IMG/VR virus record: IMGVR_UViG_3300031785_000034
Coordinates: 1-30,694 of that record
Length of the DNA stretch: 30,694 bases
Reading direction: 5' to 3' (one strand)
Source: a virus
The number at the start of each line of letters is the position of its first letter. Position 1 is the stretch's first letter. The notes under the pieces are model-generated. The model made no database searches. It worked only from the letters and a program-made list of their open reading frames with translations, and was not told the DNA's origin. Position numbers and translations under genes: made by a program. This document shows positions 1 through 30,694 of this stretch, one piece after another.

Positions 1-1
1 C

Positions 2-130
2 ATTATTATGGCATGTGAAAACGGAGAGTGCGTTGTCTATGAAGAATACGACAAATCAAAATACATCAAACTCCTTGGAGAATACATTAGAAAGTTTGTT
101 GGAGATAAACTGGAACTCTATGGAACCTAA
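2..130 (+). CDS. 3' end of an unidentified gene (or a 40-residue protein)
   Basis: An open frame enters from the left edge and stops with TAA at 128-130. The visible C-terminus has 42 residues, is charged and aromatic, and ends KLELYGT. It overlaps the start of gp33 by 11 bases, a typical phage junction, and this argues that the frame is real and that gp33 does not begin further upstream. An ATG at 8 could start a self-contained 40-residue protein, but there is too little upstream sequence to decide. I do not recognise the family. Confidence 0.5.
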   Translation: MIMACENGECVVYEEYDKSKYIKLLGEYIRKFVGDKLELYGT

Positions 131-380
131 CAAAGAACTAGAAAAAGCTATTGCGAATAAATTTGTTACTCCTCAGAAGTTTGCGATGGATATTGAGAAA
201 ATTGTGGTTGATGAAGAACTCAATTATATTGATGCAATCATACACTATTGCGAAATAAACAATATTGAGGTAGAATCAGTAACGAAACTCATATCTAAAC
301 CTTTGAAAGAGAGATTAAAGTGGGATGCAATTCGTCTTAACTTTATGAAAAAGACTTCAAGGGCAAAATTACCTTTATAA
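120..380 (+). CDS. 33: gp33-like late promoter transcription accessory protein
   Basis: In T4, gp33 is the co-activator that bridges host RNA polymerase and the sliding clamp so that the gp55 sigma-like protein can start late transcription. The 86-residue product from ATG 120 matches the usual size of cyanophage gp33. It has the pattern I associate with them: a middle segment reading YIDAIIHYCEINNIEVESV, then KLISKPLKERLKWDA, and a basic C-terminus KKTSRAKLPL. The frame is open back to a GTG at 15, but the extra 35 residues are Asn/Thr/Ser-rich and lie over the end of the upstream gene, so ATG 120 is preferred. Its stop overlaps the next ATG (TAATG). Its place just before gp59 and gp32 fits T4 synteny. 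The assignment rests on motif memory and order, not on a database search. Confidence 0.7.
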   Translation: MEPNKELEKAIANKFVTPQKFAMDIEKIVVDEELNYIDAIIHYCEINNIEVESVTKLISKPLKERLKWDAIRLNFMKKTSRAKLPL

Positions 381-583
381 TGAAAAAATCAGAGTTGATA
401 CACTGGCGACTTCAAGCGATGCTTCGTGAACATTCTTTCAGTGATTTAAAATACTTAGGTGTCAGACCCGATAGTATCGGTATGCCACAACACTGGTATA
501 TGATAGGTGATAATGAGGTTCCTTGTGACTCAATTACAGAATTAGAAAGTGAAGATGTTGAAGAGGAAAGTGACACCGTTTGA
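380..583 (+). CDS. small conserved-type hypothetical protein
   Basis: A 67-residue acidic protein. Its start overlaps the gp33 stop by one base (TAATG) and its end overlaps gp59, so it sits in a tightly coupled gp33-gp59 transcript. The middle has a GVRPDSIGMPQHWYMIGD stretch suggesting a small beta fold, and the C-terminus is very acidic (ELESEDVEEESDTV). There is no signal peptide or membrane segment. I do not recognise a family. A role with the replication or late-transcription proteins is suggested only by position. Confidence 0.6.
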   Translation: MKKSELIHWRLQAMLREHSFSDLKYLGVRPDSIGMPQHWYMIGDNEVPCDSITELESEDVEEESDTV

Positions 584-1166
584 AACATATCAAACTTATC
601 TTTCTATGAAAAGTCATTTTACAAATCGTAAGTATGACTTCTTTAAATATGGTGGTAAATCCCGTGCCACAGTAACTGCTTTTAATCGAAGAAAAGACAA
701 ATACTGGTTTGAGAAAACTTCCCGTAAGTATTCTGATGGTCAGATTGTCGATTTTCTTCTTGCCAACTTTGTAACATCAACAAACCCAGAAAACTTATGG
801 ATTGGAGAAATTATAAATTCTGGCGAAAGAAATTACTCAGAGTGGATGAAAACACAACAGAGTTTAACTTACTTGTTCAAAGAACAATCAGAGAGATTGC
901 TATCAGAGAACGAATTAGACGAAGTATTCAACTGCTCCAAGGGACACCCAAAAATACTCAAGAAACACTTGGGTGGAGAACTAAACTTAGAAGTCTTGGT
1001 AATTTACGAAAAAATCTTTTCTTTCGTAAAAAACTTTGACAAGAAACTTGACGACCCTGTATGGGAAACCGTAAAGATGAAAATTAACAAGTATAGTCCT
1101 TTCATAAATATTAATGTGTTTCAATACAAAAAATTAATTATGGAGGTTATTCGTAATGGCTCTTAG
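549..1166 (+). CDS. 59: gp59-like loader of gp41 DNA helicase
   Basis: gp59 in T4 binds fork DNA and gp32-coated single strands and loads the gp41 replicative helicase. The product has 205 residues (T4 gp59 is about 217) and shows the family-like start TPFETYQTYLSMKSHF followed by RKYDFFKYGGK, then RRKDKYWFEKTSRKY, which corresponds to the T4 gp59 segment RRDKYFFQKLSEKY. The protein is basic and mostly helical, with no ATPase motif. The order gp33-gp59-gp32 is as in T4. The start is uncertain: ATG 549, ATG 555 and GTG 570 are all possible and overlap the previous gene, and the homologous part begins around residue 9. The end overlaps the next gene by 11 bases. Confidence 0.82.
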   Translation: MKMLKRKVTPFETYQTYLSMKSHFTNRKYDFFKYGGKSRATVTAFNRRKDKYWFEKTSRKYSDGQIVDFLLANFVTSTNPENLWIGEIINSGERNYSEWMKTQQSLTYLFKEQSERLLSENELDEVFNCSKGHPKILKKHLGGELNLEVLVIYEKIFSFVKNFDKKLDDPVWETVKMKINKYSPFININVFQYKKLIMEVIRNGS

Positions 1167-1341
1167 TAATGATGAAGTGCTTGGAAATCTTAAATCTCAA
1201 CTCAAAGAAGTATCGGGTCAATTAAATCAATTAACTGAAACTCGTCTTAAACTTCTAGGAGCAATTGATGTCCTCGAACAAATCGAGGAAAGTAAAACGG
1301 AACCAGTACAACCCGAAGTTGTGGAGACTAAGAAGAAATGA
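1156..1341 (+). CDS. small helical hypothetical protein between gp59 and DUF1825 gene
   Basis: A 61-residue protein, predominantly one amphipathic helix (VLGNLKSQLKEVSGQLNQL through VLEQIEE) with heptad-like leucine spacing, so a short coiled coil is likely, followed by a Glu/Val/Pro/Lys-rich tail. It overlaps gp59 by 11 bases. A GGAGG-like ribosome site (tatggaggttattcgt) stands about 10 bases before its ATG. Its stop overlaps the next ATG (ATGA). No function can be assigned. Coiled-coil proteins of this size in replication operons may act as oligomerisation partners, but that is inference. Confidence 0.6.
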   Translation: MALSNDEVLGNLKSQLKEVSGQLNQLTETRLKLLGAIDVLEQIEESKTEPVQPEVVETKKK

Positions 1342-1664
1342 GATTTTTTGATTCGGAAATAGTCCGAGAAGAATTATCTGAAATCAATCGACTACAAACT
1401 AGCATCTATGGTAAGATGTTTGGTTTTGGTTTTCTAAGTCCTACTGACCGAAAGGAACATGTAGATAAATTGCAAACTCTATTAGAGAAGCAAAAAACGA
1501 TGTGGACTCGATTATCTTTATCAGATGATCCAGAAGCAAAAGAAATGAAAAATCAATTGCGAAAGTCCTTACAGGGTATGGGTTTCCCAGAGGGAACCGA
1601 TATGCCATCTATTTTTAATGCAATGGATGAAACCATTGGCAAACTCAAAGAGAGTGTTGACTAA
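1338..1664 (+). CDS. DUF1825 family protein (cyanobacterial type)
   Basis: A 108-residue helical protein beginning MRFFDSEIVREELSEI and ending with MPSIFNAMDETIGKLKES. This matches what I know of DUF1825: an N-terminal FFxSEIVxxE motif, a middle helix of the form ExMxxLLxKQKxMWxRxxLSDD, and a C-terminal helix with xMFxxMxxTLxxMK. DUF1825 is characteristic of cyanobacteria and their T4-like phages and its function is unknown. It is coupled to the preceding gene by ATGA and lies directly upstream of the gp32 promoter. That promoter's -35 box lies over its last codons. Presence here supports a cyanophage origin. Confidence 0.75.
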   Translation: MRFFDSEIVREELSEINRLQTSIYGKMFGFGFLSPTDRKEHVDKLQTLLEKQKTMWTRLSLSDDPEAKEMKNQLRKSLQGMGFPEGTDMPSIFNAMDETIGKLKESVD

Positions 1665-1685
1665 TTAATCTATCTTTGTTATAAT
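1657..1685 (+). promoter_or_regulatory. sigma70-type early promoter of gp32
   Basis: TTGACT at 1657-1662 and TATAAT at 1680-1685 are separated by 17 bases, with a TG one base before the -10 (extended -10). The -35 overlaps the end of the DUF1825 gene. Transcription would start near 1691, giving a leader of about 30 bases with a GAGGTAA ribosome site before gp32. This would let host polymerase make gp32 independently of the upstream operon. Confidence 0.75.
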
Positions 1686-1723
1686 ACAAACAATCCCCCG
1701 ATCAAATTATCCGAGGTAATCCT

Positions 1724-2620
1724 ATGTCTTTTAAAGACCTAAAAAAACAATCTAAGCTTGGCTCTTTGACTGCAAAGTTAGTTAAAGAAGTTGAGAAAAT
1801 GAATAATAACGGTGCGTCTGGTGACGAACGCACATGGAAGTTAGATGTAGATAAAAGTGGTAATGGATATGCTGTTATCCGTTTCTTACCTGCACCCGAA
1901 GGTGAGGATCTACCCTTTGTAAAACTATACTCCCATGCCTTTCAAGGTCCTGGTGGTTGGTATATTGAAAACTCTCTGACATCACTTGGTCAGAAAGATC
2001 CTGTTTCTGAGTATAACACCCAACTCTGGAACAATGGCACAGATGCAGGAAAAGAAACAGCACGGAAGCAAAAACGTAAACTCACTTACATGAGTAACAT
2101 TTACGTTGTGAAAGATCCAGCAAATCCAGAAAACGAGGGCAAAGTGTTCTTGTTCAAGTATGGTAAAAAAATATTTGACAAACTCACTGCAGCGATGCAA
2201 CCTGAGTTTGAGGATGAGGAAGCAATTGATCCATTTGATTTCTGGCAAGGTGCAAACTTCAAGTTGAAGGCAAAGAACGTAGCAGGATACAGAAACTATG
2301 ATAGTTCTGAGTTCGCTGCAGTAAGTCCACTACTTGATGATGACGATGCTCTCGAAGCATTATGGAAGAAACAATTCTCACTCGCAGAGATTGTTGCACC
2401 CGAACAGTTCAAAACATATGAAGAACTGAAGAAAAGATTAGAGTACGTTCTTGGAAGCAAGAGACCTGCTCAAGATCCAGAAGTCTTCGATGAAGATGAT
2501 GATCGTGGTGAAGCAGAAGAGTTAGTGACTGCTGCTGTATCCGCAACTCCAACTACCTCAACGGTAGACAAAGACGAGGATGATGCATTATCCTACTTTG
2601 CGAAACTCGCAGAAGAATAA
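1724..2620 (+). CDS. 32: gp32 single-stranded DNA-binding protein
   Basis: gp32 coats single-stranded DNA in replication, recombination and repair and binds gp59. The 298-residue product follows the T4 gp32 plan. The basic N-terminus (KDLKKQSKLGSLTAKL) is the cooperativity region. The OB-fold core includes WKLDVDKSGNGYAVIRFLPAP, GWYIENS, KRKLTYMSNIYVVKDPANP and EGKVFLFKYGKKIFDKL. The C-terminal third is acidic (FDEDDDRGEAEE) and ends YFAKLAEE, the partner-binding tail. Unlike T4 gp32, there is no cysteine anywhere in the protein. The segment where T4 has its zinc-binding Cys cluster reads NSLTSLGQKDPVSEYN, so the structural zinc is lost. It has its own sigma70 promoter and ends before tandem repeats and a terminator. 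Confidence 0.93.
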   Translation: MSFKDLKKQSKLGSLTAKLVKEVEKMNNNGASGDERTWKLDVDKSGNGYAVIRFLPAPEGEDLPFVKLYSHAFQGPGGWYIENSLTSLGQKDPVSEYNTQLWNNGTDAGKETARKQKRKLTYMSNIYVVKDPANPENEGKVFLFKYGKKIFDKLTAAMQPEFEDEEAIDPFDFWQGANFKLKAKNVAGYRNYDSSEFAAVSPLLDDDDALEALWKKQFSLAEIVAPEQFKTYEELKKRLEYVLGSKRPAQDPEVFDEDDDRGEAEELVTAAVSATPTTSTVDKDEDDALSYFAKLAEE

Positions 2621-2628
2621 TAACGTAA

Positions 2629-2783
2629 GTAAGTATTCAAGAGAAAAAACTCTCGTTAGTTTTCAACTTCAAATACTCAGTTAGTATTCAAGTCATAAAA
2701 CTTTTTATTAGTTTTCAAAGTGAAATGCTCAGTTAGTATTCAAGAGATAAAACTCTAATTAGTTTTCAAATTCAAATACTCAG
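2629..2783 (+). repeat. three imperfect 51-52 bp tandem repeats in the gp32 3' UTR
   Basis: Units start at 2629, 2680 and 2732. Each reads GTTAGTATTCAAG (first copy GTAAGTATTCAAG), then a short A-rich hairpin loop, then TTAGTTTTCAA, then AAATACTCA (AAATGCTCA in copy 2). Each unit holds a small inverted repeat with different arms: AGAG/CTCT in copies 1 and 3, AAGT/ACTT in copy 2. At each unit boundary AATACT or AATGCT faces AGTATT and can pair, the variant keeping a G-U pair. The repeats are non-coding, between the gp32 stop and its terminator. Confidence 0.85.
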
Positions 2784-2807
2784 AAGAGGTCGAAAGACCT
2801 CTTTTTT
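2784..2807 (+). terminator. Rho-independent terminator of gp32
   Basis: An 8-bp stem AAGAGGTC / GACCTCTT is closed by a GAAA tetraloop (GNRA type) and followed by TTTT. The last T residues overlap the stop codon of the convergent gp53 gene. The opposite strand lacks a good U-tract, so this works mainly on the gp32 transcript. Confidence 0.93.
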
Positions 2808-3453
2808 ATGGAAGTGTTATATTTGTATTTTCTGTTTGTATTAATCTTTGATCTATAAATTCTGATGACTCTTCATATGTCATTATTTGTCTTATATCAT
2901 TGATAAATTCTTGTAAATATTCTTCCCTTAAGATAAAAATACTTCTTTTTTTATCATTTAAACGTGTTTCGTATTCAAAATTACTTATTCCAATCACTGG
3001 ATTTAATGTTGCTGTTGGTGTGTTTGGATTTGGTATTGTAAAGTTGCTGTCAACAACTTTTCCTTTTTCTAAGATAGTAACACCATCAGAGTTTTTAACT
3101 TCGGTTGTTTCAAAAAATCTTGGTGAATTTAACGCATCACCATATTTTTTAAAAGCATAGTTGTATAAATCTCTATCCTCTAACGGCCATTCATTTCTAA
3201 CATTTATAATGCCCGCTGTTGTTAAAACCACCCAATCAAACTGAGCGTTACCATATAAATCCTCTGCCACAGTATCAGGTCTTGCACCCATTGGTATTTC
3301 ATACTTATCAAATACAGTAAAGTTATTCTGTAAATCATCTCTTAATTTAGCACGACGAAATATATTTTTCACCTCTACATAATCGAGAGATGACATCTTA
3401 TCTGATAAAAAAGATGGATATCTTAAATCTGGTAACTCTCTAAAGTATCCCAT
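2806..3453 (-). CDS. 53: gp53 baseplate wedge subunit
   Basis: gp53 is the last wedge component in T4, joining wedges around the hub. The 215-residue product has the gp53 signature: N-terminal FRELPDLRYPSF, then VKNIFRRAKLRDDLQNNFTVFDKYEIPMGARPDTVAEDLYGNAQFDWVVLTTAGIINVRNEWPL, the conserved LysM-like segment 'G.RPDTVAEDLYG.A..DWVVL...'. The C-terminal part after about residue 115 is less conserved. Its ATG overlaps the stop of the upstream gp48-like gene (TAATG), so the two are translationally coupled. T4 also places gp53 next to gp4. It converges on gp32. Confidence 0.88.
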   Translation of the reverse strand: MGYFRELPDLRYPSFLSDKMSSLDYVEVKNIFRRAKLRDDLQNNFTVFDKYEIPMGARPDTVAEDLYGNAQFDWVVLTTAGIINVRNEWPLEDRDLYNYAFKKYGDALNSPRFFETTEVKNSDGVTILEKGKVVDSNFTIPNPNTPTATLNPVIGISNFEYETRLNDKKRSIFILREEYLQEFINDIRQIMTYEESSEFIDQRLIQTENTNITLP

Positions 3454-4841
3454 TAGTAACCTACTGCCTCTGTTCCTGGTTGTGCATCATAGTCAATATC
3501 ATATATTGGTTGTATCTCTTTGAATGATAAATCTAGAATCATTGAGACTGGAGTTCCATCATCATAAGTTGCATATACTCCTTCACCAGTGTATGTTGTT
3601 TGAACATCCGTTAAGAAACATTGTTTAAATTTATTCAAAAACGGGTGGTTTTTTGTTCCTGTTCGATATCTTAATTTAAACACGTTTGGAGTTTTTAGAA
3701 ACCAATTACCTGATGCTAGTGTACCACCTTGTGCTTGTGGAGCCATGTTTCTTTTGAAAGCACGTATTATTAATCTAACTTGCTCTGATTCTTTTTGATT
3801 ACGAGGTGTAAATTTAAATGAAAATCTAAAATTACGAAGTGTCGGACCACCAAATAATAATTCCATATTTGGATTTAAAATTTCACCATTTCCTCTTGCG
3901 AGCAATTGGTTAGTGGTTACATTAGCACCAAAAATATTAACAGCTTTTGAAGCAAGAAATTTAGTTATAGCATCAGTTGCTGCAGGAACACTACCTGCAC
4001 CCTCGATTGTTGTTTGTTTTGCTTTATTCATCACTTCACCAAGTTGACCAACAGCAGCTGCAGGTTTATTAAAATCAACAATAGTTGACATTGCACCCTC
4101 TGCAAATTCAACTCCAGCGGCAGCAAGTCCATTTAAAGTTGATGTATCAAATTGAACATTATTTGTGTCTGCTAAATTAGCGGGTATAGGTAATAAAATC
4201 GTTCCATCATTAACAAGAGGTTTCGTGGATAATCTGTTAGTTCCCCTTACTCCAGCCCTATTGGTCAATCTACTTCCTGTAACATAACGATTATTTCCAC
4301 CAGGCACTGATGCATAAGTTGAACCAATTGGAACATATTTTTCAATATCAATCTGTAAATAATCTGTATGCTCTGTCAAAGACTCTAAAGGGTATCGAAG
4401 AATACCACCACTTTTTCTTGTTGAATATCTTTGTAATCTTTTGAATCTTGTTTTATCTATTTCTTTTCTTCTTGCCTCTGCAACTTGGGTGGTTGTTTTT
4501 TGCTCTGCTGCTGTTAATGGTTTTCCTTGCCTATCTTTTGATATTGCGTTTTCCTCATCTAATAGAAAATTACCCGTATTTGGATTAATAGGTCTACCAG
4601 TTGCAGTATCATAAGTTATGCCACCAGACTCATAAGTTCCTAGACTTCCAACATCTGCATTATTTTCATTGCTAGATATAGCTGCAGCGACTTTTTCAGA
4701 ACCAAAAAGAGTTTGATTTTTAATTCTATTATTACCTACCTTTTTATCAAATTCTTCATCTGCGTCACTACCATAATATACAGCTGATGCAATTGTACCA
4801 CCTGCTAATAATATTAATGCTGATGTTGTAAAGACTGCCAT
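3453..4841 (-). CDS. 48: gp48-like baseplate tail tube cap protein
   Basis: A 462-residue structural protein. The N-terminus has a hydrophobic stretch (VFTTSALILLAGGTIASAVYYG). The diagnostic part is the C-terminal half: FGGPTLRNFRFSFKFTPRNQ, then ESEQVRLIIRAFKRNM, GNWFLKTPNVFKLRYRTG, and the final VSMILDLSFKEIQPIYDIDY. This 'R.F.F.F.F.PR...E...V..II..FK' plus 'L.F.E..PI' pattern belongs to the T4 gp48/gp54 tail-tube-related family, in which the C-terminal fold resembles the tube protein and caps the hub. It is longer than T4 gp48 (about 364 residues), mainly through a low-complexity region around residues 90-240. gp54 is the alternative name. A late-promoter motif lies 14 bases upstream. Confidence 0.72.
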   Translation of the reverse strand: MAVFTTSALILLAGGTIASAVYYGSDADEEFDKKVGNNRIKNQTLFGSEKVAAAISSNENNADVGSLGTYESGGITYDTATGRPINPNTGNFLLDEENAISKDRQGKPLTAAEQKTTTQVAEARRKEIDKTRFKRLQRYSTRKSGGILRYPLESLTEHTDYLQIDIEKYVPIGSTYASVPGGNNRYVTGSRLTNRAGVRGTNRLSTKPLVNDGTILLPIPANLADTNNVQFDTSTLNGLAAAGVEFAEGAMSTIVDFNKPAAAVGQLGEVMNKAKQTTIEGAGSVPAATDAITKFLASKAVNIFGANVTTNQLLARGNGEILNPNMELLFGGPTLRNFRFSFKFTPRNQKESEQVRLIIRAFKRNMAPQAQGGTLASGNWFLKTPNVFKLRYRTGTKNHPFLNKFKQCFLTDVQTTYTGEGVYATYDDGTPVSMILDLSFKEIQPIYDIDYDAQPGTEAVGY

Positions 4842-4849
4842 ATATTTTT

Positions 4850-5200
4850 TTAGTTATTTATACGAAATTTTGCAAATGGTATTGTATTTAGGTCTTGTAA
4901 CTCTTCATTTGTGACTTGATAGAGTTGACTTGCCACTTCTTGAAAGGTATATTGACGAGATTGACCCCAATGAAAGTTGATTCCTTTGAATCCCCAATCG
5001 AATACACTGGTTACAGCAACTAAAGGATTTTGGTCATATCTAATATTAGGTGTTGATGGTTGATATGCAAATACATATATCTTACCAACTTCTGGAATTG
5101 ATGTTACACTATCACCAAGTGCTCCCATAATATCAATTAATAACTCATCAGCATCTTCACTGCCAATGAGATTGTCTACAAGTGGTGCGATACGACTCAT
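4850..5200 (-). CDS. conserved hypothetical structural-module protein
   Basis: A 116-residue protein coupled to gp4 by an ATGA overlap and ending just before gp48. Its N-terminus is acidic and helical (GSEDADELLIDIMGALGD). The rest is aromatic and probably beta-rich, with YVFAYQPSTPNIRYDQNPLVAVTSVFDWGFKGINFHWGQSRQYTF followed by a YQVTNEEL helix. The Tyr/Trp/Phe-dense centre and its place between gp4 and gp48 suggest a small baseplate or neck component, but I cannot name a T4 counterpart. There are no membrane segments. Confidence 0.6.
   Translation of the reverse strand: MSRIAPLVDNLIGSEDADELLIDIMGALGDSVTSIPEVGKIYVFAYQPSTPNIRYDQNPLVAVTSVFDWGFKGINFHWGQSRQYTFQEVASQLYQVTNEELQDLNTIPFAKFRINN
4855..4862 (-). 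promoter_or_regulatory. T4-type late promoter motif before gp48
   Basis: TATAAATA on the minus strand, 21 bases from motif start to the gp48 ATG at 4841. It lies over the last codons of the preceding gene. The exact match to the T4 late core and its position make a late promoter likely. Confidence 0.6.
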
Positions 5201-5634
5201 TTGATTCCCAGTTCTTTTTCAGTCATGACTTTAAATTCCCATAATCGGTCTTCACAAAACTCAGTTGCTGCTTTCCACTTTGCTTGATTCTTAGCGTATT
5301 CATAAACCTCTCTTAAATAACCCTTTGTTTGTCTTTTTGGTTTTTTAGGTTTCATAGTTTGTTTAAGTGGTTTTACCTCTATTAAATATCTTTTGACACG
5401 ACCAGTGTTTTCTTCAACCTTTATATAAAAGTCAGGAAAGTATCTGTGAACTTTATTATCTACAGGAGAACGATACGGTAATGCTATCTCCTCACTTCCC
5501 CATTCTAGTATTTTATCATTTTTATCACAATAGACCATGAATTTTCTCTCCCAAAGTGATCTATAAATAATATTTGTAGGATCACCTTTATACTTATTAG
5601 GATAGGAAGGATAATATTTTCCTTTATATGACAT
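5197..5634 (-). CDS. 4: gp4 head completion protein (PD-(D/E)XK nuclease-like)
   Basis: T4 gp4 acts on filled heads before tail joining and has a restriction-endonuclease-like fold. From the ATG at 5634 the product has 145 residues, close to T4 gp4. Conserved features are YRSLWERKFMVYCD (with E29), ILEWGSEEIALPYRSPVD, then HRYFPDFYI with D68 and YLIEVKP with E86 and K88, the D...ExK catalytic signature shared with TnsA-like and Vsr-like nucleases. A second in-frame start five codons upstream (5649) would add MLFLF and is not preferred. It is the first gene of a leftward late operon with gp48 and gp53, opposite the tube-family gene. Confidence 0.85.
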   Translation of the reverse strand: MSYKGKYYPSYPNKYKGDPTNIIYRSLWERKFMVYCDKNDKILEWGSEEIALPYRSPVDNKVHRYFPDFYIKVEENTGRVKRYLIEVKPLKQTMKPKKPKRQTKGYLREVYEYAKNQAKWKAATEFCEDRLWEFKVMTEKELGIK

Positions 5635-5663
5635 AAATAGAAACAACAATCATACTTATTTAG
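5632..5663. promoter_or_regulatory. divergent late promoter region between gp4 and the tube-family gene
   Basis: On the + strand CATAAATA (5632-5639) lies 33 bases before the GTG start at 5665. On the - strand CTAAATAA (5663-5656) lies 29 bases before the gp4 ATG at 5634. Both resemble the T4 late core at the spacing seen elsewhere in the window. They form a compact back-to-back pair in a 30-base intergenic gap. Confidence 0.5.
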
Positions 5664-5664
5664 A

Positions 5665-6279
5665 GTGGCAGAGACAACAGTACAAGCATATAATCAATCA
5701 ATCGCTAATCGACTTGTGGGTCCATTAGCACAGACAAATCATTTTTTAGTTACATTTTCAACTCTTACTCCAAGTGTTGAATCATATTTAGCGAGATATA
5801 CAAAAATAAGAAATGTAAAAGAATTCTTATCTAGAAGAGCTGGTATTCTTTGTAGTGATGCTTCATTACCTACATCTACATTAGCAACTGCAGAGGTGAA
5901 GGACAACTTCATGGGTATTCCACAACAGTATGCTCACACAAGATTTTACACCGACATTGATTTTTCTTTTTATATTGATGAGGATTATACCCTTTTAAAA
6001 ATATTTGAGGGATGGATGGAGTACATATCTAGTGGTTCAAATAGTTTTGCAAGACAAGATGACCAAGCTTATTATAGAAGAATGCAATATCCAGACTCAT
6101 ACAAATGTAATAATATGTTCATCAATAAATTTGAAAAAAATTATAAGAGAACCTTAAGATACAGATTTGTTAACGTATTTCCAAAAGCAATAAATCCTGT
6201 GCCTGTTTCATATGGTGCAGCTGATATATTGAAAGTATCTGTATCGTTTAATTTTGACCGCTATATAGTAAACGGTTAG
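5665..6279 (+). CDS. tail tube family protein (gp19/gp54/gp3-like)
   Basis: A 204-residue protein with the beta-rich pattern of T4-like tube proteins: NHFLVTF near residue 26, CSDASLPTSTLATAEV around 73-88, the segment GIPQQYAHTRFYTDIDFSFYIDEDYTLLKIFEGWMEYI around 94-132, YYRRMQYPDSY, and a closing ILKVSVSFNFDRYIV. 'LP....A......G....A..R.Y.....TF..D..Y..L..FE.W...I' is shared by gp19 tube monomers and by related tube-end proteins. Its size fits gp19 or gp3. Its position by gp4 and the hub genes is closer to gp3 or gp54 in T4 order. The start is GTG and the next internal ATG would remove conserved sequence. It begins the rightward late block. Confidence 0.7.
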   Translation: MAETTVQAYNQSIANRLVGPLAQTNHFLVTFSTLTPSVESYLARYTKIRNVKEFLSRRAGILCSDASLPTSTLATAEVKDNFMGIPQQYAHTRFYTDIDFSFYIDEDYTLLKIFEGWMEYISSGSNSFARQDDQAYYRRMQYPDSYKCNNMFINKFEKNYKRTLRYRFVNVFPKAINPVPVSYGAADILKVSVSFNFDRYIVNG

Positions 6280-6287
6280 AAAACCCA

Positions 6288-6295
6288 TATAAATA
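6288..6295 (+). promoter_or_regulatory. late promoter motif before gp26
   Basis: TATAAATA, an exact T4 late core, in the 40-base gap before gp26. It is 32 bases from motif start to ATG 6320. It would drive the gp26-to-gp5 hub and tape-measure run. Confidence 0.65.
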
Positions 6296-6319
6296 ATTTT
6301 ACTGAATTGATAATTCATT

Positions 6320-7042
6320 ATGCCTTTACCAAAGATTAATACTCCAACTTATGAGTTGGTATTACCCTCAAATAACAAGAAAATTAAATACAGACCTTTT
6401 CTTGTCAGAGAAGAAAAAATCCTTATCATGGCACTTGAGTCAGAGGATGCAAAACAAATAAGTGATTCTGTAGTAGATATATTGAATTCATGTATTATAT
6501 CAAAAAACGTCAAAATTCAATCTCTCGCTACATTTGATATAGAATATTTGTTTTTAAATGTCAGAGCAAAATCTGTTGGAGAAAGTGTTGATGTAAACAT
6601 TAGATGTCCAGATGATAATGAAACAATGGTTCAAAAAACCATTGATCTTGATCTTATCAAAATAAAAAAGGATAGGAAACATAAAAATATAATTAAATTA
6701 GATGACAATCTATCATTAAAATTAAAATATCCTTCTATGGATTCATTCATTGAAAATAATTTTGAAATAGGTGCTACAGCTAATGATATTAAATCTACTT
6801 TAACTATGATTACATCATGTATAGACATTATATACAATGAAGAAGAAAGTTGGGATGCATCTGAATCAACTCAAAAAGAATTAGAGGATTTTTTAGAGCA
6901 ATTGAATACAAAACAATTTGCGATGATTGAAGATTTTTTCACTACGATGCCAAAATTAACACATACTATCAAAGTGAAAAATCCTAAAACAAATGTTGAA
7001 TCAGATGTTGTATTGGAGGGATTAGCTGCTTTTTTCAGCTAA
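6320..7042 (+). CDS. 26: gp26 baseplate hub / tail assembly chaperone protein
   Basis: A 240-residue protein of the T4 gp26 baseplate-hub family (T4 gp26 is 208). It opens with PLPKINTPTYELVLPSNNKKIKYRPFLVREEKILIMALES and continues with IEYLFLNVRAKSVGESVDV, both typical. RCPDDNE lies around residue 96. A C-terminal helix-rich region ends LEGLAAFFS. The T4 literature places gp26 in hub assembly. By position directly before the tape measure it corresponds to the lambda gpG-type chaperone. Its last codons carry a slippery heptamer followed by a stem-loop, so a fraction of ribosomes should shift into the downstream frame and make a 300-residue fusion (239 gp26 residues, then Q-L-S, then the 58-residue gp51-like part). 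Confidence 0.85.
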   Translation: MPLPKINTPTYELVLPSNNKKIKYRPFLVREEKILIMALESEDAKQISDSVVDILNSCIISKNVKIQSLATFDIEYLFLNVRAKSVGESVDVNIRCPDDNETMVQKTIDLDLIKIKKDRKHKNIIKLDDNLSLKLKYPSMDSFIENNFEIGATANDIKSTLTMITSCIDIIYNEEESWDASESTQKELEDFLEQLNTKQFAMIEDFFTTMPKLTHTIKVKNPKTNVESDVVLEGLAAFFS

Positions 7043-7072
7043 GTATGGCTCATACGAATCTTGAGTCATACT
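7030..7072 (+). promoter_or_regulatory. programmed -1 ribosomal frameshift signal
   Basis: T TTT TTC (7030-7036) is a canonical X XXY YYZ heptamer in the gp26 frame, three codons before the stop. A 5-base spacer (7037-7041) is followed by a perfect-length 10-bp stem, AGTATGGCTC (7042-7051) with GAGTCATACT (7063-7072), containing one G-U pair and an 11-base loop. The stem buries the ATG at 7045, and there is no Shine-Dalgarno sequence before that ATG. Confidence 0.8.
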
Positions 7073-7221
7073 ATAAAATTAATTTTGCCCTGATTCAGCA
7101 TCATAAATATTCATTAACTGAGATTGAAAACATGATTCCTTGGGAGAGGGAAATCTATTTGTCAATGCTTCAACAGTATATTGAAGAAGAAAACTTAAAG
7201 GCACAACAACGTGGAACCTGA
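7045..7221 (+). CDS. 51: gp51-like short protein, probably the frameshift extension of gp26
   Basis: A 58-residue frame, MAHTNLESYYKINFALIQHH then YSLTEIENMIPWEREIYLSMLQQYIEEEN. Short frames of this form ('...Y..NFAL.QHH..S..E.ENM.P.ER..Y...L...') follow gp26 in cyanophages and are called gp51-like hub assembly proteins. The 'ENMIPWEREIYL' helix resembles the C-terminal extensions of tail-assembly chaperones (gpT-type). It lies in the -1 frame relative to gp26 and is open upstream through the slip site. No ribosome site is seen, and its ATG sits inside the frameshift stem, so I infer it is made chiefly as a gp26 fusion. The last 11 bases overlap the tape-measure gene. Confidence 0.7.
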   Translation: MAHTNLESYYKINFALIQHHKYSLTEIENMIPWEREIYLSMLQQYIEEENLKAQQRGT

Positions 7222-8491
7222 TACAGTAACTACTCCTAAAATTAATAAAACTACATTTAAACTTGGTAGTGGAAATTTATCGAGTCAGGTCGCTAAAAAC
7301 ACTGAAAAAATAACTATTTTAAGAAGGATAGTTACTAGACAAGATGCAAAAATAAGTGAAGGTATAACTCCAAAAATTGACTCTATGCAAGAGTCGATGA
7401 TTCAAACAAATGCTATCTTAACTGATGTTGCATCACAGTTAGAAAAGGATTTTAGTTCAAGATTAAAAGAGCAAAGGGAATTACTTGAAAGAGAAAGAAA
7501 AGATAGTGATAAACTAAAAAGAGATTTAAAGGAGGAAAGGTTAGAGAGTAAAAAAACATCAAAATTTGCTAAAGGTTTGACAGGAGCCATATCAAAACCA
7601 TTTCAAAGTATTTTTAGTAAGTTATTTGAACTTGCTACTATTTTGGGCACTGGATTTTTAATTAATAATATTGCTTTTAATGAAGATTTACAGGAAGGGA
7701 TAAAAAATGTATTCGATTGGACAACTAAGAATTGGAAATTGGTTGCAGCTATTGGTGGAGGTTTACTTGCATTAAAATTATTAGGAACAGTAAAACTACT
7801 TCTAGGTCTTGGTAAATTTTTATTAAAAGTTGTTTTCTCAAAGGCATTTATAGCGGCAGCTTTATTTTTTGGTCCTGGTCTTTATAATAGATTAGATCCT
7901 TATGTTATGAAAAATTTAACTCTATTAGAACAAATGGGTGGAGTCACAAAAGCAAATAGAGATAAATTAATAGCACAAAAACAAGCAGAGTTAGATGCAG
8001 AAACATCAAAAAATATTTTATTACAAAGACCAGGACTTATAGCAGCTCTTAAAAAAGATATTAAATTTTTACAAACTGGAGGTATGGGTTCTCCAGATTT
8101 TGATGGAGAATACAGACAAAAAATTGATTTTGAAAAAATAGAGTCTGGAGCAAGTTATGAAGAATCAATATTAAAAAAAGGTAGAGATTTTCATAGAGGT
8201 GGTTATAATCCAAGTGGAGTTGGTAGAGTTCATGCTGGAGAATTTGTCCTACAAAAATCTGCGGTTGATAAGATAGGATTAGAAAAATTATATGCAATGA
8301 ACAGTGGTAATCCAGTCACCTTTACTTTTGATGATTTACCACCTATAGACATGAGAACTAAGAAAACAATAGATCAAAAGAATAATATTTCAGCAACTCA
8401 GGTTATTCGTGTGAGTTCGACAAATAATAATAATGCTCTCATGAATGAGGTTCCTATCTTATTTGGATTTGATAATCTTGTATATACTTAA
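7211..8491 (+). CDS. tail tape measure protein
   Basis: A 426-residue protein. Residues about 25-118 form a charged coiled coil (QLEKDFSSRLKEQRELLER and onward). Residues 141-225 hold several hydrophobic segments (LATILGTGFLINNIAF; LVAAIGGGLLALKLLG; LLLGLGKFLLKVVFSKAFIAAALFFGPG). Near the C-terminus, residues 330-366, lies GGYNPSGVGRVHAGEFVLQ followed by KSAVDKIGLEKLYAMNSG. That last element matches the 'GG....G.V..GEFVi...a...iG...L..mN' motif found at the C-terminus of many tape-measure proteins. Together with its place after gp26/gp51, this identifies it as a tape measure, the counterpart of T4 gp29. It is short for that role. Start is GTG 7211, overlapping the stop of the preceding frame. 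Confidence 0.68.
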   Translation: MEPDTVTTPKINKTTFKLGSGNLSSQVAKNTEKITILRRIVTRQDAKISEGITPKIDSMQESMIQTNAILTDVASQLEKDFSSRLKEQRELLERERKDSDKLKRDLKEERLESKKTSKFAKGLTGAISKPFQSIFSKLFELATILGTGFLINNIAFNEDLQEGIKNVFDWTTKNWKLVAAIGGGLLALKLLGTVKLLLGLGKFLLKVVFSKAFIAAALFFGPGLYNRLDPYVMKNLTLLEQMGGVTKANRDKLIAQKQAELDAETSKNILLQRPGLIAALKKDIKFLQTGGMGSPDFDGEYRQKIDFEKIESGASYEESILKKGRDFHRGGYNPSGVGRVHAGEFVLQKSAVDKIGLEKLYAMNSGNPVTFTFDDLPPIDMRTKKTIDQKNNISATQVIRVSSTNNNNALMNEVPILFGFDNLVYT

Positions 8492-8494
8492 AAC

Positions 8495-9448
8495 ATGGAA
8501 GAACTAGAAAAAATAAAAATAACATCAACTAATCTACGAAGTATTCTTACTAGAGCAACTAATTCGTTGAGTAAAATAAAAATAAAAAGACAAAAACTAA
8601 AAGAGCGTCAAACTTTCCTCAAGATACGGAATCAAAAAAAAGAAAAATTAGAAAAAAATTCTACTTTTAAAAGATCAATAAACAAAATAAGAGGGGTTAC
8701 TCCTCCGATTATTAAAAATTTTGGTGATGGTATCATATCATTTGCAGGTCTTTTATTGCTTGGATTTATTGTCAATAATATTGAAGGAATAACGGAAAAA
8801 ATAAAAGAGGGTGTTGATAAAATAAAAGAAACTTTCAAACCTATAACATCAGTTATAGAGCAAATATACAATGGAGCAAATGGATTTGTGAATATGTTTA
8901 GAAATGACTCAAAGACAGATGATTTTAAACAAATTGAAGATGAATTTGAGGAAGCACGACCAATAATTGATGAAGTACAAAAAGATTTTGAAACTATTCG
9001 TAAACAAACTGAAAAATTGCAGGGTAGAACTTTTGGTGAAATAACCGACTCAGGAACTCTTTCAGATGGTAGAACTTACGATATTATAAATTTATATGAT
9101 GAAGATAAAGGTATTGTCCCATTTTACAGAATAACAGACGAAAAAGGTAATATTGAAAATATAAGAACTGATAAATTTATAAATGATATGATAGAAAAAC
9201 ATAATAAAGAAAACCCTAGCAAGAAAATAATTGTTCCTAAAAATGAATCAGAATCACGATTTTATAAGGAAAAGAAAAATCAATGGTGGGATATATTTAA
9301 TGTGATACCAAATGGATATGAATTTGATAATGAAAAATTCAATAATATTGAGGGATTACCAAATACGATAAAAGAATACAAGAATCCTGCAAATGTTAAT
9401 TCTGAAGTGAAAGTGTTAAGACAAGTAGTTATCACGGATAAGGAGTAA
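8495..9448 (+). CDS. tape-measure-related hub protein (paralogue)
   Basis: A 317-residue protein with the same plan as its neighbour: a very basic N-terminal coiled coil (residues 1-66), a hydrophobic stretch IISFAGLLLLGFIVNNI at 80-96, an amphipathic EKIKEGVDKIKETF helix, then a charged alpha/beta C-terminal half (WWDIFNVIPNGYEF near residue 267). The GF-(L/I)-(I/V)-NNI motif is shared with the preceding protein (residues 148-154 there, 90-96 here), suggesting duplication or a split tape measure. The C-terminal GEFV motif is missing. It lies 3 bases after its neighbour and 2 bases before gp27. An inner-tail or hub plug role is inferred from this. Confidence 0.55.
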   Translation: MEELEKIKITSTNLRSILTRATNSLSKIKIKRQKLKERQTFLKIRNQKKEKLEKNSTFKRSINKIRGVTPPIIKNFGDGIISFAGLLLLGFIVNNIEGITEKIKEGVDKIKETFKPITSVIEQIYNGANGFVNMFRNDSKTDDFKQIEDEFEEARPIIDEVQKDFETIRKQTEKLQGRTFGEITDSGTLSDGRTYDIINLYDEDKGIVPFYRITDEKGNIENIRTDKFINDMIEKHNKENPSKKIIVPKNESESRFYKEKKNQWWDIFNVIPNGYEFDNEKFNNIEGLPNTIKEYKNPANVNSEVKVLRQVVITDKE

Positions 9449-9450
9449 AA

Positions 9451-10752
9451 ATGTCAGCGGCAGGAGCATCAAATTATACTTTATTTCAAGTTACAAAACC
9501 AAATCGTGGTGTTGTAGTGAGAACTGAGGGTAAAATTGTAGGATTTGATTACTTTGAAAGTGTTTATTCACCAATGATAACTGCAAATGTTGTCATTGAG
9601 GATGTTGGTGGAACAGTTGCAAATCCAAAAACAGGTTTACGAGGAACATTAAAAGATGCATTACCTATTGAAGGTTTTGAAGAAATAGCATTTATCATAC
9701 TTACCGCATCAGGAGAATTAAATTTTGAAAAAAGTCCTATGATTGTAACTGGTAGTCCAATGAATATTGACTCACCTCAAAAACAAACTACCTTTATTCC
9801 AATGGTTTCAGAATTTGCTTTCAAAAACGCTAATAAACCTCTTGATAGAATTTATCCAGAAGCACCAATAAGTGATACTGTTCAAAAAATATTATCAGAT
9901 CCCTCTATATTAAATGTACCAAAGGGAAAACAATTTATTGAAAAAACAAGTAATAATGATAAAGTAAGTGGTAATCATGAAACTGCTTTAGATGTTATTC
10001 TTCAACAGTGTAAAAAATCAATTCCTGAAGATGGAACAGATCCTGGTTATTTCTTCTTTGAAACAAAAAGTGGATTTAAATATAAATCAATAAATGGATT
10101 AATAAAAGAGGGTATTGAAAGTTTTTCTAGTGGTTTTTATAGAGACACACATACATATTCTTATTCAAGTGCTTTGGAAGCAAACTTAGATAATACTGCA
10201 AATAATTATAAAGTTTTATTACCGCCGATTGTAAGAAGAGACCAAGATCAATTATCTGCATTAAGAAACGGTCAATATAATGTTAGAATATGTACAATGA
10301 ATACTTTGACTCACGAATATACAGAAAAAGTTGAAAATTTATTATCCTCATCTAATCTTGGTGAAAAACAAAAAAGACCTGTAGATACTAAAAAATTCAG
10401 CAAATCATATACATACATTATAAATCCTGGTGCAGATGAGAAAGGAGTGAGTGAAGATGTAATAAACAGTCCAGCAAATTACGAACCTAAAGCAAACATG
10501 AGATACGGTTTATTACACTCACAACTTGTTGATATACAAATTCCATGTAATGTAAAACTTGAAGCTGGTGATGTAATCAAACTTGAATTAGAAAATATAA
10601 CTCAAGACGACAAATTATTGCAAATATATAATGAACATCGAAGTGGATTTTATCTAATATTACACCTTTGCCATCATTTTGATACGAATAATTCATATAC
10701 GTCATTAACTCTTGCCCGTGACACATACGGTTTATACACAAGTCAAAAATGA
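9451..10752 (+). CDS. 27: gp27-like baseplate hub protein
   Basis: gp27 forms the trimeric hub ring that carries the gp5 spike in T4. The 433-residue product begins with RGVVVRTEGKIVGFDYFESVYSPMITANVVIEDVGG, a tube-like domain typical of gp27/VgrG-type hubs. It continues with IAFIILTASGELNF, a middle domain (TALDVILQQCKKSIPEDG, then DPGYFFFETKSGFKYKSI), and closes with VDIQIPCNVKLEAGDVIKLELENI and a final FYLILHLCHHFDTNNSYTSLTLARDTYG, the end expected for a hub N-terminal-cap fold. It is followed by gp5 with an ATGA overlap, matching their 1:1 trimeric complex. An AAGGAG ribosome site lies about 6 bases before the ATG. Confidence 0.82.
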   Translation: MSAAGASNYTLFQVTKPNRGVVVRTEGKIVGFDYFESVYSPMITANVVIEDVGGTVANPKTGLRGTLKDALPIEGFEEIAFIILTASGELNFEKSPMIVTGSPMNIDSPQKQTTFIPMVSEFAFKNANKPLDRIYPEAPISDTVQKILSDPSILNVPKGKQFIEKTSNNDKVSGNHETALDVILQQCKKSIPEDGTDPGYFFFETKSGFKYKSINGLIKEGIESFSSGFYRDTHTYSYSSALEANLDNTANNYKVLLPPIVRRDQDQLSALRNGQYNVRICTMNTLTHEYTEKVENLLSSSNLGEKQKRPVDTKKFSKSYTYIINPGADEKGVSEDVINSPANYEPKANMRYGLLHSQLVDIQIPCNVKLEAGDVIKLELENITQDDKLLQIYNEHRSGFYLILHLCHHFDTNNSYTSLTLARDTYGLYTSQK

Positions 10753-11612
10753 GCGAACATACAACGTCAACTCCATTTATTAAAGGTAGCACCCAAGATC
10801 AATATGGTCAGATACCATTAAAATCTTGGACAGGTAAAGTCGTGTCTTTTGATTCACAGAAGGATCAACTAGAGTCAGGTTGGGGATGGAGATATAAAGT
10901 TCGTATCATGGGTGATAACTCTGATAATGATACAGTTGAAGAGGATGATTTAAGTTATGCGTTTTGTTTACTTCCGACTACGGCTGGTTCTGGTGGTGCT
11001 TATAAATTAAGATCAGTTAGAATTAGTCAAGGAGATATGGTATATGGTGTGTATGGTGGTGACGGTCCTCGTTTGATATTAGGTGTATTTCCTAGAACAA
11101 CTAAAACAAGTTTATCAAGTGGTAAATTCGGAACTTTATCTGGATTTTATGGTTCTTTAAAAGATACAGGTATCATTAGCGGTGAGTTTAATGAGCAAAT
11201 AGGACCTCAAACACCTGGCTTACCTAACGAAATTAATAAATCAAATCGTGCCATTTCACAAAGGGAAGTTCAATCTATAGGTGTTGATCCAGAGAATCCT
11301 GGTCCTGAAACTAATGTTAGTAAAAAATTAACTCCACCCACAACTAATGAAACAAAAGTATATGAGGGAAATATTGATGATAATGGAAGAAGAGAACCAC
11401 TTGGAAAAAAACAATTTGAATATATCATAAAAAACTTATCTCAAGATAATTTACAAGAAGTTATTGAACAAGCTGAATTGCAAAAATTTGTTGAACCAGA
11501 CGTTGCAAAGAATATGATAAAATTAATTGCAACAGGAAGAGCAGATGAGATATATGACTTGTACAATATAGGTGCAACTCCTATAACCGAGAATCCTGGC
11601 GGTAGCCCGTGA
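10749..11612 (+). CDS. 5: gp5-like hub OB-fold protein lacking the lysozyme domain
   Basis: In T4, gp5 is an OB-fold, lysozyme and beta-helix needle in one chain of 575 residues. The 287-residue product here keeps the OB domain: WTGKVVSFDSQKDQLESGWGWRYKVRIMGD, then DDLSYAFCLLPTTAGSGGAYKLRSVRISQGDMVYGVYGGDGPRLILGVFPRTT (residues about 26-118). After a KFGTLSGFYGSL linker the C-terminal half is polar and helical (QFEYIIKNLSQDNLQEVIEQAELQKFV). No lysozyme Glu-Asp-Thr signature or needle repeat is present. ATGA overlap with gp27 indicates stoichiometric synthesis. The missing needle may be supplied by the 184-residue protein three genes on. Confidence 0.8.
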   Translation: MSEHTTSTPFIKGSTQDQYGQIPLKSWTGKVVSFDSQKDQLESGWGWRYKVRIMGDNSDNDTVEEDDLSYAFCLLPTTAGSGGAYKLRSVRISQGDMVYGVYGGDGPRLILGVFPRTTKTSLSSGKFGTLSGFYGSLKDTGIISGEFNEQIGPQTPGLPNEINKSNRAISQREVQSIGVDPENPGPETNVSKKLTPPTTNETKVYEGNIDDNGRREPLGKKQFEYIIKNLSQDNLQEVIEQAELQKFVEPDVAKNMIKLIATGRADEIYDLYNIGATPITENPGGSP

Positions 11613-11615
11613 CCA

Positions 11616-11623
11616 CATAAATA
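11616..11623 (+). promoter_or_regulatory. late promoter motif after gp5
   Basis: CATAAATA in the 31-base gap, 28 bases from motif start to the ATG at 11644, the spacing seen at other late motifs here. Confidence 0.5.
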
Positions 11624-11643
11624 AATTTAACATATTATAAAAA

Positions 11644-13497
11644 ATGTCATCCACATACGCAGCTGACGTAGCAGTTTCATTACGATGTTCAAACCCTGTA
11701 ACATCAGAAATCACTAACGCTCTCAACAATTTTATCGGAAAAGTTTCTGGTGGACTTGATGGTGCTATAAGTTTAGCACAGGAAATTGACTCAACTGTAG
11801 CAATCATTGCAGATAGTGCGATGGGATTTACTAACCAATTGAGTGAATTACTTCAAGATAAGTTAGTAAGTTTTATCTCTACAGGATTATCTGGTGTTTC
11901 AAGTTTTCTCTTCAGTCAAATTTCTAGTCCAATCGCAGCATTAGCTCAAATTAAAGCTTTCAGTGCGTCAGCAGTTTTACCAATTGATAAACTTTTTAAT
12001 GTTTTTGGATGTCTTAATGTGAATGTCAAAGCTGCTTTGAATTTTTCACTCAAAGATATGCTGACTAACATTGTCAAAAATGGTATATTGAATCCAATAC
12101 AATGTGCAGTCGAGGACTTTGTTGGTGGAATAATGAATAAAGTTATCAATGTCATGGACTCTATTGTAGGTCCTCTCATAAATCCAATCAATAATTTATT
12201 CAGTAAAATAGGTCAAGGATTTGGGTCTGTAAAAAATGTTCTTGCTGGTGGTCTTAATATTTTAAATAAAGTGTCAGGAATATTAAATTGTGTGAATGGT
12301 GGTGGTGGAAAATGTCATGTTCAAAACACTTACGAATTAAACAAAGGTTCAAAACCTCAACCGCAACTAGCAGGTGTACAAAATTTCATAACAAAAGCAT
12401 TTGATAAAGCAACAAACGCTGTAGCAGGTATTGGGACATCAATTGAAAATTTAGAGGGTGAGATTGGTAAATTTAAAATTTTTGGTTCAGAAGTAGAGGA
12501 TAAAGAACAATTAGAATGTAATTCAGGAAATATATTTAAATGCGGTCTACCTAAAGTTGAAATTTATGGTGGAAATGGGTCAGGTGCTGTTGCTGAAGCC
12601 ATTATGGGGAACATAGTTGAAAATGTTAATTTGGAAGTAGGAGGTATAGATGAATTAACGGAAGAAGTAAACAAAGTTGGAAGTATCATAGGTGTTGATA
12701 TTACATATCCAGGTGAGGGATATACTGAAGAACCACTTATAAGATTAGTGGATAATTGTGATCAAGGATATGGTGCATATGCCAGAGCGGTTATAGATAA
12801 AGATCCTAATTCACCTACATTTGGTCAATTGACTGATATTATAATGATTTCAGAGGGATTAAATTATCCTGCGGAAGAGACAGTAGAAGTATATGTTGAT
12901 AAAGTCATAGTTGAAGATGGGGGTATTGGGTATAAAATGGATGATAAGATTCAAGATTTTGAAATTTGTGGACTTGACGAGAATGGTTCTATTACTGAGG
13001 TCTGTCCAAGTGAAAAAGCATACTTGACATTGCCAGTATTGAATATTGAAACTGCAACAGGAACAGGTGCAATATTAACACCTATCATGTCTAAAATCCG
13101 AAGAGATCAGGCAACTGTTCAGCAAATTGATTGCATATCACCTAAATCTGATTTTGTGGGTTATGTTGATGGAAAACCATATAGTGGTGATTTTCATGTG
13201 ATGCCTAATGGAAATAAAATGACAGGTAAAATTCACTCTGATAATGATAGAATAATTTATAATACACCAGAGGAAAGTTTAAGGACATTAAGATCATTCA
13301 CCACATCCAGTACAAAATTAACTGACCCATCTACCAGAACCACAGATACAACTACCACAAGCACTCCAAGTTATTCTGATCCATCTGATGATGCTATGGA
13401 TTCTGGAGGTGATATGACACCCCCACCATCATCACCACCACCATCATCACCACCATCATCACCACCTAGTGGTGGAGGAGGATATGGAGGATATTGA
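11644..13497 (+). CDS. large virion structural protein with GxGY beta repeats and Pro/Ser tail
   Basis: A 617-residue protein of unknown name. Residues 1-230 are helix-rich and hydrophobic, with many VNxLF/INPINNLF-type segments that look like stacked amphipathic helices. There are also several Cys residues (FGCLNVNV, IQCAVEDF, LNCVNGGGGKC). Residues about 350-460 hold beta units of the type 'ITYPGEGYTEEP' and 'VIVEDGGIGYKMDD', a GxGY repeat common in phage tail proteins. The C-terminus is a low-complexity tail of Ser/Thr, then PPPSSPP units, then Gly-Tyr. Between gp5 and a spike-like protein, it is probably a baseplate-periphery or hub-associated virion protein. A late promoter motif precedes it and its stop overlaps the next ATG (TGATG). 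Confidence 0.6.
   Translation: MSSTYAADVAVSLRCSNPVTSEITNALNNFIGKVSGGLDGAISLAQEIDSTVAIIADSAMGFTNQLSELLQDKLVSFISTGLSGVSSFLFSQISSPIAALAQIKAFSASAVLPIDKLFNVFGCLNVNVKAALNFSLKDMLTNIVKNGILNPIQCAVEDFVGGIMNKVINVMDSIVGPLINPINNLFSKIGQGFGSVKNVLAGGLNILNKVSGILNCVNGGGGKCHVQNTYELNKGSKPQPQLAGVQNFITKAFDKATNAVAGIGTSIENLEGEIGKFKIFGSEVEDKEQLECNSGNIFKCGLPKVEIYGGNGSGAVAEAIMGNIVENVNLEVGGIDELTEEVNKVGSIIGVDITYPGEGYTEEPLIRLVDNCDQGYGAYARAVIDKDPNSPTFGQLTDIIMISEGLNYPAEETVEVYVDKVIVEDGGIGYKMDDKIQDFEICGLDENGSITEVCPSEKAYLTLPVLNIETATGTGAILTPIMSKIRRDQATVQQIDCISPKSDFVGYVDGKPYSGDFHVMPNGNKMTGKIHSDNDRIIYNTPEESLRTLRSFTTSSTKLTDPSTRTTDTTTTSTPSYSDPSDDAMDSGGDMTPPPSSPPPSSPPSSPPSGGGGYGGY
13420..13467 (+). repeat. 12-bp tandem repeat encoding a Pro-Ser tail
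   Basis: Units of CCACCATCATCA and close variants repeat about four times and encode PPSSPP. This is in-frame low complexity near the C-terminus of the preceding protein, so unit-number changes would keep the frame. Confidence 0.75.
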
Positions 13498-14048
13498 TGG
13501 GAAGTGAAAGTAGAGTTATTGATGGTTTTGGTCCAAATCTGGTCATTGAAAGTAATGGTAATGTAGGAGTTGGAGGTCAACTTGCATATCAATTATATTC
13601 TGTGACTGATAAAGGTGTTGTATATCAACAAGCACTTCATGGTAGTGGTTTAGCGACTATAAATGCTGAACAAACATTAGAAATACAAACAGGATTGAAG
13701 AATAAATCAGGTCGAATAAGTTATTTTGCAATGGCTCATCACGGAGATATGTGCATGACCGCATCTGATGGATGGATAAGAATAAAAGGGCAAAATATAG
13801 TGTTGGATGCGAGTAATGAGTTACTTTTACAAGGGAAGAAAGTAACAGTCGGAAATGTAAATAAAACAACTTCACATTTAGAACTTTTTGGTAGTAATAT
13901 TAACTTATATCCAACATCATCATGTGTTGTTGTTAGAGGATCAAAACCAAAACTTAGAAGAAGTGGTTTATTTTTGAAGGGTAGAACACTTAATGCCTAT
14001 GCTAGTTCAATTCTCCCTTCAGTCGCAAAAGCAATCGTAGGACAATAA
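13497..14048 (+). CDS. beta-helical spike/needle-like tail protein
   Basis: A 183-residue protein starting at ATG 13497 (TGATG overlap with the previous stop; a TTG one codon earlier is unlikely). After FGPNLVIESNGNVGVGGQLAYQLY it has regular alternating strands: GWIRIKGQNIVLDASNELLL, then QGKKVTVGNV, LELFGSNINLYPTSS, VVVRGSK. This 'i.i.g.nI.l.a...l.l.gk.V.vg' pattern is that of trimeric beta-helical needles such as the T4 gp5 C-terminal prism and VgrG tails. I infer a separately encoded central spike or tip that replaces the missing gp5 needle. No PAAR signature is evident. It is also possibly a short fibre connector. Confidence 0.5.
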   Translation: MGSESRVIDGFGPNLVIESNGNVGVGGQLAYQLYSVTDKGVVYQQALHGSGLATINAEQTLEIQTGLKNKSGRISYFAMAHHGDMCMTASDGWIRIKGQNIVLDASNELLLQGKKVTVGNVNKTTSHLELFGSNINLYPTSSCVVVRGSKPKLRRSGLFLKGRTLNAYASSILPSVAKAIVGQ

Positions 14049-14049
14049 A

Positions 14050-14970
14050 ATGAGTAGACCTGATGATATTATTTTTACTCAAGCTGAGAGTGGTGATTCG
14101 GCAGTTGAAAACCTTTTTGTTTACGGGAAACTTAATTATGATTTTAAAAATGATGATGTAATTGTTAATTCACTTAATGTTACTGGTACATCATCATTTG
14201 CGAGTGATGTAACTTTTACTGGAGATATAAAATTAGATGAAATTACTTGTCGTAATGCAGACGTAACTGGAGTTGCTACTGTTAGAACAGGTCTTTATGT
14301 CGAGGGCAAATTATTTGACGGTGATGGAGATTTCGGAACATCAGGTCAATTATTATCCTCTGATGGCACTGATACTGTATGGATAGATGCTAGTACTACT
14401 AGTGTAGCAAACGCAAATAATGTTGGAACAAATTTAAATTCAACAAACGCAGACCAGTTTGTTACCTTCGTGGAAAATAGTAGTGGTAATAATCCAATTC
14501 GTGTTGACGCAGGTTTAAAATATAATCCAAGCACAAACAGATTGACAGCTGGTTCATTCGCAGGTGACGGATCTGCACTTTCTGGTATTGAGGCATTTGT
14601 TTCTGGGATGATAATATTGTGGTCTGGAGCTGCTGATGCGATTCCAACTGGTTTTGTCCTTTGTGATGGAAACAATAGCACACCTAATTTATCTGGTAGA
14701 TTTGTTGTTGGTTATGATGCAAGTAATAGTGATTATGATGTAAATGATACTGGTGGTTCAGAAAGTGTGACATTAACACTCAATCAAATTCCTGCTCATA
14801 CTCATAACATAAATCTCGCAGTCAGAGCTTTTTATCAGGAACCAAGAAATTTTGGTGTAGGAACAGATGGTAGTGCAAATAACTCCGAGGATACTGGAAG
14901 CGCAGGTGGTGGACAGTCTCATGAAAATAGACCACCATACTATGCCCTTTGCTACATTATGAAAACTTAG
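14050..14970 (+). CDS. short tail fibre with tail-collar domain (gp12-like)
   Basis: A 306-residue protein. Residues 30-175 are a beta-repeat shaft (SLNVTGTSSFASDVTFTGDI, VRTGLYVEGKLFDGDGDF, then a KYNPSTNRLTAGSFAGDGS segment typical of cyanophage fibres). Residues 185-225 are the phage tail-collar domain: GMIILWSGAADAIPTGFVLCDG and TPNLSGRFVVGYD. The head domain follows with PAHTHNI around 248-254 (His-x-His, as in metal-binding gp12-like fibres) and ends RPPYYALCYIMKT, the usual collar-domain terminus. It would contact the host surface or link baseplate and receptor. It begins one base after the preceding stop. Confidence 0.85.
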   Translation: MSRPDDIIFTQAESGDSAVENLFVYGKLNYDFKNDDVIVNSLNVTGTSSFASDVTFTGDIKLDEITCRNADVTGVATVRTGLYVEGKLFDGDGDFGTSGQLLSSDGTDTVWIDASTTSVANANNVGTNLNSTNADQFVTFVENSSGNNPIRVDAGLKYNPSTNRLTAGSFAGDGSALSGIEAFVSGMIILWSGAADAIPTGFVLCDGNNSTPNLSGRFVVGYDASNSDYDVNDTGGSESVTLTLNQIPAHTHNINLAVRAFYQEPRNFGVGTDGSANNSEDTGSAGGGQSHENRPPYYALCYIMKT

Positions 14971-15007
14971 TTGACATGATTAATATACATGCATTATAAT
15001 ATAAATA
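14971..15007 (+). promoter_or_regulatory. combined early (sigma70) and late promoter
   Basis: TTGACA (14971-14976) and TATAAT (14995-15000) are 18 bases apart, a consensus host-type promoter. The last T of the -10 begins TATAAATA (15000-15007), an exact late core, so early and late promoters overlap. The first downstream start is ATG 15029. Confidence 0.65.
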
Positions 15008-15028
15008 TTGTGATTAAATAAAATAAAA

Positions 15029-15154
15029 ATGGAAAAGGAGAAGACTCCTGTAGAAAGATTGCATGATGATATTCGTCAAGCAATAGAAAAAATTGAAGAT
15101 GATACGGATGATATAGTGCGTATACATTGTCACGAGAATGATGATGCAGGCTAA
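15029..15154 (+). CDS. 41-residue acidic small protein
   Basis: A frame from ATG 15029 to TAA 15152-15154. It begins MEKEKTPVERLHDDIRQAIE and ends KIEDDTDDIVRIHCHENDDAG, so it is strongly acidic and helical with a HCH near the end. An AAATAAAA leader has no strong ribosome site. It is the first frame after the dual promoter and fills an otherwise empty gap. I do not recognise it. Coding is supported by position and by the lack of any overlapping gene. Confidence 0.45.
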   Translation: MEKEKTPVERLHDDIRQAIEKIEDDTDDIVRIHCHENDDAG

Positions 15155-15167
15155 ATAGTTTACCTGC
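15146..15167 (+). other. stem-loop at the end of the 41-residue gene
   Basis: GCAGG-c-TAAA (15146-15155) pairs with TTTA-CCTGC (15159-15167), leaving a single bulged C and a TAG loop. It contains the stop codon and ends 10 bases before the next possible start. No U-tract follows, so it is more likely a processing or translation element than a terminator. Confidence 0.4.
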
Positions 15168-15176
15168 TTACAATCT

Positions 15177-15476
15177 GTGTACAAACTAACCACTAAATTT
15201 TGCTGGTATGATGACAGTAAAATGATTGTCAAAATGTTTTTCATCAATGGAATACCATTTACTTTTGATGAATTACCTTTTGGACATATATGGGATGAAG
15301 AATTATGTCAGGTAGCAGATGAAAACCCTTGTTATGACCCAGAGTATATGTATAAAGCATACGGGTACTTGATGTTAGAAGAATTACATCCATTATATTT
15401 TCCAGTAGAACTAGAAAATCCAGAACTTCTCCCTGATGATTTGGAATATCTGTACGAAAAGGAAGAATTTACCTAA
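15177..15476 (+). CDS. small acidic hypothetical protein
   Basis: An 84-99 residue protein. The longer form uses GTG 15177, and an ATG at 15222 would begin MIVKMFFINGIPFTFDELP, which looks more like a natural N-terminus. The body is acidic and aromatic (FGHIWDEELCQVADENPCY, then EYMYKAYGYLMLEELHPLYF, then PELLPDDLEYLYEKEE). It has no membrane segment and the family is unknown to me. It lies between the dual promoter and the giant fibre gene. A late-like ACTAAATA motif follows at its stop. It could be a fibre-assembly chaperone by position, but nothing in the sequence proves it. Confidence 0.55.
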   Translation: MYKLTTKFCWYDDSKMIVKMFFINGIPFTFDELPFGHIWDEELCQVADENPCYDPEYMYKAYGYLMLEELHPLYFPVELENPELLPDDLEYLYEKEEFT

Positions 15477-15483
15477 CTAAATA
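15476..15483 (+). promoter_or_regulatory. weak late promoter motif before the giant fibre gene
   Basis: ACTAAATA, one mismatch from the late core, 40 bases from the ATG at 15516. It is weaker than the other sites. Confidence 0.3.
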
Positions 15484-15515
15484 GATCATAGGAATATTTT
15501 GTAAAAAATAAAGCG

Positions 15516-18500
15516 ATGCCTCTTAATAAACTGGAGAATTTTATAAAGAATACTGAAGGTCGTATTCTTTATGTGAATCCAAATGATATAGATTCCACTG
15601 ATGCGATTACGAATCAGGGTAATTCATTAGCACAACCATTCAAAACAATTCAAAGGGCTTTACTTGAGTCTGCTAGATTTTCATATGTATTGGGAAAAAA
15701 TAATGATTTAATAGAAAGAACAACAATATTAATATATCCAGGCGAGCATGAAATTGATAATAGACCAGGATTTGGTATAAAGGTTAATCCATCTAATGCA
15801 AACAATGCTTTAGCAGTTTCACCATCTGGTGCAGAGTCCGATGCTGCAACGACTCTAACACTAAATCTCACTTCTAATTTTGATATAGATCAAGAAGATA
15901 ATATACTTTACAAATTTAATAGTATCAACGGAGGTGTAATCGTTCCTCGTGGTACATCTATCGTTGGATTAGACTTAAGAAAAACAAAGATAAAACCAAA
16001 ATATGTTCCAAACCCAACTGATTTAACAGCACCTTCATCTGCTATATTCAGAGTAACTGGTACTTGTTATTTTTGGCAGTTTTCTATTTTTGATGCAAAT
16101 GAAAATAAATTAGTATATACTGATCCAGTCGATTTCTCTGCAAATAATCAATCAATCCCAAGTTTTTCTCACCACAAACTAACTTGTTTTGAATACGCAG
16201 ATGGTGTTAATACAGTTGATAGATTTAATCTAACAGATTTAGAAATTTACTATAGTAAGTTGTCTAACGCATTTAATATCGCTTCAACTAGAGATATTGA
16301 AGAAAAGTTCCCTTCAAATCCAGAGGGTTTTGCACCTCAAAGACCTGAGTTTGAAATTGTTGGTGCTTTTGCATCAGATCCAATAGTAATTTCAAATATT
16401 TTTTCTGGAAGTGGAAATACAGCAGGTAATGTCGTAACCGTTACAACAGAAACAGCTCATGGTTTTAGTAGTGGAACACCAATTAAAATAAATGGTGTAT
16501 CAGAACCACCATATAACATATCAACAAAAGTACAAAGTATCCTATCTGAAACAGAATTTACTTATTTGTTACCATCAGTTCCACAGGGACTACGTGCTAC
16601 TCCCCAAAAAACAACAAATCAAACCATTACAATTGAAACTGATACAGTAACAGGTGCCTCTCCATATATTTTCAACGTATCACTTCGTTCTGTATTTGGT
16701 ATGAATGGTGTGTTAGCTGACGGTTCAAAAGCAACAGGATTTAAAAGTATAGTTGTTGCACAGTTCACTGGTATTTCACTTCAAAAAGACGACAGAGCGT
16801 TTGTTAAATATAACTCATCTTCAAGAAAATTTGAAAGTATAACCATTAATCTAGCAAAAGGTGCTGCTTTACCTAAAGAATCATCTTCACTAGATCCTAA
16901 CAAAGTATATCATTTAGATTCCAATGCAGTTTATAGAACTGGGTGGAAGACTGCACATATCGCAATGAAAAACGATGCGATTATGCAGATTGTATCAGTG
17001 TTTGCGATTGGATTTAATCGTCATTTCTCTGCTGAATCTGGTAGTGACGCATCAGTTACAAACTCTAACTCAAACTTTGGACAGATAGCACTTACATCTG
17101 ATGGATTTAAAAATGTTGCGTTTAGTAAGGATGATACAGCATTTATCAGTAACATAATTACACCTAAAGCAATCACAGGTGAACCTGTCAATGTTGATTG
17201 GCAAGCATTTGATGTTGGTCTTACCACATCAGTCGGTATTTCAAGTCATCTATATCTTTTTGGATTCGATGATGTTGATGATAAACCACCTGTTGTAATT
17301 CAAGGTTATCGTGTTGGTGCGAAAGAAACAGACGTAATATCGCTGAATACTGGTGCAATCAAAACTGCATCAATCGTTATGACTGACAGTATCGTGAGTA
17401 CAGGTTCGTCAGTCGTTACAGGAACTAGTGTAAGTAAAAAAGTATTTAGAGTTGAGTCTGGGCCATCTGAGGTTCAAGATGACGCAGCGGCATCAAATAT
17501 TTTCACTATCGGAACTCATACAATACAAACAGGTGAAAAAGTTAGAATTCTCAGTGATGATGGTGATTTACCCGAAAATATAGAACCTAATACAGTATAT
17601 TTTGCCATAAGAGTCTCTGGAACAGAGATAAAATTAGCATCATCAATAACAAACGCACAAAATGATGTTCCAATTACAGTATTTAAAGGAACTAAACTAT
17701 TCATAGAAAGTCGAGTATCAGATAAATCATCAGGTGATATCGGTTCACCAATCCAATTTGATACAATCAATAAGAATTGGTTTTTACATACACACACCAC
17801 AAATGATATTTTTACAGAATTTTCTACTCAAGGTGTAAATGGTTTAACTTCAAAGAGTAATGTATCATTCATATCAAGAACTGTTGATCCTCGTTCACTT
17901 GATGAAAGATTATATACAGTTCGTGTTGTAGTTCCAAAAGAAGCTGCTAATGCTAAAGACCCTAATGATGGATTTGTAATACAGGAATCAAGCTCAACAG
18001 GTGTTCGTGCAAATACAGATTTTTCTGATAGAACGATTACAGCATCCGATGTTTTCTTTAACAGAAATCCAAGATTCATAAGCACTTGCTCTACATCTTC
18101 AAACACAGTTACAGTTAGAACCGAATTACCTCATAATTTAAATGTAAATGATAAGATTAATATTTTAAATGTTAAAAGTTCTGCTAACACAACAGGTGTT
18201 GGTAATTCCGCATTTAATGGAACATTCAATGTCACTGCAATTACAAATGATAAAGAGTTCCAACACTCTATAACAGACACCGCTGGTAAAACTCATACGA
18301 CAGGTGATTTTACAAGTGACACGACAACGAGAACAACAGATTTACCAAGATTCCAAAGAAATGATTTGTTATCTAATTTCTACATATATCGAAGTGAGGT
18401 AATTAGTGAGTATATAAAGGATGTTCAAGATGGTATCTATCACTTATATGTCTTGAAAGCAGACAATACTGTTGTTGAAGAATTTACTGATCAAAAATAT

Positions 18501-20888
18501 AGTCAAAATGTTACAGATTTATATCCACAACAAGATAAAGATAATGAAAATGATAATCCACCATCCGCAGTTTCATTCGCAAAAAGAAATCCAATCGGTG
18601 ATGTCGTAACTAATAGTCTAAAAAATAGTATCACCAGAGAGGCAAGTGACAAATTACTACAAGATTTTGGAACAGCACTAAAAATTACCGACTTTGATTC
18701 CACAACTGGTGTCACAACTATCACATTTGACAGAGAGCATGGATTAAGTGGTATTGTAACTTATTCTGACTTTACAGGAGGAACTGGATACACTAATGGA
18801 ACTTATGAGAATGTTAAATTATTTAACGAGGGAACTACCACTTGGGATGGTGCGACAGCAAAAGTCGTTGTTTCTGGTGGTTCAATTACAAATTTTGATG
18901 TAATTGATGGTGGTTCAGGTTATGGTGCTGAAAAATTAGAATTTGATCCAACATTTATAGGTTCACCATCCATTGGTGCAGCTGCTACATTTACATCAGT
19001 TGGTCTATCACAGAATATTGGTGATGTAATCCAAGTTACGGGTGTAGGCACAATTACAGATGGATTTTATAGAATTGCATCTGTTCCATCTACAAAAACA
19101 ATTTCAGTTGCTACAACAACTGGAGATCCCTCATTCTTAGCAGGTCAGTTTGCACTTAATCTTGGTCCTGCTGTCGCAATATCGTCTGATGATTTTGAAT
19201 CTGTAAGTGGTGTATCTACATTCACTTGTAGTTCAGCACACGGATTAGTGATTGGAAGTCCGTTTAGAATTGTTGATAGTTCAAATAATAAACTTGGTGA
19301 TTTTACAGTTAAAGAAAGAGTAGGGGTAAACACATTTTCTGCTAAAACAGATGCAAACTTAAATGGTGCATTTGTTTTAAGAACAGGTATGAGTGCAGGA
19401 GATGCAACCTCTGATGAAGAAAACGAAAATCTTGGCACAAGAGGTTTATCATTCTATAATAGTGAAACTTTAACTCTACAAGCAAACTTAACAAGTGGAA
19501 GTGCTGTTCAAGTGGTTGTTCCAAATGCTGGAATTGGAACTGCTATTAGATTCCCTCTAGGTTCTTATATTGAAATAGATGGTGAAATAATGCGAGTTAC
19601 CAGTTCTGAAATGTCTGGTACATTATTAAATGAAATTAATGTAGTCCGTGGTGCTTTAGGTAGTAGAAAAGCAGATCATGAGGCAGGTTCATTAATTAGA
19701 AAAATTAAACCAATACCAATTGAATTTAGACGACCATCAATTATTCGTGCTTCTGGACACACATTTGAATACATCGGTTATGGTCCTGGTAACTACTCAA
19801 CTGGTTTACCACAGGTACAGACTAAAACATTATCTGAAAGAGAAGAGTTCTTAGTTCAATCACAAGAAAGGTCATGTGGACAGGTTGTTTACACAGGTAT
19901 GAACAACGAAGGTGACTTCTTCATTGGTAATAAGAGAGTTAGTTCCGCAACTGGTCAAGAGAAAACATTTGATGCTCCAGTTCCAACTGTAACAGGTGAA
20001 GACCCATCAAGATTGAGTGTTGTATTTGATGAAGTCGTTATCAAAGAAAGACTTAAGGTAGAAGGTGGAACATCAAGAACTATTTTATCTCAGTTTGATG
20101 GTCCTGTCGCATTTAGTCAAGATGTTAGATTTGATGCGATTACATCTTTCTCAAAGACCATTAATCTTACTCAAGGAACTCAAGCAACATCTACATCTAC
20201 AGGTGATTTGGTTATCGCAGGTGGTGTTGGTATCGCAAAGAGTGTTTATATTGGTGGAGACTTAACAGTTACTGGTAAATTTAATGGTGGTGCTGTTGAG
20301 TTTGGTAACATTAAGATTGCACAAACAAACGCCAATACGATTGACACAGTTGCTGGTGATTTAACTTTAGGTGCAGCAGGTGGGGATCTTAATGTCAATG
20401 CTGATCTCATAGTAAATGCAAATGCTGAAATTGATGGTAATGTGACACTTGGTAATGCAACAAGTGATGCTACCACAGTATCTGGAACTCTTGCAGTCAA
20501 CTCAACCACAAACTCAACTAGTAAAACAACTGGTGCACTAACTGTTAGTGGTGGTGTTGGAATCAATAATGATCTTCATGTTGGTGGAGACATCACTGCG
20601 TTCTCATCATCAGACCAAAATTTAAAAACTAATGTCGTTGGTATTACATCAGCATTACATAAAGTTGGATTAATTACTGGTTATACCTATACTTGGAATG
20701 AAAAAACACATTTTGAAGGAGATGATACTGGTGTGATTGCACAAGAAGTTGAGGCACTTGGATTACCAGGAATCTCAACAACCAGATTTGATGGAACAAA
20801 AGCAGTTCGTTATGAAAAATTAGTTCCTGTATTAATACAGGCAATTAAAGAACTAGAGGCAAGAGTTAAAACTCTTGAGTCTTCATAA
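15516..20888 (+). CDS. giant tail fibre/spike with C-terminal S74 self-cleaving chaperone domain
   Basis: A 1790-residue virion protein, the largest in the window. The N-terminus (GRILYVNPNDIDSTDAITNQG, AQPFKTIQRALLESARFSY, then TILIYPGEHEIDNRPG) has the entry strands of a right-handed pectate-lyase-type beta-helix. Long beta-rich repeats follow, including 'TAHGFSSGTPIKINGV', 'LPHNLNVNDKINILNV' and 'EHGLSGIVTYSD' units and a GGTGYTNGTYENVKLF unit. The shaft before the end has VAGGVGIAKSVYIGGDLTV-like steps. The last ~94 residues are an intramolecular chaperone (peptidase S74): SSSDQNLKTNV at 1697-1707 with the Ser-Asp pair, TGVIAQEVEALGLP, RYEKLVPVLIQAIKEL. This domain trimerises the fibre and cuts itself off. 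A role in host adsorption is expected. Confidence 0.8.
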   Translation: MPLNKLENFIKNTEGRILYVNPNDIDSTDAITNQGNSLAQPFKTIQRALLESARFSYVLGKNNDLIERTTILIYPGEHEIDNRPGFGIKVNPSNANNALAVSPSGAESDAATTLTLNLTSNFDIDQEDNILYKFNSINGGVIVPRGTSIVGLDLRKTKIKPKYVPNPTDLTAPSSAIFRVTGTCYFWQFSIFDANENKLVYTDPVDFSANNQSIPSFSHHKLTCFEYADGVNTVDRFNLTDLEIYYSKLSNAFNIASTRDIEEKFPSNPEGFAPQRPEFEIVGAFASDPIVISNIFSGSGNTAGNVVTVTTETAHGFSSGTPIKINGVSEPPYNISTKVQSILSETEFTYLLPSVPQGLRATPQKTTNQTITIETDTVTGASPYIFNVSLRSVFGMNGVLADGSKATGFKSIVVAQFTGISLQKDDRAFVKYNSSSRKFESITINLAKGAALPKESSSLDPNKVYHLDSNAVYRTGWKTAHIAMKNDAIMQIVSVFAIGFNRHFSAESGSDASVTNSNSNFGQIALTSDGFKNVAFSKDDTAFISNIITPKAITGEPVNVDWQAFDVGLTTSVGISSHLYLFGFDDVDDKPPVVIQGYRVGAKETDVISLNTGAIKTASIVMTDSIVSTGSSVVTGTSVSKKVFRVESGPSEVQDDAAASNIFTIGTHTIQTGEKVRILSDDGDLPENIEPNTVYFAIRVSGTEIKLASSITNAQNDVPITVFKGTKLFIESRVSDKSSGDIGSPIQFDTINKNWFLHTHTTNDIFTEFSTQGVNGLTSKSNVSFISRTVDPRSLDERLYTVRVVVPKEAANAKDPNDGFVIQESSSTGVRANTDFSDRTITASDVFFNRNPRFISTCSTSSNTVTVRTELPHNLNVNDKINILNVKSSANTTGVGNSAFNGTFNVTAITNDKEFQHSITDTAGKTHTTGDFTSDTTTRTTDLPRFQRNDLLSNFYIYRSEVISEYIKDVQDGIYHLYVLKADNTVVEEFTDQKYSQNVTDLYPQQDKDNENDNPPSAVSFAKRNPIGDVVTNSLKNSITREASDKLLQDFGTALKITDFDSTTGVTTITFDREHGLSGIVTYSDFTGGTGYTNGTYENVKLFNEGTTTWDGATAKVVVSGGSITNFDVIDGGSGYGAEKLEFDPTFIGSPSIGAAATFTSVGLSQNIGDVIQVTGVGTITDGFYRIASVPSTKTISVATTTGDPSFLAGQFALNLGPAVAISSDDFESVSGVSTFTCSSAHGLVIGSPFRIVDSSNNKLGDFTVKERVGVNTFSAKTDANLNGAFVLRTGMSAGDATSDEENENLGTRGLSFYNSETLTLQANLTSGSAVQVVVPNAGIGTAIRFPLGSYIEIDGEIMRVTSSEMSGTLLNEINVVRGALGSRKADHEAGSLIRKIKPIPIEFRRPSIIRASGHTFEYIGYGPGNYSTGLPQVQTKTLSEREEFLVQSQERSCGQVVYTGMNNEGDFFIGNKRVSSATGQEKTFDAPVPTVTGEDPSRLSVVFDEVVIKERLKVEGGTSRTILSQFDGPVAFSQDVRFDAITSFSKTINLTQGTQATSTSTGDLVIAGGVGIAKSVYIGGDLTVTGKFNGGAVEFGNIKIAQTNANTIDTVAGDLTLGAAGGDLNVNADLIVNANAEIDGNVTLGNATSDATTVSGTLAVNSTTNSTSKTTGALTVSGGVGINNDLHVGGDITAFSSSDQNLKTNVVGITSALHKVGLITGYTYTWNEKTHFEGDDTGVIAQEVEALGLPGISTTRFDGTKAVRYEKLVPVLIQAIKELEARVKTLESS

Positions 20889-20891
20889 ATA
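20884..20891 (+). promoter_or_regulatory. late promoter motif between fibre genes
   Basis: CATAAATA overlaps the stop of the giant fibre gene and lies 25 bases before ATG 20909. Confidence 0.5.
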
Positions 20892-20908
20892 ATTAAAAAT
20901 ACTACGAA

Positions 20909-22807
20909 ATGGCGAATATCAAAAAATCATTTAGTTTCCGTAATGGAGTACAAGTTGATGAAGATAATTTTATAGTAAATGCTAACGGTCTGGTTGGTAT
21001 TGGAACCTCTGTGCCTTCAGATATTCTTGATGTTCGTGGTACTGCAAAAGTTGTTGGATTAGTTACAGCAAGAGATTTATTTATATCTGGTGTTTCTACA
21101 ATAACAGAAATTCAAGTTGGAACCGCAATCACTATTTCAAGTGGTGTTATAACCGCAACATCTTTTAGAGGTGATGGTTCAACTTTATCCAACCTACCAA
21201 CATCACAATGGATTGATGTTAATCAACCAGGTTTAGGTTTTACATCAATATACGCAGCGGGCAATGTTGGTATCGCTACCACAGATCCTATACAAAGTTT
21301 CCAAGTTGGTGGTTCACCTGATGTGGCAGGTAAATCAGGTGTTGGAATAAACTCAATTGGAAATATAAAAGCAACTGGAATCATAACAGCCACGAGTTTT
21401 GTTGGTCCAGTTTCGGGTGATGTATCTGGAAATATTACTGGTATAGTTACAGGTAGTCTGACTGGAAACGTAACGGGAAATGTGGTCGGTAATATTGATG
21501 GAGATGTAAATTCTACGGGAATATCAACCTTTGCAACTTTATCAGTCACTGGTTTAGTAAATGTCGGAACTGCTGCAACATTTAATGCTGCTGGATTAGA
21601 TGTAACAGGTGTAACATCATCCACGAGTTTTGTTGGTGCTTTAACTGGGGATGTTACAGGTAATGTTACAGGTAATCTGACTGGGAATGTCGTAGGAGAT
21701 ATTAATTCTGGTGTCACTACCGCAACGACAGAGTTAAATGTTGGTGTGGGTGGAACTTCATTAACATCATTAAACACAGGTAAACTAGGAATTGGAACTG
21801 CAATTCCATCCAAAGATGTTACGATAAAGAAAGAGGCAGACACTTCAGTCGAGATAGTATCTGAAAGTGGTGTTTCAAATATAAGTATTGGTCTTACAGG
21901 TGAAACTAAGAATAAAGGTATTATAAGATTTAACAATGACGCCAATACTTTTGATATTGTTAACAATGATACAGGTGATATTAATTTTATACTAGATGCA
22001 TCAAGTAATAGTGGCACAGGTGATATAAGATTTTTGAAGACAACTTCCGAAAAAATGAGGTTAACTAATGATGGAAAATTGGGTATTGCTGTTACAAATC
22101 CATCACATCAACTACATGTGGTCGGTACATCCACTGTCACTGGAAATACATTTATTGGTGGTAATTTATCAATTGGTGGTACATTCACTGGAAGATTAGC
22201 ACTCGGACAAACACTTGAAGCAAATATATTTACAACCTCTGGGATATCAACATTCGGTCAACTTAATGTTTCAGGTCCTCTTGGGTTTGGTTCTGCCACT
22301 CCAGCGGTTGATGTGGATTTTCAACAGGCAACAGCAGTCTTTGGTTCAGTTGGTGTAGGAACAACTAATCCTGTAGGTAAATTAAAAATTGTTGGTGACG
22401 CATTTTTCAGTTCAATCGGTGTTAATACATCCACAATACAAACCGACCCCAACTATAGTGTTGGGGGGTTACAAATAGCAGGTGATCAAATACAAATGAT
22501 CGATAGTCAGATAAGATTTGATTTTGCGAGAACATCACAAATTGGAGTTGGTACTTTTGGAGATACTTTGAGTGGAGTGGTTGATTTAAGTAGAGCAGGT
22601 AATAGTTTCTCACCTTGGGTTTTCATCCCACAGATGTCAACTACCATAAGAAATACTAAAACAACAGCAACAGGTCAAAACTCAACTGGTATTGGGACAG
22701 GAGCAATAATTTACAACACAACCACAGAAAGAATTGAAATATACTTGCCTGATGGAGATTCATCTGCTAATGTAACTAATTGGGTTGGTATAGCAACAGT
22801 TAATTAA
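20909..22807 (+). CDS. repeat-rich tail fibre / virion structural protein
   Basis: A 632-residue protein of a type common in cyanophage tail modules. The N-terminus SFSFRNGVQVDEDNFIVNA and VGIGTSVPSDILDVRGTAK is a fibre attachment-like beta domain, followed by STITEIQVGT and a GFTSIYAAGNVGIATTDP unit. Residues about 165-265 contain two rounds of (T/S)GN(V/I/L)-type steps, which should form a thin trimeric beta-helical stalk. Further VGIGT...P repeats follow, and the end (IEIYLPDGDSSANVTNWVGIATVN) is compact. There is no S74 or collar domain. It lies 3 bases before the halogenase and is in the same apparent transcript. Confidence 0.75.
   Translation: MANIKKSFSFRNGVQVDEDNFIVNANGLVGIGTSVPSDILDVRGTAKVVGLVTARDLFISGVSTITEIQVGTAITISSGVITATSFRGDGSTLSNLPTSQWIDVNQPGLGFTSIYAAGNVGIATTDPIQSFQVGGSPDVAGKSGVGINSIGNIKATGIITATSFVGPVSGDVSGNITGIVTGSLTGNVTGNVVGNIDGDVNSTGISTFATLSVTGLVNVGTAATFNAAGLDVTGVTSSTSFVGALTGDVTGNVTGNLTGNVVGDINSGVTTATTELNVGVGGTSLTSLNTGKLGIGTAIPSKDVTIKKEADTSVEIVSESGVSNISIGLTGETKNKGIIRFNNDANTFDIVNNDTGDINFILDASSNSGTGDIRFLKTTSEKMRLTNDGKLGIAVTNPSHQLHVVGTSTVTGNTFIGGNLSIGGTFTGRLALGQTLEANIFTTSGISTFGQLNVSGPLGFGSATPAVDVDFQQATAVFGSVGVGTTNPVGKLKIVGDAFFSSIGVNTSTIQTDPNYSVGGLQIAGDQIQMIDSQIRFDFARTSQIGVGTFGDTLSGVVDLSRAGNSFSPWVFIPQMSTTIRNTKTTATGQNSTGIGTGAIIYNTTTERIEIYLPDGDSSANVTNWVGIATVN
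21390..21710 (+). repeat. internal duplication in fibre gene
   Basis: The 17-mer CCACGAGTTTTGTTGGT occurs at 21390 and 21621, each followed by a run of codons for GDV-(T/S)GN-type steps (to about 21510 and 21710). The copies have diverged downstream of the 17-mer. This explains a long antisense open frame here that is not a gene. Confidence 0.7.
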
Positions 22808-22810
22808 TTT

Positions 22811-24274
22811 ATGAAGAAAATTGTTATTGTAGGAGCGGGAACAGCTGGATTATCAGCTGCCGCTATGATGAAAAGTTATTGGGGAGATAAGGTTGATATA
22901 ACACTAATCTATGATAAAAGTCGTGGTAATATCTCTGTAGGAGAAAGCACAACACCTATTTTTAGATTATTATTACATCATCTTGGTGTTTCTACGAAAC
23001 AACTGATAAAAGATATTGGTGGTAAGGCAACTATTAAACTTGGTATTAATTTTAAAAATTGGATACCAAATACAGAATATTTTCATGGTTTTGCAGAGGT
23101 AGAACAAGAAATAGGAACTAACACAAGTGCGATATATTCTATACCAGCAGGGGAATTTAATGGTGGTATGAACTATAGTAAAGCAGTTACTACAATACCT
23201 AACAAACCATTTGAAGAGTATGGATATGCGATGCACATTGATACTAAAGTTTTTTGTGAATACATTACAGAGAGATTAAAGAATCGTATTAAGTTTGTAG
23301 ATGGTGTAGTAAATCGAGTACGAGTTAATCCTGAGTGTAATAAAATTGAACATATAGAGTGTACGAGTGGTATCTATGAAGCAGATTTATTTGTAGATGC
23401 ATCTGGTTTTAATGCTGTATTGTTTAAACATCTGAATCCTTCATGGCATGATACATCAAATATTCTACCTATAGATCGTGCGATACCACAACAAGTTCCT
23501 TATGATTTTAAAGAAACACCCTCATTTACAACTTGTGAAGCAACTAAAAATGGATGGATATGGCAGATTCCGATTGGAGATAGATTTGGTACAGGATATT
23601 TGTACTCGTCTAAATTTACAACTGATGAAGAAGCACAAGATCAGTATGATAAATGGCTACGAGAAAAGTTTAATGTAGAATTAGAAACTGACAGAGTGAT
23701 AAGATATAAACCAGGATATTACGAGGATTATTGGATAGGTAATTGTCTCGCAATCGGATTGTCAAGTGGATTTATTGAACCTCTTGAAGCAACTGGTATT
23801 CAAATAATTATACAACAGATACAAGAGTTCATGATTATCAATTCGACTCTTAAAAATTTAGAATATAATCGTAGAATAGTCAACAAAGGTAATCGAACTC
23901 TTTATCAAGATATTATAGATTTTGTCGCACTACATTACTGCACAAATCGAACTGATTCTGCATTTTGGAATTACATGACTTATAACAAAATTGATTGGGT
24001 ACGAGATTTTGAAGAGAAATGTAAAGTTGAATTTTTAGATGGTCGAACTTGCTACAAGGAAAAAACATTCTGGGGACTCGATAGTTTCATACAAGTATGT
24101 TATGGTCTTAAAATGTTTGATCGAGAAAGTATAAAGAGTTTTTTACTCTCGAAAATTGATGGTATGGACATATTCAATCAAGCACAGGGTGAACATGAAT
24201 TTTTAGAAAATGAAAAGAAAAAAATAAAACAAATATCTCATAAGAAAGTTTTAGACCTTATTATGAATAAATAA
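22811..24274 (+). CDS. flavin-dependent halogenase (tryptophan-halogenase family, VirX1-like)
   Basis: This enzyme family uses FADH2, O2 and halide to make an enzyme-bound haloamine that halogenates aromatic substrates. The 487-residue product has GAGTAG (residues 8-13) of the FAD Rossmann fold, VGEST (43-47), and the family lysine in ATIKLGINFKNW (K76, equivalent to PrnA Lys79 by my alignment). It also has the signature GWIWQIP (248-254, the WxWxIP motif that separates halogenases from monooxygenases) and FIEPLEATG (321-329), whose E326 corresponds to PrnA Glu346. The serine after that glutamate in PrnA is Ala327 here. A cyanophage halogenase, VirX1 of Syn10, is known to prefer iodide. Substrate here is unknown. 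It lies 3 bases after a fibre gene and just before a Trp/Cys-rich adhesin. The partner flavin reductase is not in the window. Confidence 0.9.
   Translation: MKKIVIVGAGTAGLSAAAMMKSYWGDKVDITLIYDKSRGNISVGESTTPIFRLLLHHLGVSTKQLIKDIGGKATIKLGINFKNWIPNTEYFHGFAEVEQEIGTNTSAIYSIPAGEFNGGMNYSKAVTTIPNKPFEEYGYAMHIDTKVFCEYITERLKNRIKFVDGVVNRVRVNPECNKIEHIECTSGIYEADLFVDASGFNAVLFKHLNPSWHDTSNILPIDRAIPQQVPYDFKETPSFTTCEATKNGWIWQIPIGDRFGTGYLYSSKFTTDEEAQDQYDKWLREKFNVELETDRVIRYKPGYYEDYWIGNCLAIGLSSGFIEPLEATGIQIIIQQIQEFMIINSTLKNLEYNRRIVNKGNRTLYQDIIDFVALHYCTNRTDSAFWNYMTYNKIDWVRDFEEKCKVEFLDGRTCYKEKTFWGLDSFIQVCYGLKMFDRESIKSFLLSKIDGMDIFNQAQGEHEFLENEKKKIKQISHKKVLDLIMNK
24266..24273 (+). promoter_or_regulatory. possible late promoter motif before the adhesin genes
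   Basis: AATAAATA at the end of the halogenase gene, 21 bases before ATG 24287. It is weak because the surroundings are A-rich. Confidence 0.3.
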
Positions 24275-24286
24275 AAATAAAAAGAC

Positions 24287-24472
24287 ATGGGTTATTACAT
24301 AAAAAAGACAGGTCTATCTGGAAAGACAGTTTACTGGACAGGTGGAGTTCATTGGTCTGATGATAGTTCAAAGAAAAAGACTTATGTAAATAAGTCAACA
24401 GCAGACGCAAAACTTGTTAACACCGATGGTAAGAATGGTGGATGGACAGGTGCTACAGTTGTAAGTGAATAA
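24287..24472 (+). CDS. 61-residue Trp/Lys-rich small protein
   Basis: A small protein, MGYYIKKTGLSGKTVYWTGG then VHWSDDSSKKKTYVNKSTAD and GKNGGWTGATVVSE, with three tryptophans (W17, W23, W53), many Lys and no Cys. It looks like a compact beta domain. The stop and the next ATG overlap by one base (TAATG), so it is coupled to the glycine-rich adhesin. It is wedged between halogenase and adhesin, and may be an adhesin chaperone, a small tip protein, or a halogenase substrate. None of these is shown by the sequence. Confidence 0.65.
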   Translation: MGYYIKKTGLSGKTVYWTGGVHWSDDSSKKKTYVNKSTADAKLVNTDGKNGGWTGATVVSE

Positions 24473-25605
24473 TGGCAATACAAATCTCTGCAACTCAATA
24501 TTTCGGTACTGGTGCTATTAGTTTTAGTGCGATGAGAAATACTTTTCGGTTGAATAATCCAACTGGAACTATATCTGCATCTGAACTTTTAAGAAATACT
24601 GACATAACAAATACCGATCCAATATTGCCTGATGCAACAGAGAACAGTGATGTTGCCACTACTACAGATTGGAAAACATCACAGATACGAGATAGTATTA
24701 AATTTTATAATGTCACTCAACCAAGTGGAGATACAAATGTAAATCTTGATATTGATGGTCTTTCATGGAATAATAATTTAAATAAGAATATTGTCAAAAA
24801 GATGTTCATTCAAGGCACTTGTGGTTCTAATACCACAGGTACAGCAGCTGCCTTGATGGATAGCACAGCACATAATTTAACAATAGATGTGAGTGGAGAT
24901 ATATTTGGTTGTGGTGCATTAGCAACTACTGATGGAGATAACCCTGATGGATTAGATGGTGGGGATGCACTAGATGTTATCACATCTGGTAATAATGTAA
25001 GTGTAAATGTTCAATCTACTGCGAGAATTTATGGAGGTGGTGGTGGAGGAGAGCATGGTAATGATGGTGCGACAGGACAAGATGGAACTTGTTTTAATTA
25101 TATCTTTGGAGAGGTAGCAAGTGGTTGTGGATTTTGTGGAGATTGTAGTAATTTAGGAGCAGGATACGAGAGATATGGAGGTTGTAATACAGGTGGTGGA
25201 TGTAACTGTTCTGGATGGTGGTTTTGGTATGGTTGTCGTCAAAGAGTGATAAGTACAGCATTATGTCGTAAACAAGACCCAGTTACAGTCACAGGTGGTA
25301 CAGGAGGTGCAGGTGGCGATGGTGGTCGTGGTCGTGGATTCAATTATCAATCAGGAACTTTATCAGGTGGCACAGGGTTAGGTGGTTCCGCATTTGTAGG
25401 ATGTGGTGGGTTTACTGGCACAATCACAGTAGGTGGCACAGGTGGTAATGGAGAAAATGGTGGAGCTGGTGGTGATTGGGGTGAAGATGGTGCAAATACT
25501 GTTGATTCAGGAGATGGAGGAACAGCGGGTAAGGCAATAGATAGATCGACAAATGTTTCAGTTGGTGGTATAATAAATTCAAATACAGTCAAAGGAAATT
25601 TTTAA
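24472..25605 (+). CDS. glycine-rich receptor-binding adhesin-like protein with Cys/Trp-rich insert
   Basis: A 377-residue protein. Residues 1-115 form an attachment-like domain (GTGAISFSAMRNTFRLNN resembles the start of many cyanophage fibre tips). Residues 130-185 are beta. Residues 186-200 and 274-355 are glycine-rich blocks (YGGGGGGEHGNDGATGQDG; GGTGGAGGDGGRGRG; GGTGGNGENGGAGGDWGEDG) like the polyglycine motifs of T-even gp38 adhesins, which pack as polyglycine-II helices and determine host range. Between them, residues 207-265 hold nine Cys with CGFCGDC and the aromatic cluster WWFWYGC. The Cys spacing suggests a disulfide or metal knot. It is coupled to the 61-residue gene and followed 6 bases later by the CxxC protein gene. 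Confidence 0.65.
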   Translation: MAIQISATQYFGTGAISFSAMRNTFRLNNPTGTISASELLRNTDITNTDPILPDATENSDVATTTDWKTSQIRDSIKFYNVTQPSGDTNVNLDIDGLSWNNNLNKNIVKKMFIQGTCGSNTTGTAAALMDSTAHNLTIDVSGDIFGCGALATTDGDNPDGLDGGDALDVITSGNNVSVNVQSTARIYGGGGGGEHGNDGATGQDGTCFNYIFGEVASGCGFCGDCSNLGAGYERYGGCNTGGGCNCSGWWFWYGCRQRVISTALCRKQDPVTVTGGTGGAGGDGGRGRGFNYQSGTLSGGTGLGGSAFVGCGGFTGTITVGGTGGNGENGGAGGDWGEDGANTVDSGDGGTAGKAIDRSTNVSVGGIINSNTVKGNF

Positions 25606-25611
25606 TTTTAC

Positions 25612-25881
25612 ATGAAAAAATATCCATCCCTTTTACAACAGGGCAAGAATCTTGCTTTGACTATTGGTAGAATATATGATACAATACGAGATAAGAACTC
25701 GCAGTTAATTACTCCGAGAAAAATATATTGGCGACGCATCGAGATTTGTAAGAGTTGTTCGAGTTGTGACCAGAAACTTAAAAGATGTATGGAGTGTGGG
25801 TGTTATATCCCTGCCAAAGCAAAAATCGTTGTTGAAGCTTGCCCACTAGGAAAATGGGAAGAAGATGAACTTACTGATTAA
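25612..25881 (+). CDS. small Cys-rich (zinc-ribbon-like) protein, DUF6171-like
   Basis: An 89-residue protein with a basic N-terminal helix and a C-terminal cysteine module: EICKSCSSCDQKLKRCMECGCYIPAKAKIVVEACPLGKW. The order CxxCxxC, CxxCxC and C-P-L-G-K-W is the pattern I know from DUF6171-type small phage proteins, probably a zinc or metal knuckle. The function of that family is unknown. It overlaps the next gene by 17 bases and follows the Cys-rich adhesin directly, so it could assist folding or metal loading, but this is only positional inference. Confidence 0.65.
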   Translation: MKKYPSLLQQGKNLALTIGRIYDTIRDKNSQLITPRKIYWRRIEICKSCSSCDQKLKRCMECGCYIPAKAKIVVEACPLGKWEEDELTD

Positions 25882-26401
25882 AGACAATTTTTTTAGCAAT
25901 CCTGACGTATTAAGAAGATTTGCGTTGGATTGTGATTATATTGATAGTGAAGAAGTCAAGGTTGATGTAGGTTGGAGAGGTCATAGAACAGATGAGTTTG
26001 AAGTTATAGGTAATCCACATTTAATTACAGCAAGTGAGAAGATAAGAAAAGCAGTATGTAAACATTTCAAATTAGAAGGATATTCAATATCATCACACTT
26101 TCATCTATCACACAAAGGAACTAAAAAGACTCTACCAGACTTCGAGAATAAGAAATATCATTTTGATCAATGTGATTACGCAGGGGTTGTATATTTAAAA
26201 CCGAGTCCACCTAGAAACACAGGAACTTCATTATTAAATGGTGCGAGAAATAGTATTCGTAGTGTTAAGAACAGATACAATAGACTAATCGCTTACCCTG
26301 CACATCATATTCATGCACCAACAGATTTGTTTGGAGAAGACTTTTATACAGGTAGAATGACACTCACATTCTTTATGCACAAAGATTGGACATGGGATTG
26401 A
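25865..26401 (+). CDS. 2OG-Fe(II) oxygenase-like protein (DUF6445-like)
   Basis: A 178-residue protein with features of the double-stranded beta-helix dioxygenases. It opens LLIKDNFFSNPDVLRRFAL, as in phage 'DNFF.nPd.vR..AL' proteins. The iron site candidates are H99 and D101 in KYHFDQCDYAGVVYLKP, with a distal His among AYPAHHIHAP (147-150). GRMTLTFFMH supplies the candidate 2-oxoglutarate-binding R164. Substrates in this family are mostly unknown and may be proteins. It ends the fibre/halogenase/adhesin run and is followed by a terminator. An alternative is a non-enzymatic relative, but the HxD...H...R set appears complete. Confidence 0.7.
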   Translation: MNLLIKDNFFSNPDVLRRFALDCDYIDSEEVKVDVGWRGHRTDEFEVIGNPHLITASEKIRKAVCKHFKLEGYSISSHFHLSHKGTKKTLPDFENKKYHFDQCDYAGVVYLKPSPPRNTGTSLLNGARNSIRSVKNRYNRLIAYPAHHIHAPTDLFGEDFYTGRMTLTFFMHKDWTWD

Positions 26402-26461
26402 AATATGAAATCTTATACATACTCTGTATGGTTTGTTCGAGAGATTCTATAAATTTTATTA

Positions 26462-26487
26462 AAAGGGATGTACAAATCCCTTTTTTT
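26462..26487 (+). terminator. Rho-independent terminator ending the late tail-fibre block
   Basis: An 8-bp stem AAAGGGAT / ATCCCTTT with a GTACAA-type 6-base loop is followed by TTTT. It lies 60 bases after the oxygenase-like gene and just before a sigma70-type promoter. Confidence 0.9.
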
Positions 26488-26491
26488 GTGT

Positions 26492-26497
26492 TATAAT
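26492..26497 (+). promoter_or_regulatory. extended -10 promoter of the methyltransferase block
   Basis: TGTTATAAT: TATAAT at 26492-26497 with TG one base upstream. The -35 region falls within the terminator arm and is poor. Transcription would begin about 14 bases before the Dam-like ATG. Confidence 0.55.
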
Positions 26498-26517
26498 AAG
26501 AGAAAGAAATATATTTC

Positions 26518-27069
26518 ATGCCATCTACCGCACTTAAAGCCTTAACTGCAACAACAGGTAATAGAACTGATTGTTGGAATACACCACCTGAGTTTGTCGG
26601 CGACGTTCTTAAATATTTTGGAACACTAGATTTAGATCCCTGTTGTAATGACGAGGATAATCCAAATGTACCTGCGAGAAAAGTATATACGGAAAAAACA
26701 AATGGTTTAGCACACGAATGGATTGCTGATAGTGTGTTTATGAATCATCCTTATAGTAATAGTAAAGAGTGGGTTCCGTATGCTGTTTCACAGTATGAGT
26801 TAGGACACGCAAAAGAAATGATATTATTAATTAAATTAGATGTCTCAACAAAATGGTGGAGGTCAGTATCACAATATTCATGGATTGCAATTAATAAAAG
26901 ACTTAAGTTTGGGGATGGAAAAGGTGCAGCTCCATTTCAATCAGCAATAATTTATTTGGGTAAGAACTTAGATAGATTCAATGATGTGTTTGGTAAGTAT
27001 GGAACTTTATATGTGCCACATAAGAAAGTGACACAGGAAGTAGAGACACCTCTCATAAAACTATTATAA
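26518..27069 (+). CDS. phage DNA N6-adenine methyltransferase (Dam-like)
   Basis: A 183-residue protein of the phage Dam family, which methylates adenine with S-adenosylmethionine. Visible motifs are DCWNTPPEFVGDVLKYFG (residues 18-35, the family opening WxTP), LDLDPCCN (37-44), KVYTEKTNGLAHEWIADSVF, and the catalytic (N/D)PPY position, which here reads NHPYSN (76-81). KGAAPFQSAIIYLG is the late strand. The second residue of NPPY is therefore His, an unusual change in the target-base pocket. No restriction partner is nearby. Likely use is protecting phage DNA from host restriction or regulating packaging. It follows a terminator and new promoter, so it is expressed apart from the tail genes. 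Confidence 0.82.
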   Translation: MPSTALKALTATTGNRTDCWNTPPEFVGDVLKYFGTLDLDPCCNDEDNPNVPARKVYTEKTNGLAHEWIADSVFMNHPYSNSKEWVPYAVSQYELGHAKEMILLIKLDVSTKWWRSVSQYSWIAINKRLKFGDGKGAAPFQSAIIYLGKNLDRFNDVFGKYGTLYVPHKKVTQEVETPLIKLL

Positions 27070-27091
27070 TGAATGTATTAACAACGATACT

Positions 27092-28264
27092 ATGCAACTA
27101 AGACCACATCAAAACGAAGCACTTGCGAAGATGAGATTACAAAGGAAAGGACAGGTTATTGTTCCTACTGGGGGTGGTAAGACTATGTGTATGATTGAAG
27201 ATGCCAAGAGAAGATTTGCACAGGATAGTTTACCAAAGACTATTGTTGTAGTTGCACCTCGTATTCTACTTGCTAATCAGTTGTCAGCAGAGTTCTTAGA
27301 GTTCATCACAGATGTAGAGGTCATTCACGTTCATAGTGGAGAGACACACCACAAGAGTACAACAAAGACAGATGAGTTAGAATACTGGTATCACAATAGC
27401 ACAGAGAACTTACTTATATTCACTACATATCATTCACTACACAGAATATCAGACTCACTTGATATTGAAGTTGATACTATCTACTTTGATGAAGCACACA
27501 ACTCAGTACAGAAAAACTTTTACCCTGCTACTGAACACTTCTCATTCAATGCAGATAGATGCTACTTCTTTACAGCAACACCAAAGCACTCTCGCACACC
27601 TGAGAAAGCAGGTATGAACCATACTAAGACCTATGGTAATGTGATATGTCAAATCCCTGCACCAAGACTTGTCAAGCAAGGATATATTCTACCACCAAAG
27701 GTTGAAGTCTATCGTTCAAGAATACTCAAGAAAGATGAGTTGGTTGCAGACAGAGACAATGAGCAAATGGTTGAGGCGATTGACAACCTTGACAAAGACA
27801 AAGTATTGATATGTGCCAAGTCAACCAGACAGATTGTTGCACTTGTATCACAGACAGATTTTGTGAAGCAACTTGCCATTCGTGGTTACTCTTATATGTA
27901 CATCACATCAAAGACAGGTGCGGTTATTGATGGAGAGAAGGTTGACAGAGAGACATTCTTTGATACTCTTAATGAGTGGGGTAGAACAGACAAAAAGTTT
28001 GTTGTACTTCATCACAGCATACTCTCAGAGGGCATCAATGTCAATGGTCTTGAAGCAGTATTGTTTATGCGTTCGATGGATTACATAGGTATATCACAGA
28101 CAATCGGTAGAGTTATTCGTAAGGGTAATGCAGACAAAGTATTCGGACTTGTATGTATTCCAGTTTACTCTAACGTGGGTATATCAACTGCAAGAAAGGT
28201 CGAAGCAGTTGTTGACACCATATTCAACAAAGGAGAGGCGGCAACGTCAGTTGTAAACACATGA
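27092..28264 (+). CDS. SF2 DEAH-type helicase
   Basis: A 390-residue superfamily 2 helicase. Motifs: RPHQNEAL (Q-like), PTGGGKT (25-31, Walker A), VAPRILL (Ia), DEAH (133-136, motif II), FFTATP (159-164, III), SEGINVNGLEAVLFMRS (V) and QTIGRVIRKG (336-345, VI). Translocation on DNA or RNA with ATP is expected. It resembles T4 UvsW and type III restriction 'Res' helicase cores but is short, with no extra domain, and cannot be named confidently. The two single sequence lines counted by hand (27241, 27781) have 23 and 24 G+C of 60, versus 13 of 60 at 8641, hinting at different base use. It ends coupled to a 34-residue gene (ATGA). Confidence 0.85.
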   Translation: MQLRPHQNEALAKMRLQRKGQVIVPTGGGKTMCMIEDAKRRFAQDSLPKTIVVVAPRILLANQLSAEFLEFITDVEVIHVHSGETHHKSTTKTDELEYWYHNSTENLLIFTTYHSLHRISDSLDIEVDTIYFDEAHNSVQKNFYPATEHFSFNADRCYFFTATPKHSRTPEKAGMNHTKTYGNVICQIPAPRLVKQGYILPPKVEVYRSRILKKDELVADRDNEQMVEAIDNLDKDKVLICAKSTRQIVALVSQTDFVKQLAIRGYSYMYITSKTGAVIDGEKVDRETFFDTLNEWGRTDKKFVVLHHSILSEGINVNGLEAVLFMRSMDYIGISQTIGRVIRKGNADKVFGLVCIPVYSNVGISTARKVEAVVDTIFNKGEAATSVVNT

Positions 28265-28365
28265 AAACAGACACACTACTCAGAATATACAAAGTGGTAA
28301 AAGTAAAAACTAAACCCAAATATCCACCCATACGCAAACACTATAACATACACACATTCGGATGA
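28261..28365 (+). CDS. 34-residue basic mini-protein, doubly coupled
   Basis: The frame starts at ATG 28261, overlapping the helicase stop (ATGA), and its TGA at 28363-28365 overlaps the next ATG (ATGA). The product begins MKTDTLLRIYKVVKVKTKPK and is highly basic with a His/Tyr-rich end (RKHYNIHTFG). Overlaps on both sides make it likely to be translated. A nucleic-acid-binding or helicase accessory peptide is possible. No family is recognised. Confidence 0.55.
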   Translation: MKTDTLLRIYKVVKVKTKPKYPPIRKHYNIHTFG

Positions 28366-28583
28366 ATTTATTAGTTGTTGGTAGAATAACTGGTTCGGTA
28401 TTGATTATTTGTGCATATTTTGTTATACTACACATATCAACACTTTATGGTGCTATGATACACGTTGTAGCAGATTTAATTTGTATGCCATTTTATATCA
28501 AACATAAACAGTTTGATGTTGTTATTATGTTATGTTTTTTAATGACCATTGCAATTAGTAAAGTAACTATTTTATTAAGATGA
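28362..28583 (+). CDS. small two-helix membrane protein
   Basis: A 73-residue hydrophobic protein with one or two segments in residues 4-42 (LLVVGRITGSVLIICAYFVI, GAMIHVVADLICM) and another near 53-70 (VVIMLCFLMTIAISKVTIL), split by a basic loop FYIKHKQ. It would lie in the host inner membrane, with the loop on the cytoplasmic side by the positive-inside rule. It is coupled by ATGA to the genes on both sides. Function unknown. Small membrane proteins next to methyltransferases may act in lysis control or exclusion, but there is no specific evidence. Confidence 0.6.
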   Translation: MNLLVVGRITGSVLIICAYFVILHISTLYGAMIHVVADLICMPFYIKHKQFDVVIMLCFLMTIAISKVTILLR

Positions 28584-29698
28584 AGGACACTATTTTATTT
28601 GGAGATTGCAAGGAAACTTTGAGTGCATTTTTGCCACAAAGTGCTAGAACTTGTGTGACATCCCCACCATACTACGGATTGCGTGACTATGGCACAGCAA
28701 CGTGGATAGGAGGCGACCCTAATTGTAAACATCGAAAGGTAGGTAAGCAAGGTTCTAATTGTATCACAGGTCATAAAAATCACGATGACATGGGAAGTGT
28801 GGGGGATTACATATTTAAAAGTGTTTGCCCTCTATGTGGTGCGATTAGACAAGATAGTCAGATAGGACTTGAAGAATCCCCAGAGGAGTATGTTGAATCT
28901 TTGGTAAGTGTGTTTCGAGAAGTTAGAAATATACTTACTGATGATGGAACTTTGTGGGTTAACTTAGGGGATAGTTATTATAACTATAGACCTGGCAAAG
29001 GTCAATCATATCCTAAACAATCGGTTTCTAAAACAAAACAAGATTTACCTGATGAATGTAACAAACGTGGTAAAAAATTAGATGGATTAAAAGAGAAAGA
29101 TTTAATCGGAATCCCTTGGCTATTTGCTTTTGCTATGCGTAAAGATGGATGGTATCTGAGACAAGATATTATCTGGCATAAACCAAATCCGATGCCTGAG
29201 AGTGTAAAAGATAGGTGTACGAAGTCACACGAGTATATCTTTTTATTCAGTAAAAACAGAAAGTATTTTTATGACAATGAAGCAATTAAAGAACCCGCAA
29301 AAGATTGGGGAACAAGAGACCGCACAAAAGGTAAGTACCATAATACTGGTACTGGTTTACAACCTCATAGTGGTCTTACCAAGTCTTATGAACGGAAAAA
29401 TAAACGATCTGTTTGGTCTGTCACAGTAAAACCCTACAAAGAAGCACATTTTGCTACTTATCCACCTGACTTAATCGAACCTTGCATACTTGCAGGGAGT
29501 AAAGAAGGGGATACGATACTTGACCCATTTATGGGTGCAGGAACTACAGCGGCAGTTGCAAAATCACTCAATCGTTATTATATTGGATGTGAACTTAATG
29601 AAGACTATGGTAACTTAATTCAGAAAAGAATACAAGATTATCAACCAGTTAAAGAAGTGGCACAAGAACCCACCATAAACATACTGGACATTATATAA
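28580..29698 (+). CDS. DNA methyltransferase (N4-cytosine/N6-adenine, TSPPY type) with zinc-like insert
   Basis: A 372-residue amino-methyltransferase with circularly ordered motifs. The catalytic motif is early, VTSPPYYGLRDYG (26-38). The SAM-binding motif is late, DPFMGAGTTAAVAKSLNRYYIGCEL (315-339), the beta-class order. TSPPY usually marks N4-cytosine enzymes. An insert at residues 45-90 has GGDPNCKH and CPLCG, a likely zinc site also seen in related phage enzymes. LGIPWLFAFAMRKDGWYLRQDIIWHKPNPMPESVKDRCTKSHEYIFLFSK-like core segments are present (here LIGIPWLFAF then DIIWHKPNPMPESVKDR). No restriction endonuclease follows, so it is an orphan, probably anti-restriction. It overlaps the membrane protein gene (ATGA). 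Confidence 0.88.
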   Translation: MKDTILFGDCKETLSAFLPQSARTCVTSPPYYGLRDYGTATWIGGDPNCKHRKVGKQGSNCITGHKNHDDMGSVGDYIFKSVCPLCGAIRQDSQIGLEESPEEYVESLVSVFREVRNILTDDGTLWVNLGDSYYNYRPGKGQSYPKQSVSKTKQDLPDECNKRGKKLDGLKEKDLIGIPWLFAFAMRKDGWYLRQDIIWHKPNPMPESVKDRCTKSHEYIFLFSKNRKYFYDNEAIKEPAKDWGTRDRTKGKYHNTGTGLQPHSGLTKSYERKNKRSVWSVTVKPYKEAHFATYPPDLIEPCILAGSKEGDTILDPFMGAGTTAAVAKSLNRYYIGCELNEDYGNLIQKRIQDYQPVKEVAQEPTINILDII

Positions 29699-29725
29699 TA
29701 AGAATATAACAAAGGAGAACCACCA

Positions 29726-29866
29726 ATGAAATGTGAAGTACAACTCTATGTTGCAGGTCAGGTATTTACTGAGACAGTACATGCAGTTGACTATCAAGAA
29801 GCAAGACAAGTAGCACTTGCTCGTAATCCTAACGCAAGAGTAATTAGTGTCAACAAGAAATTCTAA
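29726..29866 (+). CDS. 46-residue conserved-type small phage protein
   Basis: From ATG 29726, with AGGAG at 29713-29717, to TAA 29864-29866. The product opens MKCEVQLYVAGQVFTETVHA and continues VDYQEARQVALARNPNARVISVNKKF. Two strands, a helix and a strand form a compact little domain. I recognise this kind of sequence ('Y.V.LYVAG.VF.E.V.A.D...A..VALARNP.A.V..V') as a frequent cyanophage small protein of unknown function. Its good ribosome site makes translation likely. Confidence 0.7.
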   Translation: MKCEVQLYVAGQVFTETVHAVDYQEARQVALARNPNARVISVNKKF

Positions 29867-30110
29867 TTATCAGAAATTCTATCCTACCACATTTTCATCC
29901 TTACTAGACCCCAAAGTTGGTCAACCTAGTGGATGGGTTTCTAAGGATGGTATGTGGGCAGCAGTTCCGTCAAATGGTAGAAAGTTTGCTATCGTACATA
30001 ATGGTGTAATTGAACACTTTGCAAAAAACTTTGAATATGCTATGATATACATAAAAAAGGGTATTCAAAAGGAGAAGAAAGATGCACGATCAAAACTCAA
30101 TCGGGGATGA
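29847..30110 (+). CDS. hypothetical protein
   Basis: An 87-residue protein starting at GTG 29847, overlapping the previous gene by 20 bases. It has an aromatic N-terminus (NYQKFYPTTFSSLLD), a beta centre (GWVSKDGMWAAVPSNGRKFAIVHNGVIEHF) and a lysine-rich C-terminal helix (MIYIKKGIQKEKKDARSKL). The start is not certain, since no ATG precedes residue 35. No family is recognised. The end overlaps the next gene by 29 bases. Confidence 0.5.
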   Translation: MSTRNSNYQKFYPTTFSSLLDPKVGQPSGWVSKDGMWAAVPSNGRKFAIVHNGVIEHFAKNFEYAMIYIKKGIQKEKKDARSKLNRG

Positions 30111-30357
30111 GTCCGCCTCAGTTAAATATCAAAGGGCATTAGATTTATTCACAGAGTCAGTATTAAAACCTGACCACGATTTGCGTGGGTGTGCATACAA
30201 TCAAGGATGTTACGAGGACTTGATGGAGATACGAGAACACGTTTTAGAATATCTTAAAACTTTAAAAGAAGTTACCTACCATACGAATCCTGACGAGAGT
30301 GATGATATAGAGACATCAAAATTAATAGGAACAAAACCCTTAACTAAATGGCGATAA
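30082..30357 (+). CDS. hypothetical helical protein
   Basis: A 91-residue, mainly helical, acidic protein (VKYQRALDLFTESVLKPDHD, CYEDLMEIREHVLEYLKTL). An AAGGAGAAG ribosome site about 7 bases before ATG 30082 supports this start even though it overlaps the previous gene. The first ~10 residues are polar. It is followed immediately, without a gap, by the next gene. No family is recognised. Confidence 0.6.
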   Translation: MHDQNSIGDESASVKYQRALDLFTESVLKPDHDLRGCAYNQGCYEDLMEIREHVLEYLKTLKEVTYHTNPDESDDIETSKLIGTKPLTKWR

Positions 30358-30694
30358 ATGAGTGAAGTTGAATTTCGTAAACATAGAGTATTTCGAGAGA
30401 CAGAGGATGTTATATTCTATGATATATCAGTTGAAAAATCTAATGCTTCAGACCTCGTAGTTCATACTGGTAGAGCAACATCCCCACCTGATGATTTGGT
30501 AGGAGCAAAACAGTTTTATATACACAAATATCAAATAGATCATAACCGAGTTGTATCAGGAGAGAGGACATTTGAACTGGTAAACTTTGATTGGAAGTAC
30601 CCATATCATATCGTACATTTGAATCGTCAGAGTGGTGCTTTGATGATTCCAACACATACTTATCATCGTTCAGTATCAGGAGATACAGGTTCAA
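30358..30694 (+). CDS. hypothetical protein, cupin-like beta fold, cut by the window edge
   Basis: An open frame from ATG 30358, directly after the previous stop (TAA ATG), runs 112 residues to the right edge without a stop. It reads VEFRKHRVFRETEDVIFYDI, then VVHTGRATSPPDDLVGAKQF, then ERTFELVNFDWKYPYHIVHL and a LMIPTHTYHRSVSGDTG segment. The second half (strand, HIVHL, TYHRSVSG) suggests a small beta barrel, perhaps a cupin, but not securely. The opposite strand of this stretch is also open but has no supporting context. Confidence 0.6.
   Translation, partial: MSEVEFRKHRVFRETEDVIFYDISVEKSNASDLVVHTGRATSPPDDLVGAKQFYIHKYQIDHNRVVSGERTFELVNFDWKYPYHIVHLNRQSGALMIPTHTYHRSVSGDTGS

Follow-up and report, generated by a model that had tools for sequence, protein, structure and literature searches.

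Introduction

PrnA, RebH and PyrH are bacterial halogenases of natural-product clusters that act on free tryptophan. Peptidyl-tryptophan halogenases are also known (PMC12615548), namely MibH, SrpI and MppI of RiPP pathways, which act on tryptophan inside a gene-encoded polypeptide and whose substrates are small natural-product peptides. In phages, a flavin-dependent halogenase with both the catalytic lysine and glutamate, VirX1, is encoded by cyanophage Syn10 (6qgm). Earlier papers, including PMC2984593 and PMC10452541, have assigned phage halogenase genes a metabolic role or left their use unexplained. In the open-access literature we found no paper that connects phage tail fibres or adhesins with halogenases, a prior mention being possible. 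Among phage adhesins, PP01 gp38 has a receptor-binding surface built from loops between glycine motifs (PMC12892980).

Here we analyse a 30,694-bp virus record (the window) with T4-like tail and baseplate genes. The original prediction had placed a flavin-dependent halogenase among its tail-fibre genes and read this setting as pointing to a structural-module role.

The halogenase gene and its product

The gene (22811-24274, forward strand) begins with ATG, contains no internal stops and encodes 487 aa that match PF04820 (Trp_halogenase, E 1.2e-84, residues 3-439) and phrog_2928 (tryptophan halogenase, E 1.6e-93). Near the N-terminus the FAD-binding GxGxxG motif reads GAGTAG (residues 8-13), the WxWxIP motif reads WIWQIP (residues 249-254), and K76 and E326 align with the catalytic lysine and glutamate of PrnA (K79 and E346). 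These are the four elements on which the original prediction was built; all are present, and the PF04820 match and the fold back its assignment. The AF2 model (pLDDT 95.4) lies closest to SttH (5hy5, Z 44.0) among solved structures, followed by PyrH and PrnA (Z 40-44 for the three), with MibH at Z 38.0 and VirX1 at Z 36.1. Moreover, an alignment of 63 relatives shows no variation at G8, G10, G13, K76, W249 or E326, and comparison with the four nearest relatives gives dN/dS values of 0.03-0.08, which places the gene under purifying selection. The family E-values, the invariant motifs and the dN/dS values rule out a chance ORF or a decayed gene. By sequence and predicted fold, the product is an intact, conserved flavin-dependent halogenase. 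That it is a flavoprotein of halogenase fold which no longer halogenates, and for example oxidises or only binds flavin, is extremely unlikely; the literature consulted gives no activity record for the window clade, which leaves such a protein some room, but the invariant lysine, glutamate, FAD glycines and W249 and the purifying selection speak against it.

The window halogenase shares its fold, FAD motif, WxWxIP motif and catalytic residues with PrnA, RebH and PyrH, but differs in two respects. Firstly, it reads EATG where they read ESTG; the alanine directly after the catalytic glutamate (Ala327) had been singled out against the serine of PrnA, correctly, although EATG proves to be common among viral relatives and is thus unremarkable. 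Secondly, the lid residues Y454, Y455 and E461 of RebH, which hold the amino and carboxyl groups of tryptophan (PMC5945002), have no evident counterpart, the roughly aligned sites being E417, K418 and G422. Yet the lid loop aligns at the same length as that of PyrH, and therefore the active site gives no clear verdict on the substrate. Nothing in the window was seen to encode a flavin reductase.

Relationship to other viral halogenases

A search of genome contigs with alignment A1 recovered only bacterial relatives, at 29-34% identity. In a FastTree phylogeny of 130 representatives at 60%, ten of them from bacterial genomes, the window halogenase falls in a viral clade (support 99) separate from the Syn10 and P-RSM6 copies. 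Its identity to VirX1 is 29%, which together with the separate clade rules out orthology and makes the comparison with VirX1 in the original prediction a loose one. Viral halogenases are diverse and for the most part lack a fibre link, the window clade being one lineage and VirX1 another. Whether viral copies are always next to fibre or adhesin genes had also been raised, and they are not. A fibre link for all viral halogenases is ruled out by copies in other genomic settings: the cyanophage T4-GC212 'prnA' copies of P-SSM2, S-PM2, S-RIM44 and S-MbCM6 lie among metabolic genes, the HTVC008M halogenase is located between terminase genes and that of Campylobacter phage IBB_35 adjoins a DNA ligase.

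The VirX1 gene was unexpectedly found behind tail-fibre genes. Annotated as 'hypothetical' (CPUG_00131, 9508-11100 of the Syn10 locus L006), it is the second of two tandem halogenases and follows a tail-fibre-assembly gene (phrog_863) and phrog_1787, with 2OG-Fe(II) oxygenases behind it. We found no published description of this gene setting. VirX1 and the window halogenase are thus both phage flavin-dependent halogenases with the catalytic pair, encoded behind tail-fibre genes, but VirX1 has no adjoining gp38-type adhesin and is one of a tandem pair.

Further arrangements were seen in viral contigs. Three to five clustered halogenase-like ORFs occur with several 2OG-Fe(II) oxygenases in L094 (4361-8896) and L136 (7105-13409), and three to five close ones are also found with 2OG-Fe(II) oxygenases in L098, L102, L111 and L113. 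In Actinomycetia phage DSL-LC01 (L021, 6088-12630) the halogenase comes after collagen-like genes and before a glycosyltransferase, possibly another fibre-decoration setting. Lastly, in L084 (8643-11548) and L239 (11473-14169) a distant gp38-like adhesin is followed downstream by two halogenase-like ORFs, one of which, in either locus, is missing at least one of the two catalytic residues in the alignment.

Organisation of the cassette

All genes of the window cassette lie on the forward strand. A large tail fibre of 1790 aa with a Peptidase_S74 chaperone domain (15516-20888; phrog_529 tail fiber, E 0; PF13884, 4.6e-10) is followed by a fibre-like tail protein of 632 aa, the upstream partner of the halogenase (FIB, 20909-22807; phrog_3269 tail protein, 5.5e-66). 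Because this fibre gene ends at 22807, the halogenase follows it after 3 bp, exactly the spacing originally given. Downstream come a conserved, Trp-rich protein of 61 aa (24287-24472; phrog_24339), a gp38-type polyglycine adhesin of 377 aa (24472-25605), a small Cys-rich DUF6171 protein conserved behind the adhesin (25612-25881; PF19668, 8.2e-08) and a DUF6445 protein (25865-26401; PF20043, 1.7e-05, near the cut-off) that is an accessory cassette gene in some relatives. A Dam-type DNA methylase (PF05869, 3.3e-20) is encoded at 26518-27069. The halogenase had been described as standing before the adhesin; the adhesin is indeed downstream, but in the window the 61-aa ORF intervenes. In most relatives the adhesin directly follows the halogenase, and only in the closest relatives does the 61-aa protein separate the two; elsewhere it is found behind DUF6171. 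Its sequence is nearly identical across records.

To place this arrangement among relatives, IMG/VR was scanned with the halogenase clade and genes were then called around each match. The recurring order is large fibre, fibre-like protein, halogenase, adhesin, DUF6171 and helicase. Of 40 distinct clade members, 39 had downstream genes in view, and in 34 of these 39 a gp38-type adhesin lies at most two genes downstream (35/39 if L011, with its adhesin three genes downstream, is counted). A fibre gene is found at most two genes upstream in 34/37. Within the halogenase clade, these counts support the original reading that the setting points to the structural (tail-tip) module. The exceptions L026, L046, L079 and L084 are clade members not in front of a gp38-type adhesin.

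The cassette order persists down to 46-50% identity and includes a cultured phage, the freshwater cyanophage S-SRM01, whose host is Synechococcus. Its halogenase (QPX48017), the nearest cultured relative at 52% identity, occupies the same cassette position but reads ESTG, and its adhesin (QPX48018) carries the tip motif CNWWGNCWW, both unlike the window. The word 'halogenase' is absent from the S-SRM01 paper.

The adhesin and its tip

The AF2 model of the adhesin (pLDDT 89.2) matches S16 gp38 (6f45) with Z 16.5 over 230 residues and PP01 gp38 (9v85) with Z 15.3, identifying a polyglycine-sandwich receptor-binding domain. A LIM-domain likeness, from a profile search against solved structures, was rejected as consisting of chance matches only, the fold search having given gp38. 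The window adhesin has the fold of these two proteins and the polyglycine blocks that flank a hypervariable region; it differs in possessing an extra Cys-rich, Trp-bearing tip domain. We know of no halogenase that acts on S16 or PP01 gp38.

The Cys-rich tip sits between two glycine blocks and spans about 65-90 residues. In the window this hypervariable tip comprises residues 194-276 (25051-25299), and alignment of its loops picks out a candidate target loop, CNCSGWWFWYGC (residues 244-255, 25201-25236), with W249, W250 and W252. Model confidence is lowest in the stretch of the distal tip that holds this loop (pLDDT 66-70, adhesin residues 241-260). Another gp38-like adhesin (L197, 8001-9452) has an intein/Hint-looking stretch in its tip, with a Pfam Intein_splicing match (E 0.034) below the cut-off.

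Tip tryptophan with and without the halogenase

In order not to sample halogenase loci only, searches were also started from the adhesin and from the fibre. Many records contain the same cassette without the halogenase, the fibre being followed directly by the adhesin. When 21 halogenase-less records were searched in full, 20 held no halogenase match at all, records being fragments in which absence is not proof. The exception is L330, where a distant halogenase of 25% identity, its catalytic lysine and glutamate kept, lies two genes downstream of the adhesin; this locus had first been scored as halogenase-less and yet as having tip tryptophan.

Dereplication at 85% left 28 adhesins with and 21 without the halogenase. 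At least one tip tryptophan is present in 28/28 of the former (mean 3.8) and 9/21 of the latter (mean 0.86), leaving 12/21 with none (Fisher 3e-6, Mann-Whitney 1.8e-6, p-values that ignore relatedness). Outside the tip, tryptophan counts are alike (3.21 versus 3.14). Moreover, when all 20 residues were compared in the tip, again ignoring relatedness, tryptophan was the most shifted (p 4e-6), the next best residue reaching 6.5e-3. Restricting the halogenase-less rows to the 12 that are fibre-adjacent leaves the contrast in place (p 1.1e-3). Tyrosine was rejected as a halogenation target, being lower rather than higher in tips with the halogenase. In tips with a single tryptophan, the residue is always in one loop (SCGWGGTC), and the corresponding site in the halogenase-less L254 and L198 reads CCGLFNC. 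Tip tryptophan is also carried by some halogenase-less adhesins, such as L168, L170, L179 and L333, and therefore does not need the halogenase.

Co-divergence of halogenase, tip and fibre

Halogenase state changes just 5-6 times on adhesin trees. An independent-pairs sign test had too few pairs to reach 0.05, with 0 pairs in the opposite direction. A Pagel-type test of correlated evolution favoured the dependent over the independent model (LR 15.5-21.1, p 0.0003-0.004; asymptotic p-values from one tree and four codings). Nearest neighbours agree in halogenase label for 46/49 adhesins by tip, 40/49 by N-terminus and 37/49 by C-terminus.

Matrix regression over 30 halogenase-linked loci relates halogenase distance to tip distance (beta 0.63, p 0.0005), with no significant effect of adhesin N-terminal or C-terminal distances. 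With the fibre added (23 loci), both tip (0.45) and fibre (0.51) count, the fibre co-diverging with the halogenase as strongly as the tip does. The halogenase thus co-diverges with the tip and the fibre rather than with the adhesin scaffold. Mosaic loci were also found. The adhesin N-terminus of L043 is 76% like that of the halogenase-less L256, whereas its tip (61%) and halogenase (60%) resemble the L039 group and are of the S-SRM01 type; L254 shows the reverse combination. A specific and unexpected genetic link between the halogenase clade and the receptor-binding tip is well supported by these several partly independent tests.

The fibre signal (beta 0.51) is what one would expect if the substrate were another virion or nearby protein, either the upstream fibre-like protein or the 61-aa protein, which is Trp-rich and met only with the cassette. 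We regard this as quite improbable. The fibre was rejected as the tryptophan target, since whole-fibre tryptophan content is equal with and without the halogenase (0.52% versus 0.53%) and its last 150 residues differ weakly (1.35 versus 1.04, p 0.017), while most cassettes lack the 61-aa protein.

Coupling might also arise without any tip chemistry, with tip and halogenase both being host-group adaptations that travel together by recombination and the tryptophan itself binding the receptor. The tips are hypervariable receptor-binding regions, independent changes are few and some tips have tryptophan without a halogenase, all of which would fit; such coupling does not, however, by itself predict that tryptophan alone is enriched or that a separate halogenase lineage lies beside the L330 adhesin, and we judge it very unlikely.

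Given the literature, the enzyme could be an auxiliary metabolic one that halogenates a small aromatic (free tryptophan, indole or a host compound) from an incidental cargo site in the tail region. Members of the family act on free tryptophan and small aromatics, VirX1 takes many small aromatics in vitro (PMC8407142), the lid loop has the length of that in a free-tryptophan halogenase, PyrH, and reviews propose metabolic or antibiotic-protection roles (PMC2984593, PMC10452541). This seems unlikely for the window clade, where the halogenase has a near-fixed position between fibre and adhesin, tryptophan enrichment is limited to the adhesin tip, and the halogenase co-diverges with the tip but not, significantly, with the intervening adhesin N-terminus.

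A proposed role for the halogenase

We consider it somewhat probable that the enzyme halogenates a tryptophan in the adhesin tip, the peptide-modifying MibH, SrpI and MppI offering parallels, although the substrate proposed here is a folded virion protein rather than a small natural-product peptide. An active halogenase would then be a member of a tail-fibre assembly cassette comprising the large fibre, the fibre-like protein, the halogenase, the adhesin and DUF6171. Acting after adhesin synthesis, it would draw on host-supplied reduced FAD together with O2 and halide. K76 would hold the hypohalous species so formed and E326 would help to direct the halogen to the indole ring of a tip tryptophan, in the window within the W249/W250/W252 loop. 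The halogenated tip may alter receptor contacts, or the exposed tip loop may be hardened. From the comparisons above we infer catalysis of halogenation and the adhesin as substrate, and likewise the target tryptophan, the halide and the effect on adsorption.

A broader hypothesis, which we hold tentatively and at somewhat less than even chances, is that some tailed phages halogenate receptor-binding-tip tryptophan of their own adhesins as a post-translational diversification of host recognition, distinct halogenase lineages (the window clade, that of L330 and perhaps the VirX1 type) having entered tail-tip modules on more than one occasion. Within this hypothesis the VirX1 type, with 2OG oxygenases, would perhaps act on collagen-like fibres.

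The purpose of phage halogenases has been a question since prnA was noticed in cyanophages, and for one clade our proposal offers a specific, testable answer that names both the neighbouring protein and the loop and comes with natural controls lacking the enzyme. If true, it would mean a peptidyl halogenase that acts on a folded protein, a lead for protein-labelling enzymes, and a virion protein that is halogenated and plays a part at the tip by which the phage recognises its host.
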